From the NCBI RefSeq assembly GCF_004798665.1, contig NZ_CP039292.1:2604001-2668000 (forward strand): a stretch of DNA of 64,000 bases, given 5' to 3'. The position numbers were made by a program, and so were the translations under genes. The stretch is from Actinomyces procaprae (lineage in GTDB: Bacteria; Actinomycetota; Actinomycetes; Actinomycetales; Actinomycetaceae). Positions 1 through 64,000 of this stretch are shown one piece after another (positions within the stretch are counted from its first letter, which is position 1; each line of letters starts with the position of its first letter). A model generated the notes under the pieces. The model was not told the origin of the DNA. It saw nothing but the letters and a program-made list of their open reading frames with translations, and did no database searches.

Positions 1-50
1 GTTCAGGCCGCCGGCGTCCGCGCCCCGGCGCCGCCATCCGGTCGACGCGC

Positions 51-527
51 CTATGCCTCACCGCCCGCGCCGCCGTCCGACTCGGAACCGCCGGAGGGCG
101 CGTGGGAGCCGGAGCCGAGCGAGGCGACCTCGACGCCCGTCACGCCCAGCAGCACTGCGGCGAATGCACCGAAGAACCAGCCCGGGGCCAGCGCGTCACG
201 GTGCGCACCGAGCAGCAGCACCACCCCGATCATCACTAGCACCTTCCCCGCGAAGGAGGCCACGACGCCGGCCGACGCCAGCATGGGGAAGCGGTCCCAG
301 GGGATGAGCAGCGCGATCACGGTGACTGCGGCCAGCAGGAGCCCGGTCAGGGCGCCCCAGGCCGCGCCCGTCCAGGAGGCGCCGCCTGCGAGCGCACCGG
401 CGGCGGCTGCGGCGGCCGCAGTCACGCCGCCCGCACAGGCGACGCGCTTGGCGGTGCGGCGGAACAGCGCCTGCTGGGACATCCGCTGCGAGGCGGGCCG
501 CGTGCCGCCCCGCATCCGTATGCGCAT
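51..527 (-). CDS. AtpI-like small membrane protein
   Basis: A 158-residue integral membrane protein that I read as the AtpI-like protein encoded just before actinobacterial ATP synthase operons. After a basic N-terminus (RMRGG, FRRTAKR) come four hydrophobic stretches with glycine- and alanine-rich helices, then an acidic, glycine-rich tail. An in-frame start 63 bases upstream exists, but the ATG at 527 overlaps the TGA of wecA by one base (TGATG), which marks translational coupling, so I chose it. The gene order threonylcarbamoyl-AMP synthase - wecA - this gene matches the Mycobacterium order ahead of atpB, so atpB probably lies just outside the left edge. The family assignment rests on synteny and topology rather than on a motif. 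Confidence 0.7.
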   Translation of the reverse strand: MRIRMRGGTRPASQRMSQQALFRRTAKRVACAGGVTAAAAAAAGALAGGASWTGAAWGALTGLLLAAVTVIALLIPWDRFPMLASAGVVASFAGKVLVMIGVVLLLGAHRDALAPGWFFGAFAAVLLGVTGVEVASLGSGSHAPSGGSESDGGAGGEA

Positions 528-1675
528 CACTGCCGGCCTCCTCTGCCGTGCCGGGGGCGGGCATGCCGGGCGTTGAGTCGGCGTGCCCATGCCTGCCGGA
601 CTCCGGGCATCAGGTCAACCGTCACCACCAGGGCGAGGACCACACCGACGACGGCGCCCACCAGCACCCAGCTGAGGGGGAAGAAGGCCATGGCGGCCAC
701 GGAGTAGGCGGCCACGCCCGCCCACACGTACATCACCAGTACGGCACGGCGGTGGGAGTGGCCGGCGGCGAGCAGCCGGTGGTGCATGTGCATGCGGTCG
801 GGATGGAAGGGGCTGTGACCGGCCCGGGTACGGCGCACGATCGCCATGATCATGTCCATCAGCGGCAGCAGCAGCACCGCCAGGGGGATGAGCACGGGCA
901 GGAACACGGGCACCGCCGTCGCCCCCTCCAGGGTGCCGGGGTCGATCTGCCCGGTGACGATGATCGTGCCGGCAGCACTGATCAACCCCAGCTGCATGGA
1001 GCCGGAGTCGCCCATGAAGATGGTGGCCGGATGGAAGTTGTGGGGCAGGAATCCCAGGCAGATGCCGATCAGGGCCGCCATCACAGTGGCCGCCAGGGAG
1101 GTGTAGGACTCCGGTGAGGTGTGGCGGGTGAGCACGTAGACGTACAGGAAGAATGCGGAGGCGCCGATGCCGATGATGCCGGCGGCGAGCCCGTCCAGAC
1201 CGTCGACGAAGTTGACGGCGTTGATGACCGCCAGGACCACGATGATGGTCGAGACCAGGGACAGCCGCGAGGAGCCGATCGTCAGCCCGCCAACGGGGAA
1301 GGTGATCAGCTGCACACCCTGCCACGCCATGACGCCGGCGGCCAGCACCTGCCCCACGAGCTTGGTCATCCAGTCCAGCTCCCACAGGTCGTCGATAACC
1401 CCGAGGAGGCACACCAGCCCGGCGCCGAGCACCACGGCCCAGGCCGAGGAGTCGATGACCCGCGACAGGTACGGCACCTGGGATGCGACAACCATGGCGG
1501 TGGCGAAGCCGGCGAACATGGCCACCCCGCCCAGCCGCGGGATGGGGGTGGCGTGCACGTCCCGCGCCCGTACCGGGGTGAGTGCACCACTGACCAGGGC
1601 TAGGTGACGCACGATCGGCACGGCCACGTACGTGACGGCCGCGGCGACCAGCAGTACCAGCAGGTAGACCTTCAC
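527..1675 (-). CDS. wecA: Undecaprenyl-phosphate GlcNAc-1-phosphate transferase (MraY/WecA family)
   Basis: A polytopic membrane enzyme of 382 residues that transfers a sugar-1-phosphate to undecaprenyl phosphate, the first step in building cell-envelope glycans or linkage units. The N-terminal helix is followed by DVHATPIPRLGGVAMF, a family hallmark. Later come VIDDLWELDW (catalytic Asp pair), NAVNFVDGLDGLAAG, FMGDSGSMQLG, and a His-rich loop HSPFHPDRMHMHHRLLA. About ten membrane segments are visible and the length is normal. The GTG start overlaps the upstream stop by four bases (GTGA). The basic tail (RRLNARHARPRHGRGG) is short. Synteny with rfe/wecA of mycobacteria supports this over MraY, which sits in the dcw cluster. 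Confidence 0.9.
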   Translation of the reverse strand: MKVYLLVLLVAAAVTYVAVPIVRHLALVSGALTPVRARDVHATPIPRLGGVAMFAGFATAMVVASQVPYLSRVIDSSAWAVVLGAGLVCLLGVIDDLWELDWMTKLVGQVLAAGVMAWQGVQLITFPVGGLTIGSSRLSLVSTIIVVLAVINAVNFVDGLDGLAAGIIGIGASAFFLYVYVLTRHTSPESYTSLAATVMAALIGICLGFLPHNFHPATIFMGDSGSMQLGLISAAGTIIVTGQIDPGTLEGATAVPVFLPVLIPLAVLLLPLMDMIMAIVRRTRAGHSPFHPDRMHMHHRLLAAGHSHRRAVLVMYVWAGVAAYSVAAMAFFPLSWVLVGAVVGVVLALVVTVDLMPGVRQAWARRLNARHARPRHGRGGRQ

Positions 1676-2355
1676 GCGCCCGCACCCTCCAACTGAGCCC
1701 GGGAGATGACGCCCTCGCGCAGAACCTCCGGCGCGCCGACGCCGGTCCCGGCCAGTGAGACGATGGTGGAGGGCACGGCCCCGGGAGTGGGACCGCCGTC
1801 GAGCAGGAGTATGTCCGCGGCTGTGGGCCCCTCCGCTCCGGCGTCCCCGGCGTCGACGACGCGCCCCGGGAAGGCGGCGCGCACTCCGGCGGCGTCGGTG
1901 GCCGGGGGCCGTCCCGTGGCATTGGCGCTGGTGACGGCCATGGGGCCGGTGGCGTGCAGCACGGCCAGCGCGAGCGGGTGGTCAGGCATGCGCACGGCGA
2001 TCGTGCCGCCGGTCTCCCCCAGGTCCCAGTCGAGGCCCGGTGCGGCGTCAAGCACCAGGGTCAGCGCTCCGGGCCAGAAGGCCTCCATGAGTGCCCGAGC
2101 AGGCTCGGGGGCATAAGCGACGACGCCGTCGAGCTGGGACGCGGAGGCGATCAGCACCGGCGGCGGCATGGCGCGGCCGCGGCCCTTGACGGCCAGCAGG
2201 CGGGAGACGGCGTCCGCGTCGTCGGCACGTACGCCCAGGCCGTAGACGGTGTCGGTGGGCAGTGCCAGTAGTCCGCCGGCCGCGACGTGTGCGGCGGCCC
2301 TGACGATCTGCTCGGGCATCGAGTCCGAAGGGGCCTGCTGGGTCACGGCCGTCAT
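1672..2355 (-). CDS. L-threonylcarbamoyladenylate synthase (Sua5/YrdC/TsaC)
   Basis: Makes threonylcarbamoyl-AMP from threonine, bicarbonate and ATP for the t6A modification of ANN-decoding tRNAs. The 227-residue product has the YrdC signature ALPTDTVYGLGVRADD near residue 37, the KGR segment of the substrate site (VKGRGRAMPPPVLI), and TSANATGRPPATDA, which corresponds to the conserved S-A-N loop. It lacks the C-terminal Sua5 domain, so it is the short TsaC-like form. I place the start at ATG 2355; a GTG at 2379 is also in frame. It is the first gene of the tsaC-wecA-atpI-like run and its stop overlaps the wecA start. Confidence 0.9.
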   Translation of the reverse strand: MTAVTQQAPSDSMPEQIVRAAAHVAAGGLLALPTDTVYGLGVRADDADAVSRLLAVKGRGRAMPPPVLIASASQLDGVVAYAPEPARALMEAFWPGALTLVLDAAPGLDWDLGETGGTIAVRMPDHPLALAVLHATGPMAVTSANATGRPPATDAAGVRAAFPGRVVDAGDAGAEGPTAADILLLDGGPTPGAVPSTIVSLAGTGVGAPEVLREGVISRAQLEGAGA

Positions 2356-2394
2356 CTTCGCACGATTCGACCGCCCCACGCGCGCACGCGCCGT

Positions 2395-3087
2395 CTACAC
2401 GATGCGGCGGGCGGCGGCCCAGCGGGTCAGCTCGTTGCGGTTGGACAGCTGCAGCTTGCGCAGCACGGCGGACACGTGGGTCTCCACTGTCTTGACGGAG
2501 ATGAACAGCTCTGCGGCGCACTCCTTGTAGGTGTAGCCGCGGGCGATCAGGCGCATGACCTCGCGCTCACGGGCGGAGAGCCGATCCAGTTCGGAGTCGG
2601 CCACCGCGACCTCCCCCGCCCCGGCGCCGAAGGCGTCCAGCACGAAGCCGGCGAGCCGCGGGGAGAAGGCGGCATCCCCCGCGGCTACGCGCCGCACCGC
2701 CTGCGCCAGGTCGGTCGAGGAGATGGCCTTGGTGACGTAACCGCGAGCGCCTGCACGGATCACGCCCACGACGTCCTCGGAGGCGTCGGAGACGGACAGG
2801 GCCAGGAAGCGGGTGGCGGGCACGTCCCGGCAGGCGGTGACGACCTCGGCCCCTCCCCCGCCGTTGCCGCCGGGCAGGTGCACGTCCAGCAGGACCACGT
2901 CGGGGGTCAGGGCGTGGACGGCGGCGATGGCGCCCTCGACGTCGTCGGCCTCGGCCACCACCTCCAGGTCGGGGGCATCGGCGGCGAGCTCGGCGCGCAC
3001 GCCGGCGCGCACGAGGGCGTGGTCGTCGACGACGAGGATGCGCAGCGGGGGCTGTTCGGGCTGATCGGAGGTGGGCGGCTGGGTCAC
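2395..3087 (-). CDS. NarL/LuxR-family response regulator
   Basis: A 230-residue two-component response regulator. The receiver domain opens with LRILVVDDHALVRAG and has the phospho-acceptor Asp near residue 68 (VVLLDVHLPGGNGG), LALSVSD for the Thr/Ser switch, and YVTKAIS for the conserved Lys. The C-terminal LuxR HTH is clear (LSAREREVMRLIARGYTYKECAAEL, given here as two contiguous pieces LSAREREVMRLI and ARGYTYKECAAEL). The GTG start at 3087 has an AGGAG seven bases upstream; the longer open frame upstream is Pro/Arg-rich and not coding-like. It lies 70 bases after the sensor kinase and is almost certainly its partner, in a LiaRS/VraRS-like arrangement that answers envelope stress. Confidence 0.9.
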   Translation of the reverse strand: MTQPPTSDQPEQPPLRILVVDDHALVRAGVRAELAADAPDLEVVAEADDVEGAIAAVHALTPDVVLLDVHLPGGNGGGGAEVVTACRDVPATRFLALSVSDASEDVVGVIRAGARGYVTKAISSTDLAQAVRRVAAGDAAFSPRLAGFVLDAFGAGAGEVAVADSELDRLSAREREVMRLIARGYTYKECAAELFISVKTVETHVSAVLRKLQLSNRNELTRWAAARRIV

Positions 3088-3157
3088 GGGGAACTCCTGG
3101 TTCTGGATGGGGGTGGGCGGCTGCGTTCTGGACGAGGGCGGGCGACGACGTGGGCCG

Positions 3158-4537
3158 TCAGTGCGGGGAGGCCGGCCCGGCCGAGGCTCCGGATGCGGGC
3201 GACGGCGAGGCAGGCGTGGCCGGGCCGGCCGGTGTGGCCAGGGACAGGTGTACCTCGGTGCCGCTCTCGCGGCAGCGCACGGTGGCGTGGCCGCCATGGC
3301 GTTCCATGCGCCCGATGATCGACTCCTTCACGCCGTGACGGTCGGGGGCGACCTCCGCCAGGTCGAAGCCGGCACCATGGTCGCGGACGAACACCTCCAG
3401 GTGGTCGGCGGCGATCTCCGCGTAGGCGCTCACCGGCGGCGCCCCGTGGCGCACGGCGTTGGACAGGGCCTCCCGGGCGGCGGCGACCACGACCTCTGTT
3501 GCCGCGTCCGGGGGCCGGTCCCCCACGATCACGAGCTCAACCTCGACGCCGTGGCGATCCTCGATCTCGGCCGCCAGTTCGCGCAGGACGTCGGCGGTGG
3601 AGGTGGCGGCCTCGGGGCGGTCGGTGTACAGCCAGGCACGCAGCTCGCGCTCCTGGGAGCGGGCCAGGCGGGCCACCGTCTCGGGATCGTCGGCGCGCTT
3701 GCGGATCAGGGTGAGGGTCTGCAGGACGGAGTCGTGCAAGTGCGCGGCGATATCGGCGCGCTCGGCCTCGCGGGCCTCGGCGGCGCGGGTGTCCCACAGG
3801 GCACGGTTGGTGCGCAGCCACAGGGGCGCCAGCACCAGGCCGATGCCGAGTACGAGGGCGCCACCGGTCAGCGCGCCGGTCAGCAGCACGCGCGGCGGGG
3901 TGTCATCCCCGATCCACAGCAGGATGCCGACGGCGGCCAGTACGACGCCGCCGGCCAGGCGCAGCACGGTGCCGGACTCCCGGGCCGGGCCGGTCAGCGC
4001 ATCGGCCTGGGACCAGGCCAGGGCGGCACCGGAGGCGACCAGGACCAGCGGCAGGAGCCAGCCTGCCCCGCCGGAGAAGGCACCCTGCCGCCAGGCGGCC
4101 ATGAGCGCGGCGGCCACCAGCAGCGCGGCGCCCCCGACCAGGCCGCGCAGCCGGGGAGTCAGCAGCAGCTGGTCCGCCGTATGCCCCGCCAGCCGTGAGG
4201 CCAGGCGGGCGCGCGTCGGCGGAAGGGGCGCGGGACGCAGGGGGTTGCCGGTGGGCACGAGCGCCCATAGCAGCAGGTAGAGCAGGACGCCGGCACCGCT
4301 CAGCACCACCAGCACCGCCATGACCAGGCGCACGGCCCCCGTCGGCAGCCCCAGGTGTACGGCGAGCCCCGCGCACACGCCTGCGAGCAGCCGGGAGGGG
4401 CAGGGCGCCGCAGCGCGGCGGGGTGGGCGGCGCAGTGGCGGTCGGGACGACGGCGGCGCACCCGCCCCGGGCGTCGACGCCGGGGGCGCAGCTCGATCCA
4501 CGAATGCGGGTGGAGCGTCGGCGGCCGAGGAGGTCAT
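3158..4537 (-). CDS. PspC-domain sensor histidine kinase
   Basis: A membrane sensor kinase of 459 residues. A Pro/Arg-rich cytoplasmic head leads into a PspC domain (about residues 46-100: SRLLAGVCAGLAVHLG, then a helix ending LLWALVP). Several further membrane helices follow. The HisKA_3 dimerisation domain carries the phospho-acceptor His near residue 266 (IAAHLHDSVLQTL), followed by an HATPase domain (AAREALSNAVRHG; VRDHGAGFDL). Kinases of this build with an adjacent NarL-type regulator sense cell-envelope damage. The gene diverges from a second PspC-domain gene and both start codons lie inside one perfect inverted repeat, which suggests joint control. Confidence 0.88.
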   Translation of the reverse strand: MTSSAADAPPAFVDRAAPPASTPGAGAPPSSRPPLRRPPRRAAAPCPSRLLAGVCAGLAVHLGLPTGAVRLVMAVLVVLSGAGVLLYLLLWALVPTGNPLRPAPLPPTRARLASRLAGHTADQLLLTPRLRGLVGGAALLVAAALMAAWRQGAFSGGAGWLLPLVLVASGAALAWSQADALTGPARESGTVLRLAGGVVLAAVGILLWIGDDTPPRVLLTGALTGGALVLGIGLVLAPLWLRTNRALWDTRAAEAREAERADIAAHLHDSVLQTLTLIRKRADDPETVARLARSQERELRAWLYTDRPEAATSTADVLRELAAEIEDRHGVEVELVIVGDRPPDAATEVVVAAAREALSNAVRHGAPPVSAYAEIAADHLEVFVRDHGAGFDLAEVAPDRHGVKESIIGRMERHGGHATVRCRESGTEVHLSLATPAGPATPASPSPASGASAGPASPH

Positions 4538-4676
4538 GGCTCCATGTTGGCACGCCGGAGCCGCCCGGAGCGGGCACGATCCCGGAAATCAGGGCCTGGC
4601 CGTGGCTGAATCGGGGACGGCTCAGGGGGTACCCCCATCGCGCCGGAGGCAGGGCGGCGGGGAACATGGAGCCATG
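4535..4676. promoter_or_regulatory. Divergent intergenic region with mirror-image translation starts
   Basis: The region between the sensor kinase and the PspC-domain protein carries a perfect 14-bp inverted repeat, CATGGCTCCATGTT at 4535-4548 and AACATGGAGCCATG at 4663-4676. Each arm contains a start codon. Read from either side the leader is ATGGAGCCATGA: a possible three-codon mini-ORF (ATG GAG CCA TGA) whose stop overlaps the real ATG. The two genes therefore have identical translation initiation regions. No clear -35/-10 pair is visible. Confidence 0.55.
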
Positions 4677-6962
4677 AGTGAAGTACCCCCTCCAGACCCG
4701 TCCGCCGAGCGGCCCGGCGCCCCGGTCCCACCGCAGGGACCACGCGACGGCGCAGCCCCTCCGCCCGGGACGCAGCCGCCGCAGGAATCCGTGCCCCCTC
4801 CGGGTTTCACGCCGCCGCCCGGGGCGATGCCGCCCGGCGGCGGACCGGTACCGCCCGCGGGCGCCGCCGGGCCCGTACCGCCACAGCGGTCGGCGGCCGC
4901 GGGTTTCTTCGACTCCCTGCGCCGCACGGGTCTGCTGCGCACGGATGAGCGCTGGATCGGCGGTGTGGCCGGGGGCGTGGCCCGTCGGCTCGACCTGGAT
5001 CCCACGCTGGTGCGCTGCGTGTGGGTGGTCGTGACCGTCTTCAGCGGCCTGGGGCTGGTGCTGTATGGATTGGGCTGGGCGCTCATGCCGGAGGAGTCCG
5101 ACGGCCGGATCCACTCCGAGCAGGTCCTGGCCGGTGACTTCGACGCCGGATTCGCCGGCGCCGTCGCCACCTTCGTCGCCGGCTGGGCGCTGATCGACCA
5201 CGGGCTGATCCCCTCCTGGTACATCGCCGGCTGGGTCGGCTCGGGCTTCTACGACGTCTTCTGGTCCGTCGCAGTCAGCCTCCTGGTGCTGGCGGGCGCC
5301 TTCTTGGCCTACCGCGCCGTCCGACGGCGCCGGCACTCCCACCAGCAGCCGCCCGCTCAGGGTGGCCGCGGCGGCCATGTCCGGCCGACGGCGCCGGGCG
5401 CCGCACCGTATGCGCCGCAGGGGCCCGCGCCGGCGGCTCCGAACACACCCGGAGCGCGGCCCAGCCCGTATGCGGCTGCCGGGCCCCAGGCCGGCCCGGC
5501 GGGGCCGGCACCGGCGGCAACCATGCCCGTGGGCGCTCCCGTCCCCGGGGGGGCCGGACCCGCCCGCCCGCTGCCGGCACGGGACGGAGCCGCGCCGACG
5601 GCGCCCGGCTCGGTGCCCGCGCCCACGGCGCATGCACCTGCATCCTCCATGCCGGGCACGCCCCCGCCCCCGGTGCATCCCGCGCCCCAACCGGTCAGGC
5701 CTCCGCGTCCGCGCACACCCGGGCCGGGGCGGCGCCTCGGCCTGGCGATTGTGGGCCTCACCTTCTGCTGCCTGGCAGCCATCGTGCTGCTCTGGTCGAC
5801 CGGACGCATGGGGCCGCTCGCAGTGGGCTTCGCCGGGGTGGGCACCGTGACCGCACTGCTGGGGGCGGGAGTCATCATCAGCGCACTGCGCGGACGCCGC
5901 GGCGGCTGGATGACCGGCCTGGGCTGGCTCGCCGCCCTGGCCGCCGTGCCCGTGCTCATCATTGGTACGAGCGTGCCCAACGCCGCCCTCCGTGCCTTCA
6001 GCACGACCACTGACACCCCCTCGGGGACCGTCACGCTGACCTGGGATGAGCTGCAGCGGCAGCTTGCCGCCGGTAACGCGAACCAGACCGTGAACCTGGG
6101 TGACTACGCCGTCGGCGAGGTCATCCTCGACCTGACCGACATGCCGGCCGGCGAGGAGCCGCGGACGCGGGCGCATCTCAGCATCGGCGTCGGCACGGTA
6201 ACCATCCGCACCACCATGGGGCAGAGCCTCGGCGTTGAGTCGCGTGTCGGGCTTGGGCTCACCTACGCCAACACCGTGGACAATTGGACGGTTGATGAGC
6301 GCTCCATCGACGAGTACGGCGGCTGGTCGGACAACCGTTACACTGTGGCAGGCGACAGCATCGTCACTCGCCACGTGGAGCGGTGGCTGCCCGGTGAAAC
6401 CACGACCTTCGTCTCACCCGCCGCGCAGAAGACGGATACCGCCCTAACCCTGGACATTGAAGTGGGTACCGGATCTGTACGAATGGACGAGCGACCCGCC
6501 GGCATCACCTGGTGGGGGAACATGGATGACGCCGCCTGGATCGTCGAGTACTGGATCGACAACCGCGGCAATTACCACACCGACCTTCCGGTCCCCGGCA
6601 TGACGCATGCGGCCATCGGCACACAGACCGCACAGACGTGCGTCGAGGCCGTGACCGATGCGCTGGATCAGTCCGCCGCCGACAGCGGGGACGGCGCTGA
6701 CACCGACGATGCCGACAGCACCGATACCGATGTCTGGACGGACGACGGGTGGTACGGCGACTGGTACAGCGTGTCAGACCTGACCGGGGTGGGCCGCGAG
6801 GCCTGGGAGCAGTGCGTGAACGATGCCCTCGCGGCCGATGCGTCCGCCTCAGCGGCAGGCTCCGACGAGCCGTCGCCCGAGCCGACCGCCACGCCCACTG
6901 CAACTGCGACGCCGACGGCACCGCCGACCACACCGGAGCCGAGCGCTTCCCCGACCAACTGA
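4674..6962 (+). CDS. PspC-domain membrane protein with toastrack-like C-terminal domain
   Basis: A 762-residue envelope protein of unknown exact role. The first 75 residues are Pro/Gly-rich. A PspC domain follows (about residues 90-150: RTDERWIGGVAGGVARRLD, then a helix ending YGLGWALMPEE), then two more membrane segments, a long Pro/Ala/Gly-rich linker and three or four further helices. The C-terminal third is extracellular, Thr/Asp-rich and beta-strand-like (VNLGDYAVGEVILDLTD), resembling DUF4097/toastrack domains found with PspC. The tail is low-complexity (SPEPTATPTATATPTAPP). It diverges from the PspC-domain kinase and is a likely target or partner of that system. The ATG at 4674 was chosen because it follows GGAG closely and because upstream sequence belongs to the divergent region. 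Confidence 0.75.
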   Translation: MSEVPPPDPSAERPGAPVPPQGPRDGAAPPPGTQPPQESVPPPGFTPPPGAMPPGGGPVPPAGAAGPVPPQRSAAAGFFDSLRRTGLLRTDERWIGGVAGGVARRLDLDPTLVRCVWVVVTVFSGLGLVLYGLGWALMPEESDGRIHSEQVLAGDFDAGFAGAVATFVAGWALIDHGLIPSWYIAGWVGSGFYDVFWSVAVSLLVLAGAFLAYRAVRRRRHSHQQPPAQGGRGGHVRPTAPGAAPYAPQGPAPAAPNTPGARPSPYAAAGPQAGPAGPAPAATMPVGAPVPGGAGPARPLPARDGAAPTAPGSVPAPTAHAPASSMPGTPPPPVHPAPQPVRPPRPRTPGPGRRLGLAIVGLTFCCLAAIVLLWSTGRMGPLAVGFAGVGTVTALLGAGVIISALRGRRGGWMTGLGWLAALAAVPVLIIGTSVPNAALRAFSTTTDTPSGTVTLTWDELQRQLAAGNANQTVNLGDYAVGEVILDLTDMPAGEEPRTRAHLSIGVGTVTIRTTMGQSLGVESRVGLGLTYANTVDNWTVDERSIDEYGGWSDNRYTVAGDSIVTRHVERWLPGETTTFVSPAAQKTDTALTLDIEVGTGSVRMDERPAGITWWGNMDDAAWIVEYWIDNRGNYHTDLPVPGMTHAAIGTQTAQTCVEAVTDALDQSAADSGDGADTDDADSTDTDVWTDDGWYGDWYSVSDLTGVGREAWEQCVNDALAADASASAAGSDEPSPEPTATPTATATPTAPPTTPEPSASPTN

Positions 6963-6989
6963 CCCGCACCGTCTTGCAAGGAGACAACC

Positions 6990-7507
6990 ATGAGCAACAA
7001 CGACACCTCTGAAAAGGCCGAAGCCTTCGCGGCTCATGACACCGAGCCGGCGGACACGGCCACCGCGCACACGCCGATCGAGGAGCCACAGGCCGAGCAG
7101 ACGCCGACCGAGGAGACAACCACCGAACTGCCGCTCAGCTCCACCGCGGACGCCTGGCAGGCGCCCGGCGGGAAGCCGCCCGCACCCAAGCAGCAGGAGC
7201 CGCCCCAGGACGCCAAGAACCTGCCCCCCGCCACCCCGGAGCGGGACGTGTGGAGCGGGCCGCGCCGTCCCGGTGCGGCGCCGCAGGGCGCCCCCCCCCG
7301 GCCGCCCCGCGCGGCGTACGGGCCGGAACCCTGGTGTGGGGGCTGATCCTCCTGGTGCTGGGCGGGCTACTGATTGCTGTCGCCGCCGGGGTGCGGATCG
7401 ATCTGGTCACCGCAGCGATCGTGCTGCTGGCCGGCGTCGGCGTCGCCCTGCTGATCATGGCGCTGCTGCCCCGCCGCAAGGGCGAGGCCCCCGGGGCGAG
7501 CGCCTGA
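6990..7507 (+). CDS. Small membrane protein interrupted at a nine-C tract (apparent frameshift)
   Basis: Begins 27 bases after the PspC-domain gene with a good Shine-Dalgarno (AAGGAGAC). The first 100 codons are acidic and Thr/Pro-rich (EEPQAEQTPTEETTTELP). In the frame as given, translation leaves the coding frame at C9 (7291-7299) and stops at 7346. Adding one C (C10) continues directly into LVWGLILLVLGGLLIAVA and a second hydrophobic helix that ends in RRKGEAPGASA at 7507, giving a 172-residue protein with a cytoplasmic acidic head and two membrane helices. The break is therefore a one-base contraction of a homopolymer: either a phase-variable switch or an assembly error. Function is unknown; position suggests a role with the PspC genes. 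Confidence 0.6.
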
Positions 7508-7525
7508 GCGCAGCGGCCGACGCAG

Positions 7526-7566
7526 CGCGTCGAGGCCGGCACTGACGAGGTGCCGGCCTCGACGCG
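7526..7566. terminator. Bidirectional terminator hairpin
   Basis: A perfect 17-bp inverted repeat (arms 7526-7542 and 7550-7566; core TCGAGGCCGGCAC / GTGCCGGCCTCGA) with a seven-base loop lies between the convergent ends of the small membrane protein gene and the DJ-1 gene. There is no long T run on either side, as is common in high-GC actinobacteria. Confidence 0.75.
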
Positions 7567-7623
7567 TCAGTAGTGCAGGCCTCGTGGAGGGAGGCGGCGG
7601 CCGCACCGAACCGCCGCGCGCAC

Positions 7624-8208
7624 TCAGTGCTGGTAGACGATGCCGCGCTTGACGGCGTCCACGGCGTCGTCGCCCAGGTAGTGGCGCACGATCTCCAGGC
7701 CCAGCTCGATGGCGGTGCCCATGCCGCGGCTGGTGAGCAGGTCGCCGTCGACGACGACCGCGGCCTCACTGGTACGGGCCCCGTGCTCGGCCAGAACCTT
7801 CATGAAACTCGGGTTGGAGGTGGCCGCGCGCCCCTCGAGCAGCCCCAGCTCGGCCAGGATCGACGGCGCGGCGCAGATGGCGGCCACGGGGCGGCCGGCC
7901 CGCATGCGGGCGGTGACCTCAGCGGTGACGGTCGGGTCGGCCTTGAGGTTGGGCGTACCGGGGATGCCGCCGGGCAGGAACACCAGGTCGTATTCGCCCA
8001 GGTCCACATCCCCCAGCAGCACCTCACAGGTGAGCACCAGCTGGTGGGAGGAGGTGACGGTGCGCGAGTCGCCGACGGCCACCAGGTCGGTGCGGATGCC
8101 GGCGCGGTACAGGACGTCGACGACGGCCAGAGCCTCGACCTCCTCCAGGCCGTGCGCGATGAGAACGGCTACTTTCTTGTCGGTGGCGAGCTTGTCCGGC
8201 GTGGGCAT
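7624..8208 (-). CDS. DJ-1/PfpI family protein
   Basis: A 194-residue member of the DJ-1/ThiJ/PfpI superfamily, small cytoplasmic proteins that act as chaperones, glyoxalases or deglycases. The fold markers are AVLIAHGLEEVEALAVVD (conserved Glu), YDLVFLPGGIPG, and the nucleophile elbow AAICAAPSILAELGLL with its Cys near residue 111. A ring-closing segment TSRGMGTAIELGLEIV follows, as in YajL-like proteins. The length matches the family. An ATG at 8208 follows GGAGG closely. The gene stands alone, convergent with the upstream membrane gene. The substrate cannot be told from sequence. Confidence 0.88.
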   Translation of the reverse strand: MPTPDKLATDKKVAVLIAHGLEEVEALAVVDVLYRAGIRTDLVAVGDSRTVTSSHQLVLTCEVLLGDVDLGEYDLVFLPGGIPGTPNLKADPTVTAEVTARMRAGRPVAAICAAPSILAELGLLEGRAATSNPSFMKVLAEHGARTSEAAVVVDGDLLTSRGMGTAIELGLEIVRHYLGDDAVDAVKRGIVYQH

Positions 8209-8261
8209 GGTTCCTCCTTGCGTGCAGCTGAGCGCGTTGGCCCGGCCTCGGGCCGATGTCC

Positions 8262-9788
8262 TCAGCGTACGCGGACCAGGCGGGTCATTCCCCGGTCAAT
8301 GATCGGGCGGGCCGTTGCGGGCACATACACGGACAGGCCGGTCTCACTGACGGGGAACTCGGCGGAGCCGTCGCCGCCGATGGTGATGGCCCCGTGCCCG
8401 CCGACGGCGCAGATCCACCGCTCCCCCGCGTGCCGTGCGCCCACGTACAGGCGCTTGGTGGCCGCCAGCGCGGTGGACAGGACCACGGCGATCCCGGAGC
8501 CGGGGTGGTCGTCGTCGCCCTCCCGGGTGAAGCCGACCAGGTCGGCGGCGTTAAAGACGTCATGCTGCGGCCCGTAGGCGAGGCTGCGGCGCAGCCGCAT
8601 CAGCAGCGGCAGCTCGGTGCAGGCGGAGATGTCCCCGGTCTCCGGGGTGCCGAACAGGTCTCCCCAGAACACGCAGGGCGTGCCCTCCTGGCGCAGCAGG
8701 ATCAGCGCGTAGGCGGCGGGCTTGAAACCGGGCTCTACGAAGGACTGCAGGGACTGGCCGGGCTGAGTGTCGTGGTTCTCCACGAAGGTGACGGCGTGGT
8801 CGGGGTCCGCCTCCACCAGGGTGCGCTCGAAGATCTTCGACAGGTCGAAGTGGTCCTTGAAGGAGGCGTGGTAGAGCCGGTAGTGCAGCGGAGTGTCGAA
8901 CATGCACATGATCGGGTCCTCACCCAGGTAGGTGCACAGCTCCGCGGCGTCCCGGGACCAGAACTCACCGACGGCCGGCACGTCCCGACCCGTGGCCTCG
9001 CGCAGGGCGGGCAGCCAGCGGCGGTAGAACTCCCTGCTCATGTGCTTGAGGGCGTCCAGGCGCACGCCGTCCACGCCCGTGGCCTCCAGGTACCAGCGGC
9101 CCCAGCGGATCAGCTCGTCCGACACCCGCGGGTTGTTCAGGTCGACGTCGGCGCCCATCAGGTAGTCGAAGTTGCCGAGCTCGTCGGTGACGTCCTCGTT
9201 CCACTCCTTGCCCTCGAACAGCCACACGCTGTTGCGGCGTGACTGTTCGTCCCAGTCCGTGCCCAGGAAGCAGGTGTGGTCCCAGGTGAAGTCGGAGTAG
9301 GCGCCGCCCCGCCCGGGGAAGTCGAAGCGCGTCCAGGCGGTGATGGTGGTCGGCTCGGCGATGGGCTTGCGGCGGTCGGCGGCGTCGACCTCGATCGCGC
9401 GCACCTGCTCGGCGCCGTCGGCGCCCATGCGGTGGTTCAGGACGATGTCCGCCAGCACCGTCATGCCGGCCGCCCGCAGGGCCGCGACGGCGGCCACGTA
9501 CTCGTCCTTGGTGCCGTACTTGGTGGGCACCGTGCCCTTCTGGTCGAACTCGCCCAGGTCGTAGGTGTCGTAGACGCCGTAACCGACGTCGTTGACGCCG
9601 GCCTGCCCCTTGTAGGCGGGCGGCAGCCATATGGTGGTGACGCCGGAGTCCGCGATCAGTGCGGCATTGTCCGCAAGGAAGCGCCAGTGGCTGGAGTCGG
9701 CAGCCAGATCCCATGCGAAGCCTTGGAGCAGGATCGGGTTTTCGCGCCCGCCGGAGCCGAAGGTCGTGCTGTCACTCACGAGGGGCAC
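8262..9788 (-). CDS. Cytoplasmic alpha-amylase (GH13 subfamily 5-like)
   Basis: Hydrolyses alpha-1,4 glucans or maltodextrins inside the cell; no signal peptide is present. The 508-residue protein starts with NPILLQGFAWD and TTIWLPPAYKGQ, and has the GH13 regions in order: ADIVLNHRMG, GVRLDALKHM (nucleophile Asp near residue 245), AVGEFWS (acid/base Glu near 275) and FVENHDTQPGQ (Asp near 340). This set and the short C-terminal beta domain fit the AmyA/maltohexaosidase-like GH13_5 group. Two GTG codons near the start are possible; I took 9788. It likely degrades storage glycogen or imported maltodextrin. Confidence 0.9.
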   Translation of the reverse strand: MPLVSDSTTFGSGGRENPILLQGFAWDLAADSSHWRFLADNAALIADSGVTTIWLPPAYKGQAGVNDVGYGVYDTYDLGEFDQKGTVPTKYGTKDEYVAAVAALRAAGMTVLADIVLNHRMGADGAEQVRAIEVDAADRRKPIAEPTTITAWTRFDFPGRGGAYSDFTWDHTCFLGTDWDEQSRRNSVWLFEGKEWNEDVTDELGNFDYLMGADVDLNNPRVSDELIRWGRWYLEATGVDGVRLDALKHMSREFYRRWLPALREATGRDVPAVGEFWSRDAAELCTYLGEDPIMCMFDTPLHYRLYHASFKDHFDLSKIFERTLVEADPDHAVTFVENHDTQPGQSLQSFVEPGFKPAAYALILLRQEGTPCVFWGDLFGTPETGDISACTELPLLMRLRRSLAYGPQHDVFNAADLVGFTREGDDDHPGSGIAVVLSTALAATKRLYVGARHAGERWICAVGGHGAITIGGDGSAEFPVSETGLSVYVPATARPIIDRGMTRLVRVR

Positions 9789-9837
9789 ACTACCGGAGTT
9801 ACGGATCGGACACCGTCGCCCCGACCCGTTGCCGGCT

Positions 9838-12800
9838 TCACTCAGAGCGCAGCGCCTCCACCGGGTCCTCCCGGGCCGCCTTGCCCGCCGGTATCAGGCC
9901 GGCCAGCACGGTGAGCCCCACGGAGATCAGCACCAGGACCACGCCGGCGGTCACCGGCAGCTGGGCGATGGACTCCACCCCGAAGCGCCCGTGGATGAAG
10001 GCGTTCAGGGGCAGGCTCACCAGCAGGGTGATGCCCACGCCCATGAGCCCGGCCAGGAGGCCCTCGATGACGGTCTCGGCGTTGAACACGTGGCGCACAT
10101 CGGCGCGTGAGGCGCCCACGGCGCGCAGGATGCCGATCTCCTTGCGGCGCTCCAGCACGGAGATGTAGGTGATGATGGCGATCATGATGCTGGAGACCAC
10201 CAGGGAGATCGCCACGAAGGCGATCAGCATCCAGGAGATGATGTTGACGATCCGGGTCACCGAGCTCATCAGCACACCGACCACATCGGTGTAGGTGATG
10301 ACCTTGTCATCGGCGCCGGCCGCGGCCTGCCGGGCGTTGTACTCCTCCAGGATCTGCTTGACGGAGTCCTTGGCGGCGAAGTCCTTGGGGTAGATGTCGA
10401 TCTCGCTGGGGTTGTCCAGGTCCGCCCAGCCCAGCGCGGACAGGTTCGACTCGTAGGTCGCCGACTCGGTAGTCACCAGGGTGGCGAGCAGCTGGCTGAG
10501 CTCCTCCGGGGTCATGTCCAGCTGGAAGGCTTGCGCGAAGGCGTCGGCGTCCACGCTCATGGCGTCGGCGAGATTGGCGGCCAGCTGGGTGGTGGCGGCC
10601 TGGACCTGGGCGGCGATCTGGGTCTGGATGGCGGTCATCATCTGCGCCATGGCGGTGGCCATTGCCTGTTGCACCGCGCCGGAGAGGGTCTGGGTGATGG
10701 ATCCGGCGACCGCTCCGGCCACCTGGGAGCCGATCTCCGCCACGAGCTGGTCGCGCACGGCCTCGGAGATGTCGGCGACGGCCGGGTCGGATCCCAGGGC
10801 GGCGGTGAGGTTCTCCGTCAGCTTCGCCGAGTCGATGACCTGATCGGAGCCGAGGGTCTGCGCGATGGTTCGCTGCACCTCGTCCTGGGACAGGTAGTCG
10901 GTAACCAGCGTGCCCAGGTCGGGGTCGTCGTCGGGGTCGTTCGGGTCCTCCCCGACGGCGTGCTCACCGTAATATTCGGTGAATCCGGAGATCAGACCGG
11001 TCATCATGGCGGATACCTGCGCGTCGGCGCCCTCCTTGATGACTCCGTCGGACATGGCCTGGGTGATCAGCTCGACGTAGTCGACGTCGGCAAGCTGGGG
11101 GAACTGCTCCTCCAGGTCGGTCAGGCTGAGCGACGACAGGTCCAGGCCGGACAGGTCGATTTCCGGCTGGACGTCGGCCAGGCCGGACAGGTCCAGTCCG
11201 GAGAAGTCCAGCTGGGTGGTGTCCAGGCCGGACAGGTCGATGCCGGACAGGTCCATCCCGGACAGGTCCAGTGCCCCGGGATCAATCTGGAAGGCCGCCT
11301 GCAGCCGGGACTCGTCGATGGTGAACAGGCTGGACATGTCGAAGTCGGTGTCCCCGGTGGCGTCGGCCTCCTCGGCGAAGCTCTTGCCGGTGAAGACGTC
11401 CACCGCCGGGTCGGCCAGCTGCGCCTTGACGATGTCGGAGCTCGCGGCCTGGTCAATCAGGTGCTCGGTCAGCGCGGGGCTGTAGTAGAGGCCGGGGGTG
11501 AGGGCGGCCTGGGAGCCGTTCGCGCGCACGATGCCGGCCAGGGTCATGGTCTCCCCGTCGGCGACGAGCTGCGACATGTAGGCGGCGTCAGCGGACTTGT
11601 CGGTCCACACGCCGTAGTCGGCGTCGTAGACGTAGCGCTCGTGGGCGGGAACCAGGCTCAGGCTCCGGCCGATCAGGTCGTTGTACGCATAGGTGCGCCC
11701 GACGCCGGCGTCCTGGGCGCTACCCGTGGCAGGGTCAGTGGGGGTGGCGGCGGGCGTGCCAGTGGGCGCGGCGCCGGCTGCGGCGCTCGGTTCGGCGGTG
11801 GGAACCGCCACGGCCCCGGGCGCGCTGCCGACGTACGTCTGCACCAGCTGCTCAAGCTCGCTGTGATCGCGCAGGCCGAGCGCGTACACGGTCATATCGA
11901 TCATCCGGCCGTCCTCCGGCAGTACGAGCACCAGCTCGTTGTAGGCGGTGGGCCAGTGGCCGGCCTCGACGTCGTACTGTTCCATGTACAGGTCCGTGTC
12001 ACTGGCGAGCTGCCGGAAGACGGACATCTGCATGGTGGCCGTCATGGCGCCGAATGAGGAGAAGGCCGAGTCGGGGTTGACCTGGGTGGGCATGGTCGAT
12101 GACGCCTCGGACACCGGCAGGTACAGCTGCGGGGTGACGTCGTAGAGGTACTCGATGGCGTTGACGTGGTCATCAATGCCGCCGCCGTCGGCATCGAAGT
12201 ATGCCTTGAGCGCGGCCAGGTCGTTGCTGTTGGCCGAGCCGAACATGTCGCGCACGTCGCCCCGTTCACCGACCACGCCGTCGGGCAGGTCGGCCTGGGC
12301 GGCCGTATCGGTGGCCCGCGCGATCATGGCGGTGTAGTCCATGCCGAGCCGCTCGATCTGGAGGGGGTAGGAGGAGAGGGTCTCCTCCTCGGTGCGGGCG
12401 ATGTAGGCGTTGACACCGTTGGCGAGCGCCAGGATCAGGGCGATGCCGATGATGCCGATGGACCCCGCGAATGAGGTCATGAGGGTGCGGCCCTTCTTCG
12501 TCATCAGGTTGCTGAAGGACAGCGACAGGGCCGTCAGCGGCCCCATGCGGGTGCGTCGCGGCGGCCGGGCCTCGCGGGCGTCGTCGGCCGCCGGGTTGTA
12601 GGGGGCGGTGTCGGAGGTGATACGACCGTCGGCGAGCTCGACGATGCGGGTGGCGTAGTCGTGGGCGAGCTCGGGGTTGTGGGTGACCATGATGACCAGC
12701 CGGTCCGCGGCGACCTCGCGCAGCAGGTCCATCACCTGCACGGAGGTGCCCGAGTCCAGGGCTCCGGTGGGCTCGTCGGCCAGCAGGATCTCGGGGTCGT

Positions 12801-13272
12801 TGATCAGGGCGCGGGCGATCGCCACGCGCTGCATCTGGCCGCCGGAGAGCTGGCTGGGGCGCTTGTGCACGTGGTCGGCCAGCCCCACCTCCTCCAGGGC
12901 CTCGAGCGCGCGGCGGCGGCGCTCCCCGCGGGAGACGCCCGTCAGGGTCAGGGCGAGTTCGACGTTGGCCAGTACGCTCTGGTGCGGGATGAGGTTGTAG
13001 GACTGGAAGACGAAGCCGATGCGGTTGTTGCGATAGGCGTCCCAGTCGCGGCTGCGGTAGTGCTTGGTGGAGATCCCGTCGATGACCAGGTCGCCGGAGT
13101 CGAAGTGGTCCAGGCCGCCGATGACGTTGAGCATGGTGGTCTTGCCACTTCCGGACTGGCCCAGGACGGCGACGAATTCATTGTCCCGGAAGGACACGTT
13201 CACGCCGTCGAGGGCGGTCTGGTCGAAGGATGCAGTGCGGTATGACTTGGTGATCTCGTGCAGCTCAAGCAT
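9838..13272 (-). CDS. MacB-like fused ABC transporter, ATPase plus permease, with a pentapeptide-like insert
   Basis: A 1144-residue fusion. Residues 1-220 are an ABC ATPase of the LolD/MacB group: Walker [11 protein letters not shown]-loop [10 protein letters not shown], signature LSGGQMQR, Walker [13 protein letters not shown], and H-loop VTHNPE. A first membrane helix follows near residue 265 ([17 protein letters not shown]), then a very long extracellular region of about 650 residues, then three helices of a FtsX/MacB permease domain ([31 protein letters not shown] is read here as [19 protein letters not shown] followed by ILRAVGAS). Within the extracellular part, residues about 666-715 form a run of LSGxD pentads. 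MacB-type proteins act as mechanotransmitters for export rather than classical pumps. The start ATG follows GGAG. Confidence 0.88.
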
Positions 13273-13373
13273 GGGCTCTCCGGAGCGGGGGTCGAGCCAA
13301 AGAGCTTATGCCGTCTTCCTGAAAGAACCAACAAACCCCACGCCCGCCCCGCCCCTTCCCTCCCCGCCCCTTC

Positions 13374-13511
13374 ACCGAGGTCGGTAGATCTTACGTACCG
13401 AGGTCGGTAGATCTTACGTACCGAGGTCGGTAGATCTTACGTACCGAGGTCGGTAGATCTTACGTACCGAGGTCGGTAGATATGACGTGCCGAGGTCGGT
13501 AGATATGACGT
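13374..13511. repeat. Six-copy 23-bp tandem array (delta-1)
   Basis: Six contiguous 23-bp units. Each has the constant core CCGAGGTCGGTAGAT, itself containing the inverted repeat ACCGA-GG-TCGGT. Four units then read CTTACGTA and the last two ATGACGTG. The array begins 12 bases past the stop of the sirtuin gene and occupies the space before the ABC transporter start. The boundary toward 13374 is a C-rich tract (G-rich on the other strand), as in the two related arrays further right. Confidence 0.95.
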
Positions 13512-13523
13512 GCAGCCCCGAAC

Positions 13524-14423
13524 TCAGCCCAGTCGCTCACGCAAGGCGGACAGGGCGGCACCGAGGTCGGCGTCGACGAGTATGGAGCGGTCGGCGATCT
13601 CGCGGGGCGTGCCCGGCTCCAGCGACAGCGCCGCATAGGTGGCCTCTGGGTTGTCGTGCACTCGCCGCCAGAACGGGTACTTGATGATGCCGGGCGTGTT
13701 CATGCCCACCCCGAGCTCGAGGTGGAGCACGCGCCCGGTCCGGTGCGCGTCGACCCAGGCGACGTAGCGCTCGGCGGCGGCGTACCAGCCGACGTCCTGC
13801 ACGAAGGTGTCGTCCGCGCGCAGGTTCGTGGTCAAGGACTCCCCGCACCGCGGGCAGGTGGGCAGCAGGTGTGTGGGCACACGCATCGGGGTGCCGGCGG
13901 CGGCTCCGGCCCGCTCGGCGGCGTCCATGGCGACGACGGCGTCGTGGTTGTCATAGGTGTCCTGGCTGCAGGGCACGGAGCACTGGAACAGGCCGTAGTC
14001 GCCCTGCGTGTAGAACAGGCGGTCCTTGGGGAAGCCGGAGTTCTGGAAGCGGTGGTCGACGTTGGTGGTCAGCACGAAGAAGTCGCGCCCGTCCAGCAGG
14101 GTGTGCAGGTCGCGGTAGACGGCGCCGGGCCCGGACTCGTAACGCTGGAGGAGGATGTTGCGCGCCCAGAAGGCCCACTTCTCCTCCGGCGTGGGGAAGG
14201 GGTAGAAGCCGCCGGAGTAGGCGTCGGTGATGCCGCGGGCGGCGTGGAAGTCGGCGAAGCGCGCCTCGAATGCGGGGCCGGCGTGCGCGTCGCCGTCGGC
14301 GACCGACAGCCCGGCGCCGGCGCCGACGAGGACGGCGTCCGCGCCGGCCAGCGCCTCGGCGAGGCGGTCAATACGGGCCAGGTTGACGGCGTCGAGCGGC
14401 GGAGACGGCGGGGTGGTAGTCAC
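13524..14423 (-). CDS. Sirtuin of the class-M (SirTM-like) type
   Basis: A 299-residue NAD-dependent Sir2-fold enzyme. The nucleotide-binding start is DAVLVGAGAGLSVADGD. The block ADFHAARGITDAYSGGFYPF followed by EEKWAFWARN is typical of the class-M sirtuins that act as protein ADP-ribosyltransferases. LTTNVDHRFQNSGF holds the conserved Asn-Asp and the catalytic-region residues, and two Cys pairs (FQCSVPC and TCPRCG) can hold zinc. Class-M genes are usually next to a macrodomain gene and a lipoylated GcvH-like carrier; neither is present here. The GTG at 14423 follows non-coding-like sequence. Deacylase versus ADP-ribosyltransferase activity cannot be decided from sequence. Confidence 0.82.
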   Translation of the reverse strand: MTTTPPSPPLDAVNLARIDRLAEALAGADAVLVGAGAGLSVADGDAHAGPAFEARFADFHAARGITDAYSGGFYPFPTPEEKWAFWARNILLQRYESGPGAVYRDLHTLLDGRDFFVLTTNVDHRFQNSGFPKDRLFYTQGDYGLFQCSVPCSQDTYDNHDAVVAMDAAERAGAAAGTPMRVPTHLLPTCPRCGESLTTNLRADDTFVQDVGWYAAAERYVAWVDAHRTGRVLHLELGVGMNTPGIIKYPFWRRVHDNPEATYAALSLEPGTPREIADRSILVDADLGAALSALRERLG

Positions 14424-14524
14424 CCGGGCGATTATGGCGATTCGAGGTATTCGAGGCAAGGGCACACCCCACAGCCGTGCATCACCCGGCCACCACCCCG
14501 CCCACCCCGCCGGCAACCGCCGCC

Positions 14525-15327
14525 TCAGTCGTCCAGGAGGCCCGCCCAGGCCAGGAAGTCCACGGTCCGCCCCATCGCCGTCTCGTAGTTCGCATCCCCG
14601 AAGCCGTGGCCCGCCCCCGGAATGCGGTCCAGGCGGGCGTCGGGAAGGGTGCGGGCGGCCGCCTGCGAGACGGCGAGCGGCACGTCGTCGTCCGCATCGC
14701 CGTGCACCAGCAGCACCGGGGAGCGGTAGCCGCGCATGGCGGCCTCCACGTCCCGGCCCCACAGGTCGCGGGCGAAGTCGCGCCCGAGGATGATGTCGCG
14801 ACCATCGACCCGGGAGGTGAAGGTCTCCGGCACCGCGGCGAGTCTTCCGAAGCGGCGCCGCACCGCGGCCGGGGCCGCGAGCGCCGGGTACCACAGCGCC
14901 AGTGCGGCGATCTGCGCCGGGTGTGCGGCGGCCGCGAGCATTGCCACCAGCCCGCCCTGGCTGCGGCCGAACAGGGCGGTGCGGGCGGCGTCGACGAACG
15001 GCCAGGTGCGGGCCGTGCTCAGCACCGTCTCCAGGTCGGCGAGCTCGGTGGCGATGGTCATGGCGGTGGTGGGGCCCGCCGTCGGGGCCCCACCCCCACG
15101 GAAGCTCGGGGCGATGGCGACGGCGCCCGCGGCGGCCAGGCGCTGGGCGACCGGCGCCACGCGCAACCCGGACTCCCCCAGCCCGTGGCAGCACACCACC
15201 AGCGGGGCGCGCACCCGCCGGCCGCGGCTGCGCGGGGCACGTATGCCAGGGCGTGGACGAGCCCGCCCGGGTCGGCGCCCGCGGCGGGAACCCGCGCGGT
15301 CAGCTCGCGGGCGAGGTATTCGTGCAT
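14525..15327 (-). pseudogene. Alpha/beta hydrolase (dipeptidyl-peptidase-like) with apparent frameshift
   Basis: The larger part, from 15214 down, encodes VVCCHGLGESG (oxyanion region), the nucleophile elbow GRSQGGL, the acid in LLVHGDADDDVP and the His in GAGHGFGD, a complete catalytic triad. The natural start, however, is the ATG at 15327, which follows AAGGAG by eight bases and encodes MHEYLARELTARVPA and HALAYVP in a different frame. The two parts join if one base is added in the G/C-rich stretch around 15217-15235. Without repair, translation from 15327 runs out of frame; a GTG at 15214 could still yield a 229-residue product. It is either an assembly deletion or a decayed gene. Confidence 0.7.
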
Positions 15328-15385
15328 GCGCGGGGCGCTCCTTAGGTGTTCGGCTGCGGGTGGAGACGAAGATCCGGGCCCGGCC

Positions 15386-16369
15386 TCAGTCGTCGGGCGC
15401 GGGCATGACCAGCCAGGTGCCTAGCAGCATCAGGCCGAGTGCCAGCAGGAAGGTCAGGCCCGGGGCCTGCCGGAACAGCGCCCACGCCAGGATCACGCCG
15501 ACGAAGGGCGCCACCGAGTAGAAGGCGCTGGTGCGGGCCGCCCCGAGTCCACGCTGCGCCATCACGTACAGGGTGATGGACAGTCCGTAGGCGAGGAATC
15601 CGAGCAGCAGGCATCCGCCGAGGGGCCCGGCCTGAGGCATCCGCTCGCCCGCCGCCAGCGCCACCGCCATGGCGCCGCAGCCGGATCCGAAGCCCTTGAC
15701 GATGACGATCTGCACGGGATCCTTGTGCGCGATGCGGTTCGTGCAGTTGTTCTCCAGTCCCCAGCAGCTGGCGGCGGCGAGCACGAGCAGTGAGCCGACG
15801 GAGAAGGACAGGGCCCCGGCGTCGTCCACCGTGAGCAGCGCGCAGGCGGCGGTTATGACGACGATCCCCAGCGTCAGCCGGCGGCTGGGGCGCTCCTTGA
15901 ACAGGACGAAGGCGATGACGGCGGTGGCGACGATCTCGAAGTTGTTCAGCAGGGAGACGTTGGCGGCCTCGGCCCGGTCCAGTCCGAACATGAGCAGCAG
16001 CGGGGCCGCAATATCGAGGACGACCATCGCCACCACGAAGGGCAGGTCCGCGCGCTCCAGCGGCGCCGCCCGTGGGGCCGTCGTGCCGATGCGATTGCGC
16101 AGCAGGGCGATCAGGCTCATGCCGGCGCCGGCACCCAGGTACAGGAGGGCGGCGAGCACCCCGGGGGCGACGTCGTCCAGCAGCAGTTTGGACACGGGGG
16201 TGGACAGGGCGTACAGGAGGGCTGCGAGCAGCGCGTAGGCCACATAGCGGCCGCGCGCCGCACCCCCACCGCCGGGTTGGGCGGGCGCGGCCGGTCGCTT
16301 CCGGCGCGCGACATCGGGGCCGCCCAACGCCTCGCGGTGGGACGGCGGGGCGGGGTGTTGTTCGCTCAC
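15386..16369 (-). CDS. EamA/DMT-family transporter
   Basis: A 327-residue drug/metabolite transporter of the EamA type with ten predicted membrane helices in two repeats ([20 protein letters not shown] starts the first; [17 protein letters not shown] starts the second). The basic N-terminal segment is cytoplasmic. The GTG start overlaps the stop of ogt by four bases (GTGA), so the pair is translationally coupled. The substrate is unknown. The second EamA repeat retains the conserved Asn-Arg pair ([13 protein letters not shown]). The length fits the family and no breaks are visible. Confidence 0.85.
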
Positions 16370-16913
16370 GCGACCAAAATGCCTTCCAGCCGCAGCAGGG
16401 CGGCCTTGCGCTCGGGCCCGCCCGCGTAGCCGGTCAGGGCGCCGTCGGCGCCGAGCACGCGGTGGCAGGGCACGAGGATGCTGACCGGGTTGCGGCCGAC
16501 GGCGGAGCCGACGGCGCGGGCGGAGGTGGGGCGGCGGTCGCGGCGGCGAGGTCGGCGGCGATGCGCCCGTAGGTGGTGGTCTGCCCGCGTGGGATGGTGC
16601 GCAGCCGGGCCCAAACACCCTGCTGGAAGGCGGTGCCGGTCGGTGCCAGGGCGGGGATCGGGCCGGGGTCCTCGCCGGCGAAGTAGCACTCCAGCCAGGC
16701 CCGTGCGGCCGCCAGTGCGGCGGGCTCGTCCGCGTCGCCCGCGGCCACGGTCAGCGCACCGTCGGCCAGCCCGGCCCGGTCGTGCTTCTGCCCGTCGAAC
16801 CAGGCGCCGACGACGGCGCCGCCCTCGGGCAGCCCCTCCCCCGTGGCGGCGGCGAGCGTCATGGGGCCGAGCGGGGAGTCGAAAGCGCAGAGGTAATTCG
16901 TGGCCGGTGGCAC
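16366..16913 (-). pseudogene. ogt: Methylated-DNA--protein-cysteine methyltransferase with apparent frameshift
   Basis: Repairs O6-alkylguanine by moving the alkyl group to its own Cys. The N-terminal part ([16 protein letters not shown]) and the domain linker ([34 protein letters not shown]) are in one frame; the active-site part ([28 protein letters not shown]) is in another. Adding one C to the four-base run at 16528-16531 restores a continuous frame of about 182 residues, the usual Ogt length. As given, the PCHR active site is not reached, so the gene would be inactive. The GTG at 16913 is the likely start. It is coupled to the EamA gene. The break is either an assembly error or a real loss of direct alkyl repair. 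Confidence 0.8.
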
Positions 16914-17032
16914 AGCCTCTGACTGTACTCGCGTCCCCACGCCCGCCGGTAGCGGCCCGAGGGCGCCGGCGGCGGGTGCGGATCGGCGACGGCGCGAGTG
17001 ATCGGCCCGGCTGCTGCGCCGCTGCGCCTGAA

Positions 17033-17154
17033 GTGTCCAAATTCGGGACAACCGGTCCGGCACTGTTAGCGGCCGTGCACAAAACGTTGGAATCATGCGG
17101 GCACCGGATCACCTCTGGTGGCCTAAGAGACTCTTTAGTCCCGAATATGGACAC
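17033..17154. repeat. Inverted-repeat element E1
   Basis: A 122-bp element with terminal inverted repeats (left GTGTCCAAATTCGGGACAA, right TAGTCCCGAATATGGACAC) and the internal motif ACGTTGGAATCATGCGG near its middle. It is one of five related elements in this window. No target-site duplication is evident. Confidence 0.8.
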
Positions 17155-17262
17155 CCCTTCCCTGGCGCCCGGTCGCACACCTCCGCGGCACCGGGACAGA
17201 CGGCTTACCTTCACCGTGCACTCATCCCACCACACCCTCAAACCGGAAGATCCGTTACACCG

Positions 17263-17430
17263 ACCGACCTCGGCGGTTATATCTACCGACCTCGGCACGT
17301 AACATCTACCGACCTCGGCGGTTATATCTACCGACCTCGGCACGTAACATCTACCGACCTCGGCGGTTATATCTACCGACCTCGGCACGTAACATCTACC
17401 GACCTCGGCGGTTATATCTACCGATCTCGG
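17263..17430. repeat. Alternating 22/23-bp tandem array (delta-2)
   Basis: Units alternate between a 22-bp form (ACCGACCTCGGCGGTT then ATATCT) and a 23-bp form (ACCGACCTCGGCACGT then AACATCT), giving a 45-bp higher-order period for three and a half cycles and a last partial unit (ACCGATCTCGG) that runs into GTGAGGGGAGGG. On the complementary strand the core is the same as in delta-1. The array ends 38 bases from the stop of the CMD gene. Confidence 0.95.
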
Positions 17431-17468
17431 TGAGGGGAGGGCAGCGAGCCAGCCAAGGGGCGGTCACC

Positions 17469-18239
17469 TCACCGGTAGGCCCCCGAGGAGGCGTTGGGGT
17501 CGTAGTTCGCCACCAGCACCAGGCCGGTCAGGGCGTAGGGGCCGCCGATGTAGGGCATGGCCTGCACCAGGGCGGCGGCGACCTTCTGCCGGGTGTTGCC
17601 GGCCTTGATCGCGCCGGCCACGTGCGGCGTGAGCTGGGTGGCGGCGCCGATGGCGGCGATGGCCACCAGGCTGACGATCTCGCGCTCAGCCACGCTCAGC
17701 ACCCCGCGGGACTCGACCTCGCCGAAGCCGATGCCGGTCAGCAGGTGCGGCACCTGCGTGTCGAAGGGCTCGGGCAGCTTGGCGAAGACGGCCTTGACCT
17801 CGTCCCCGTACAGCGGGATCTGGATAGCGGCCCCGGCCTCGTCCCGGTCGGCATAGTCGACGGTGGCGGCGCTGGGCAGGGGCAGCTGGACGCCGCGCTC
17901 GGTGAGTACCTCGTTGAGCACCCCGATGGCGTTGAGGGTCTTGGGGTAGCCGATGTAGGGCTGGCACTGGTAGATGACCTCGCGCAGCTGCTCGGGGGTG
18001 GCGCCGACGTTGAGGGCGGCGGCCGCGTGCGCGCGCAGCTGCGGCAGGGTCTGCATGGAGGCCAGGCAGGTCACGGTGATCAGCTCGCGCTCGACGTCGG
18101 TGAGGATGCCGACGGAGAAGACCTCGCCGAAGATGTGGTTCTGCAGGGTCTCCATGAGCTCGGGGTCGGTGGGGCTGGGCTCGGGGGCGGAGCCGAACAA
18201 GCGGGTGAAGGTCTCGATCGCCTCGGGTGTCAGTGCCAT
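17469..18239 (-). CDS. Double carboxymuconolactone decarboxylase-domain protein
   Basis: A 256-residue AhpD-like protein with two CMD domains in tandem. In the first, ELITVTCLASMQTLPQLRAH and the helix NVGATPEQLREVIYQCQPYIG carry the conserved pattern; the second repeats it as EREIVSLVAIAAIG and AGNTRQKVAAALVQAMPYIG. The first domain has single Cys residues rather than a clear CxxC, so peroxidase-like redox cycling is uncertain. ATG 18239 follows AAGGAGAC. Such proteins often act in oxidative-stress or aromatic-acid pathways; no partner gene lies next to it. Confidence 0.85.
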   Translation of the reverse strand: MALTPEAIETFTRLFGSAPEPSPTDPELMETLQNHIFGEVFSVGILTDVERELITVTCLASMQTLPQLRAHAAAALNVGATPEQLREVIYQCQPYIGYPKTLNAIGVLNEVLTERGVQLPLPSAATVDYADRDEAGAAIQIPLYGDEVKAVFAKLPEPFDTQVPHLLTGIGFGEVESRGVLSVAEREIVSLVAIAAIGAATQLTPHVAGAIKAGNTRQKVAAALVQAMPYIGGPYALTGLVLVANYDPNASSGAYR

Positions 18240-18513
18240 GGTGTCTCCTTGCGCTTGGTTCTTGGTGCTTGTGTCGGTGGTCGGTGCCGGCAGTTGTCGG
18301 GTTGTGTCTCTGGGGCCGGTCGCGGGCGGCCGGGCCGCCTGGACCACCTGGACCGCCCGGGTCGGTCGGTGACGTCGGTGGCGGGCGACGGCGTCGTCGG
18401 GCCCGGGCATGATCCTGCCACGGGCGGGGCCCCGCCCGGCGCCGGTACGCGGCGTCAGACGGGGCCCATTGGTGCCTGGTTTATCCGGGCCCGAGCATGC
18501 GGAGCGGAGGGGC

Positions 18514-20994
18514 TCAGACCTCCGGGGCGGGGGCGACGTCGCCCAGCAGGTGGGCCATGCGCACCACCCGGGCCGCCTGCTTCTCGAGCTCGGCGCGGGT
18601 CAGCGTCACGGCCGCCGTCCCCTCGCCGCGCAGGGCCGCGAGGATGTCCTGCCGGTCGGCCTCGCAGCCGGGCATGAACAGCTCGTTGCCGGCCTTGATG
18701 GTCGCCGAGGCGGTGGCGCGCGGGTGCTTCAGGTCCGTGCGGGCCATGGAGTCGACCACCCAGTCGGTCATGACCAGGCCCTCAAAGCCCCACTCCTCGC
18801 GCAGGATGGTCTCCAACAGGTCGGCGGACTCGGAGGTGTGCACGCCGTTGATCAGGTTGTAGGAGGTCATGAGCGCGTGGGGCTGGGCCTCACGGACCAC
18901 GATCTCGAAGCTGCGCAGGTACAGGTCGCGGGCGGCCCGCTGGGAGACGTGGCTGTTGGAGTTCAGGCGGTTCGTCTCCTGGTTGTTGAAGGCGAAGTGC
19001 TTGACGGTGACGGCCCGCCCCGGGTGCGCCTGGACGCCGCGGGTGATGCCGGCGGCCATGCGCCCGGCCAGCAGCGGGTCCTCGGACATGTACTCGAAGT
19101 TGCGTCCGCACAGGATGGTGCGGTGCAGGTTGAAGGCCGGGGCCAGCCACAGGTGGGCACCGAAGTGGTCCATCTCCGCCCCGACCAGGTCGCCGTAGGC
19201 GGCGGCCAGTGCGGGGTTCCAGGACTGGGCGATGGCGGTGCCGATCGGGATGGCGGTGGTGTACTGCTCGTAGGTGCGCTCCGGGGTGCGGGGGGCGGCC
19301 GCAGAGTCCCCGCCGAGCGCGGCGACGGAGTCGTCGTCCATGAGCTCGGCGAACAGGCCGCCCAGGGCCTCGCCGAGCGGGAAGGCGCCATCGGCGTCCA
19401 CGCCCACCTGCGGGGACAGGCGCAGGCCGGCGGGGCCGTCGGGCATAACCAGCGAGGGCAGTCCCTCGAAGCGGGTGGTGGTCTGGCCGGCGGCGCCAAC
19501 CAGTGCCTGCGAGGCCTGGCCGATGATCGACTGCTTCTCGGCGTCGTCGCTGTAGTCGCCCAGGACGATGTAGGACAGCTCGTCGTCGGACAGGTCCTTG
19601 ACGTAGTCGAGGGCGGCGGCCAGGTCCACGGGGGCGTGGGTGTCCTCGCGGCGCAGGTCGGCGGCGGCCACGGTCAGACGCGGGAGGTCGGCCGGCACCT
19701 CGACGGCGACCGGTGCGGCCGGCTTGAAGTCGGTGAAGCCGGGGTCCCCCAGGGCGTCGTGAAGCCGGCGGACGATGGCGGTCTCCGCCAGCTCGACGAC
19801 GGCGGCCGGCACCGTGTTGCGGCTCGAGGCGCCCACGCGCACCACGTAGTCGCCGGCCTCCAGGACGGTGGCAGACTTGGCGGCGTCGAAGGAGGCGACG
19901 TCGGTCAGGTCGAAGGTGACGGCGACCTCCTCGGCGGCGCCGGCGGCGAGCTCACCCGTCTTGGCGAAGGCGGCCAGGGCCTGGTAGGGCTGGTCGAGGT
20001 CGCCGGCGGGCACGGAGACGTAGACCTGGACGACCTCCTTGCCCGGGCGGGCGCCGGTGTTGGTGACACTGGTCTTTACGGTGACCTCGGAGCCGACGGC
20101 ACTGACGGTGGGCGCGCCGATGGTGAAGGTGGTGTAGCCCAGGCCGAAGCCGAAGGGGAAGATCGGGGCGGTGCCGACGGAGTCGAAGTAGCGGTAGCCG
20201 ACGTAGACGCCCTCGCGGTAGTGGGTGTCGTCCGGGTCGCCGAAGTCGCCCTCGGTGGAGTAGTCCTCCCAGGCCGCCCAGGTGGTGGAGAGCTTGCCGG
20301 AGGGGTAGCTCTTGCCGAGCAGCACGTCGGCGAAGGCGTCACCGATCGCGGCACCCAGCTGGGAAAGCAGCAGGATGTTCTTCACGTCCTTGACCGGGCT
20401 CAGGTCGACGACGCCGCCGACGTTGAGCACCAGCAGGAACTTCTCGAACTTCGCGGCGAGCGCGGTGATGTCGCGGATCTCGGAGTCGGTTAGCTTGACG
20501 TCGCCGGCCTCGGGGTGGCGGTCGTTGCCCTCGCCGGAGTCGCGGGCCACGACGTAGACGGCGGCCTCGCCGTCGCCGTCGAGCGGCAGGTCGAAGGCGG
20601 GCGCGGGCTCGACGGCACCCATGCCGAAGAAGATGGCCGGCTGGCCCGCGGCCTTGGCCTGCGCCTTGAGGTCGGCGACGAAGGCCTTGTGGTTCTCCTC
20701 GGCGACGCCGTCATAGGCGTCGAGCCAGGACTTGGTGGTGATGGTGAAGCCGGCGTTCTCCAGCCCCTCCTCGACGGAGACGACGTGGCGGGAGTTGACG
20801 TCGCCGCTGCCGGTGCCGCCCTTGATGGTGCGCCGCGCGCCGGCCCCGTACAGGGCGATGCGGCCGGGTGCGGCAAGGGGGAAGGATCCGTCGGTCTTGA
20901 GGAGGACCATCGATTCGGGCGCTCCCGCGCGCACCGTTGCCAGGTGGTCGATCTCGTACTGGTTGATGTTCTGCTCCACTGTGAGCGCCTCCAT
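18514..20994 (-). CDS. GH3 beta-glucosidase with permuted domain order
   Basis: An 826-residue intracellular glycosidase (no signal peptide). The usual GH3 order is reversed: the GH3_C-type alpha/beta domain comes first (SMVLLKTDGSFPLAAPGRIA, GGTGSGDVN near residue 50), then a fibronectin-III-like domain (about 350-440, VQVYVSVPAGDLDQP), then the catalytic barrel. In the barrel, LVMPDGPAGLRL, VKHFAFNNQETNR and GFEGLVMTDWVV are visible; the Asp in TDW near residue 744 is the expected nucleophile. Permuted GH3 enzymes of this type are known from Ruminococcus and Butyrivibrio and cleave beta-glucosides. I took ATG 20994; upstream in-frame codons read poorly. It is divergent from the MarR gene. 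Confidence 0.88.
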   Translation of the reverse strand: MEALTVEQNINQYEIDHLATVRAGAPESMVLLKTDGSFPLAAPGRIALYGAGARRTIKGGTGSGDVNSRHVVSVEEGLENAGFTITTKSWLDAYDGVAEENHKAFVADLKAQAKAAGQPAIFFGMGAVEPAPAFDLPLDGDGEAAVYVVARDSGEGNDRHPEAGDVKLTDSEIRDITALAAKFEKFLLVLNVGGVVDLSPVKDVKNILLLSQLGAAIGDAFADVLLGKSYPSGKLSTTWAAWEDYSTEGDFGDPDDTHYREGVYVGYRYFDSVGTAPIFPFGFGLGYTTFTIGAPTVSAVGSEVTVKTSVTNTGARPGKEVVQVYVSVPAGDLDQPYQALAAFAKTGELAAGAAEEVAVTFDLTDVASFDAAKSATVLEAGDYVVRVGASSRNTVPAAVVELAETAIVRRLHDALGDPGFTDFKPAAPVAVEVPADLPRLTVAAADLRREDTHAPVDLAAALDYVKDLSDDELSYIVLGDYSDDAEKQSIIGQASQALVGAAGQTTTRFEGLPSLVMPDGPAGLRLSPQVGVDADGAFPLGEALGGLFAELMDDDSVAALGGDSAAAPRTPERTYEQYTTAIPIGTAIAQSWNPALAAAYGDLVGAEMDHFGAHLWLAPAFNLHRTILCGRNFEYMSEDPLLAGRMAAGITRGVQAHPGRAVTVKHFAFNNQETNRLNSNSHVSQRAARDLYLRSFEIVVREAQPHALMTSYNLINGVHTSESADLLETILREEWGFEGLVMTDWVVDSMARTDLKHPRATASATIKAGNELFMPGCEADRQDILAALRGEGTAAVTLTRAELEKQAARVVRMAHLLGDVAPAPEV

Positions 20995-21188
20995 CGGGTC
21001 AGGTTGTGCGTGCGCTCGCCGAAGAGCACCCGCTGATTGCAATCTTACCGCTTGGTCCATTGTTGTGGAAGGGGTTTCGCGCAGGCAATCCACATCGGCC
21101 CTCGCGCAGGGGCGCCGCTCCCGACGAGCCGTCCCGGGCCCGACACACCCGGCCGAACACCCCGAACCGGCCACGGCGCCACACCCCG

Positions 21189-21210
21189 TATACTATGTCC
21201 GAAATCGGAC
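21189..21210 (+). promoter_or_regulatory. Putative MarR promoter and operator
   Basis: A -10-like TATACT (21189-21194) is followed at once by GTCCGA-AA-TCGGAC (21197-21210), a perfect six-base inverted repeat, 21 bases before the marR start. The position would let the product block its own promoter. No convincing -35 is visible. Confidence 0.5.
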
Positions 21211-21231
21211 TTGAGTTTTGACGGGAGCCGC

Positions 21232-21678
21232 ATGACCACCGCTCTGATGGAGCTGCAGCAGGCGATCAACGCCATGATCAAACGCACCGACGACGCCTAC
21301 CACCGCGCCGCCCGAGCGGCGGGGCTGTCGGACGCCGCCTTCGACATCCTCTACGCACTGCACGCCGCGGGCGAGGGCTGCTCCCAGAGTCGGCTGTGCG
21401 AGCTCTGCTTCTCACGGAAGCAGACGATCAACTCCGCCATCAAGCGGCTCCAGGAGGACGGCACGGTACGCCTCGAGGCCGGACCCGGGCGAAGCACGCA
21501 CGTGTATCTGACCGAGCGCGGGCGCGCACTCGTCGCGGAGCGCATCACCCCGATCGTCGACGCCGAGCTCGCCGCCCTGGACTCCGTCCCGCCCGCTCAG
21601 CGCGCCGCACTCGCCGCCGCCCTGACTACATATACGACCACCCTGGTGAACAGCCTGAACGCGATCGGAGACGACTGA
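21232..21678 (+). CDS. MarR-family transcriptional regulator
   Basis: A 148-residue winged-helix regulator. The N-terminal dimer helix is followed by AAFDILYALHAAGEGCSQSR, the recognition helix SRKQTINSAIKRLQEDGTV and the wing RLEAGPGRSTHVYLTERGRA is read here as EAGPGRSTHV with YLTERGRAL. It lies four bases before a MATE efflux gene and probably represses that pump together with itself, releasing both when a ligand binds. Two Cys near residues 44 and 51 (GCSQSRLCELC) could allow redox sensing, as in some MarR proteins; this is inference. The ATG follows GGGAG. Confidence 0.88.
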   Translation: MTTALMELQQAINAMIKRTDDAYHRAARAAGLSDAAFDILYALHAAGEGCSQSRLCELCFSRKQTINSAIKRLQEDGTVRLEAGPGRSTHVYLTERGRALVAERITPIVDAELAALDSVPPAQRAALAAALTTYTTTLVNSLNAIGDD

Positions 21679-21682
21679 CGCC

Positions 21683-23080
21683 ATGGACATGTCCCAGCAC
21701 CTGGGGGCCCGCGCCCTATTGCGCTTCACGGCGCCCTCCATCGCCATGATGATCTTCACGTCGGTATACGGGGTGGTCGATGGCCTGTTCGTCGCCAACT
21801 TCGCCGGCAAGACGGCGCTGGCCGCCATCACCCTGATCATGCCGTTCATCATGATTCTGGGCACCCTCGGCTTCATGATGGGCTCTGGCGGCAGCGAACT
21901 CATCTCCCACACCCGCGGCCGGGGCCACGGCGAGCTGGCGAACCGCTACTTCTCCATGATCGTCTACGTGACCCTCGGCGGAGGCATCGCGCTGGCGGCC
22001 GGCGGAGCGCTGGCCATGCGTCCCGTAGCCCAGTTGCTCGGCGCATCCGGCCAGATGCTGGAACTGTGCGTGCTGTACGGGCAGATCCTCATGATCTCAC
22101 TGCCTGCGTTCATGCTGCAGTACGCCTTCCAAACCTTCGCCTCCACCGCGGGCAGGCCCCGACTCGGCCTGTATGTGACGGTTGCCGCGGGGGTGACCAA
22201 CATGGCTCTGGACCTGGTGTTCGTCGGCATCTTCGGGTGGGGCGTGGCGGGAGCCGCCTGGGCAACCGTCGCCTCGGAGATGATCGGCGGCCTGGTGCCG
22301 TTGGCCTGGTTCGCGCGCCCGAACAGCAGCCTCCTGCGGCTGGGCCGCCCGGCCGCGGATCTGGCCGCACTGGGCCGGGTCTGCGTCAATGGATCGTCGG
22401 AGATGATGGCGGTGGTGGCCATCTCAGTGGTCAGCATCATCTACAACCTGCAGTTGCTCAGGCTCATAGGCCCCGACGGGGTGGCCGCCTACGGCGTCGT
22501 CATGTACGTAAGCATGATCTTCACCGCGGTCTTCGAGGGCTTCTGCATGGGAGCGGCCCCGCTGATGAGCTACCAGCACGGCGCCGCGAACAATACGGAG
22601 AAGCGCAGCCTGATGCGCACCTCCCTGGCCATACTCGCCGTCGCCGGGGCGGTAATGCTGCTGAGTTCCCAGCTGCTCGCGCATCCGCTGGCCCTCATAT
22701 TCGCCGGCCGCGATCGTGGTCTCACGGAGCTGACCGAGACAGCGCTGCGCATCTTCTCAGTCTCCTTCCTGCCCATGGGCGTGAGCATGTACGGCTCATC
22801 GTTGTTCACCGCGCTGGGCAACGGCCCCGTCTCGGCGGCCCTGGCCGCGGGCCGCACCCTCGGCCTGGAGGTCGGCTCGGTCCTGCTGCTTCCACTGCTC
22901 ATAGGCCCCATGGGCATCTGGGCCGCGATCATCGTGGCCGAGGTCATGGCCGCACTGGCCGTGGGCGTGCTCATCAGGGCGCTGGGGCCGCGGTATGGGC
23001 TCCGCGACCGCCGCCGAGACCGCAACACCATTCCCGCGGGGCAGACGAGCTCACCCATGGCCGGCGCTCCGGCGCCCTGA
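21683..23080 (+). CDS. MATE-family efflux transporter
   Basis: A 465-residue multidrug/toxin extrusion protein with twelve predicted membrane helices in two six-helix bundles. FTAPSIAMMIFTSVYGVVDG opens the first and is typical of the DinF/MepA branch; FMMGSGGSELISHTRGRG matches the loop after helix 2. The second bundle opens near residue 235 (SSEMMAVVAISVVSIIYN). The pump uses a sodium or proton gradient to expel organic cations or drugs. It shares an operon with the marR gene four bases upstream. The C-terminal tail is basic and short. Confidence 0.88.
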   Translation: MDMSQHLGARALLRFTAPSIAMMIFTSVYGVVDGLFVANFAGKTALAAITLIMPFIMILGTLGFMMGSGGSELISHTRGRGHGELANRYFSMIVYVTLGGGIALAAGGALAMRPVAQLLGASGQMLELCVLYGQILMISLPAFMLQYAFQTFASTAGRPRLGLYVTVAAGVTNMALDLVFVGIFGWGVAGAAWATVASEMIGGLVPLAWFARPNSSLLRLGRPAADLAALGRVCVNGSSEMMAVVAISVVSIIYNLQLLRLIGPDGVAAYGVVMYVSMIFTAVFEGFCMGAAPLMSYQHGAANNTEKRSLMRTSLAILAVAGAVMLLSSQLLAHPLALIFAGRDRGLTELTETALRIFSVSFLPMGVSMYGSSLFTALGNGPVSAALAAGRTLGLEVGSVLLLPLLIGPMGIWAAIIVAEVMAALAVGVLIRALGPRYGLRDRRRDRNTIPAGQTSSPMAGAPAP

Positions 23081-23127
23081 TTCCGCGACCGCTGAAGCCG
23101 CCGGGAACGACGGCGTCCGTATCGCCG

Positions 23128-23146
23128 ACTCAACCATCGGTTGAGT
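23128..23146. terminator. Hairpin after the MATE gene
   Basis: ACTCAACC-ATC-GGTTGAGT forms a perfect eight-base stem with a three-base loop, 48 bases past the MATE stop. It may end the marR-MATE transcript; it could also be an operator for the following XRE gene. Confidence 0.5.
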
Positions 23147-23330
23147 GGCGGAGATTCGGCGGCTCGGCTCACGGGTTAGGTGATCAACATATGCGTGCTA
23201 CCGTCCGGCGCACCATTGCGGACATGATCGATCACACGCCGTCGCTCCCGGCAGACCGCGGGACTGCGACGAATCAGGGACACCCTACAGGCGCCCTGAA
23301 AGCCAACGATCAAGAAGCATGGAGACAAGG

Positions 23331-23981
23331 ATGAAGAACTCTGTCGGACGCAACATCGCCGGCCTTCGACTGTCACGGGGGATGACCCAGGAGCAGCTCG
23401 CAAAGCGCATGGGCGTCACCCCACAGGCGGTCAGCAAGTGGGAGAACGATCTGAACTACCCGGACGTGGCGACGCTGCCCGCCCTGGCGGCGCTGCTCGG
23501 CACGAGCGTTGATGCGCTGCTGACGGTGCCGGACAGCGACGGCGCAGCCAACGACCGTCCCACGCCGGCACCGGCCCGCCCCACATCGGCGTCGTCACCC
23601 GTCTCCGCCCCTTCGGCGCCGTCGCCCGTCTCCGCCCCTTCGGCGCCGTCGCCCGCGGCGCCCGCATCCACCAACTTCGAGCTGATTCGCCCCGAGCCCG
23701 CCGTCGGGCGGTCCCGGTCCCGTAGCGCCGCCGGACGCAGTCTCCACATCGAGGTTCGGGGCCCGAAGAACAATGTGGACCTGGCCTTCCCCATGCAGGC
23801 GGTCTCCGCGCTGGCGGCTCTCATTACCAACGTGCCGCAGGTGCGCACCGCCGTCGGCACCCATGGCATTGACCTCGACGCGATAGTGACGACGTCGCTC
23901 GGCGCCCTCGACAGCACCGGTCCCGCCACCCTCATCGACGTCACCGACGACGAGGACCACGTTCGCATCTGGGTCGACTAG
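23331..23981 (+). CDS. XRE-family regulator with C-terminal unknown domain
   Basis: A 216-residue DNA-binding protein. Residues 1-62 are an HTH_3 domain (IAGLRLSRGMTQEQLAKRMG, VTPQAVSKWENDLNYPDV). A Pro/Ser/Ala-rich linker built from two exact 27-bp repeats (PVSAPSAPS twice) joins it to a C-terminal domain of about 90 residues (LHIEVRGPKNNVDLAFPMQA, ending DVTDDEDHVRIWVD) that resembles the small folded tails found on DUF4097/SHOCT-type regulators. A GGAG six bases before ATG 23331 favours that start over an in-frame ATG at 23319. The target is unknown; a large gene-free island follows. Confidence 0.8.
   Translation: MKNSVGRNIAGLRLSRGMTQEQLAKRMGVTPQAVSKWENDLNYPDVATLPALAALLGTSVDALLTVPDSDGAANDRPTPAPARPTSASSPVSAPSAPSPVSAPSAPSPAAPASTNFELIRPEPAVGRSRSRSAAGRSLHIEVRGPKNNVDLAFPMQAVSALAALITNVPQVRTAVGTHGIDLDAIVTTSLGALDSTGPATLIDVTDDEDHVRIWVD
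23598..23651 (+). repeat. Two perfect 27-bp in-frame repeats
   Basis: Two adjacent 27-bp copies (23598-23624 and 23625-23651) inside the linker of the XRE regulator, each encoding PVSAPSAPS. As nine-codon units they can expand or contract without breaking the frame. Confidence 0.9.
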
Positions 23982-24040
23982 CCCGACCCGCTGAACCCAT
24001 CTTCATCCCTGATTCGTCGGCGCCATTGGATGGGCTCAAA

Positions 24041-24152
24041 ATGTCCAAAACCGGCACAAACGAGCCCGCCGCAGCGAGAGAGCCACCGGAATCATGCGGT
24101 TGTGAAACCGGCTCGTAGCGCCGAATCCGACGTTTGCGCCGATTCCGGACAT
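24041..24152. repeat. Inverted-repeat element E2
   Basis: A 112-bp element with ends ATGTCCAAAACCGGCACAAA and GCGCCGATTCCGGACAT, internal CCGGAATCATGCGG, and the same layout as E1 and E4. It lies 60 bases after the XRE gene. Confidence 0.75.
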
Positions 24153-24242
24153 TCTGCGGCCTCGTCGGCCAAGCGACCGGGCCGCAGCGCCGCTTCAACC
24201 GATCACGGCACATGACTTGGCTCTTCCGGTTTGTGGGCGGCG

Positions 24243-24571
24243 GTGGTCCGGGTCGGGGTGTGGTGGTCGCTGTCGGGAGCGGGAGGGCGAGTTCGGGTAT
24301 GCGAGGACGTTTTCGGGGCGGCGAGGTCGCACTCGGGCGCGCCAGGTCGTACTCGGGCGGTCGGGCGGGGTCGTTCTGGGGCTTGGGAGGACGTCTTCGG
24401 GCCGACGAGGTCGTATTCGAGTACCCCACGCCGGTCGAATACGACCTCATCCGCCCCAAACCCTCCACATTCGGTAGGGTTTCGGGCTGACGAGGACGTT
24501 TTCGCCGAACCCGGGACGTTTTCGGGTAGATGAGGTCGTTCTCGGGCCGACGAGGACGTTCTCGGGCTCGT
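24243..24571. repeat. 20-bp-phased alpha array in island 1
   Basis: Copies of a degenerate unit (about CGAGGWCGTNCTCGGGC plus three variable bases) start at 24243, 24263, 24283, 24303, 24323, 24343, then 24367, 24387, 24407, and again at 24492, 24512, 24532, 24552. Spacing is exactly 20 bp apart from one 24-bp step and a central block. That block holds one inverted copy (near 24448) and the hairpin AAACCCT / AGGGTTT (24458-24482). Many units are small inverted repeats, CGAG-N6-CTCG. Confidence 0.85.
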
Positions 24572-24779
24572 GGCCGGTGGCAGCTGACGACTCGTTGGAA
24601 TCGCCTGGATCAAGCAGTTCCCGGGTCGCGGTGGCGGCCGTTGGCGACGCCAGCCGGTGATTCCGCTGAGTCCAGCACTTCTGATGCGGCGCCCCGGGCG
24701 CCCGGGGCGCGAACCTGGCCGCCGCGGGGGCGCAGGCTTTTCGCGTACTCACTCGTGCGCCCCGCGCGGGACGCTGCGC

Positions 24780-24952
24780 GACGGTTCGTCATGAACGATG
24801 ACGGTTCGGCAGTTAGCACCAACGATTCGGCATGAACCGCGACGGTTCGTACCTCTAGGTGCCGAACCGTCGCGAGAAGTGCCGAATCGTCGACCGGAGC
24901 GTACGAACCGTCGTCGGAACACACGAACCCTCACGCGGAGGTACGAACCACC
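24780..24952. repeat. Mirror-symmetric 20-bp-phased gamma array
   Basis: Four forward copies of GACGGTTCG (24780, 24800, 24821 as AACGATTCG, 24841) face five reverse copies of CGAACCGTC (24863, 24883 as CGAATCGTC, 24904, 24924 as CGAACCCTC, 24944 as CGAACCACC). Steps are 20 or 21 bp throughout, two helical turns. The innermost pair forms a hairpin, GCGACGGTTCG with CGAACCGTCGC, across CCTCTAGG. Confidence 0.88.
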
Positions 24953-25045
24953 GCACCCGACCTGCCGCGCACGCAACCGACAACCCAGACACATATCAAC
25001 CATCAACCCACCCCACGTCCCAAACGGATGGAGCACGTAACTACA

Positions 25046-25150
25046 ACCGACCTCGGTACGTAAGATCAACCGACCTCGGTACGTAAGATCTACCGACCTC
25101 GGTACGTAAGATCTACCGACCTCGGTACGTAAGATCTACCGACCTCGGCG
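25046..25150. repeat. 23-bp tandem array (delta-3)
   Basis: Four full 23-bp units and a partial one, each ACCGACCTCGGTACGTAA then GATCT (GATCA in the first). Complemented, the core is CCGAGGTCGGTAGAT-like as in delta-1. The last partial unit grades into GCGAGGGGGGCGG and ends about 11 bases from the LysR stop. Confidence 0.95.
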
Positions 25151-25161
25151 AGGGGGGCGGC

Positions 25162-26010
25162 TCAGACCGCGCGGCTGCGCACCCAGTCGAAGACATCCGT
25201 GGCCTCGCTGCGCCCACCGGGCTGCAGCAGCAGGTAGAAGGTGGCATGGGCCATCGCATCCCGAATCGGCACGACGACGCGGTCCGAGGCGAGCGCCGAC
25301 AGGGCGGGCGCGTCGGAGACGAAGTGGGGCAGCGGAGAACTCTTGACCAGTTGTTCGAAAACGCCACGGTCCTCCTGCACCACGAACTGGGAGTGGGGCA
25401 GGTAGCGGTCGCAGCGCTCGCGCCAGAAGCCGATGTCGGCCAGGAGCAGGAAGGTCTCGCCGTCCAGCTCCGCGGCCGTCACCTGCTCGCGGTTCGCGAG
25501 CGCGTGCTCAGCGGGCAGGGCGACGGCGAGGTTCTCCACCATGAGCCAGGCCGAGCGCACGCTCGGCAGCGGATGGGGGCGCAGCGAGATGCCCAGGTCC
25601 AGCTCGCCGCTAACAACCCCCTCCTCGACCTCCTCCCTGCCGAGGCTCTGCGAGGTGAGCACCAGGCCGGGGAAGCGCTCGATGATCAGCGAGGTCAGCC
25701 GCCACAGCGGCGCCGGGGCGACCGCACCCACGCGCAGCGCCCGGGTACGACGGGCGACGTCGTCGAGGGCGGTGCGCATGGCCTGCTCCTCGCGCAGGAT
25801 CCGCCCGGCATGTTCCAGAGCCACACGGCCCGCCTCGTTGAGCACCAGGCGGCGCCCCGGGCGGTCGAAGAGCGACTGGCCGAGCTCTGCCTCCAGCCGC
25901 TGCAGCGAGCGGCTGAGGGCCGGCTGGGACAGGTGCAGGGTGCGCGCGGCGGCACTGAGGGTGCCCTCCCGCGCGATCGCCTCCAGCTGGCGCAGCTGCT
26001 CGAAATCCAC
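25162..26010 (-). CDS. LysR-family regulator
   Basis: A 282-residue LysR-type regulator. The N-terminal winged helix is clear (FEQLRQLEAIAREGTLSAAA, RTLHLSQPALSRSLQRLEAE), followed by the linker helix and an effector domain (LRVGAVAPAPLWRLTSLIIE; LGISLRPHP). It is divergent from an aldo/keto reductase, with a LysR-box-like site between them, so it most likely controls the reductase genes to its right. The effector is unknown. The gene ends just inside a 23-bp repeat array. A normal length and a clean HTH make the family certain. Confidence 0.92.
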   Translation of the reverse strand: MDFEQLRQLEAIAREGTLSAAARTLHLSQPALSRSLQRLEAELGQSLFDRPGRRLVLNEAGRVALEHAGRILREEQAMRTALDDVARRTRALRVGAVAPAPLWRLTSLIIERFPGLVLTSQSLGREEVEEGVVSGELDLGISLRPHPLPSVRSAWLMVENLAVALPAEHALANREQVTAAELDGETFLLLADIGFWRERCDRYLPHSQFVVQEDRGVFEQLVKSSPLPHFVSDAPALSALASDRVVVPIRDAMAHATFYLLLQPGGRSEATDVFDWVRSRAV

Positions 26011-26029
26011 CAGTCCCCTCCCTCTGCTT

Positions 26030-26044
26030 ATGCACGTAGCGCAT
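26030..26044. promoter_or_regulatory. LysR-type box between lysR and aldo/keto reductase
   Basis: ATGC-ACGTAGC-GCAT fits the T-N11-A dyad bound by LysR proteins. A second TTATGCAC half-site lies at about 26094-26101. Both are inside the 140-bp divergent region. Confidence 0.5.
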
Positions 26045-26150
26045 CAAGAGTTCCGATATTGGCATTTTACATCCGCGCTCCTGGGGCGAAGACTTATGCA
26101 CAGCGGGACGGCATTGAGCTGGTCCCGAAGCAAGTCCCAGGAGCGCATCA

Positions 26151-27029
26151 ATGACCACCATCCCGTCCTTCACCATGAACAACGGCATCGACATCCCGGC
26201 GCTGGGCTACGGCGTCTTCCAGATGACCTCCGACCAGGTGCGCGAGCACCTGCCGCAGGCCCTCGAGCTGGGCTACCGGCACATCGACACGGCCAACGCC
26301 TACTTCAACGAGGTCGCCGTCGGCGAGGTGGTGCGCGATGCGATCGCCGCCGGCACCGTGAAGCGTGAGGACCTGTTCATCACCACCAAGCTGTTCCCGC
26401 AGTCCTACCCCTACGCGCAGGCCGTCCAGGACATTGACGCCACCCTGGAGCGCCTGGGTCTGGACTACGTTGACCTGCTGCTGTTCCACCAGCCCTACGG
26501 CGAGTACACCTCCGGTTGGAAGGCCATGGAGGAGGCCGTGGCCGCGGGCAAGGTCCGCTCCATCGGCCTGTCCAACTTCCCCATCGCCAAGTTCCAGGAG
26601 ATTCTGGACGTCGCCGGCATCAAGCCGGTCGTCAACCAGGTGGAGGCCCACCCGCGCTGGAACCAGCACGAGCTGAAGGCGCAGATGGACCGGGCCGCCG
26701 GGGCCGAGGTCCTGGTGGAGGCCTGGTACCCGCTCGGCCACGGTGACAAGAGCCTGCTGGAAGAGCCCGCGATCACCGCGGCCGCGCAGCGCACCGGCGC
26801 CACTGCCGCCCAGGTGATCCTGGCCTGGCACCTGGCGGAGAAGAACATCACCTTCCCCAAGACCCTCAACCCCGCCCACATGGCCGACAACCTCGCCGCC
26901 CTCGACGTTACGCTGACGGAGGCGGAGATCGCCGCGATCAACGAGATCCCGCAGGCCCCCTACTACGTGATCCCGGACGAGCCGCCCGCCTTCACGACGA
27001 CGGTCATGGACTACTCCCAGCAGGCCTGA
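26151..27029 (+). CDS. Aldo/keto reductase (AKR5-like) 1
   Basis: A 292-residue NADPH-dependent reductase of the 2,5-diketo-D-gluconic-acid-reductase type. It has the cofactor and catalytic pattern of the family: ALGYGVFQM, YRHIDTANAY (catalytic Asp and Tyr), TTKLFPQ (Lys), and LDYVDLLLFHQPYGEY where His sits at the active site. The NADP-binding end is AWHLAEKNITFPKTLNPAHM. AGGAG lies seven bases before the ATG. It is followed 67 bases later by a second paralogue, and is divergent from LysR, so the pair is probably one LysR-controlled unit reducing reactive aldehydes or keto-sugars. Confidence 0.92.
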   Translation: MTTIPSFTMNNGIDIPALGYGVFQMTSDQVREHLPQALELGYRHIDTANAYFNEVAVGEVVRDAIAAGTVKREDLFITTKLFPQSYPYAQAVQDIDATLERLGLDYVDLLLFHQPYGEYTSGWKAMEEAVAAGKVRSIGLSNFPIAKFQEILDVAGIKPVVNQVEAHPRWNQHELKAQMDRAAGAEVLVEAWYPLGHGDKSLLEEPAITAAAQRTGATAAQVILAWHLAEKNITFPKTLNPAHMADNLAALDVTLTEAEIAAINEIPQAPYYVIPDEPPAFTTTVMDYSQQA

Positions 27030-27096
27030 GTCGACCGCCCCGACGGCGGGCACCGTCACCCACCGCCCACAGCCACCACCTACCAGGAGAAAGACA

Positions 27097-27987
27097 ATGA
27101 CCACCACCGTTCCCACCAGGACCCTCAACAACGGCGTCGAGATGCCCGTGCTCGGCTACGGCGTCTTCCAGACCCCGCCCGATGAGACCGAGCGCTGCGT
27201 GAGCGAGGCCCTCGAGGTCGGCTACCGGCTCATCGACACCGCCCAGGCCTACGGCAACGAGGAGGGTGTCGGCGCCGCCGTCGCGAAGAGCGGCCTGCCG
27301 CGCGAGGATGTGTTCATCACCTCCAAGATCTGGGTGTCCAACATGAACTACGAGCGCGCCACCGCATCCATCGAGGAGTCGCTGGAAAAGCTCGGCACCG
27401 ACCACATCGACCTGATGCTGCTGCACCAGGCGATGGGCGACTACCCGGGCGCCTACCGGGCCATGGAGGACGCCTACAAGGCCGGCAAGCTGCGCGCCAT
27501 CGGCGTGTCCAACTTCTACCCCGAGCGCCTGGTGGATGTGGCCGCACTGGCCGAGATCACGCCGGCCGTCAACCAGATCGAGACGCACCCCTTCCGCCAG
27601 CAGGACGCCGCGCACGCGGTCATGGCCGAACTCGGCGTCGTCCACGAGGCCTGGGCGCCCTTCGCGGAGGGCCAGAACAACATCTTCGCCAACCCGACCC
27701 TGGCCGAGATCGGCAACAAGTACGGCAAGAAGCCGGGCCAGGTGATCCTGCGGGCGCTGATCCAGAAGGACGTCGTGGTCATCCCGAAGTCCACCCACCG
27801 CAACCGCATGGAGGAGAACTTCGACGTCTTCGACTTCGAACTCGACGACTCCGACCTGGCCACCTTCTCCGCCCTGGACGACGGCACGCTGCCGCGCATC
27901 TTCGACCACTACGACCCGAAGGTCGTCGGCTGGCTGCTGCGCGACCTGGTCAAGACCCAGCAGCTCGGCGGCGGCTCGCTGTACTGA
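27097..27987 (+). CDS. Aldo/keto reductase (AKR5-like) 2
   Basis: A 296-residue paralogue of the preceding reductase. VLGYGVFQTPPDETER, YRLIDTAQAYGNEEGVG (Asp, Tyr), ITSKIWVSNMNYERA (Lys) and DLMLLHQAMGDYPGAYRAME (His) give the full catalytic set; VVIPKSTHRNRMEENFDVFD is the NADP-phosphate binding end. A strong AGGAGAAAG precedes the ATG. Together with gene 1 it suggests a detoxification or sugar-acid reduction pair. The two share about the same length and gene order but differ clearly in sequence, so the duplication is old. Confidence 0.92.
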   Translation: MTTTVPTRTLNNGVEMPVLGYGVFQTPPDETERCVSEALEVGYRLIDTAQAYGNEEGVGAAVAKSGLPREDVFITSKIWVSNMNYERATASIEESLEKLGTDHIDLMLLHQAMGDYPGAYRAMEDAYKAGKLRAIGVSNFYPERLVDVAALAEITPAVNQIETHPFRQQDAAHAVMAELGVVHEAWAPFAEGQNNIFANPTLAEIGNKYGKKPGQVILRALIQKDVVVIPKSTHRNRMEENFDVFDFELDDSDLATFSALDDGTLPRIFDHYDPKVVGWLLRDLVKTQQLGGGSLY

Positions 27988-28163
27988 TCAGCATGCGGTC
28001 CTCCTTGCACCTGCGGGTGGTACCCGTGGTGCCTCCCGCCAGGGTCCACAGGTGCGTAGGGTTTCGATAACGACGCCCGAGCTCAGCCCGTCGTCAGGTC
28101 CAGCGGCCCGGACGCCTGAATGCTGTCGACCTCGGCGTCGAATCACCAACGAAGGAGACGATC

Positions 28164-28832
28164 ATGACCACCATCGCTATTGTCGGCGGCGGGCCGGGAC
28201 TCGGCCGCGCCGTCGCCCGCCGCTTCGGCCGAGAGGGCTTCGACGTCGCCCTCATCTCCCGCAGCCGCGAGCACCTGGACGAGCGGGTCGCCGCCCTGAG
28301 CGCCGACGGCGTCAACGCCCGCGGCTATGTGGCCGACGGCCGCGACGGCGAGGCCCTGACCCGTGCACTGGCCGACGCCGCCGACGAGCTCGGCCCCATC
28401 GAGGTGCTCCAGTGGAGCCCCGTGCCGGCGCGGGAGTTCATGAAGCCGGTGCTGGAGACCAGCGCCGCCGACCTGGTCGGCCCCGTCGAGATGTCCGTCT
28501 ACGGGCCCGTCACCGCGGTGCGCCAGGTGCTGCCGGGCATGCGTGAGCTCGGCCGCGGCACGATCCTGCTGATCAACGGCGGCTCCGCCGTCCGCCCCGG
28601 GGCACGGGTGACCGGCACCTCGGTGGCCTTCGCCGGGGAGAGCGCCTATGGGCAGCTACTCCACGACGCGCTCGCCCCGGAGGGGATCCACGTCGCCCAG
28701 CTGATCATTCCGCGCGGCATCGGTGGCGGCGAGCCCTCACACGAGCCGGCCGCCCTGGCCGACCGCATCTGGGACCTGCACGCCCGGCACGACGGCGACT
28801 TCCGCACCTTCGTCGCGCCCCTGGACGCCTGA
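28164..28832 (+). CDS. Atypical short-chain dehydrogenase/reductase without the YxxxK pair
   Basis: A 222-residue Rossmann protein. The NAD(P) loop is IAIVGGGPGLGRAVARRFG, followed by VALISRSREHLDERV, which suits NADP. Where classical SDRs have Tyr-x-x-x-Lys, the aligned segment reads SVAFAGESAYGQ, so Tyr becomes Phe and Lys becomes Ser. Catalysis by the usual mechanism is therefore unlikely; it may bind a nucleotide as a regulator or use another mechanism. Proteins of this atypical SDR group are common in actinobacteria. AAGGAGA precedes the ATG by six bases. It sits downstream of two aldo/keto reductases. Confidence 0.8.
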   Translation: MTTIAIVGGGPGLGRAVARRFGREGFDVALISRSREHLDERVAALSADGVNARGYVADGRDGEALTRALADAADELGPIEVLQWSPVPAREFMKPVLETSAADLVGPVEMSVYGPVTAVRQVLPGMRELGRGTILLINGGSAVRPGARVTGTSVAFAGESAYGQLLHDALAPEGIHVAQLIIPRGIGGGEPSHEPAALADRIWDLHARHDGDFRTFVAPLDA

Positions 28833-28932
28833 CCCGGACCGTGCACGCCCGCCGGGTCCACGAACCACGCGGCGGGGCATGCGCCGACGCGGCCCTGCCC
28901 GAGCGCTTGCCCGCTGGAGAAGTCGGGCGGCA

Positions 28933-29127
28933 TCATGGCGGGGAGCCACCCGGCTGCAACCGGATGGCTCCCCGAGGCAGGCAGTTCAGTTGAGCCACTT
29001 GCTGAGGGCATCCACAAGGACACCAATAGCCCGGAAGGTGAGCGACGGACTCAATCACTTCGCTCAACCTTCGGGCCATTCCCTTGCCCTTGCGGACTTC
29101 TGTCTGTCGGCCCCTCGGCTTGGACAT
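28933..29127 (-). CDS. Possible small protein with Cys cluster
   Basis: An open frame of 64 codons with a perfect AAGGAGGTG five bases before its ATG. The product is basic at the N-terminus (MSKPRGRQTEVRKGKGMARR) and has YWCPCGCPQQVAQLNC further on, a four-Cys cluster that could bind metal. I recognise no family. Its last codons overlap a 14-bp hairpin that may serve as a terminator for the SDR gene on the other strand, which makes coding less certain. It could also be a fragment of a lost gene. Confidence 0.35.
   Translation of the reverse strand: MSKPRGRQTEVRKGKGMARRLSEVIESVAHLPGYWCPCGCPQQVAQLNCLPRGAIRLQPGGSPP
28940..28973. terminator. Hairpin after the atypical SDR
   Basis: GGGGAGCCACCCGG and CCGGATGGCTCCCC pair over 14 positions with one mismatch and a six-base loop, 107 bases past the SDR stop. 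Confidence 0.5.
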
Positions 29128-29343
29128 GGCCCCACCTCCTTCCCGGCTCCTACCTTCTCGGCCAAGGACATGGAATGTTCCGAGAGGAGGTGCCGAATCA
29201 GGCGGTTCCACCATAGGTGACGGCAACGACACGAATCGGTACGGCCTGCGCCGTCGCCCACCTGGAGCAAGCCCACCCGCCTGGCGGCACGGTCAACCGC
29301 ACGGCGCCGGGATCACCATCGGGGTTCACTGCCGACAAACTTC

Positions 29344-29371
29344 ACCGCCACTGGCGGTAAACTTTGGCGGT
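29344..29371 (+). promoter_or_regulatory. Putative operator upstream of fic-1
   Basis: ACCGCCA-C-TGGCGGT (29344-29358) is a near-perfect palindrome, extended by TTC/TAA on the outside. A third half-site TGGCGGT follows at 29365-29371. The set lies 46 bases before the fic start and is placed to regulate it. Confidence 0.5.
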
Positions 29372-29416
29372 GATCGGCGTCTCAGGCGGGACGCCGTCGG
29401 CCCGGACAGGAGGCAG

Positions 29417-30418
29417 ATGGGCTACGCGCCGCCATTCACCCGCACCCCCGCCATCGACGACCTGTGCATGCAGATCGCGGAGCGCGTCGGGGCGCTCGGT
29501 CCCACCTCACCCCTGCGCACGAGCCCGCGTCTGCACCGCGAGCTGCGTATCCGCACAATCCGCTCCTCGCTCATGATCGAGGGCAACACCCTGTCCCACG
29601 ACGCTGTGACGGCAATCATCGACGGCAAGCGCGTCCTCGGTCCCGCCCGGGAGATTCGCGAGGTCGAGAACGCCAACCGGGCCTACGGGCTCATGGAGGA
29701 GTTGGATCCGCACTCGCTGGCGGACCTACTACGGGCCCACGGCGTCATGATGACGGGACTGGTGGACGATGCGGGACGATTCCGCAATGCCAACGCCGGC
29801 GTCTTCGACGGCGAGAGGCTCATCCACGCGGGCACGCCCGCCGCTCACGTACCCGAGGTGATGGCGGACCTGTTCGGCTGGATGTCTCGCACCGACCTGC
29901 ACCCACTGCTCGTGTCCTGCATCTTCCACTACGAGTTCGAGTTCATCCATCCCTTCACCGACGGCAACGGGCGCACCGGACGCCTGTGGCATACGCTGCT
30001 GCTGTCCCGCTGGCGTCCCGTCCTGGCCTGGCTCCCGATCGAGACCGTGATCCGGGACCGGCAGCAGGACTACTACGCGGCGCTCGCCCGCTCCAACGCA
30101 GCGAGCTCATGCGAGGACTTCGTGGCGTTCATACTGACCGTCATTCGCGACGCCCTGGTGCCCTACACGTCCCCTTTCACCACGGACGCTGTGCCGGCCG
30201 GCGGGGACGACCGCGCCGAGCGGGCCCTGACCCTCCTCTCGGAAGAGCCGACGGCGACGGTCGCCGACCTGGCCGCTCACCTCGGCTGCTCCCGCCGGAC
30301 GGCCGAGCGCGTCATAGCGGGCCTGCGCACCTCCCGGCGCCTGGCACGCGAGGGCTCCGCGCGGGCGGGCAGGTGGCGGGTCGTAGGTGCTCCCGGACAG
30401 ACGCCCGCCGTCGAGTAA
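29417..30418 (+). CDS. Fic-family protein with class-II inhibitory motif and winged-helix tail
   Basis: A 333-residue Fic protein, predicted to attach AMP (or another phosphate-containing group) to target proteins. The catalytic loop HPFTDGNGRTGR starts near residue 178. An N-terminal inhibitory helix SSLMIEGN (residues about 50-57) matches the [S/T]xxxE[G/N] motif, so it is a self-inhibited class II Fic. The C-terminal 70 residues form a winged helix (ATVADLAAHLGCSRRTAERV), as in Fic proteins that bind their own promoter. AGGAGG precedes the ATG. A palindromic operator lies just upstream. Targets are unknown. Confidence 0.9.
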   Translation: MGYAPPFTRTPAIDDLCMQIAERVGALGPTSPLRTSPRLHRELRIRTIRSSLMIEGNTLSHDAVTAIIDGKRVLGPAREIREVENANRAYGLMEELDPHSLADLLRAHGVMMTGLVDDAGRFRNANAGVFDGERLIHAGTPAAHVPEVMADLFGWMSRTDLHPLLVSCIFHYEFEFIHPFTDGNGRTGRLWHTLLLSRWRPVLAWLPIETVIRDRQQDYYAALARSNAASSCEDFVAFILTVIRDALVPYTSPFTTDAVPAGGDDRAERALTLLSEEPTATVADLAAHLGCSRRTAERVIAGLRTSRRLAREGSARAGRWRVVGAPGQTPAVE

Positions 30419-30560
30419 CGCGGTGCCGTTCCCGGGGAGCACTACCAGGGCCCCGCAGCATGTTCGGGTGGCATCTAGCATCAAGGCAAATTCCGGGCAC
30501 TGGATGGAACAGCCGGCGAAAGGCGCCACCATCGCGCCCGGTTGAAGGGAGTCACCAGTC

Positions 30561-31331
30561 ATGGAAGCGCAAATGCTCAAGGGTCAGATAGCCCTGATCA
30601 CCGGAGCCAGCTACGGAATGGGCCGCACGATGGCGGAGCTGTTCGCCAATGAGGGGGCCGCCGTTGCCATCACCGCCCGCCACGCCGAGCAACTAGAAGG
30701 AGTCGTTGCGGGCATCCGCGCCAAGGGCGGGCGGGCCATCGGCATCGTCGCCGATGTCACCAGCCCGGAGGACACCGAGCGCGTGTTCGCGCGCGTGCTG
30801 GAGGAGTTCGGAGATCTGGACATCCTCATCAACAACGCCGGCATCGGTGAGCAGAAGACGATCGACGACACCGACGACGACTGGATGCTCTACGTGCTGA
30901 ACACCAACCTCGCCGGCCCCATGCGCTACATCCGCGAGGCGCTGAAGATCTTCCGTCCCAAAGACGAGGGCTGCATCATCAACATCTCCTCGGTCAACGG
31001 GGAACGCCCCTTCTGCGGCGCCGCCTATACGTCGAGCAAGGGTGGACTGAACACGCTGACGAAGAACGTGGCCATGCTGCTCAACGACACGAACATCCGC
31101 TGCAACGCCGTCGCACCCGGCGCCACCGTGACGCCGGCACACGAGGCCAACAAGGCCGGCGAGCAGCCGGGAGGTCAGAAAATGCTGGAGCACTCCCAGC
31201 ACTACGTCTACTTCCCCGGGCCGGAGTGCGACCCCCTGGACCAGGCCTATGCCTGCCTGTACCTGGCGTCGAAGATGGGGCGGGCCGTGCGCGGCCAGGT
31301 GATCCAGGTGTGCAACGGCGCCTTCCTCTGA
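30561..31331 (+). CDS. Short-chain dehydrogenase/reductase 2
   Basis: A 256-residue classical SDR. GASYGMGRTMAELFA is the cofactor loop, ADVTSPEDTERVF and INNAGIGEQ follow, and the catalytic triad is Ser in NISSVNG with YTSSK. The C-terminus (AVRGQVIQVCNGAFL) corresponds to the usual substrate-loop and dimer end. ITARHAEQ after strand 2 suggests NADP preference. The substrate is not evident. GGGAG precedes the ATG by nine bases. Element E3 follows directly, and a second classical SDR is encoded convergently beyond it. Confidence 0.9.
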   Translation: MEAQMLKGQIALITGASYGMGRTMAELFANEGAAVAITARHAEQLEGVVAGIRAKGGRAIGIVADVTSPEDTERVFARVLEEFGDLDILINNAGIGEQKTIDDTDDDWMLYVLNTNLAGPMRYIREALKIFRPKDEGCIINISSVNGERPFCGAAYTSSKGGLNTLTKNVAMLLNDTNIRCNAVAPGATVTPAHEANKAGEQPGGQKMLEHSQHYVYFPGPECDPLDQAYACLYLASKMGRAVRGQVIQVCNGAFL

Positions 31332-31347
31332 GTCCCCGGCAGCCGGA

Positions 31348-31467
31348 TGTCCAAATCCATGACAAACGCCGGACTCGATGCCCGGATTGATTACCGCAAC
31401 CGCACGATTCCAACGTTTCACGAGTCGTGGGCCAGCGCCTCAGACCCGTTTGTCATCATTTTTGACA
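31348..31467. repeat. Inverted-repeat element E3
   Basis: A 120-bp element between two convergent SDR genes. Ends are TGTCCAAATCCATGACAAAC and GTTTGTCATCATTTTTGACA; the internal motif is reversed here (CACGATTCCAACGTTT). It lies 17 bases after one stop codon and 20 before the other, so it could also act as a bidirectional terminator. Confidence 0.8.
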
Positions 31468-31487
31468 ATGCTCCCGCCCGAGAGCCG

Positions 31488-32264
31488 TCAGATCGCGGTG
31501 TAGCCGCCGTCCACCGGGATGGCCGTGCCGGTCACGTACGCGGATGCGGGCGAGGCCAGGAACAGTGCTGCGGCATCCAGCTCCCCCTCCGCGCCGTACC
31601 GGCCCACCGGGATGGTGCGCCTGGCGTGCTCCTGGAAGAACTCGGAGTCGAGGGTCTGCGTGGTCAGCTCGGTGTAGAAGTAGCCGGGGCAGATCGCGTT
31701 CACGGTGATGCCGTGCTTGCCCCACTCGGCGGCCAGCGCCCGGGTGAGGTTCACGACCCCGCCCTTGGCGGCGTGGTAGGGCGCGGAGCCGGCCACCATG
31801 TTGCCCACCAGGCCGTACATGGACGCGATGTTGATGACGCGGCCGTACCCGGCCGGGATCATCGCCTTCTTCGCCGCGGCCCGTGCCACCCGGAAGGTTC
31901 CCAGCAGGTCGATGTCGAACTCGTGCTGGAACTGCTCGTCGGTCATGTCCTCAGCAGGACCCACCGCGCCGGTGCCCGCGTTGTTGACGACGACGTCCAG
32001 CCGACCGAACCGCTCCAGGACGGCATCCACAACCGCCTCCACATTGGCCGCGTCGGTGATGTCGCAGCGGACCGCCAGGGTCTGCACGCCGAACTCCTCG
32101 GAGATATCGGAGGCGACCGCCTCGATGCGTTCCACGCGGCGCGCCACGGCGACGATGCTCGCGCCTGCCGAGGCCAGCGCCTTGGCCATTTGCACGCCCA
32201 GCCCGGAGGAGCAGCCGGTGACGAGGGCGACCTGTCCGGTCAGATCGAAGTAGTTGCGGTCCAT
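31488..32264 (-). CDS. Short-chain dehydrogenase/reductase 3 (gluconate 5-dehydrogenase-like)
   Basis: A 258-residue classical SDR. It has VALVTGCSSGLGVQMAKAL for cofactor binding, CDITDAANVEAV, VNNAGTGAVG, NIASMYGLVGN with the catalytic Ser and YHAAK for the Tyr-Lys pair, then AICPGYFYTELT and the standard end VTGTAIPVDGGYTAI. The overall pattern is closest to gluconate 5-dehydrogenase or 3-oxoacyl-ACP-reductase-like SDRs. AVARRVERIE after strand 2 points to NADP. It stands alone, convergent with another SDR across element E3. Confidence 0.9.
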   Translation of the reverse strand: MDRNYFDLTGQVALVTGCSSGLGVQMAKALASAGASIVAVARRVERIEAVASDISEEFGVQTLAVRCDITDAANVEAVVDAVLERFGRLDVVVNNAGTGAVGPAEDMTDEQFQHEFDIDLLGTFRVARAAAKKAMIPAGYGRVINIASMYGLVGNMVAGSAPYHAAKGGVVNLTRALAAEWGKHGITVNAICPGYFYTELTTQTLDSEFFQEHARRTIPVGRYGAEGELDAAALFLASPASAYVTGTAIPVDGGYTAI

Positions 32265-32521
32265 GGTGTCCTGGAGGCCTTTCTATCGGGAGTCGGCGGC
32301 CGTGCCGGGTCTTGAAAGGTGGGTTGCAGGTTCGGCGAACGAACCCGAACTCGCGCGGCCCGGTCGACTACGACCGGCCCGGCTGATGCGGCGAGCCTAT
32401 GTGCTCAAAGCACCTTCCGGGAAGGTATGTCGCAACAATTCGCCCGGCGCCGGCTGCGGTCCGTGGTCTCGGTGGAGCCGGATCGGCCCGAAACGCCTTC
32501 ACGACAACGAGGCCTGCTGCA

Positions 32522-33001
32522 TCAGTAGCGGTGAATGCCGCAGGCCTCCTTGATGCGCCGGATCCGCGGCGGAAGCTGGTCCAGGGGCATGGTGCGCGGG
32601 GCGTCGCAGGATCCTGCCGCCGCGGCAACCTCATAGAACCAGCACTTGTAGTCGATGAAGTCGAGGGTGGTCTGCAGTTCCTCCAGCTCGCGCAGGACCT
32701 CGCGGCGACGCGCCTGCACCATGCTGCGGCGCTGCTCGATGGTGGCGTCACCCTCGAAGTAGAGCCGCACATACTCCCGGATCTCCTTGATGGGCATGCC
32801 CGACCGCTTCAGCCGCTCCACGTACCGGATCCACTCCAGGTCGTCCTCGGTGAAGCGCCGCGAGCCTCCGCCCGTGCGAGCAACACTGGGAATGAGGCCC
32901 TCCCGGTCGTAGAAGCGCAGGGCCGACGTCGTCAGTCCGGTCTCCCGGGCGGCCTCCCCGATCGTGTAGACCTGTTGCGCGACTGCGGCTGGAGCACTCA
33001 T
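32522..33001 (-). CDS. MerR-family regulator
   Basis: A 159-residue MerR regulator. The HTH is VYTIGEAARETGLTTSALRF with YDREGLIPSVARTGGGSRRF; the coiled-coil dimer helix follows (KRSGMPIKEIREYVRLY). The short C-terminal part has Cys in FIDYKCWFYE and AAGSCDAP, close to the AdhR/NmlR aldehyde- or thiol-sensing branch. It is divergent from a YCII gene and a flavodoxin-fold oxidoreductase, with a stretched-spacer promoter between. Likely an activator responding to electrophiles or disulfide stress. Confidence 0.88.
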   Translation of the reverse strand: MSAPAAVAQQVYTIGEAARETGLTTSALRFYDREGLIPSVARTGGGSRRFTEDDLEWIRYVERLKRSGMPIKEIREYVRLYFEGDATIEQRRSMVQARRREVLRELEELQTTLDFIDYKCWFYEVAAAAGSCDAPRTMPLDQLPPRIRRIKEACGIHRY

Positions 33002-33046
33002 AACGGCGAATCCCCTCGAATGTGACGACGGCCGCCCGCCGGCCGC

Positions 33047-33079
33047 TTGACCTGAAGCTCACTTCAACTTGAAGACTAT
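33047..33079 (+). promoter_or_regulatory. MerR-type promoter with operator in a long spacer
   Basis: A -35 TTGACC (33047-33052) and a -10-like GACTAT (33074-33079) are separated by 21 bases, more than the usual 17. The spacer contains TGAAG-CTCA-CTTCA and CTTCAA-C-TTGAAG. Over-long spacers with a dyad inside are the hallmark of promoters untwisted by MerR proteins. Confidence 0.6.
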
Positions 33080-33189
33080 CCCCATCGGCGAGGTGCGCGG
33101 CTGCGGCTACGCCGGGCCGAGCACGACCGCCGCTCTTGCGCAGTCCCGTAGCAGCGGGACTGCCGACCCATGTTGTTCAAGGAGCACTC

Positions 33190-33486
33190 GTGTTCGTCAT
33201 TGACCTGACCATCACCGAAGAGGTCGACGACGCCGTCGCGGCCGAGCACCTGGCCGCCCACCGGCGTTGGTTCGCCTCCCACGTCGAGTCCGGGGACTTC
33301 CTCCTGCTCGGACCCCGCCGGGACCGCTCCGGTGCCGGAATCATCCTCGCCCGCGCCGAGTCCCGGGCGGCGCTCGAGGAGATCCTCGCCGGCGACGTCT
33401 ACCACCCGGAAGGCGCCACCTACGAGGTCGCCGAGTTCAAGGCGACCATGGGGGCACCGGCCCTGGCCGAGCTGCTGGAGTCCTGA
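33190..33486 (+). CDS. YCII-family protein
   Basis: A 98-residue YCII-domain protein with an alpha/beta ferredoxin-like fold. It begins VFVIDLTITEEVDD and has the conserved His region AAHRRWFASHVESGDFLLLG with the following Asp. AAGGAG lies six bases before the GTG at 33190. Members are small cytoplasmic proteins of uncertain chemistry, often found next to oxidoreductases. It is the first gene downstream of the MerR-type promoter and is followed by the oxidoreductase, so it likely belongs to the MerR regulon. Confidence 0.85.
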   Translation: MFVIDLTITEEVDDAVAAEHLAAHRRWFASHVESGDFLLLGPRRDRSGAGIILARAESRAALEEILAGDVYHPEGATYEVAEFKATMGAPALAELLES

Positions 33487-33642
33487 GGCCGCGCCGGGTT
33501 CCGCCAGTACCTGGCGGCCGGAGCCCGCGAGCGCCCAGGTTCGTGGCCGGTTCATCCGAGCCGGCCTCCCCGGCGGGCCATACTTCGCCCGGGGAGCCCC
33601 CACCAAACCAACCACTCTCATCCGCTCTTCGAAGGAGTTCTC

Positions 33643-34203
33643 TCGAAGACCACCGTCCTTGTCTTCCACCCCCGCCTGACTGCCGGCTCGCGCGTCAATG
33701 CGCGCCTGGCGCAGGCCGCCCAGGCCGCCGGCACCCCCGACGCGCCCATCGAGGTCCGGGACCTGTACGCCCTGTACCCGGACTTCCGCATCGACGTCGA
33801 GGCCGAGAAGGCCGTGCTGACCGCCGCCGACCGCATCGTCTGGCAGTTCCCCATGTACTGGTACTCCACCCCCTCGCTGCTCAAGCAGTGGGAGGACGAC
33901 GTCCTAGAGCACGGCTGGGCCTACGGCTCCACCGGCACCGCCCTGCACGGCAAGGAGCTCGGCGTGGCCGTGTCCCCCGGCGCCCCCTCCGAGCGCTACG
34001 ACCACGGTGGTGCCTTCCGCTACACGGTCACCGACCTGCTGCGCCCGCTGCAGGCGACCAGCAACCTGATCGGCACCCGCTTCCTACAGCCCTTCGTCAC
34101 CACCGGTGCCATGGCCATCTCCGACGCCGACCTGGAGGCTCAGGCCGACGCCTACACGGCATGGCTGACCGGCGAGGTGCCCGCGCTCGGCGACTTCGAG
34201 TAA
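33643..34203 (+). CDS. Flavodoxin-fold NAD(P)H oxidoreductase lacking a canonical start codon
   Basis: About 186 residues of a NAD(P)H quinone-oxidoreductase-like protein (YwrO/KefF type): KTTVLVFHPRLTAGSRVNAR at the flavin-binding loop, VEAEKAVLTAADRIVWQFPM, YWYSTPSLLKQWEDDVLEHG, and a typical C-terminus. AAGGAG lies at 33632-33637, but the codons where the start should be read CTC TCG AAG; no ATG, GTG or TTG exists in this frame between the stop at 33484 and an internal ATG at 33814, which is too late to give a whole domain. Relatives begin MK(T)... at this point. It may use a rare start, or the start codon was lost or misread. The boundary given is where the family begins. Confidence 0.7.
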   Translation, partial: SKTTVLVFHPRLTAGSRVNARLAQAAQAAGTPDAPIEVRDLYALYPDFRIDVEAEKAVLTAADRIVWQFPMYWYSTPSLLKQWEDDVLEHGWAYGSTGTALHGKELGVAVSPGAPSERYDHGGAFRYTVTDLLRPLQATSNLIGTRFLQPFVTTGAMAISDADLEAQADAYTAWLTGEVPALGDFE

Positions 34204-34321
34204 GTCCGCTCTCCTCGGCCGCGCCTCCCCCACGGCCGAGGAGACTGCGCGGGGCTCTCGTACCCGTCTGGGCAGTGGGCGGGATGACCTTCGACCGGCG
34301 TCGTTTCGCCTAGGAGTGGGC

Positions 34322-35227
34322 ATGTCTGTGGCTGCAAGCGGGCACGGGGCGCCCGAACAGGTTGGCCCCAAGGCGCTGATCACCCAGTTCACCGATCCCA
34401 TGATGGGGCTGTCATGGGAGTGCGAACCGGCTCTGCGCAGGGTGGAGACGCACTTCCCGGGTGCGGTCGACTTCGACACCGCGATGGGCCTGCTGGTGCG
34501 CGACGTGTCCGACTTCATGACGCCGGCCGAGCGCACTCTGGATGCGGCCGCCGGCATCCGCGCCTACAACGCCAGGCTGGCGGATATCTACCGCAAGGAG
34601 GAGCCGCTCGCGGGCATGCCCATCAACATGGAGGGCTTCTCCCTGTTCTCCCCGGCCCGGCGCTCATCGCTCCCGCTCAACCTCGCCTATGAGGCGGTCC
34701 GGTTGATCGCCCCCGGCCAGGCGGAGCGTTTCCTCTACCGGCTGCGCTTCGCGACGGTCGTCGAATGCCGACCCACCACCGCGACCGAGGAGCTGGTGGA
34801 GGTGGTGCGCGCCTGCGGCCTGGACATCGGCGCCTTCCTGGCGGCCTGCGACGGGCCGGCGGCCAGGGCGGCCCTGCGGGCGAGCCTCGAACGCCGAGCG
34901 GCCCTGGGCATCAGGGGTCTGCCCGCATTCATGATCAGCTACGGCGATGTCAGGATGCTGCTGGGCGGGGTCTGCGACTACGACGCCCTCGCCGCTGCGC
35001 TCGAGCGCGTCTCCGGCGGCCGGCTGCATCCGGCCGCCGTCAGCCCGACGACGACGACGGTCGATGAGCTGTTGGCGGCCCACCCGCTGCTGTCCGACGT
35101 CGAGATCGGCGCAGCCCTGGACCTGAGTGGGCCGGATCAGGCACGTGACTTGGCCGCTCCCCTCCTCGACGCCGGCCGGGCCCGGCGCCTTCAGGCACCA
35201 CGAGGCTGGTTCATCGAGCGGGCGTGA
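34322..35227 (+). CDS. DsbA-fold protein lacking the CxxC motif
   Basis: A 301-residue protein of the DsbA/FrnE thioredoxin-like group. It opens with LITQFTDPMMGLSWECEPAL, where catalytic members have Cys-x-x-Cys (DPxC); here both Cys are absent, while the cis-Pro loop GIRGLPAFMISYG is kept. A long helical insertion (AYNARLADIYRKEEPLAGMP) is typical. The last 70 residues form an added HTH-like tail (VDELLAAHPLLSDVEIGAAL). Proteins of this type may act as adaptors or bind peptides, not as oxidases. It probably belongs to the MerR-controlled redox set. AGGAG precedes ATG 34322. Confidence 0.75.
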   Translation: MSVAASGHGAPEQVGPKALITQFTDPMMGLSWECEPALRRVETHFPGAVDFDTAMGLLVRDVSDFMTPAERTLDAAAGIRAYNARLADIYRKEEPLAGMPINMEGFSLFSPARRSSLPLNLAYEAVRLIAPGQAERFLYRLRFATVVECRPTTATEELVEVVRACGLDIGAFLAACDGPAARAALRASLERRAALGIRGLPAFMISYGDVRMLLGGVCDYDALAAALERVSGGRLHPAAVSPTTTTVDELLAAHPLLSDVEIGAALDLSGPDQARDLAAPLLDAGRARRLQAPRGWFIERA

Positions 35228-35258
35228 GCGCGCCCCGTTGCATAGCGGGCATCGGCGG

Positions 35259-35906
35259 TCAGGGAAGCCTGGAGCCGCGGTAGTAGAGCACCGCGATCTG
35301 AGTGCGGTTGCGCAGGCCGAGCTTGGCCAGGATGGCGCTGATGTGATTGCGCACCGTGCCCTCGCTCAGGTGCAGCCGGTCCGCCGTCTCGGCGTTGTCG
35401 AGCCCCCCGCTGATGGCCTGAACCACCTCGTACTCACGCTCGGTCAGCGCGGCAAAGGCCGGAGGGCGTACGTCTCCGGGCGTCGCCGCACCCGTCGCCA
35501 TCCCCATGGCGGCGGTTCGCTCGAGTACCCGCCCCTCCAGGACGCTCATCCCGGTCATGACACTCCGCAGCGCGGGGGCTATCTGCGCCACGTCCTGCTT
35601 GATCAGGTAGCCGCGGGCCCCCAGTTGCAGCGCCCGTGCAATGTACTCATCGTCGGCGAAGGTGGTCAGGAAGACCACCTTCGCGCCCGGATCCAGGGCG
35701 AGGATCTGCTCGGCCGCATCTAAGCCGTCGGCTCCGGGCATCTGTATGTCCAACAACACCACGTCGGGGTGCGCGTCTCGGAAACCGGCTACCGCCTCCA
35801 GGCCGCTGGCGCCCACACCGACCACGTCGATATCCGCCTCGGCCCCCAGGATCGTCGCCAGGGAATGGGCGAGCAGACGATCGTCGTCGACGATTAGTAC
35901 CTTCAC
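35259..35906 (-). CDS. NarL/LuxR-family response regulator
   Basis: A 215-residue regulator. The receiver has KVLIVDDDRLLAHS, the phospho-acceptor Asp near residue 53 (VVLLDIQMPGADG), the switch Thr in VVFLTTF and the Lys in YLIKQDV. The C-terminal LuxR HTH is LTEREYEVVQAISGGLDNAE and TADRLHLSEGTVRNHISAIL. The GTG start overlaps the kinase stop by four bases (GTGA). With the kinase it forms a two-component system divergent from an ABC-2 exporter, a layout used to switch on export of antibiotics, peptides or lipids. Confidence 0.92.
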   Translation of the reverse strand: MKVLIVDDDRLLAHSLATILGAEADIDVVGVGASGLEAVAGFRDAHPDVVLLDIQMPGADGLDAAEQILALDPGAKVVFLTTFADDEYIARALQLGARGYLIKQDVAQIAPALRSVMTGMSVLEGRVLERTAAMGMATGAATPGDVRPPAFAALTEREYEVVQAISGGLDNAETADRLHLSEGTVRNHISAILAKLGLRNRTQIAVLYYRGSRLP

Positions 35907-37033
35907 GCGGTCTCCTTCGGGATGGTGGCGAGCACCGTGAACCTCGGAGAAGTCAGGATACGGAGCGTTCCCCCCAGGGACTCGACCCGATCGGTCATGG
36001 AACGTGTGCCGAGCCCCATGCCGTCGGCGTCCGGACGTGCGCTCAGCAGCGGCTGTGGGGACTCGGCCCACGCCGGGACGGAGCCGTCGTTGGCGATCGT
36101 CAGCCGCCAGAATCCGGGGAAGTCCGCGACCGTCACCCAGGCGGTCCTCGCCTCGCCGTGGCGAGCGGCGTTGGTCAGGGCCTCGCGTGTCACCGCGACC
36201 AGGCAGCGCGTCACCAGTGCCGGTGGAGACGCGTCGGGAGCACAATCGACCCTCACCTGCGCGACGCCACAGCCCGCAGCGAGCCGGTTGAGCGCCACGG
36301 CCAGGTCCTCGCCCGTGTCGTCCAGGGCATGAACCCCTGCGCGCATGGCCGACAGCGCCTCGTCAGCTGTCTGCGCAATCTGCCTCAGTTCGGCCACCGC
36401 CGCAGAGTCATCCCGGTGGGAGGTTTGGGCGGCGTGCACCTGGAACAGTAGACGAGTGAGCAGGTGCCCGACGCCGTCGTGAATCTCCCGGGCAATCCGG
36501 GTGCGCTCGGACAAGGCCGCGGCACGCGTCTCGTACTCTTGAGCCTGCTCCAGCCGAGCCTGCGTCTCCTGCAGCGCGGTAACCCGATGCTGTAGATCAT
36601 CCCGAACGGCGTGCAAGGCGCTGCGGGCACGGTCCACCTGCCCGGTGCGCACCGCCAGCAGTGCGGCCACCGCCGCCAGGGCCGCCGCCACCGACACGAC
36701 GACCCCGGAATCGCGCCGCAGCGCCAACGCCAGGGGTGCCACACAGATCACCGCGCCGCCCCATGCCCAACGGCCCCGATCCGAGACCGCCCCCACCAGC
36801 TCATAGACGGCCAGTGGCACTCCCACGGCGGCCGCAGAGTCCGCGCATCCCGCCAGCAGGTAGGCGGCCGGCAGGGCACCCACGGCCGGCCACCGCCCCC
36901 AGGCGGCACAGGTCCCACTGCAGGTGACGGCAACCAGGAACCACACGATCGTCGTCGGCGTGGGCATCCCGAACACCAGCACCAGGGGGACGCAGGCCGC
37001 CAGCACCACGGTCCTGTCCGTCAGCTCCCTCAC
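35903..37033 (-). CDS. Sensor histidine kinase (DesK/NarX-like)
   Basis: A 376-residue membrane kinase. Four or five helices at the N-terminus (VVLAACVPLVLVFGMP, IVWFLVAVTCSGTCAA) form an intramembrane sensor without a large external domain. A coiled coil (ARLEQAQEYETRAAALSERT) leads to HisKA_3 with the phospho-acceptor His near residue 185 (IAREIHDGVGHLLTRLL). The HATPase domain has TREALTNAARHGEA and GMGLGTRSMTDRVESLGG. The GTG at 37033 is tentative, because no Shine-Dalgarno is visible. Kinases of this size often sense membrane-active compounds or the transporter itself. Confidence 0.88.
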   Translation of the reverse strand: MRELTDRTVVLAACVPLVLVFGMPTPTTIVWFLVAVTCSGTCAAWGRWPAVGALPAAYLLAGCADSAAAVGVPLAVYELVGAVSDRGRWAWGGAVICVAPLALALRRDSGVVVSVAAALAAVAALLAVRTGQVDRARSALHAVRDDLQHRVTALQETQARLEQAQEYETRAAALSERTRIAREIHDGVGHLLTRLLFQVHAAQTSHRDDSAAVAELRQIAQTADEALSAMRAGVHALDDTGEDLAVALNRLAAGCGVAQVRVDCAPDASPPALVTRCLVAVTREALTNAARHGEARTAWVTVADFPGFWRLTIANDGSVPAWAESPQPLLSARPDADGMGLGTRSMTDRVESLGGTLRILTSPRFTVLATIPKETA

Positions 37034-37086
37034 GCACCGATTATCAGCCACGGCGGCGCGGCGAGTGCGCGGACGGTGACAGCCCC

Positions 37087-37098
37087 TGACATTTGTCA
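37087..37098. promoter_or_regulatory. Palindrome in the kinase/exporter divergent region
   Basis: TGACA-TT-TGTCA is a perfect 12-bp palindrome, with another TGACA half-site near 37117. It lies between the kinase and the exporter genes and is a candidate binding site for the NarL-type regulator. Confidence 0.45.
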
Positions 37099-37196
37099 CG
37101 ACCGGGCCGCCACCTCATGACAGCAGGCACTTCCGGCACCGTGCCGCCTCGCGCAACCATGGCCCCGAACCCGATCGACGGGCGAAAGGAGACGAC

Positions 37197-38156
37197 GTGT
37201 CCGACATGGCGGTGGTCGTTGATGACCTGGTCAAGCGCTACGGGGAGCTGGTAGCCGTGGACGGGCTGTCGCTGGAGGTCGCCTCGGGCGAGATCCTCGG
37301 GCTGCTCGGCCCTAACGGCTCGGGTAAGACCACGGCGATCAATTGCATACTGCAGTTGCTTACCTACAACCGGGGCGAGATCCGCGTATTCGGCGAGCCG
37401 ATGTCGGCCACCGCCTACGAGCTCAAGCGGCGAATCGGGGCGGTGCCGCAGGAGGTGGCCGTCTTCGAGGAGCTCACAGTCCGGGAGAACATCGACGCCT
37501 TCTGCGCCCTGTACGTCTCCGATCGCGCCCGCCGTCGCGAGCTGGTGCAGGAGGCGATCGACTTCGTGGACCTGGGGCGGTTCGCCAGGTTCCGCCCGGG
37601 GAAGCTCTCCGGCGGGCTGCTGCGCCGCCTGAACATCGCCTGCGGCATCGTGCACCGCCCCGATCTAATCATCCTGGATGAACCCACCGTGGCCGTCGAC
37701 CCGCAGAGCCGCAACGCCATCCTCGACGGGATCAAACAGCTCAACACCCGCGGCGCCACCGTCATCTACACCAGTCACTACATGGAGGAGGTGGAGCAGC
37801 TTTGCACGCGGATCATCATCATGGACCGGGGCAGGCAGCTCGCCAGCGGCACCGCCAGCGAGCTCAAGGCGATGATCGGCACCGGTGAGCGCATCCGCGT
37901 GGAGGTCGTCTCCCCCGCCGAGCTCGGCGAGCGCGAGCTGGAGGCGGTGCGTCGAGCGGAGCACGTCCGCACCGTCGCCTACGAGCCGCCCGAGCTGGTC
38001 ATCGAGTGCACGCCGGGGGCGCACAACCTGGCCGACGTCCTGGCGGCGCTCGCCGCGGCGAATGTGGCCTGTGGCCGGGTGACCTCCGAGCCGCCGACCC
38101 TGAACGACGTGTTCCTGGAGATCACCGGCCGGGCGCTGCGCGACGAGGCGGCCTGA
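37197..38156 (+). CDS. ABC-2 exporter ATP-binding protein
   Basis: A 319-residue ATPase of the DrrA/CcmA-type. Walker A GPNGSGKTT, Q-loop VPQEVAVFE, a short signature KLSGGLLRRLNIA, Walker B LIILDEPTVAVDPQ and H-loop YTSHYMEEVE are in order. A C-terminal extension of about 90 residues (ECTPGAHNLADVLAALAAA, ending LNDVFLEITGRALRDE) is standard for exporters that use ABC-2 permeases. The GTG start follows AAAGGAG by seven bases. It is the first of three overlapping or abutting genes divergent from the two-component system. Confidence 0.92.
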   Translation: MSDMAVVVDDLVKRYGELVAVDGLSLEVASGEILGLLGPNGSGKTTAINCILQLLTYNRGEIRVFGEPMSATAYELKRRIGAVPQEVAVFEELTVRENIDAFCALYVSDRARRRELVQEAIDFVDLGRFARFRPGKLSGGLLRRLNIACGIVHRPDLIILDEPTVAVDPQSRNAILDGIKQLNTRGATVIYTSHYMEEVEQLCTRIIIMDRGRQLASGTASELKAMIGTGERIRVEVVSPAELGERELEAVRRAEHVRTVAYEPPELVIECTPGAHNLADVLAALAAANVACGRVTSEPPTLNDVFLEITGRALRDEAA

Positions 38157-38157
38157 T

Positions 38158-39306
38158 ATGGGAACCGTCTTCCGCTACCAGGTCCTGCGGCTCCTGCGAG
38201 ACAGGATTCTGCTGCTGTGGGCACTGGGCCTGCCTATCGCGCTCTCCCTGATCTTCATGGCCATGTTCGCCGGGTTGGAGGCGGGATACGCCGTCGACCC
38301 GATGCGGGTCGGGATCGTGCACGATGATGCCTACGCCTCCGAAGCCGGGCTGGATGCCGCGCTCGACGCCGTCTCCGCCGCCGACGCCGAGCCGCAACTG
38401 CTCGATCCGGTGGTGTACGACACCGCGGAGCAGGCCGAGGCTGCGGTTCGCGACGGCACAACAGTCGGCTACATCGCGGTGCAGGACGGCGATCCTGTAC
38501 TGCACCTGTCCGCGGAGGGAGACGAGCTGTCCACGACCCCGGTGCTGCGGGCGATGCTGGACACCTATGTGCAGAGTCGCGACGAGCTAACCGCTCTGCT
38601 CGCCGCAGGAGCACCACCCGCAGAGGCCGCCGCGGCGGTACAGAACCGCCATGCATTCACCACCGAGCTTCAGGTCACCCGCGTGCCCGGCAAGCCCGAG
38701 GTGCCGTATTACTTCGCGCTGCTGGCCTTCACCAGCGGTATGGGCATGACGATCGCCGTCGTCGCCGTGCAGGAGATCACCGCCCCCGCCGGCCCGTTGG
38801 CGGCGCGCCGCAACCTGGGGGCACTGCCGCGGTGGAGGCTGCTGCTCGGGACACTGGCCGCCGCCTGGGTGTGCACCTGGGCCTGCCTGGTACTGGCATT
38901 CATATTCATGCGATTCGTGGTGGGTGTGGACTTCGGCCCCTACGCGGTGCTATGCCTGTTGGCCATCGGGATCTCCAGCCTCATGGCCTGCGCCGCCGGC
39001 TCGGTCCTGGGAACGTTCCCGCGGATGCCGCTGGGAGGAGTGTCGGCGATCAGCTGCCTGCTGGCCCTGTTCTGCGGACTGTACGGCACCGCCTCACAAG
39101 AGCTGGCCAACCGCGTCGAGCTCAGCGCTCCGCTGCTGTCTCAGCTCAACCCGCTGTGGCAGGCGTCCCGATGCTTCTACGGGCTGCTCTACTACGACTC
39201 CCTGGAGCCATTTGCTCGCAGCTGCGCCGCGCTTGCGGGCATGACCGTCGTGTTCTTCATGATCGCCATGATCCGGATGCGGAGGACCAACCATGAGCAC
39301 ATTTAG
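38158..39306 (+). CDS. ABC-2 type permease 1
   Basis: A 382-residue ABC-2 membrane subunit. The first helix (RILLLWALGLPIALSLIFMA) is followed by an extracellular domain of about 150 residues (VGIVHDDAYASEAG and following), then five helices at the C-terminal half (VPYYFALLAFTSGMGMTIAV, LLGTLAAAWVCTWACLVLAF). It begins one base after the ATPase stop and overlaps the next permease by 14 bases, so all three are co-translated. It should pair with permease 2 in a heterodimeric exporter. Confidence 0.88.
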   Translation: MGTVFRYQVLRLLRDRILLLWALGLPIALSLIFMAMFAGLEAGYAVDPMRVGIVHDDAYASEAGLDAALDAVSAADAEPQLLDPVVYDTAEQAEAAVRDGTTVGYIAVQDGDPVLHLSAEGDELSTTPVLRAMLDTYVQSRDELTALLAAGAPPAEAAAAVQNRHAFTTELQVTRVPGKPEVPYYFALLAFTSGMGMTIAVVAVQEITAPAGPLAARRNLGALPRWRLLLGTLAAAWVCTWACLVLAFIFMRFVVGVDFGPYAVLCLLAIGISSLMACAAGSVLGTFPRMPLGGVSAISCLLALFCGLYGTASQELANRVELSAPLLSQLNPLWQASRCFYGLLYYDSLEPFARSCAALAGMTVVFFMIAMIRMRRTNHEHI

Positions 39307-40507
39307 GACTTCGCTGCGGATCCTGACCGCGCACCGCCTCTATATTCTGGTCTACCTGGTGCTGATGAGCGCGGGTGGCCTGTTCATCGGGGTCGGCTCA
39401 GGCAATGCCACCGCCGACGGCGTCACCCAGGTGACGGCGAAGGTGGCCGTGGTCGACCGCGACGACTCCGCGGCCTCCCGGGCACTGGCCGATTACGTGA
39501 ACGCCGTCGGAGAGCCGCAGCAACTCGACGACACCCGGCAAGCCCTCCAGGACGCCACCTCCAAGGACCGCATCCAGTACATCCTGATCATCCCCGCAGG
39601 CTTCGGGCACGACCTGCAGGCGGCCGCAAACGAGGGAACTGCTCCGCCCACGGTGGAGACCGTTATCAGTTACCGGTCCTACATTGGCTCGCTAATGGAT
39701 GTGCGCACCAATGCGTACCTGAACCAGCTCTATGACTACCTGCGCGTTTCAAGCTCGGACACCGTCGGCACCGCCTCCGCCGAGGAGTCCGTGGCGCAGG
39801 CCGTGAGCCTGGCCGATGACTCGATGGGAGGCGGCGCCACCGCGAAGCTCATCACCGACGGCGCCCTCCCCCTGCCGGATTCTCTGAAGCTGTACGTGCT
39901 CTTCTCCCTGTTCCCGCTGATGGCGTTCTGCGTGGTCGCGATCGCAGTGCTCATGACCTCACTCAACCGGCCTCCCGTACACTCCCGCGTATCGGCTGCG
40001 CCCGTGACCGCCCGCTCGCGCGGCCTGGGGCTGCTGGGCGCATGTGTTTTAGTCGGACTGGTCGCGTGGTTGTGGTTCTTCTGCCTGGGCACTGCGGTCT
40101 TCGCCGCCGATCGCATCGTGGATGCGGCACCACGGCTGGGGGTGATCGGTCTCGCACTGGCCGCGTACACACTCAACGGAGTTGCTGTGGGCTTCCTCGT
40201 GGGTCAACTGCGGCTGGGAGACAACGCGGCCAATGCCATTGCGGTAATCGGCGGGATGGCACTGTCCGCGCTGGCGGGCGCGTGGGCGCCCCTGGACATG
40301 CTGCCCGACGCGGTGGCCGCAGTATCGCGGCTCACTCCCGGATACTGGGCGGCGCAGGCCATCGGCGGCGCGTTCACCTCCGACTCCGCCTCTATGCAGG
40401 TGCTGATGCCGCTGCTCGGGTACTGCGGGATATGCGCCCTGTTCGCCGTCGCCATCGGAGCCGTCGGCCTGGGTGTCGGCCGCTCACGGGCACGTGCGGC
40501 GGTCTAA
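39293..40507 (+). CDS. ABC-2 type permease 2
   Basis: A 404-residue ABC-2 membrane subunit with the same plan as its neighbour: helix 1 (LYILVYLVLMSAGGLFIGVG), an external domain (VAVVDRDDSAASRALADYVN, IQYILIIPAGFG) and a C-terminal bundle of five or six helices ending GAVGLGVGRSRARAAV. The external domain resembles the YhgE/Pip-like portion of bacteriocin and lipid exporters. It overlaps permease 1 by 14 bases. The exported substrate is unknown; control by the divergent two-component system suggests a membrane-active compound. Confidence 0.88.
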   Translation: MSTFRTSLRILTAHRLYILVYLVLMSAGGLFIGVGSGNATADGVTQVTAKVAVVDRDDSAASRALADYVNAVGEPQQLDDTRQALQDATSKDRIQYILIIPAGFGHDLQAAANEGTAPPTVETVISYRSYIGSLMDVRTNAYLNQLYDYLRVSSSDTVGTASAEESVAQAVSLADDSMGGGATAKLITDGALPLPDSLKLYVLFSLFPLMAFCVVAIAVLMTSLNRPPVHSRVSAAPVTARSRGLGLLGACVLVGLVAWLWFFCLGTAVFAADRIVDAAPRLGVIGLALAAYTLNGVAVGFLVGQLRLGDNAANAIAVIGGMALSALAGAWAPLDMLPDAVAAVSRLTPGYWAAQAIGGAFTSDSASMQVLMPLLGYCGICALFAVAIGAVGLGVGRSRARAAV

Positions 40508-40617
40508 CCAGACATCGCGTCATCGGCAGAAATGTCCATCGGTGCCGACTTTCACCGCAACCAGCCCTTAGTTTCACGGCTCTTCGTGTTTGTGGGTGTG
40601 GTGGTTCGGGCTCGCGG

Positions 40618-40735
40618 GTGGTCGTGTTCGGCGCGGACGGGTCCGACTTGGTGGTGGTGTTCGGGACTGGGAGGTCGTGCTCGGGCGTGCGGGAAGCGAG
40701 GTCGTGGGTCCTGCGCGGACGTTCTGAGGCTGACG
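40618..40735. repeat. Degenerate alpha units
   Basis: Units resembling GAGGTCGTGCTCGGGCG occur at 40618, 40651, 40671, 40698 and 40715. Only the 40651-40671 step keeps the 20-bp spacing, so this stretch is an eroded alpha array. Confidence 0.5.
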
Positions 40736-40815
40736 ACGACGTCACCGGCGGCGGGGATGTCCTCGGGGCGGTGTCACGGGCGTGGAGCGAGTGGGATCGA
40801 GGCCAGGGCACGGTC

Positions 40816-40875
40816 GTTGGGTACGCCCCTTCGGCGTCTGCTACGCCCCATTGGCGTCTGCTACGCCCCTTCGGC
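40816..40875. repeat. 20-bp beta array (three units)
   Basis: Three contiguous 20-bp units, GTTGGGTACGCCCCTTCGGC, GTCTGCTACGCCCCATTGGC and GTCTGCTACGCCCCTTCGGC, followed by a diverged CTCCGCTGAAGG end and CAGCAGAC. Confidence 0.9.
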
Positions 40876-41196
40876 CTCCGCTGAAGGTCCCAGACCCCTT
40901 CACTTCAGCAGACACCCAACCGGCGTAGTAAACAGGCGCTTCCGGTTTGGGTTGTGGCGTTCGGCCGGGGCTGTGGTGCGGGGGTGGTTGGGGTGATGCG
41001 GTCGTGCTCGGGTCAGTGCGACATCGTCGGACCGCCGAAGACGCTCTCCCGGAAGGCACCCTCGAGGGCCGGGGCGTGTCCTCTAGCAGCCCCGCCAGGT
41101 CATCTGGACCGGCTCGTCGTGCTCGTGGATGTGGCGGCCGGCGTGTCTCCGGGTGAGGAAACCGGTGGGCCTGCCGGCTCGACACGGCGACCGCCG

Positions 41197-41330
41197 CCCA
41201 GCTGTCACTGATTGCACCATTTTACCCGCCCGGACGCGAGCCACCTAGCACACATCGTTGAAATCATGCGGTTCTGTCGACCAGGTTCCCGGCATGGCCA
41301 GCGAAAGTGGTGCAATCTGTGACAGCTGGG
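41197..41330. repeat. Inverted-repeat element E5
   Basis: A 134-bp element whose ends CCCAGCTGTCACTGATTGCA and TGCAATCTGTGACAGCTGGG pair almost perfectly; pairing continues inward (CCATTTT / AAAGTGG). The internal motif is CGTTGAAATCATGCGG. It is the most diverged of the five at its ends but keeps size and centre. Confidence 0.8.
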
Positions 41331-41390
41331 AGCACCATCGGATGCTCACCGGCGCTACGCGTTTGCGGGCGTGGCGGTACGGGCCCGCAG

Positions 41391-41516
41391 GTGGTCGCGC
41401 TCGGGTGTACGAGGTCGTGCTCGGGCGTGCTGTTCGGTGTGCACCGGGCCGGCTAGGAGGTCGTGCTCGGGCGCGTGGGGTCGCGCTCGAGCGCGCGGGC
41501 ATGCTCGGGGCGCCGA
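41391..41516. repeat. 20-bp alpha units in island 2
   Basis: Units GTGGTCGCGCTCGGG (41391) and GAGGTCGTGCTCGGG (41411) are 20 bp apart; GAGGTCGTGCTCGGG (41457) and GGGGTCGCGCTCGAG (41477) are another 20-bp pair, with a degenerate stretch between. Confidence 0.65.
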
Positions 41517-41911
41517 GGGCGTTGTCCGCCGGGCAGGGGCGCCCTCGCCGCGGCCGGGCGGAGTGCTCGAGGACCCGGTTTGAACCTCCACGGCGCCGGC
41601 TCACCACGCCAGAACGCCAGGCCTGGCTGCACTTGGCTGCCGACAGCTCCGGCGCCCGGAAGCGGGACCGTCTGCTGCGCCACCCCCGGTCTACTGCGCC
41701 GCTTCGCCATCTGCAACGCCACTTCGGGGTTAACAACGCCAGTTAACCGTCTGCTGAAGGCCCCAGGGGTATACAGCAGAGCGTTAAGTAGCGTTGTTAA
41801 CGCCCAGCCGACGCACCAGACACCCCACCCCACCCCATGCCATGTCCCAGGGAATCGGCAGCACTCCTGCCCCAGCCCAAGACAACCACCACACCCCCAA
41901 ACCGGAAGAGC
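41514..41911 (-). repeat. Left arm of a 400-bp inverted repeat
   Basis: The reverse complement of this stretch matches 53595-53994. The inner ~290 bp differ at about five positions; the ~100 bp nearest the CAAACCGGAAGAGC end are somewhat more diverged. The centre of its hairpin differs as CCCCTGGGG versus CCCCAGGGG, as if flipped. Confidence 0.9.
41670..41768. repeat. 20-bp beta array inside the long repeat
   Basis: Units start at 41670 (GTCTGCTGCGCC), 41689 (GTCTACTGCGCC), 41709 (ATCTGCAACGCC), 41729 (GTTAACAACGCC) and 41749 (GTCTGCTGAAGG): steps of 19, 20, 20 and 20. The same series exists inverted at about 53740-53840. Confidence 0.8.
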
Positions 41912-42034
41912 CACTTCTCCGCTCGGCACGCCGCCCGGGACCTCAAAGCCGCCGGAGGCCGAGGCCAAGCCAACGGGGTGGGCCACCACACGGCGGCCCA
42001 CCCCGGAGTGCTCAGAGCCGAGCGCAGACGCGAC

Positions 42035-43018
42035 TCAGGCGAGGTTGGTGCGCAGGAACTCGGTGAGCTTCTCCCACGGGATGGCGCCGTTCTCGCCACC
42101 GTCGTACAGGTCGGTGTGGGAGGCGCCGGGGATGGAGACGAATTCCTTGTTGTCGCCCTGCAGGCGGGCGAAGGCGTCCTTACCCATGTAGTAGGAGTGG
42201 GCCGCCTCCCCGTGGACGATCATGACGGCATTCTCGATCTCCTCAATGTAGCCGAGCAGGGTCGCGTTCATCAGCGAGGAGCCGCCGATAACCGTCCACC
42301 CGTCGTTGGAGTTCAGGGAGCGGGGGTGGTAGCCGCGGGGCTCCTTGTAGTAGGCGTAGTAGTCCTTGACGAAGCCGGGAGCATCCTCGGGCAGCGGGTC
42401 CACCACCCCGCCGGCCATGGCGTAGGTGCCGGAGCGGTAGTCGGCGGTGCGCTGGGCGGCCACGGATGCGCGCATCTGCTTGCGGGCCTCGGCGGAGTCG
42501 GCGGAGTCGAAGTAGCCGTTCGCGGCCACCCGGCTCAGGTCGTACATGGTGGAGACCACGGTGGCCTTGATCCGCGGGTCGGCGGCCGCGGCGGCCAGCG
42601 CCATGCCGCCCCAGCCGCAGATGCCGATGATGCCGATGCGCTCGGGGTCGACGTCCTCGCGCACGGACAGGAAGTCGACGGCGGCCTGGAAGTCCTCGAT
42701 GTTGATGTCCGGGGAGTTCATGTAGCGGGGCGTGCCGCCGGACTCGCCGGTGAAGCTGGGGTCGAAGGCGATCGTGAGGAAGCCGCGCTCGGCCATGGTC
42801 TGGGCGTACAGGCCGGAAGACTGCTCCTTGACGGCGCCGAAGGGCCCGCTCACGGCCAGTGCGGGCAGCTTGCCGTCGGCGCTCTTCGGCTTGTACAGGT
42901 CGGCGGCGAGGGTGATGCCGAAGCGCGTGTGGAAGGTGACCTTCTCATGGTCCACGGCGTCGGACTGGGGGAAGACCTTGTCCCACTCCTGGGTCAGCTC
43001 GAGGTTCTCGGTGCTCAT
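42035..43018 (-). CDS. Alpha/beta hydrolase with Cys nucleophile
   Basis: A 327-residue hydrolase. The nucleophile elbow is GIIGICGWGGMAL, so Cys replaces the usual Ser, as in dienelactone hydrolases. FGITLAADLYKP opens the fold; FDPSFTGESGGTPRYMNSPD follows strand 4; the His is in IPGASHTDLYD and the acid in VMIVHGEAAHS (a Glu). I place it with the YcjY/DUF-type hydrolases often controlled by a neighbouring LysR gene. It is divergent from such a gene here. GGAG and AGGA lie shortly before ATG 43018. The substrate is unknown. Confidence 0.85.
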   Translation of the reverse strand: MSTENLELTQEWDKVFPQSDAVDHEKVTFHTRFGITLAADLYKPKSADGKLPALAVSGPFGAVKEQSSGLYAQTMAERGFLTIAFDPSFTGESGGTPRYMNSPDINIEDFQAAVDFLSVREDVDPERIGIIGICGWGGMALAAAAADPRIKATVVSTMYDLSRVAANGYFDSADSAEARKQMRASVAAQRTADYRSGTYAMAGGVVDPLPEDAPGFVKDYYAYYKEPRGYHPRSLNSNDGWTVIGGSSLMNATLLGYIEEIENAVMIVHGEAAHSYYMGKDAFARLQGDNKEFVSIPGASHTDLYDGGENGAIPWEKLTEFLRTNLA

Positions 43019-43130
43019 TTCCTGAGTCTCCGTTTCTTCGGTGCTCGTGAGTATCTGCGGTGCTGCGGCACGGTGCCGCAGCACCTCCGGCATCCAAATT
43101 AACCACTAGGCCGACATGACGCTAATGATT

Positions 43131-43166
43131 GTTTTGCATATTCGACATGCCGTTTTGGCATATCAT
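43131..43166. promoter_or_regulatory. AT-rich dyads between hydrolase and lysR
   Basis: The unusually AT-rich stretch contains GCATATTCGACATGC and TGCC-GTTTT-GGCA, overlapping dyads suited to LysR binding, directly before the lysR start and inside the divergent promoter region. Confidence 0.45.
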
Positions 43167-43173
43167 GGCCGGT

Positions 43174-44082
43174 ATGGAGATCCGCACACTGCGGTACTTC
43201 GCCGCCGTGGCCCGGGAGGAGAACATGACCCGAGCCGCCGCACAGCTGCACGTCTCGCAGCCGACGCTTTCGAAGCAGATGAAGGCGCTGGAGCGGGAGT
43301 TGGGGCACAAGCTGTTCGTCAGGCACTCCTTCAGCATCGAGCTCACCGAGGAGGGCCGACTGCTGCGCGAACGGACCGAGGATCTGATCGGCCTGGCAGA
43401 TCGCATCGAGGCCGACTTCCTCGCCCTGGGTGACATCACCGGAGGCGATCTGTACCTGGGGCTGGCCGAGTCCTACCAGGTGGGTCTGCTCGCCCGCCAG
43501 CTCAGGCTGCTCAAGCAGGAGTGCCCCGGGCTGCGCTACCACGTCACCAGCGGCGACACCGAGCAGGTCACCGAGAAGCTGGACCGGGGCCTGCTCGACT
43601 TCGCGGCGATCGTCGAGGAGCCCGACGGCGAGCGCTTCAGCCGGTACGAGACGCTGCCCCTGCCCGTGGCGGACAGGTGGGGCGTGGTGCTGCGGCACGA
43701 CGACGCCCTGGCCGGCAAGAAGGCCGTCACCGTGGACGACCTGGCGGGACTACCGCTCTTCTGCTCGGAGCAGTCCTGGGCACGGGACATCCCGGCCTGG
43801 GCCGGCAGCCGCATGGGCGAGCTGCAACTTGAGGGCACCTTCCGCCTGCCCTACAACGGCGCGGTCTTCGCCCGCGAGGGCCTGGGCTACCTGCTCACCT
43901 TCGACCGCCTGGTGGACACCAGCCCCTCCAGCGGACTGGCCTTCCGCCCGCTGGAGCCGGCACTCGAGTCGCGGATGTACCTCATCTGGCGGCGGCAGCA
44001 GGCCCACTCCCCCATGGCGGAGCGCTTCCTGGAACGGCTGCGCGCCTCGCTGGCCGACGACGCCGCTCCTGCGCCCCGCTAG
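43174..44082 (+). CDS. LysR-family regulator
   Basis: A 302-residue LysR regulator: MEIRTLRYFAAVAREENMTR and AAAQLHVSQPTLSKQMKALE form the HTH, followed by an effector domain (GGDLYLGLAESYQVGLLARQ; LDFAAIVEEPDGERF). The ATG at 43174 begins the classical LysR N-terminus; an in-frame ATG 45 bases earlier would add an unlikely leader. The gene diverges from the Cys-type hydrolase and most likely regulates it. The next gene to the right is convergent. Confidence 0.9.
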   Translation: MEIRTLRYFAAVAREENMTRAAAQLHVSQPTLSKQMKALERELGHKLFVRHSFSIELTEEGRLLRERTEDLIGLADRIEADFLALGDITGGDLYLGLAESYQVGLLARQLRLLKQECPGLRYHVTSGDTEQVTEKLDRGLLDFAAIVEEPDGERFSRYETLPLPVADRWGVVLRHDDALAGKKAVTVDDLAGLPLFCSEQSWARDIPAWAGSRMGELQLEGTFRLPYNGAVFAREGLGYLLTFDRLVDTSPSSGLAFRPLEPALESRMYLIWRRQQAHSPMAERFLERLRASLADDAAPAPR

Positions 44083-44108
44083 TAGCCCCCTATTCCGAGA
44101 CCGGCACC

Positions 44109-44122
44109 GTCGGCATGCCGAC
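44109..44122. terminator. Palindrome between convergent lysR and lacI
   Basis: GTCGGCATGCCGAC is a perfect 14-bp palindrome 27 bases after the lysR stop. It may contribute to termination; without a loop it is a weak candidate. Confidence 0.3.
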
Positions 44123-44173
44123 ATCCCCTTGGAACTCCCCGAGCGCCTGCGGTCGACGATTGAACTGAGCATC

Positions 44174-45226
44174 CTAGGCGCCGGGCCCGATCTCCCCACT
44201 GCCACGAGTAATGAACTGCGTGGGGATCACAATGTGCTCTGGTTGGAGTGCCTCACCCTCCAGGCGGCGGAACAGGCGCTGCGCAGCCACCCTTCCCATG
44301 CGCCGTGGATCCTGCCGCACCACCGTGAGCGCCGGCTGAAGCATGTCCGCAAGCGGCAGGTCGTCGAAGCCGATATGCGCAATCCGCCTCCGCAGGTCCA
44401 GCCTATGCAACGCATGCAGCGCCCCCTCGGTGAGGAGGTTCTGCCCACTGAAGATCGCCGTCGGCGGGCTCGGCTCACTGAACAGTCCAGTGACGGCGCG
44501 CTCGGCGGATTCAGGACCAACCAGTCCCGAGACAACCAGCGCACCGCCGGCATCGGCACCGTATGCCGCGAAGGCCGCATTGAATCCCTCCCGGCGCTCC
44601 ACTGCCGTGGCTACATTCAGACGCTCGGTGAGCAGCGCGATACGCCGGTGCCCACGCTCAAGCAGATGCAGGGTGGCCCGCTCGGCCGCAGACCGGGTGT
44701 CACTGGTTACGCAGTCGGCCTCGACGGCGTGCGGAGCACGGTCGACGAACACGATCGGCACGCCCAGATGCAGAACCCGCTCCAATGCGGCGCCGTCCAC
44801 CGTGGTGGTGTTGACGATGATCCCGTCCACGTGGCGCCTGATTGAGTCCTCCACCGCCGCCACCTCCCGGTCCGGCCGCTCATCCAGGCTGGAGGCCAGC
44901 ACCGCCACATCGTGCTCCCGGGCAACGTCCTCGACTCCCCGGTGAAGCTCACCGGCGAAGGGATTGTCAACACTGCCCACCAGCAGGGCAATCGTGCGTG
45001 TGGCTCCGCCGGGGCGACGCAGGCTGCCGGCACGCAGGTCCACGTGGTAGTCCAGCTCCCGCACCGCCTCCCACACGCGCTCCGCCGTGGCATCGGCGAC
45101 ATTGGGTTCCCCGTTAACAACACGCGAGACCGTCTTCACTCCCACCCCAGCCAGGCGGGCGACCTGCTTCATAGTCGCGCGCGGCCGCACCCCCGACGCC
45201 GCGCCGACGGACGAGTATGACGCCAC
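44174..45226 (-). CDS. LacI-family repressor of the adjacent sugar importer
   Basis: A 350-residue LacI/RbsR-type repressor. The HTH is ATMKQVARLAGVGVKTVSRV with the hinge helix NGEPNVADATAERVWEAVRE. The sugar-binding core begins IALLVGSVDNPFAGELHRGV and includes GIIVNTTTVDG and HIGFDDLPLADML. GTG 45226 follows AGGAGACA and is the right place for the HTH; the longer upstream frame is not coding-like. It is divergent from an RbsABC-like importer, with a LacI operator in between. Confidence 0.92.
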   Translation of the reverse strand: MASYSSVGAASGVRPRATMKQVARLAGVGVKTVSRVVNGEPNVADATAERVWEAVRELDYHVDLRAGSLRRPGGATRTIALLVGSVDNPFAGELHRGVEDVAREHDVAVLASSLDERPDREVAAVEDSIRRHVDGIIVNTTTVDGAALERVLHLGVPIVFVDRAPHAVEADCVTSDTRSAAERATLHLLERGHRRIALLTERLNVATAVERREGFNAAFAAYGADAGGALVVSGLVGPESAERAVTGLFSEPSPPTAIFSGQNLLTEGALHALHRLDLRRRIAHIGFDDLPLADMLQPALTVVRQDPRRMGRVAAQRLFRRLEGEALQPEHIVIPTQFITRGSGEIGPGA

Positions 45227-45293
45227 TGTCTCCTCCCCGAATCTCAAGACGCACTTGACCCACGTGGTGACCAACCGTACCATCGACACTGCG

Positions 45294-45311
45294 GTTGACA
45301 TCGTTGTCAGC
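45294..45311. promoter_or_regulatory. LacI-type operator
   Basis: GTTGACATCGTTGTCAGC contains TGACA-TCGT-TGTCA with the central CG typical of LacI-family sites. It sits 68 bases upstream of the lacI start and 116 bases before the importer, so it could repress both. Confidence 0.65.
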
Positions 45312-45426
45312 ACTGGAACGCCGCGGTTGGAGGGGTTCCAGTACCCCACTCCCACAGCCGCTTCGGCGGTTCTCCCAACCACCCCGGCACTGCCGGGATC
45401 GGGCACCTACAAGCAATGGAGCAGAT

Positions 45427-46941
45427 ATGGCACCACCACAACCACCCCTGCTGAGACTTACAGACGTCTCCAAGTCCTTTCCCGGCGTGCAGGCCCTCAG
45501 CGGCGTCTCCTTCGATCTGCAGCCCGGGGAGGTGCACGCCCTCGTCGGTGAGAACGGAGCCGGCAAGTCCACACTCGTCAAGATCCTCACCGGCATCCAC
45601 CCCGACTTCGAGGGCAGCTACGAGTACGGCGGCGCCCCGGCCGCCTTCCACTCCATCCGCGACGCCCAGCGCGCCGGGATCGCCATCGTCCACCAGGAAC
45701 TCAACATGATGGCCGACCTGAGCGTCGCGCAGAACATCTTCATCGGCAGGGAGTCCTCCTCCCTGCTGGTCTCCGATCGCGTACTGAACCGCCGCGCCCA
45801 GGAGCTGCTCGCCGAGCACGAGGTCGATGTTGCCCCGCAAACCCTGCTGCGGGACCTGTCGGTCTCCAAGGCACAGCTGGTGGAGATCGTGCGCGCCATG
45901 TCCTTCGAGGCGACCAAGGTGCTGATTCTGGACGAGCCGACGGCGGCGCTGTCGGAGGCCGAGAGCGCCGAGCTGCTTCAGCGAGTGCGACGACTGCGGG
46001 ACCGCGGTGTCTCGGTCGTCTACATCTCCCACCGCATGCACGAGGTCATGGCGATAGCCGACCGCATCACGGTCCTGCGCGACGGCGCGCACGTGGGCAC
46101 GCTCAAAACGGCCGACACCAACCTCGATGAGATCATCGAGATGATGGTCGGCCGGCAGGTCGTCAACACCCCCAAGGCCGCATCCGAGGTGGCACCGGAC
46201 GCACCCGTCGTCATGCGCGCTGAGCACCTGGCCTCCGCCGACGTCCAGGACGTGTCCTTCACCCTCCGCCGCGGGGAGATCCTCGGATTCGCGGGCCTGG
46301 TCGGCGCCGGCCGCACGGAGACCATGCGGATTGTCGCAGGCGCGGACCGTCCCACATCCGGGCGGCTGGAGGTCAACGGCACCGAGGTGTCCTTCCACCG
46401 CCCCAAGGACGCCATTCGTGCGGGAATCGCCTATCTGTCCGAGGATCGCAAGCGCTTCGGCCTGGTCACGGGCCTATCCGTCAGCGACAACACGGTGCTG
46501 GCCTCCTACGACGCCTTCACCACCGCCACGGTCGTACACGAACGTGCGGTACAACGCGCAACCCGCAAGTACGTGGACATGCTGCGCATCAAGACCCCGT
46601 CCACACGCCAGCGCGTACGCAACCTCTCCGGCGGCAACCAGCAGAAGGTGGTGCTGGCCAAGTGGCTGCTGCGCGACGTCGACATCCTCATCTTCGATGA
46701 GCCCACGCGCGGCATCGACATCGGTGCGCGCGCAGAGATCTATCAGCTCATGCGCGACCTGGTCGCGCAGGGGAAATCAATCATCCTCGTCTCCTCGGAC
46801 CTTGACGAGGTCCTCCACCTGTCCGATCGCGTGGTTGTCATGCGCGAGGGACGCAAGACCGGGGAGCTGGACGCCTCCGAGGCGACGCAGATCAAGATCA
46901 TGGAATTGGCCACCAAGCAGGAAGAAGGTCGCGCAGCATGA
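45427..46941 (+). CDS. Sugar ABC importer ATPase (RbsA/MglA-like, two domains)
   Basis: A 504-residue duplicated ATPase. Domain 1 has GENGAGKST, HQELNMMADLSVAQNIFIGR, VSKAQLVEIVRAM (degenerate signature), VLILDEPTAALSE and YISHRMHE. Domain 2 has GLVGAGRTET as its altered P-loop, YLSEDRKRFGLVTGLSVSDN, NLSGGNQQKVVLAKWL and IFDEPTRGIDIGARAEIY. This is the CUT2 (ribose/galactose/xylose) importer pattern. GGAG lies five bases before ATG 45427; the upstream frame carries a likely operator. First gene of the sugar operon. Confidence 0.93.
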   Translation: MAPPQPPLLRLTDVSKSFPGVQALSGVSFDLQPGEVHALVGENGAGKSTLVKILTGIHPDFEGSYEYGGAPAAFHSIRDAQRAGIAIVHQELNMMADLSVAQNIFIGRESSSLLVSDRVLNRRAQELLAEHEVDVAPQTLLRDLSVSKAQLVEIVRAMSFEATKVLILDEPTAALSEAESAELLQRVRRLRDRGVSVVYISHRMHEVMAIADRITVLRDGAHVGTLKTADTNLDEIIEMMVGRQVVNTPKAASEVAPDAPVVMRAEHLASADVQDVSFTLRRGEILGFAGLVGAGRTETMRIVAGADRPTSGRLEVNGTEVSFHRPKDAIRAGIAYLSEDRKRFGLVTGLSVSDNTVLASYDAFTTATVVHERAVQRATRKYVDMLRIKTPSTRQRVRNLSGGNQQKVVLAKWLLRDVDILIFDEPTRGIDIGARAEIYQLMRDLVAQGKSIILVSSDLDEVLHLSDRVVVMREGRKTGELDASEATQIKIMELATKQEEGRAA

Positions 46942-47921
46942 GCGCAAACATCACCAAGAACAACCCACTGCGGGCGCTGCCGATGCAACAGCTGATGGCG
47001 CTGGCCGCACTGGTCATCCTGTATGCGTTCTTCGCCGTATTCGGCAATCACTTCCTGTCCCCCAGCACCTTCGTGTCGATCCTCGACTCCTCCTACTACA
47101 TCGGCTTCCTGGCCATTGGCATGACCTTCGTGATCATCACCGCGGGCATCGACCTGTCCTCCGGGACGGTAATGGTCGGCTCCGCGCTGGTCGGCGGGGT
47201 CGCCTACAACGTATGGCACCTGCCTATCGGCCTCGCACTGCTGGTGGTACTGGCAACCGGAGTCGCCTTCGGCATCGGCAACGGGATCCTGGTCGGTTTC
47301 CTGCATATCCCGCCCTTCATCGCCACCCTGGGCATGCAGTTCGCCTCCCTGGGGCTGTGCGCGGTGATCGCCCAGGTGCAGACGCAGACCTACCCGAGCC
47401 TCACATCCGCTGACGGCTGGTTCAAGACGGTCCTGTACAAGGCGGGGGACCTGCCCGTGGGCATCCTCTGGCTGGCCGCCTTCTTCGTGATCGCCTGGTT
47501 CATCCTCACCCGCACCAAGCTCGGCCGCTACACCTACGCCATCGGCTCCAACGAGGAGGCGGTCGAGCTGTCGGGCGTGGTGGTCTCCCGCTGGAAGTTC
47601 TGGGTCTACGTGCTCAACGGCTTCTTCTGCGGACTGGCCGGGGTCATCTACGCCGCCACCTTCTCCTCCATTACCCCGCAGACCGGCAACGGCCAGGAGA
47701 TGTATGCGATCGCCGCCTGCGTGATCGGCGGTACCTCACTGGCCGGAGGCGTCGGCTCGCTGTGGGGAACCATCATCGGCGTCTTCGTCATCTCCGTACT
47801 CAAGACCGGCCTGCTGTCAATGGGCCTGCCCGTGCAGTGGCAGCAGGTCCTTATCGGCGTCGTCGTTGTGCTGGCGGTCCTACTGGACGTCATCCGCACC
47901 CGCCGCGCCGGCCGCGCGTAA
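46938..47921 (+). CDS. Sugar ABC importer permease (RbsC-like)
   Basis: A 327-residue CUT2 permease with about ten helices. FVIITAGIDLSSGTVMVGSA is the signature near helix 3, FLHIPPFIATLGMQFASLGL the next, YAIGSNEEAVELSGVVVSRW the EAA-like cytoplasmic loop, and IAACVIGGTSLAGGVGSLWG the conserved C-terminal turn. It overlaps the ATPase by four bases (ATGA). The substrate-binding lipoprotein follows 49 bases later, completing the importer. Confidence 0.92.
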   Translation: MSANITKNNPLRALPMQQLMALAALVILYAFFAVFGNHFLSPSTFVSILDSSYYIGFLAIGMTFVIITAGIDLSSGTVMVGSALVGGVAYNVWHLPIGLALLVVLATGVAFGIGNGILVGFLHIPPFIATLGMQFASLGLCAVIAQVQTQTYPSLTSADGWFKTVLYKAGDLPVGILWLAAFFVIAWFILTRTKLGRYTYAIGSNEEAVELSGVVVSRWKFWVYVLNGFFCGLAGVIYAATFSSITPQTGNGQEMYAIAACVIGGTSLAGGVGSLWGTIIGVFVISVLKTGLLSMGLPVQWQQVLIGVVVVLAVLLDVIRTRRAGRA

Positions 47922-47970
47922 TCCCAAGAACGAATCAAATCCCATTCCACCCATGAAAGGAATCACCACC

Positions 47971-49086
47971 ATGACCACCACTCTCACCCGGAGGACCGCG
48001 CTGACGGCGGCACTCGCCTCCGCCTGCTCCCTGTCCCTGCTGGCCGCGTGCAGCGACGACGGCGGCTCCGCCGGCGCGGACGGCAAGATGAAGGTCATCA
48101 TCATCTCCAAGAGCTACCAGAACCAGTTCTACCAGGCCGCCTTCAAGGGCGCGCAGGACGCTGCCGATGAGCTCGGCGTGGTCCTGGAGACCAACGGTCC
48201 CGACGCCGAGAGCAACGTCTCCCAGCAGGTGGAGCAGCTGGCCTCGGCGGTCAACCAGCGGCCGGCCGCAATCGCCCTGGCCGCCTGCCAGCCCGACGCC
48301 GTTCAGGACGCCCTGGTGAACGCCAAGAACCAGAACATCCCGGTGATCGGTTTCGACTCGGGCGTGCCCGACGACGCCTCCGGAGCGGTGCTTGCCACCG
48401 CGACCACGGACAATGAGGCGGCCGGCGGAAACGTCGCCACCAACCTCGCCGCCAACACCGATCTGCAATCCGCCCTGGCCTCCGCGAGCGCGGACTCACC
48501 CGCCGTCATCGGCGTCCTGGCACAGGACTCGACCTCCGGCTCGATCGTCCAGCGCGTGGACGGCTTCACCGCCACCCTGGTCGCCGAACTGGAGAAGCTC
48601 GACGGCCTCGCGGGGGCGGTGGACGTCTCCGGGCAGCAGCGCTGGACCACGCCGTCGTCCAACCCTGCCAAGGCGAAGATCGTGGTGACCGTGCCGCCCA
48701 CCACCAGCCAGGCGGACATCCAGTCCGCGGCCGCCTCGATCCTGTCCACGGATGGACTGGTCGCGTTGTTCGCTGCGAACCAGGACGCCGTCAACGGCGT
48801 CATCAGCGCCACCGCTGACGCCTCCCAGCTGGATCGCGACTCCGGCCGCTACAAGGATCTGCTAGTGGTCGGCTTCGACGCCGGCACTTCGCAGAAGGAC
48901 GCCGTGCGTTCCGGGGCCTTCCTCGGCTCGGTGACTCAGGACCCCTACCAGATGGGATACCAGGCGGTCACCCTTGCCGTGCAGGCGGCCAATGGTGAGA
49001 CCGTTGCGGACGTGGACACCGGTTCACACTGGTACGACTCCACAAACATCGATGATGAGGACATCTCGGTGCTGCTGTACGACTGA
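47971..49086 (+). CDS. Sugar-binding lipoprotein (RbsB-like)
   Basis: A 371-residue periplasmic-binding-protein-like lipoprotein. The signal peptide MTTTLTRRTALTAALASACS ends in the lipobox LLAAC with the lipidated Cys at residue 27. The mature protein has MKVIIISKSYQNQFYQAAFK, AESNVSQQVEQLASAVNQRP, IPVIGFDSGVPDDASGAVLA, VIGVLAQDSTSGSIVQRVDG and FDAGTSQKDAVRSGAFLGSV, the peripla_BP_4 pattern. Asp and Asn residues at these sites contact pyranose sugars in relatives; the exact sugar is unknown. AAGGA is nine bases before ATG 47971. Confidence 0.92.
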   Translation: MTTTLTRRTALTAALASACSLSLLAACSDDGGSAGADGKMKVIIISKSYQNQFYQAAFKGAQDAADELGVVLETNGPDAESNVSQQVEQLASAVNQRPAAIALAACQPDAVQDALVNAKNQNIPVIGFDSGVPDDASGAVLATATTDNEAAGGNVATNLAANTDLQSALASASADSPAVIGVLAQDSTSGSIVQRVDGFTATLVAELEKLDGLAGAVDVSGQQRWTTPSSNPAKAKIVVTVPPTTSQADIQSAAASILSTDGLVALFAANQDAVNGVISATADASQLDRDSGRYKDLLVVGFDAGTSQKDAVRSGAFLGSVTQDPYQMGYQAVTLAVQAANGETVADVDTGSHWYDSTNIDDEDISVLLYD

Positions 49087-49100
49087 GCTCATCTGAACCA

Positions 49101-49139
49101 CATGGTGGCCGGGCGGGGCGTTTCCGCCCGGCCACCATG
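49101..49139. terminator. Bidirectional terminator after the sugar operon
   Basis: Arms CATGGTGGCCGGGCGG (49101-49116) and CCGCCCGGCCACCATG (49124-49139) are perfectly complementary over 16 bp, loop GGCGTTT. It separates the importer from the convergent ABC-F gene. Confidence 0.85.
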
Positions 49140-49202
49140 CCTGGTCCACTGCGGTCGCACCCCACTCCGGTTCAGGAACAGCAACTCGCAAGAGACGGCC
49201 GC

Positions 49203-50696
49203 CTACCCCACTACCAGCCGCAGTCGGCCCGCGCTCTCGTTGTCGATCCGCCAGGTTTTGGAGGTGGTCGCCTCTACCAGGGCGACGTCGTGGGAGACGA
49301 GTAGCAGCGCCCCCGGGAATGGCGCCAGCATCCTCTCCAGCGCCCTGATGGAGCCGATGTCCAGGTGGTTGGTGGGCTCGTCCATGACGATGAGCTCCGG
49401 CCGGTCGAGGACGCCGAGGGCGAGCATGAGCTTGCGCATCTCGCCGGGGCTGACCTCCTCCCCCGCCAGAACCCGCTCCGGCGAGGAGTTGAGCCCGGCT
49501 ACGACCGACAGCACGCGGCCGCGGCACTCGGCGTCCAGCCCGGCCAGGCGCGCCAGTGTTCCCTCCCGCGCCGCCCGGTCGGGTTCTTGGGGCACATACA
49601 GCCGCGCCGTGTCCTCCGGTATCCGCGCCAGCAGGGCGCGGACGAGTGTGGTCTTGCCGGTGCCGTTGTCACCCACGAGTGCCACGTGGTCGCGACTGCC
49701 CAGGTGCAGCGCCGGCGTGCGCAGGGTTGTGGCCTCCCCCAGGGGCAGGGCGAGCGGCTGTGTGTGCAGCAGCACCGGACGGCGACTCGGGGCGGAGTCG
49801 GCCCACAGGTCGGCGTCGTAGCGTTTGTCGATGTGCATGGCCTCCACTTTGGCGTTCGCGCGGGCGAGCCGGGCCTCCATGCGGGAGGCGAGCCGGCCCG
49901 TCTTGCCGTCCTGTCCACTCACCACGGCTAGGCGTCTGCGGAAGCGCGCGTCGTTGTCGTGCTTGGCGATGTTGCGGGCGGAGCGGCGGGAGGCGGTGCG
50001 GGAGGCCTCCTCGCGGCGTCGTTGGGTCTCTCGGGCCAGGCGCCGCCGCTCCCGCCTGGCCGCCTCAAGACGCTGGACGGCGCCCTCCCGCTCCAGCTCG
50101 GCCTGGGCGAAGCCCTGCGTGTATCCGCCCGGCCGCATGACGGCGGTACCGGCGTTCATGAACAGGCACTGAGCGCACAGGTCATCCAGCAGGGCGCGGT
50201 CGTGGGAGATGAGGATGCCGACGCCGTTGAAACGCGCCAGGGCGGCACGGATGGCCGTGCGGGCCGCGGCGTCGGCATGGTTGGTCGGCTCGTCCACCAC
50301 CAGCAGGTCCGGCTGCTCCCAAAGCGCACAGGCGACCTGGACCAGCTTGCGCTGTCCGCCCGAGAGCGTGTCGTAGCGCCACGCCCACTCGTCGGCGACG
50401 CCGAGGTCGCGGCGCAGCCGCATGGCAACCTCGTCATAGGCGCAGGCGAAGTCCAGCAGCGCCGACGGTGGCGCGGCGGCGTCCTGAGCACAGTAGTGGG
50501 CCACCAGCCGCGGAGCCACTGCGCCGGCGTCGGGCTTCAGTTCCCCGCAGGCGATGCGGGCGAGGGTGGTCTTGCCGCAGCCGTTGTCGCCGACGACGCC
50601 GGTCCAGCCGGCCGGGAAGGTGGCGGTGACTCCGGCCAGCGCCGGAGACGCGGCGCCGGGGTAGGTGTGGTGGATATCGGACAGGGTGAGCTGCAT
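49203..50696 (-). CDS. ABC-F family ATPase
   Basis: A 497-residue soluble protein with two ABC domains and no membrane part. Domain 1: VVGDNGCGKTTLARIACGE, signature LSGGQRKLVQVA, LLVVDEPTNHADAAA, LISHDRALLDD. The linker is long, charged and helical (LEAARRERRRLARETQRRRE), as in ribosome-binding ABC-F proteins. Domain 2: LVGDNGTGKTTLVRALLARI, a short signature SPGEMRKLMLALG, LIVMDEPTNHLDIGSI. Such proteins either protect the ribosome from antibiotics or tune translation. The start's Shine-Dalgarno is buried in a perfect hairpin, which points to regulated translation as in resistance-type members. Confidence 0.88.
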   Translation of the reverse strand: MQLTLSDIHHTYPGAASPALAGVTATFPAGWTGVVGDNGCGKTTLARIACGELKPDAGAVAPRLVAHYCAQDAAAPPSALLDFACAYDEVAMRLRRDLGVADEWAWRYDTLSGGQRKLVQVACALWEQPDLLVVDEPTNHADAAARTAIRAALARFNGVGILISHDRALLDDLCAQCLFMNAGTAVMRPGGYTQGFAQAELEREGAVQRLEAARRERRRLARETQRRREEASRTASRRSARNIAKHDNDARFRRRLAVVSGQDGKTGRLASRMEARLARANAKVEAMHIDKRYDADLWADSAPSRRPVLLHTQPLALPLGEATTLRTPALHLGSRDHVALVGDNGTGKTTLVRALLARIPEDTARLYVPQEPDRAAREGTLARLAGLDAECRGRVLSVVAGLNSSPERVLAGEEVSPGEMRKLMLALGVLDRPELIVMDEPTNHLDIGSIRALERMLAPFPGALLLVSHDVALVEATTSKTWRIDNESAGRLRLVVG

Positions 50697-50700
50697 GCGG

Positions 50701-50720
50701 GCCTCCTGGGGGTAGGAGGC
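50701..50720 (-). promoter_or_regulatory. Hairpin sequestering the ABC-F ribosome-binding site
   Basis: On the coding strand GCCTCCT-ACCCCC-AGGAGGC is a perfect seven-base stem-loop, followed by CCGC and the ATG. The right arm is the Shine-Dalgarno AGGAGG itself and the left arm its exact complement, so ribosome access would require opening the hairpin. Confidence 0.75.
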
Positions 50721-51053
50721 CGTGCGGCGGTGCAGGCTGTTCGCAGTTTCGCAACGAGGGCTGTCCGACGATGCCGTACTTGCGCGGAGGATGCCACGTC
50801 CGTCGGGGCGGGTCAGGCATTCATCCGGTCGGTGCGAGTTCAGGCCGACGGCGGATCGGTATGGAGGTCAGCGACGCTGCACCCCGGGCACGGCCTCATG
50901 GGTTGAGTCTGTTTCCGTGCGCCCGTGGGGCATCGCTACTTCCTCATGCGCCTAACGCTAGTGGGCAGTCGTGTGCCCGTCCAGCACTGCCGCGGTCTTT
51001 CCCGCCTTCGACAGTCCTCCGCCGCGGCTGCGTAGTCGACGTGCGAGGCGCGG

Positions 51054-51091
51054 CTCCGCCCCGGCGAGCATGAGCCACTGCCGGGGCGGAG
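51054..51091 (-). terminator. Terminator of the aldo/keto reductase gene
   Basis: CTCCGCCCCGGC (51054-51065) and GCCGGGGCGGAG (51080-51091) form a perfect 12-bp stem 20 bases beyond the reductase stop. Confidence 0.7.
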
Positions 51092-51111
51092 CGATTCTGA
51101 TCGTGATTCGG

Positions 51112-52122
51112 TTACTTGCTCACGCTGGTGCCGGCGAGCGGCTTGTCGCCGGGGCGGGCGAGCGGGCCGACCAGCTCGTGGGGCTGGTAGGGCTCCTCCA
51201 GGTAGGCGATCTCCTCGTCGGTGAGCTTCAGGTCCAGGGCGCGCACGGCGTCGTCGACCCGGCTGGGCCGCGAGCAGCCGACCAGCGGCGCGGCCACGCC
51301 CCGCGCCCAGTGCCAGGCGAGTGCCACATCCGCCATGGGCACGCCGTGCTTGTCCGCCGTCTCGGCCACGCGCTCGATGATGGGCATGTCGATCTCACGG
51401 TCGCGGTCGTACTTGCTGCTCATGACCTTGTCGGTGGTCGAGCGCACGGAGTCGGAGTCCCAGGTGCGGCGGGTCAGGTGGCCGGAGGCCAGCGGGCTGT
51501 AGGGGGTCAGGGACATGCCGTACTGCTGGCACACGGGAATCAGCTCGCGCTCGTCCTCACGGTAGAGCAGGTTGTAGTGGTTCTGCATGGAGGCGAAGCG
51601 GGTCCAGCCGTTCGCCTCCGCAGCCAGCTGCAGGTTGTGCAGCTGGTAGCCGAACATGGCCGAGGCGCCCAGGGCCCGGACCTTGCCCGCCTTCACCAGG
51701 CCGTCCAGCGCCTCCATGGTCTCCTCGATCGGGGTGTCGTAGTCGAAGCGGTGGATGATGTACAGGTCCAGGTAGTCGGTACCCAGGCGCTTCAGCGAGC
51801 CCTCGATCTCCCGGTTGACCGCCTCCCGGGAAAGGTGTCCCTCGTTGAAGTAGACCTTGGAGGCGAGTACCACGTCCTCCCGCTTGACGCCGAGGTTCTT
51901 AAGCGACTGTCCGATGAACTCCTCGCTGGTGCCGCGGGCGTAGACGTTGGCGGTGTCGATGAAGTTCACGCCCAGCTCCAGTGCCCGGGCGATCACCGCC
52001 TGGGTGGCGGACTGGTCTATCACCCACTGGTGGGAGTCGGGGAAGGCCTTCCCGAAGCTCATGCCGCCGATGCACAGGCGGGGAATGGTGATATCCGTGG
52101 TTCCGAGCTTGGTGTACTCCAT
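51112..52122 (-). CDS. Aldo/keto reductase (YgbS/PhdL-like, AKR family)
   Basis: A 336-residue aldo/keto reductase of the longer type. LGTTDITIPRLCIGGMSFGK opens the barrel; NFIDTANVYARGTSEEFIGQ carries the catalytic Asp and Tyr, LASKVYF the Lys and YLDLYIIHRFDYDTPIEE the His. The cofactor end includes VGCSRPSRVDDAVRALDLKL. AAGGAGA lies eight bases before the ATG at 52122. It is alone and divergent from a membrane-anchored protein. The substrate is unknown. Confidence 0.9.
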   Translation of the reverse strand: MEYTKLGTTDITIPRLCIGGMSFGKAFPDSHQWVIDQSATQAVIARALELGVNFIDTANVYARGTSEEFIGQSLKNLGVKREDVVLASKVYFNEGHLSREAVNREIEGSLKRLGTDYLDLYIIHRFDYDTPIEETMEALDGLVKAGKVRALGASAMFGYQLHNLQLAAEANGWTRFASMQNHYNLLYREDERELIPVCQQYGMSLTPYSPLASGHLTRRTWDSDSVRSTTDKVMSSKYDRDREIDMPIIERVAETADKHGVPMADVALAWHWARGVAAPLVGCSRPSRVDDAVRALDLKLTDEEIAYLEEPYQPHELVGPLARPGDKPLAGTSVSK

Positions 52123-52588
52123 GTCAGAGTCTCCTTGGGTACGTGAGTCGGTTGCGCATTCGGGCCGGGGCGGCAGCGCCGTCGCCCGAGTCTCAGCCTG
52201 CCCCGGGCTGCGCTCGTGCAGCCAGGTTCTGGCAGTGCCCCCGTGGCCCCGCGCCCGCTTAAGCCCGCCACACCGCCCGGGAGCAGGTATCGCAGAACCG
52301 CGGTCCACCGTCGGCGGAGGAATAACGCCCATTGGCGCCCCGCTGTTAGTGGCCCCCCTCGCACAATCCGTCAGAAACCACCTCTGACCTGCACTAACGC
52401 AGTTGAGACAAGAGGTCCCAGGGGCGCCCTGCCGAAAGCGTCGGCATACGGCGTTCTCACGGTAACCAAGCATCCGGAGAGTGCGAACGTAACGAATCAC
52501 CTCAACTGCTAGCAATGTCATATCTAGCAAGTACCATTGCGTCACCGGCAGCTCGCCGTCACACGTTCCCGATGCCCCAGGAGCCGTC
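52123..52588. other. Gene-free 466 bp divergent region
   Basis: No gene seen. A TGCTAG-N11-CTAGCA inverted repeat at 52507-52529 lies 60 bases before the next gene and may be an operator. Otherwise no recognised pattern. Confidence 0.5.
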
Positions 52589-53428
52589 ATGACCTATCCC
52601 GCCCAGAACCCTCCACCCGCACCAGCACCAGTCCAGCCGAGCGCTCAGCGCAACACCATTGGACTCATCGCACTGATCTGCGCAGTCGCGGGTTTCATAC
52701 TCGCATGCATTCCCGGCGTCCTCATCGTCGGCTGGATCCTACTTCCGATTTCTTTCATCCTCGGGCTGGTATCGCTGTTCCAGAAGGAGCGCACCCGCTG
52801 GCAGGGCATCACCGCCATCATCCTGTCTATCGTCGGAACCGTGGTCGCGGCGCTGGTGTTCCTGTTCGTGGTTTCCAACGCGGTAGACGACGCCTTCGGC
52901 ACCAGCTCCGACACCGTCGTCTCGAGCGCCACCGACTCGACCACGACCGACGACGCAGACTCGAGCGACAGCGACCAGGCCCCCACGGGCACCGACACCG
53001 TTACTCGGGAGAACCCTGCCGCGCTGGGCAGCGAGATCAGCAGCGACGAGTGGAAGGTGGTCATCAACTCAGTAACATTCGATGCCACGAGCGAAGTCGT
53101 CGCGGAGAACCCCTTCAACGATCCGCCTGCGGACGGCTACGAGTACATTCTCATCAACTACACGGTCACCTACGTGGGGGACGATCCGGATGGAGACATG
53201 CCTGCATTCGTCACCGTTAATTACGTGACCGCTGACGGCGTGACCATCGACGGCACCGACACGCTCGCAGTCGCTCCGGACGAGATCGACACGCTGACCA
53301 CCCTGTACAACGGCGGCAGCGTCACGGGAAACGAGGCCATCGCAGTCCCGTCTGCATCTGCTGAGGACGGCGTACTCGCGGTGCAGCCCGGCCTGCTCGC
53401 GGACACCGTCTTCGTCGCGGTCAAGTAA
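52589..53428 (+). CDS. Membrane-anchored protein with DUF4190/DUF4352-like domains
   Basis: A 279-residue protein. After a Pro-rich start come two membrane helices (IGLIALICAVAGFILACIPG and ILSIVGTVVAALVFLFVVSN), a DUF4190-like pair. A Ser/Thr/Asp-rich linker (TDSTTTDDADSSDSD) leads to an extracellular beta-sandwich of about 130 residues (DEWKVVINSVTFDATSEVVA, YEYILINYTVTYVGDDPDGD), which fits the DUF4352/Telo_bind-type lipoprotein domain. Role unknown; such proteins are common on actinobacterial surfaces. A strong terminator follows. Confidence 0.8.
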   Translation: MTYPAQNPPPAPAPVQPSAQRNTIGLIALICAVAGFILACIPGVLIVGWILLPISFILGLVSLFQKERTRWQGITAIILSIVGTVVAALVFLFVVSNAVDDAFGTSSDTVVSSATDSTTTDDADSSDSDQAPTGTDTVTRENPAALGSEISSDEWKVVINSVTFDATSEVVAENPFNDPPADGYEYILINYTVTYVGDDPDGDMPAFVTVNYVTADGVTIDGTDTLAVAPDEIDTLTTLYNGGSVTGNEAIAVPSASAEDGVLAVQPGLLADTVFVAVK

Positions 53429-53447
53429 CCCACTGGCCGCATCCATT

Positions 53448-53492
53448 GAGCCGGCGCTCTGATCCACTGGACACGGATCGGAGCGCCGGCTC
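53448..53492. terminator. Strong terminator after the DUF4352-like gene
   Basis: GAGCCGGCGCTCTGATCC and GGATCGGAGCGCCGGCTC form an 18-position stem with one mismatch and a nine-base loop, 19 bases past the stop. Confidence 0.85.
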
Positions 53493-53594
53493 ATCTTCAA
53501 CTATTCGTCTCACTGCGCATCAGCGCATGGGCGAGCCGGTGCGTATTCGCGATACCAGCCCGCGCCCTGGTACGCGCACCTCCGCGGGTATCGT

Positions 53595-53994
53595 GCTCTT
53601 CCGGTTTGGGGGTGTGGTGGTTGTCTGGGGCGGCGGCAGGAGTGCTGCCGATGTCCTGAGACATGGCATGGGGTGGCGTGGGGGTGTCTGGTGCGCCCTG
53701 CTGGGCGTTAACAACGCTACTTAACGCTCTGCTGTATACCCCAGGGGCCTTCAGCAGACGGTTAACTGGCGTTGTTAACCCCGAAGTGGCGTTGCAGACG
53801 GCGAAGCGGCGCAGTAGACCGGGGGTGGCGCAGCAGACGGTCCCGCTTCCGGGCGCCGGAGCTGTCGGCAGCCAGGTGCAGCCAGGCCTGGCGTTCTGGC
53901 GTGGTGGGCCGGCGCCGTGGAGGTTCAAACCGGGTCCTCGAGCACTCCGCCCGGCCGCGGCGAGGACGCCCCTGCCCGGCGGACAACGCCCTCG
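53595..53994 (+). repeat. Right arm of the 400-bp inverted repeat
   Basis: Matches the reverse complement of 41514-41911. The two arms enclose 11.7 kb and nine genes. Identity is highest from about 53703 onward (about five differences in 290 bp by eye). Confidence 0.9.
53707..53779. repeat. Three-tier nested cruciform
   Basis: Outer arms GTTAACAACGC (53707-53717) and GCGTTGTTAAC (53769-53779), middle arms TCTGCTG (53728-53734) and CAGCAGA (53752-53758), and an inner CCCC-A-GGGG. The same structure is present, inverted, in island 2. Confidence 0.8.
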
Positions 53995-54240
53995 CCGGGC
54001 CGAGGGCGTCCTCGGCGGCCCGAAAACGTCCTTGTACGCCCCACAACGACCTGCGCTGGTCGAGCACGTCCTCGTAAGCCCGAAACCCTCCCGAACGTGG
54101 AGGGTTTGGGGATGAAGAGGACGTTCTCGACAAACCAGCACCCACCGAGCACGACCCCGCCGGCCCGAACACGTCCCCGCCAGCCCCACACCGACCTCGC
54201 CGCCCCAGCCACAACCACCGCGAACACCGCAACCCGGACC
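53950..54240 (-). repeat. 20-bp-phased alpha array in island 3
   Basis: On the plus strand the CCTC-type landmark falls at 53970, 53990, 54010, 54030, 54050, 54070 and 54090, exactly 20 bp apart (for example CCGAGGGCGTCCTCG, CCGAAAACGTCCTTG). Then comes the hairpin AAACCCTC / GAGGGTTT (54083-54107) and one forward unit (54117). A second run has landmarks at 54155, 54175, 54195 and 54215. Orientation is opposite to the island-1 array, and the central hairpin is shared. Confidence 0.85.
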
Positions 54241-54285
54241 AAAGCCACCACGCCGGAAGCACCACACCCTCAAACCTGAAGAGCC

Positions 54286-54630
54286 GGTGGACTCCTGCAG
54301 CTGCACCCGCCTGCCGCCGACACGCCCCGGGGCGAACATATCCGCGGCCGGCAAGGACGCCGGCGCCGACACACGTGGGACCGCGGCGGAGAAGTCCTCC
54401 ACTAGTTGGCGCTCCTGGGCCTGGGCGAGGAAGGTCAGGTGCGCTACCGCGTCCTCGATACCAACCTGGCTGGTGCTGGCCCTCCCGGTGAAGCAGTAGG
54501 CGGGGGTCAGCCCGTAGACCTGGCCCGGGCCCAGCACCCCCAGGTGTGCGCTGGCCCAGTCCACCAGCAGCTCACCGGTGTCATCATCCTCAAGATCCTC
54601 CCGTGCCGACACCAGTGTGGTGCAGCCCAT
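54286..54630 (-). pseudogene. Fragment of a DUF1851 (Tdi1-like immunity) protein
   Basis: About 115 codons. LGVLGPGQVYGLTPAYCFTG and AVAHLTFLAQAQERQLVED match the end of DUF1851 proteins (GAD-like/T6SS immunity Tdi1), which normally also have an N-terminal half that is missing here. The frame runs without a stop straight into the repeat island, whose reverse CAAACC-type motif begins where the coding pattern ends. The gene is therefore truncated at both ends, and the repeat island probably replaced its 3' end. It lies 33 bases after the HTH/zinc-ribbon gene. Confidence 0.55.
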
Positions 54631-54663
54631 GCGCTCACGCCTGACCGACCCAGCACGCGCCGC

Positions 54664-55116
54664 CTACTGCTCTTTCCAACGGCGCAGGTTAGGCAGTACC
54701 GCACTCATGTAGGAGACGGCCTCGTCCTCGGTGATGTGCACGCCTTCGGACATGTAAGGAGCACTGAACTCAATCAGCTCTTCTAGCGTCTCCGGGCCGA
54801 CGAAGGCGCCGTCCTGGTAGCACCAGGCGCAGTAGTCCTCAGACTTGGTCCCATCGGCCTCACTGCCGTGCTGCTCCTCCTTCGGAATGGGCATGCCGCA
54901 GCTCTGGCAGTGTGGTCCGGGAGGCGCCTCAAGAAGGCGGGTGACCGGCACTTCCAGCGCGGTGGCCAGCAGCTTGCACATGTCGATGCCGGGCGTAGTA
55001 GCGCCGGTCTCCCAGCGCGAGACCGCCTGTCGGGTCACCATGACCCGCTGCGCCAGTTCGTCCTGCGTCATCCCCCGCAACGCCCGAACCTCAGCGATGA
55101 CTTCTCCGATTGCCAT
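54664..55116 (-). CDS. XRE-family regulator with zinc-ribbon domain
   Basis: A 150-residue protein. Residues 1-60 form an HTH_3 domain (MAIGEVIAEVRALRGMTQDE, RVMVTRQAVSRWETGATTPG). The rest is a zinc-ribbon domain (CQSCGMPIPKEEQHGSEADG, then EDYCAWCYQDGAFVGPETLE), the putative Zn_ribbon_2 type found fused to HTH regulators. Four Cys in two pairs can bind zinc. AGGAGG lies six bases before ATG 55116; the longer upstream frame is unlikely. Target unknown. Confidence 0.88.
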   Translation of the reverse strand: MAIGEVIAEVRALRGMTQDELAQRVMVTRQAVSRWETGATTPGIDMCKLLATALEVPVTRLLEAPPGPHCQSCGMPIPKEEQHGSEADGTKSEDYCAWCYQDGAFVGPETLEELIEFSAPYMSEGVHITEDEAVSYMSAVLPNLRRWKEQ

Positions 55117-55227
55117 GTCGGCCTCCTGATCCGCGGCTCCCGGTGATGCCGCCACATAAGAACAGCACAGTTGGCACACGCCGTCGAGCAACGGGTTGTT
55201 GCATCCCCCCGCTTCCCCAATCGCTGC

Positions 55228-56491
55228 TCACGGGCGCAGGGCGCTCAGGGGAAAGGTGAGGACGCCGTCGGCCAGCTTCATGGTGGGCCCGTCGGCGGTC
55301 ACGACGGCGGTGAAGACCGGCGCGGGCGTACGTCGCGTGTCGATGTCCGCCACGAACGCGGCTAGGGAGTTCTGGGCCTTCGCTATCTGCCGTTGCCCCA
55401 ATTTGACTACAAAAGCAGCCCAACGTCCGTCGTCGAACTCGACGACGGCGTCGGCCTCCTTTCCCGACTTGTCCCGATAGTGGTAGACATGCCCGCCCCG
55501 CAACTCGACGAAGGTGCGCAGATGCTGCACAACTTGCGACTCGAACCACAACCCGGTGGTCTCCAAGTCCTGCATCAGGCGCTCCGCCGAGGTCTCGGTG
55601 ATGGCTGCGGCCAGGGCAGGATCCACGAAATGGAGCTTGGACGAGGTACGCACGGCGTAGCGTGAGCGCAAGTGCGGGGCCCACGCAGGCTGCTCCTCGA
55701 CAATGAAGAGCCGCCTAAGGGCATTGATGTAGCTCGCTGCCGTCTCCGCGCTAAGCGCCTGAGTCGTCACGTCCTTCGCGATGGTGGTGAACGAAGCCTC
55801 GGTGGCGATATGGCGCGCAAGCGAGCGCAGAAGCGCTCTCAACCTGATCGGATCGCGGCGCGGCTCCCCATCGAGCCGCCCCATGTCGATGTTGACGACG
55901 TCCTCCACATAGTCGCGCAGATGCCGCTGTGCCTGCGCGGTGGTGGCATCGACGTCGCCCGGCCAGCCGCCGTGAACCAGCGCATCCAGCGCCTCCCGGA
56001 CGCTCGTGCCGGAGTCAAGCGCGGGTGGCGGCTCCTCGCCGTCGAACAGTGCCGTCAACGAAACGTTCCCTGCACCCAGGCCGCGCTCGAACAGAGTCAT
56101 CGGACGCAGACGCACCCTGGAGATCCGGTGGGCACCAGAGTGCCGCGTAGCATCCTCAGCGGGAACCGAGGAACCGGTGAGTATGAACTGTCCGGGGTGT
56201 TGCCTGGCGTCAACCTCCCGCCGTACCGCGTTCCACAGGTCCGGCGCAAGCTGCCACTCGTCGATCAGCCTGGGAGTATCCCCCTCCAGCAGCAGCGCAG
56301 GATCAAGGTCAAGCGCAGCGCGTATCTGTGGCAGGCCCGAGTCCAGAGCGACCTCCGAGGCCGCATGCTGCCGCCCGGTCATGGTCTTGCCGCAGGCGCG
56401 CACACCCTCAATCAGCAAGCCGCCTGAGTAGCCCAGGACGTCGTCAACGAGGGCATCAACGACACGAGGACGTGTAGCTCACATCGGCCAT
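55228..56491 (-). pseudogene. AAA-family ATPase (DUF4143 type) with apparent frameshift at its start
   Basis: Most of an AAA_14/DUF4143 ATPase is intact: Walker A LLIEGVRACGKTMTG, Walker B RLIDEWQLAPDLW, sensor FILTGSSVPAED, and the PD-(D/E)XK-like C-terminal part (VYHYRDKSGKEADAVVEFDD). The natural start is ATG 56491, which follows AGGAGG by six bases, but it reads MADVSYT and then leaves the frame; removing one base near 56474-56478 gives MADVSYRPRVVDALVDDVLG, which joins directly to the ATPase. As given, only a TTG at 56418 opens the frame, so the gene may be inactive or misassembled. Confidence 0.7.
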
Positions 56492-56853
56492 CAGCTTCCT
56501 CCTGCAATGCAGCGCAAGACACGCCTCAATCCGGAACTTGGCGCCGTCTCAACCGGGCAGTTGGCGCCATTCTAACCGGGCAGTTGGCGTGCGGGAGCAG
56601 CGCAGCGAAACACAACAGCCGACCGATACCACTGATTCACGCGCGGGATCCGGCTGCTCCGCCCGCCACCCCGGTACGAGCTCCGCACCCGCCGGCAACC
56701 ACGGCACCGTGGCGGGAGGAGCGCTCCTGCACCTCCGCGAGCAAGTACTCGATGGCCGGATAGTAGCGGCAGAAGAACTGCCTGTTGATGCGCGCCGCTC
56801 ACGCAGTTCCTTGACGGACGACGGTGCCGCAGCACCGACGTCCAGTCGGCCGG
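56492..56853. other. Gene-free 362 bp with a short direct repeat
   Basis: At 56531-56590 there are two and a half copies of a 22/23-bp unit (CCGGGCAGTTGGCGCC, then ATTCTAA). On the minus strand around 56690-56790 a short stretch reads like degraded coding sequence (RRINRQFFCRYYPAIEYLLA) without start or stop, possibly a gene remnant. Nothing else is seen. Confidence 0.5.
56531..56590. repeat. 22/23-bp direct repeat
   Basis: Units CCGGAACTTGGCGCC-GTCTCAA, CCGGGCAGTTGGCGCC-ATTCTAA and a partial CCGGGCAGTTGGCG. Its sequence is unlike the delta arrays. Confidence 0.75.
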
Positions 56854-57366
56854 CTACTCCGGCGCGGCCAGTTCGCACACCATCAGCCACTCGGTCTCGT
56901 CGAAGCCGTCGCCGACGATCCGGAAGCCCAACCGCTCATACAGGTGCACGGCCCGGTTGGCCTTGACGACGCCGAGCGAGGCGCGCGCGTAGCCTGCCTC
57001 CCGCAGTTCCTGGAGCATGCGGCGCAGCATCCGGGTGCCGATTCCCCGGCCCCGGTACTCCCGGTAAAGGGAGATCGCGAATGCCGGCGTCGAGTCGTCC
57101 AAACGGCCGTAGCAGTCGGTGGTGCGCACCCAGCAGGCACCGACGACGCGACCGTCCACTTCCGCAACCAGCGCCCGGTCGTCCGGAAGGGCTCCGAAGC
57201 GCTCGAAGTGGGCGCGGCACATGGGGTCGTCGTAGATGACGCTGCGCGGCACCTGCCCGGTGAAGTCCTCGGGAACATAGACGGCCTCCAGCAGGAAGTC
57301 CTCCAGCAGGGGCGCCTCCTCGGGCCGCAGCGGCCGAATCAGTGCAGCATCGTCGTCGATCGTCAC
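56854..57366 (-). CDS. GNAT acetyltransferase
   Basis: A 170-residue N-acetyltransferase. The fold starts TIDDDAALIRPLRPEEAPLL; motif A is YREYRGRGIGTRMLRRMLQE with the R-G-R-G-I-G acetyl-CoA loop, and motif B is LGVVKANRAVHLYERLGF. The acceptor substrate is unknown. GTG 57366 was chosen because the sequence pattern begins there; a TTG at 57402 is also in frame, and no Shine-Dalgarno is clear for either. Its first 25 residues resemble those of the neighbouring Fic protein. Confidence 0.82.
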   Translation of the reverse strand: MTIDDDAALIRPLRPEEAPLLEDFLLEAVYVPEDFTGQVPRSVIYDDPMCRAHFERFGALPDDRALVAEVDGRVVGACWVRTTDCYGRLDDSTPAFAISLYREYRGRGIGTRMLRRMLQELREAGYARASLGVVKANRAVHLYERLGFRIVGDGFDETEWLMVCELAAPE

Positions 57367-57412
57367 GACGCGTGATTTTAGGGCAAAATACCGCCCTTGC
57401 AACGCTGCTCAC

Positions 57413-58231
57413 TCATTCTGCGTAGGGAATGCGGAAGTAGTCGAGGTGCTGTTTGAAGCGGTCCTGGGCTGCACGGCAGGTCTCCAACAGGAACCCGGGC
57501 TGCGAGTCCCATTCACGCAGGCCCCGGTAGTAGAAGGCCTTCATTTCATCGGTGATGACGAAGGGCACGACGTCGCTTGCCAAGCACTCACCCAGCATGA
57601 TCAGCCTGCCGACCCGGCCATTGCCGTCCTGGAAGGGGTGAATGCGCTCGAGGCGCACATGCATGTCAATAATCTCCTCCAGGGTATGGCGCTCAGCCGG
57701 ACCGTAGCGGGCCAGGAGCGCACCTATCGCCTCGGGCACCTCTTCGGGCGGCGTTGTCGGCATCCCGGAGACCTCGTTGGGCACGCGCTTGTAGTCACCG
57801 ACGGCGAACCACTCCTTGGCGGCGTCGCCGGTCGCCGCCTTGAGAATGCGATGCAGACGCTTGAGCGCGTCCTCGGTGAGCGGCTCACCCACGTGGTCGA
57901 TCACGGCGTCGATGGCGCGGAAGTGGTTAGAGGTCTCGACGACGTCGTCGACGCGCACCGGCCCCTCGGAGGCATCAAGCGTGCGGGTCTCGAAGATGAG
58001 GCGGGTCTGGTCCTCGGAGAGCCGACTGCCCTCGATCCGGTTCGAGGAGTAGGTGAGGTCGATCTGGAGGCGGTGGTAGATGCCGCCCTTGATCCTCTCC
58101 GCCTTCTCCGCTCGCAGCCGGGCGAGTAGCGGCGAGCCGGGCACGTTGGCGTCCTCTGAGACATCATTTAGCAAGGGCCCGGCCCCCGCGCGTGACGGAC
58201 GTGTCACCGGCACATCGTCATCAATCGTCAT
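57413..58231 (-). CDS. Fic-family protein, class II
   Basis: A 272-residue Fic protein. The catalytic loop HPFQDGNGRVGR starts near residue 198, and an inhibitory motif TYSSNRIEGSRL (about residues 58-69) fits the [S/T]xxxE[G/N] rule, so it is self-inhibited. It differs from the other Fic in this window: there is no C-terminal winged helix, and the Gln in the loop replaces Thr. I took ATG 58231, which begins MTIDDDVPVTRPS; the Fic-like part starts about 30 residues later. Targets are unknown. Confidence 0.85.
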   Translation of the reverse strand: MTIDDDVPVTRPSRAGAGPLLNDVSEDANVPGSPLLARLRAEKAERIKGGIYHRLQIDLTYSSNRIEGSRLSEDQTRLIFETRTLDASEGPVRVDDVVETSNHFRAIDAVIDHVGEPLTEDALKRLHRILKAATGDAAKEWFAVGDYKRVPNEVSGMPTTPPEEVPEAIGALLARYGPAERHTLEEIIDMHVRLERIHPFQDGNGRVGRLIMLGECLASDVVPFVITDEMKAFYYRGLREWDSQPGFLLETCRAAQDRFKQHLDYFRIPYAE

Positions 58232-58289
58232 CGGGCGCGATTGTAGGTTCCGGCACCGGGTTCTGACCGGGTCCTCGCCGTCGGCAGCG

Positions 58290-59357
58290 TCAGCGAGCGG
58301 CATACTCCTCCAGCAGCGCCACCAGCCTGCGGCAGTCGGTGTCGTTAACGTCGTTGTTGGTCAGGAAGCGCACGACTTGTCCGTCCGGCTGGCCGATGAT
58401 GGCGCCACGCTCGGCCAGCCAGCTCTTGAGGCCGGCAAGATCGGGCCAGTCGAAGGTCGCGAACACCATGTTGATCTGTACCGCGTCGAGATCGACTTCC
58501 ACCCCCGGGAGTTCGTTCAGCAGCTCCGCCAGCAGACGCGCGTTGACGTGGTCCTCATGCAGGCGCTGCGTCATCTCCTCGATGGCGAGGATGCCGGCGG
58601 CGGCGAGCACGCCGGTCTGCCGCATGCCGCCGCCGAGCAGCTTGCGGTACTTGCGGGCACGCGCATTGAATGCGGCGTCCCCGCAGAGCATGCTGCCCAC
58701 GGGCGCACACAGTCCCTTAGACAGGCAGAACTGCACGCTATCGACGCATGCGGCCAGCTCACTCGCCTTGACACCCAGGGCCGTGGCGGCGTTGAACAGG
58801 CGGGCGCCGTCCAGGTGCACGGGAATGCCGTGTGCGCGCCCGACCTCCTGCACCTCCCGCATCACGCTCACCGGCACCACGCGACCATTGGCGAGCCCAT
58901 TCTCCAAGCAGATCAGGCCCGTGGCCGGCTCGTGAATGTCGCTGGAGCGGATGGCGCCTCGGATCTGTGCCGCGTCGGGCACACCGTCCGGGAAGGCCAG
59001 GGGGCGCAGATTCAGGCTTGAAAGCACCGCGGCCGCGCCCACCTCGTGCATGAATATGTGGCTGTCGGCGCCGACGATGGCCTCCTGCCCCTTGACGGTG
59101 TGCGACATGAGCGCGAGCTGATTGCCCATCGTGCCCGAGGCGACGAAAAGTGCCGCCTCCTTGCCCACCGTCTCGGCGGCCAGCTGCTCCAGGCGGTTGG
59201 TGGTCGGATCGTCCTGGTAGACGTCGTCGCCCACCTCGGCGTCCGCCATGGCCCGACGCATGGCCGGCGTGGGATGCGTGACCGTGTCACTGCGGAAATC
59301 CATCCGCCTTGCCGCACCGCCGTCGACGGTGTTGTTGCTCGTCATTTCATTACGCAC
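58290..59357 (-). CDS. ltaE: Low-specificity L-threonine aldolase
   Basis: A 355-residue PLP enzyme that cleaves L-threonine or allo-threonine to glycine and acetaldehyde. MDFRSDTVTHPTPAMRRAMA and ADAEVGDDVYQDDPTTNRLE are the family start; FVASGTMGNQLALMSH, IPVHLDGARLFNAATALG and the PLP-Lys segment VQFCLSKGLCAPVGS (Lys near residue 215) follow, then GGGMRQTGVLAAAGI. The GTG start follows AAGGAGAAACC. It probably supplies glycine for purine synthesis, which fits the next gene, a GMP synthase 35 bases upstream in the same direction. Confidence 0.93.
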   Translation of the reverse strand: MRNEMTSNNTVDGGAARRMDFRSDTVTHPTPAMRRAMADAEVGDDVYQDDPTTNRLEQLAAETVGKEAALFVASGTMGNQLALMSHTVKGQEAIVGADSHIFMHEVGAAAVLSSLNLRPLAFPDGVPDAAQIRGAIRSSDIHEPATGLICLENGLANGRVVPVSVMREVQEVGRAHGIPVHLDGARLFNAATALGVKASELAACVDSVQFCLSKGLCAPVGSMLCGDAAFNARARKYRKLLGGGMRQTGVLAAAGILAIEEMTQRLHEDHVNARLLAELLNELPGVEVDLDAVQINMVFATFDWPDLAGLKSWLAERGAIIGQPDGQVVRFLTNNDVNDTDCRRLVALLEEYAAR

Positions 59358-59392
59358 GGTTTCTCCTTCTTAGGGGACGGCTCGAAGCCCGA

Positions 59393-60376
59393 CTACTCCC
59401 ACTCGATGGTGCCGACGGGCTTGGGGGTGAGGTCGTAGGCCACACGGCACACGCCGGGGACCTCCGCCAGGATGCGGGCGGTGATCCGGCACAGCAGCGC
59501 CCAGTCGAGCTCGGGCACCTCGGCGGTCATGGCGTCGACGGTGTTGACGCAGCGGATGATTACGGGCCAGTCGAAGGCGCGCGCGCCGTCGCGCACGCCC
59601 GTGGCGCGCATATCCGGTACCACGCAGAAGTACTGCCAGATGTCCTGGCCGGCGGCCTCGATCTCCTCACGGACGACGGCGTCGGCCTCGCGCAGCGCCT
59701 CCAGGCGGTCGCGGGTGATGGCGCCCAGGCAGCGCACCCCCAGCCCCGGGCCGGGGAAGGGCTGGCGCTCCACCATGGACTCCGGCAGGCCGAGCCGGCG
59801 GCCGACGACGCGCACCTCGTCCTTGTACAGGAGCTTGACGGGCTCGACCAGCTCGAAGTCCATGTCCTCGGGCAGGCCGCCGACGTTGTGGTGGGCCTTG
59901 ACGCCGTCGGCGGACTCGAGGATATCGGGGTAGATGGTGCCCTGCCCCAGGAAGCCGACACCCTCCAGCTTCGCCGCCTCCTCGGCGAACACGTTGATGA
60001 ACTCGGCGCCGATGAGCTTGCGCTTGGTCTCGGGCTCGGCCACGCCCGCCAGCAGGTTCAGGAACCGGTCCGTGGCGTCGACGTACACGAGGTTGGCGTC
60101 CAGCCCGTCCCGGAAGACCTCGATCACCTGCTCGGATTCGCCCTTGCGCATGAGGCCGTGGTTGACGTGGACGCTGATCAGCTGCTTGCCGATCGCCTTG
60201 ATGAGCAGGGCGGCGACGACGGAGGAGTCGACGCCGCCGGACAGGGCGAGCAGCACCTTGCCGTCGCCGACCTGCGCGCGCACGGCGTCGACGGCCTCGG
60301 CGATGAAGGCGTCCGCCAGCTCGGGGGTGGTGATGCGCTCCATGTCGGCGGGGCGCTGGTTGGAGGTGAAGTCCAC
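59393..60376 (-). CDS. GMP synthase lacking the glutaminase domain (GuaAb-like)
   Basis: A 327-residue ATP-pyrophosphatase plus dimerisation domain of GMP synthase. It has the PP-loop [77 protein letters not shown] and the C-terminal GTIEWE shared with GuaA, but no GATase domain is encoded ahead of it. It can amidate XMP only with ammonia or a separate glutaminase. AAGGAG ends six bases before a GTG at 60376, so I prefer that start over the ATG at 60391. A complete guaA lies 400 bases away. Confidence 0.9.
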   Translation of the reverse strand: MDFTSNQRPADMERITTPELADAFIAEAVDAVRAQVGDGKVLLALSGGVDSSVVAALLIKAIGKQLISVHVNHGLMRKGESEQVIEVFRDGLDANLVYVDATDRFLNLLAGVAEPETKRKLIGAEFINVFAEEAAKLEGVGFLGQGTIYPDILESADGVKAHHNVGGLPEDMDFELVEPVKLLYKDEVRVVGRRLGLPESMVERQPFPGPGLGVRCLGAITRDRLEALREADAVVREEIEAAGQDIWQYFCVVPDMRATGVRDGARAFDWPVIIRCVNTVDAMTAEVPELDWALLCRITARILAEVPGVCRVAYDLTPKPVGTIEWE

Positions 60377-60775
60377 GGCAGTCTCCTTCATCGTCGCGTA
60401 CGCGGGTTCGCGCCCGACTCTACTGCCATCCCCCAGGGCGGCGCGGAAGAAGCCGCCCACTCCTGATGAGCGGGCACCCAAGATGTCAAAATCGATGACA
60501 AACGAGTCCGGGGGCGTTGGCGGCAGCGAACAAAACGTTGGAATCATGCGGGTGCTGGGTCGGCTCTCGCCGGCATCGAGAGTGTTTGTCATCGATATTG
60601 ACACTTCCGCCCCGGACACGCAGCCCCAGGCGTAAGCTCCCCCGCCCCAAACCGGAAGAGCCCCTTCAGGTTGCGCCTATTCCAGGCCCAAGACAACGGC
60701 GAGCTGCCGCGAGACCTCGGCCATGTCATCGTCTCCTCGAGGAGCTCCGCCTGGCGGTCAGGGAGACTCCGACGA
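60377..60775. other. Gene-free 399 bp between the two GMP synthase genes
   Basis: Holds element E4 and a reverse CAAACCGGAAGAGCC-type motif (about 60646-60660). No gene is seen. The 130 bases just after the complete guaA gene carry no recognised terminator. Confidence 0.6.
60484..60603. repeat. Inverted-repeat element E4
   Basis: A 120-bp element with ends TGTCAAAATCGATGACAAAC and GTTTGTCATCGATATTGACA (one mismatch over 20) and central ACGTTGGAATCATGCGG. The best preserved of the five. Confidence 0.9.
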
Positions 60776-62374
60776 CTACTCCCACTCGATGGTGGCGGGG
60801 GGCTTGCTGGTCACGTCCAGCACCACGCGGTTGACCTCGGGGACGGCGTTGGTGATGCGCGTGGAGATGCGGGCCAGCACGTCGTAGGGCAGCCGCGTCC
60901 AGTCCGCCGTCATCGCGTCCTCACTGCTCACGGGCCGCAGCACCACCGGATGCCCGTAGGTGCGCCCGTCGCCCTGCACACCCACCGAGCGCACGTCGGC
61001 CAGCAGCACCACCGGGCACTGCCAGATCTCCTCATCCAGCCCGGCCGCCGTCAACTCCTCGCGGGCGATGCCGTCCGCGGCCCGCAGGATCCGCAGGTTC
61101 TCCGCCGTCACCTCACCAATGACGCGAATGCCCAGACCCGGCCCGGGAAAGGGCTGGCGGGCCACGATCCCCTCGGGCACGCCCAGCTCGCGGCCGATGG
61201 CGCGCACCTCGTCCTTGAACAGCGCCCGCAGCGGCTCGATCAGCTCGAAGTCCAGATCCTCGGGCAGCCCGCCCACATTGTGGTGGCTCTTGATGTTGGC
61301 GGCGCCCTCACCGCCGCCGGACTCCACCACGTCCGGGTACAGCGTGCCCTGCACCAGGAACTTGATCTCGCCGCCGGCGGCGCCGACCTCCGCGATCACG
61401 CGCCGCTGTGCGGCCTCGAAGGAGCGGATGAACTCCCGGCCGATGATCTTGCGCTTGGCCTCCGGCTCGGTGACGCCGGCGAGCGCAGTCAGGAAGCGCT
61501 CGGACTCGTCCACGGTGATCACGCGGATGCCCATGCCCCGGGCGTAGTCGCGCTCCACCTGCTCACGCTCGCCGGCGCGCAGCAGGCCGTGGTCCACGAA
61601 GATGCAGGTCAGCTGGTCCCCGATGGCCCGGTGCACCAGGGCCGCCGCCACGGAGGAGTCGACGCCGCCGGACAGGCCGCAGATGACATGGGCGTCGCCC
61701 ACCCGCTCGCGGATGCGCTCGACCTGCTCGTCGATGATGTTGCCCGGCGTCCAGGTGGCGGGGATGCCGGCGCCGTCGTGGAGGAAGTTGGCCAGTGCCT
61801 GCTGGCCGAACTGCGAGTGCATGACCTCGGGGTGCCACTGCAGCCCGTACAGGCGCCGGGCGGGGTCCTCGAAGGCGGCCACGGGCGTCTGAGAGGTGGA
61901 GGCGGTGACGGTGAATCCGGCCGGGGCGGCCTGCACGGCGTCGCCGTGACTCATCCACACCGCCTGCCGGACGGGGGTGCCGGCGAACAGGCGGGAGTCG
62001 GGATCGACGTCGGCGTCGGTGTGCCCGTACTCGCGGGTGCCGGTGCGCCCGACGGTGCCGCCGAGCGCCTGGGCCATGGTCTGGAAGCCGTAGCAGATGC
62101 CCAGCACCGGCACACCCGCGTCGAACAGGGCCGGGTCCACGCTCGGGGCGCCGTCGGCGTACACGGAGGCGGGCCCGCCGGACAGGATGATGGCGGCCGG
62201 CTGCTTGGCGAGCATGTCCGCCACCGGCATGCTGTGGGGCACGATCTCGGAGTACACGCTCGCCTCGCGCACACGGCGGGCGATCAGCTGGGCGTACTGG
62301 GCACCGAAGTCCACCACGAGGACGGGGCCGATCCGGCCCTCCTCCCCGGTGGCACCATGGGGAGATGTCGTCAC
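60776..62374 (-). CDS. guaA: GMP synthase (glutamine-hydrolysing)
   Basis: A 532-residue complete GuaA. Class-I GATase: [20 protein letters not shown], the catalytic Cys near residue 94 in [16 protein letters not shown] and the His-Glu in [13 protein letters not shown]. Then the PP-loop [80 protein letters not shown] and the C-terminal TIEWE. It converts XMP to GMP with glutamine. GTG 62374 gives the usual length; no clear Shine-Dalgarno is visible, so it may be leaderless. Confidence 0.95.
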
Positions 62375-62507
62375 CGGCACAGGATAGCGGGATCCGCCGG
62401 CGCGACGACGACGGCGTCCGCGAGCGCCACAGCTGAGCGCCACATTCTCCCGGGCTCTCGACGGCGTCTGCGCGTCCCGCTTCCTCCGCCGGCCGGCGCG
62501 CCCGGAC

Positions 62508-63245
62508 TCACACCAGCAGGTAGGCGGCGGAAAGGACCGTCAGCACCGTGACCAGCGGGTCGAATACCCGGTTGTCCATGTGCCTGGCCAGCCGGTGCCC
62601 GCCCAGCGCCGCAACCACCACAACCGGCACTAGCGCCAGGTCCATCCACAGCGTGTCGGGCCGGATGATGCCCAAACCGATCGAGAAGGGCAGCTTGACC
62701 AGGTTGACGATGAAGTAGAACCATGCGGTCGTCCCCAGGAAGGTGGCCACGGAGAACCGGGAGGCCAGGAAGTACATGGTGGTCACCGGCCCGCCGGCGT
62801 TGGCGGCCATGGTGGTGAAGCCGGCCAGGGTGCCGTAGACGGCGCGACCCGCCCGCCCCTGGATCTGCGGCGGGCGGGGCAGGCGCATGAGCACCAGTGT
62901 GATGACGATCAGGGCGATCAGCAGCACGCCGATGAACCTCTGGGTGACCTCGTCGGAGGCCACGCGCAGGAACAGGGCGCCGAGCACCACGCCGGTAAGC
63001 ACGCCCGGCACGAGTCGTCGCAGCGTGCCCCAGTCGGCGTCGCGCCGGTACATGACGATCGCCAGCACGTCACCCACCAGCAGCAGCACCAGCATGGTGC
63101 CGGTGGACTCCTTCGCGGGCAGTACCGTGGCGAACAGGGCGACGGCGAGCGTGGCCGCGCCGGGCAGGGCCGTCTTGGCCAGGCCGATCGCAGCGGCGGC
63201 GACGATGAGGATGATCCATGTCGGGGTAGACAACATTGTCAGCAC
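62508..63245 (-). CDS. TauE/SafE-family anion exporter
   Basis: A 245-residue integral membrane protein with seven or eight helices. The N-terminal repeat [20 protein letters not shown] and the central [20 protein letters not shown] are hallmarks of the sulfite/sulfonate exporter family (TauE/SafE/YfcA). The GTG at 63245 follows AGGA by seven bases; an ATG nine bases later is possible. The transported anion is unknown. Divergent from an MFS gene. Confidence 0.88.
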
Positions 63246-63342
63246 AAAGGCATCCTAAAGCCCGTGCGCCCCGCCTGACGGGGCCCATGGTCGCAGCCCG
63301 GCACCGCCCGCCCCGCGACCCCTCCCGGCAGGAAGGCGATTG

Positions 63343-64000
63343 ATGACGACCGCTAAGCGCACCCCGGCGCAACGGCGCCTGCGGGCACTGCTCGCCAGTT
63401 CTGCGCTGGCCTCCGGCGCCGCCTGGGGCGCGCTCGGCGTGTCACTGGCGGACGACGCCGGCGCCCGGGCCGCGCTGACCGCCCACGGTGGCGTCGGCGG
63501 GGAGTCACTGCCGGCCGTCCTGATGGCCCTGGCGGCCCTCCCGCTGGGCTCCCTGATCGGGGCGCCCGCCCTGGACTTCGTCTCCCACGCCTGCGGGCGT
63601 CGGCCGGCGGTGCTCGCCGCCTCCGCCCTGGCCGCACTGGGATGCCTGGTCGCGGCCGTGGACGGGCCGCTCCTGCGCGCTGCAGGCATCGGCGTGGTCG
63701 GCCTGGGCATGGGCGGCTACACGGTCGTAATCCCCAAGCTCGCCCACGAACTGGCCGAGCACGGGCATCGCCGCCTGATGCCGCGCGTGCGTGCCGTCTC
63801 CCCGGCCGGGGCCGGCGCAGCGGCCCTGATCGGCGCGCTGGGCGCCCTGCTGTCCCCCGGGCAGGGCGTGGTCCGCGCCTGGGTGGTCCCCCAGCTAGCA
63901 GCCATGGTCTCGCTACTGCTGGCGCTGAGCCTGCCGGAGACCCCGCACTGGTACGCGGCCCAAGGCCGCATCGAGGCCGCCTATGCCGCGCTGCGCCGCA
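63343..64000 (+). CDS. MFS transporter, sugar-porter-like, truncated by the window edge
   Basis: The first 219 residues of a major facilitator superfamily protein; the window ends inside it. ATG 63343 follows AGGAAGG. Six hydrophobic segments are visible. LDFVSHACGRRPAVLAASAL is the motif-A region between helices 2 and 3, GVVGLGMGGYTVVIPKLAHE covers helix 4, and LPETPHWYAAQGRIEAAYAA matches the PESPRWL-type sequence that ends the first half of sugar porters. The substrate is unknown. It is divergent from the TauE gene. Confidence 0.8.
   Translation, partial: MTTAKRTPAQRRLRALLASSALASGAAWGALGVSLADDAGARAALTAHGGVGGESLPAVLMALAALPLGSLIGAPALDFVSHACGRRPAVLAASALAALGCLVAAVDGPLLRAAGIGVVGLGMGGYTVVIPKLAHELAEHGHRRLMPRVRAVSPAGAGAAALIGALGALLSPGQGVVRAWVVPQLAAMVSLLLALSLPETPHWYAAQGRIEAAYAALRR

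Follow-up and report, generated by a model that had tools for sequence, protein, structure and literature searches.

The window analysed here, 64,000 nucleotides of the Actinomyces procaprae chromosome, contains an 817-bp composite non-autonomous transposable element (24219..25035, + strand) with two phased arrays of short repeats, which we have named alpha and beta. The element carries terminal inverted repeats (TIRs) in common with ISL3 insertion sequences, 8-bp target site duplications (TSDs) and no transposase of its own, and it faces empty orthologous sites; that it is an ISL3-type miniature inverted-repeat transposable element (MITE) is near certain. On our preferred reading, to which we give a probability of roughly 0.55, the alpha array is the interior of an old, decayed and gene-free transposon with ISL3 ends, and its core may serve as a site for a putative DNA-binding protein occupying the array in tandem. 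Here, a mobile element of a known kind has an unusual and well-organised interior.

The 20-bp periodicity for which the region had attracted attention is pronounced. In the segment 24243-24571, lag 20 gave the highest autocorrelation of lags 2-100 (0.544), followed by lags 40 and 60, and its score clearly exceeded that of dinucleotide shuffles (0.290 +/- 0.026, z 9.7, 0 of 2000 as high; the top score over all lags in 500 shuffles was 0.414). A unit pattern with a threshold of 12 of 16 letters recovered 12 of the 13 units listed in the preliminary description, the first one (24243) falling below the threshold. Successive spacings were 20, 20, 20, 20, 24, 20, 20, 85, 20, 20 and 20 bp, with the 85-bp interval spanning a central hairpin. 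The array is divided into a left arm of 20-bp units with a single 24-bp step (24243..24423, + strand), the hairpin CCCCAAACCCTCCACATTCGGTAGGGTTTCGGG (24424..24490, + strand) and a right arm of four 20-bp units (24491..24571, + strand). The claim that this sequence is non-coding holds for the alpha array, and so does the absence of a constant-repeat/variable-spacer pattern, since the 20-bp units are degenerate; a CRISPR array would have a constant repeat with unique spacers, and no cas match was found among the eight window ORFs scanned against Pfam. A tRNA scan of the window found none, and a search of plasmid and phage collections with 24219-25035 gave no match, in collections from which records close to this genome are possibly absent.

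What had been described as a stand-alone array of 330 bp is a real array, but it forms part of the larger element with transposon ends. The left TIR GGCTCTTCCGGTTTGTGGG (24219..24237, + strand; G000:C1:2628219-2628233) is exact, whereas the right TIR CAAACGGATGGAGCA (25021..25035, - strand) is decayed, matching at 10 of 15 positions, and was recognised by comparison with the orthologous element L199 of genome G058. In the latter a good right end CAAAACGGAAGAGCC is followed by CGTAACTG, where the window has CAAACGGATGGAGCA followed by CGTAACTA; the left half of the G058 ortholog is divided by contig ends. The TIRs are flanked by the two copies of a decayed 8-bp target duplication, CATGACTT on the left (24211..24218) and CGTAACTA on the right (25036..25043), which agree at 5 of 8 positions. 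The preliminary description can be extended by a second phased array within the same element, the beta array (24779..24953, + strand), whose core CGRCGGTTCG runs first forward and then inverted with cores 20 or 21 bp apart (lag-20 z 5.0 for 24687-25015). The flanks of the element read as halves of the 23-bp repeat unit ACCGANCTCGGCACGTGACTTCT, and the insertion point lies in a 23-bp repeat unit with an HTH gene on one side and a LysR gene on the other. Empty sites were found in G055, G052 and G005, where these two genes are adjacent and the repeat is unbroken; G014 has other sequence at this locus, and G012 has a different TIR element with the duplication GGATTGAC on both sides. Because of these ends, flanks and empty sites, 24219-25035 is best read as a single insertion holding both arrays.

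The adjoining sequence has repeats of its own. A 23-bp tandem repeat, ACCGACCTCGGTACGTAAGATCT, lies at 25046..25148 and is of the type that served as the insertion target. This 23-bp (and 45-bp) tandem repeat family, with the core ACCGAGGTCGGT, occurs in the window at 13374-13511, 17263-17430 and 25046-25148, and repeats with this core are a target entered by ISL3-type elements also at locus L049. To the left of the element, inspection by eye revealed an imperfect palindrome of about 120 bp (ATGTCCAAAACCGGCAC...GAATCATGCGG...GCCGATTCCGGACAT, ~24037-24160), and the G012 element at this locus contains a palindrome akin to it.

The same ends recur throughout the genome (3.6 Mb, one contig). The 15-bp end GGCTCTTCCGGTTTG had 77+80 matches with up to two mismatches against 4+3 for the reversed control, and a 26-bp version had 45+45 against 0. 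The segment 24240-24600 had 44 matches in this genome, of which the best ran colinear for 200-280 bp with 68-87% identity. Fourteen matching loci were read with their flanks, revealing an element bounded by GGCTCTTCCGGTTTG ends; ten had both ends with at most one mismatch each and measured 668-877 bp from TIR to TIR. The ends were degenerate at L043 and absent at L042 and L055, and L048, which lies beside a nested ISL3 copy, was without one of them. Among all 71 end pairs from the fetched stretches, taken without hand selection, 11 had a perfect 8-bp duplication and 23 had one with at most one mismatch, compared to 0.29 and 0.89 for shuffled partners. No perfect duplication of 5, 6, 7, 9 or 10 bp was found among these 71 pairs. 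Restricting the count to adjacent ends gave 6 of 49 perfect and 18 of 49 with at most one mismatch (0.20 and 0.65 when shuffled), and in relatives perfect duplications were present at 10 of 30 end-paired loci, one of them via the second-best pair. According to PMC7643977, the classical ISL3 duplication is 8 bp long. The elements are therefore ISL3-type MITEs with TIRs and 8-bp TSDs, and the view that the array resembles no known repeat class does not apply to them.

ISL3 transposase (PF01610) has nine matches in this genome, all outside the window, and GGCTCTTCCGGTTT ends border both PF01610 genes and array elements. Three elements with the same ends carry PF01610 (3062150-3064775, 2799297-2800618 and 1930325-1931774), the first of them between perfect duplications of GCTATTTC; none of the three looks intact. 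In this 2626-bp element (L090, G000:C1:3062150-3064775) about 1.1 kb of other sequence breaks the transposase reading, a candidate second insertion as judged by eye. In two ISL3 copies, L110 and L064/L069, the transposase frame breaks at one shared point (PF01610 positions 84/86), for which shared decay and a frameshift site are candidate readings. In G058, the 1448-bp ISL3 copy L167 has the same ends, a perfect TSD and a 462-aa ORF matching PF01610 positions 1-218 of 240. From the shared ends and the length of the duplication, we infer that the array elements may be mobilised in trans by an ISL3 transposase.

Ends of Tn7 and En/Spm carry additional sites for the transposase that stem from the terminal repeat, and the array units could be sites of this sort, as the distance from the TIR to the first detected unit is often about 45-90 bp. 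This origin appears highly improbable: the scores of alpha and beta profiles on the TIR did not exceed those on random DNA from the genome (best P 0.15), the gamma units described below reached P 0.011 against the insertion sequence end among 20 tests, and the ISL3 copy L167 lacks a lag-20 signal (z 0.1).

The preliminary description held that sequence had drifted in the alpha array and spacing had not. The 20-bp phase is indeed kept, but the drift is uneven, with core positions changing far more slowly than the rest. In 17 arrays from six genomes chosen by us, 147 of 170 neighbour spacings (up to 29 bp) were exactly 20, demonstrating that the phase is conserved in related species, and neighbouring units at these distances differed at 7.5 of 20 letters. 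Among the end-paired elements scanned, with redundant copies included, the spacing was 20 in 210 of 271 cases (up to 60 bp). A logo of 211 units showed G4, G5, C7, G8, T12 and G14 at 93-99%, variation in the first three letters and near-random composition at positions 10, 18 and 20. The alpha core is an asymmetric 11-bp sequence, GGWCGTNYTCG. The CGAG-N6-CTCG inverted repeats proposed earlier are not the conserved feature, since all seven pairs of the best palindrome axis agreed across the 211 units no better than shuffled columns.

The RNA units of 20 nt that had also been suggested fare no better. If the array were transcribed into an RNA made up of 20-nt hairpin units, the folding of its centre would fit, because the central hairpin had z -5.9 against shuffles (24406-24505) and the whole array z -2.0 and -2.6. 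However, the left-arm units alone folded like shuffles (z -0.2 on the + strand and 0.0 on the - strand), the unit palindrome shows no excess pairing and an Rfam scan of the window gave no match at gathering scores. The lack of excess palindrome pairing and the shuffle-like folding of the left arm led us to reject unit hairpins, and the expressed-RNA explanation as a whole is very unlikely.

Comparisons between paralogous arrays revealed 2.5- to 18-fold less change in the core than elsewhere. In 12 chosen array pairs, homologous units differed by 0.00-0.10 in the core and 0.18-0.55 in the rest, with the core slower in 12 of 12; three arrays of this genome gave 0.040 vs 0.390 and four cross-species pairs 0.048 vs 0.448. 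The eight core positions compared were picked from the 211-unit logo, which draws largely on the same arrays as these paralog comparisons. Simulations of even drift, which cover the picking of units but not the choice of the core, gave core/rest ratios of 0.78-0.86 for the paralog test and 0.97-0.99 for the ortholog test, against observed ratios of about 0.10 for pooled paralogs and 0.32 for orthologs. Unit slippage means that "homologous" units may not be true homologs, and gene conversion could imitate constraint in place.

The ortholog comparison used ten pairs judged orthologous by their flanks, in one orientation, with the pair L162/L175 left out as non-orthologous in the array. The core had changed at 13 of 495 positions and the rest at 61 of 736, about 3-fold less (p=2.4e-5), in a set from which chance units, one misaligned unit and some hairpin sequence had yet to be cleared; after removal of hairpin, gapped and chance units the counts were 11/416 and 46/624 (p=8e-4). 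One pair, L055/L177, showed zero changes in eight units. When palindromic units were labelled in both orientations, no gap between core and rest was found in the orthologs (59/880 vs 76/956, p=0.33). In an analysis free of any core choice, the unevenness of the orthologs over the 20 positions was modest, being reached by 74 of 5000 simulations, and in the cleaned set it was not significant (849 of 5000). The beta core was slower in paralogs (28/388 vs 80/384, p=4e-8), with no significant effect in orthologs (7/170 vs 11/170, p=0.47). Thus, constraint on the core over the history of the family is well supported, whereas constraint in the resident copies is moderately supported and for alpha alone. 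This supports the earlier suggestion of constraint in so far as something in the units looks constrained. Such a slowly changing core amid much more variable letters suggests protein binding.

The same MITE might instead hold its array as a passive satellite, in which slippage or unequal recombination inside a hairpin multiplies the 20-bp units and the spacing is inherited from one ancestral element. Sister copies differ by 20, 40 and 60 bp, as expected from such turnover, and the 24-bp step and the 65/85-bp hairpin gap stand in the same places in many arrays, which indicates descent from one ancestor. Indels that are not multiples of 20 were modestly rarer within the array, at 0.114 and 0.093 per substitution in the two arms vs 0.162 outside (45 non-independent pairs among 10 well-anchored copies). 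Together with the non-significant ortholog unevenness once the set is cleaned and no core is chosen, these observations make the satellite a serious contender, though a less probable one than the binding-site array. It does not readily account for the logo, as even drift would affect all 20 positions alike and leave no six at 93-99% with others near random, nor for the slower core in every paralogous pair and in pooled orthologs. Neither does it predict that array modules without convincing mutual resemblance have a common period of about 20 bp. A binding-site array would have what is observed here, namely a conserved core repeated at a regular spacing near two helical turns.

Support is weak for the other proposal, that the phasing as such is under selection, as the indel deficit in the arms is modest and some sister arrays have a 19-bp pitch. 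A 16-copy analysis that included badly anchored copies showed no deficit in the array (0.165 vs 0.139). A spacing of 20 bp differs slightly from two turns of 10.5 bp. Among 11 alpha and two beta arrays, five alpha arrays fitted best at a helical period of 10.35-10.5 bp and six at 9.65-10.30 bp. For some of the alpha arrays there is a hint that the hairpin gap and the 24-bp step return the sites towards a 10.4-10.5-bp helix register; given the common ancestry of the arrays and the scanning of the period, it is no more than a hint.

The recurrence of this repeat family in two other islands of the window was confirmed, ~40.6-41.6 kb and ~53.9-54.2 kb being the regions with the next-highest lag-20 signal. 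Island 2 (40578..41912, + strand) is a composite C-type element with alpha-like and gamma units between the TIRs GGCTCTTCGTGTTTG on the left and GGCTCTTCCGGTTTG on the right. Island 3 (53594..54285, - strand) reads as a 692-bp A-type element with an alpha array, a gamma module and both TIRs, one mismatch each. No clear TSD was found at either island. Island 3 overlaps the 3' part of a - strand ORF (53497-54630) whose match to T6SS_Tdi1_C falls below the threshold (E 2.6e-5, 24.4 bits, cut-off 27.4), and its insertion may have replaced the end of this ORF. C-type elements (L061, L060; window ~41190-41330) also have, by eye, a further hairpin, GCTGTCACTGATTGCACCA...TGGTGCAATCTGTGACAGC, the centre of which shares ATCAtGCGGTT with the palindrome at ~24037-24160.

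Among the segments from this genome, lag 20 was the best of lags 8-60 in 25 of 26: 11 of 12 A elements (alpha), 7 of 7 B elements (beta), 3 of 3 C elements and 4 of 4 window pieces. Gamma units were spaced at 20 bp in 16 of 16 cases, and beta core spacings below 30 bp were 20 in 37, 21 in 18 and 14 in one of 56. Of the 40 loci fetched from relatives, an end pair was obtained at 30, and for the best pair per locus lag 20 was top in 16, lag 19 in three and lag 17 in four, all of them G005 copies; the remaining seven, including L167, peaked at other lags. Two of the three lag-19 relatives hold delta arrays with TTGGACCGC. Delta arrays (GGTCCAAG / TTGGACCGC) with a pitch of 19 bp occur at L157 and L168 and, by eye, at L203. 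Since some TIR elements have 19-bp arrays or lack a lag-20 signal, the array is not common to all elements. The gamma hairpin (GTTAACAACGC...CTGCTGAAGGC) was found, among the matches listed, at more than 20 places in G055, while G014, G058 and G012 each had more than 10 such places; at L209, one of the G055 examples (L208-L213), no ISL3-type ends lie nearby.

Kinship of alpha, beta and gamma units with each other or with the TIR was considered and is unconvincing once the number of tests is counted. Beta units scored by the gamma profile gave P 0.006-0.014 and gamma by beta profiles 0.10-0.16, while alpha by the gamma profile gave 0.024-0.037 and gamma by alpha 0.56-0.91. The 26-bp end matched in 12 of 49 genus genomes including this one, seven with at least 14 hits and five with one or two. 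In the named collection, where records near this genome are possibly absent, exact ends were confined to 19 stretches from A. glycerinitolerans, A. succiniciruminis, A. ruminis and A. ruminicola. The alpha query matched 6 of 39 genomes, this one included and two weakly, and also G055 and G058, which lie outside the 39.

On the binding-site reading, an ISL3-family transposase would recognise the GGCTCTTCCGGTTTG ends, move the element in trans and duplicate 8 bp of target. The modules within consist of forward units, a centre hairpin and inverted units, and in the alpha module the 11-bp core recurs every 20 bp with freer spacer letters. A putative DNA-binding protein could cover about two helical turns per core copy, in tandem, like initiators on iterons; candidate benefits are element targeting, silencing or insulating, or help with transposition. 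New arrays would arise by unit-wise duplication and then spread by transposition, so that the spacing would be largely inherited, perhaps aided by the binding constraint. A more far-reaching and rather doubtful proposal is that the ISL3-type MITEs of rumen Actinomyces carry interchangeable alpha, beta, gamma and delta cassettes, each with its own host protein, and spread nucleoprotein platforms; alpha to gamma would in that case be tandem arrays of different short sites about two helical turns apart.

In plasmid iterons, as in other arrays to which proteins bind in tandem, a short conserved core returns about every two helical turns with a freer spacer. The alpha array shares this design with iterons but has no replication gene, sits in a transposon and is divided into two halves around a hairpin, and its binder is putative. 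Foldback elements (Drosophila FB, Galileo) have arms of tandem repeats, inverted halves and variable copy number, whereas the Actinomyces element is bacterial, has ISL3 ends and holds its arrays internally rather than as the TIR itself. Tn3-derived miniature elements (TIMEs; PMC4133298) are bacterial, mosaic and non-autonomous like the Actinomyces elements, with Tn3 in place of ISL3 ends. The closest kind is the ISL3-family MITEs, from which the Actinomyces elements differ in that phased arrays of slowly changing short cores make up much of the interior and in several modules that recur in different combinations. A literature search, with subscription journals mostly outside its coverage, found no account of such an ISL3-MITE array family.

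Bacterial MITEs are commonly seen as hardly more than transposon ends. In the present family, much of the body is a regular array whose core changes slowly; it comes in several versions near the same pitch and is spread over several genomes of rumen Actinomyces. Should a protein bind the array, the elements would scatter regulatory or architectural platforms over the chromosome.
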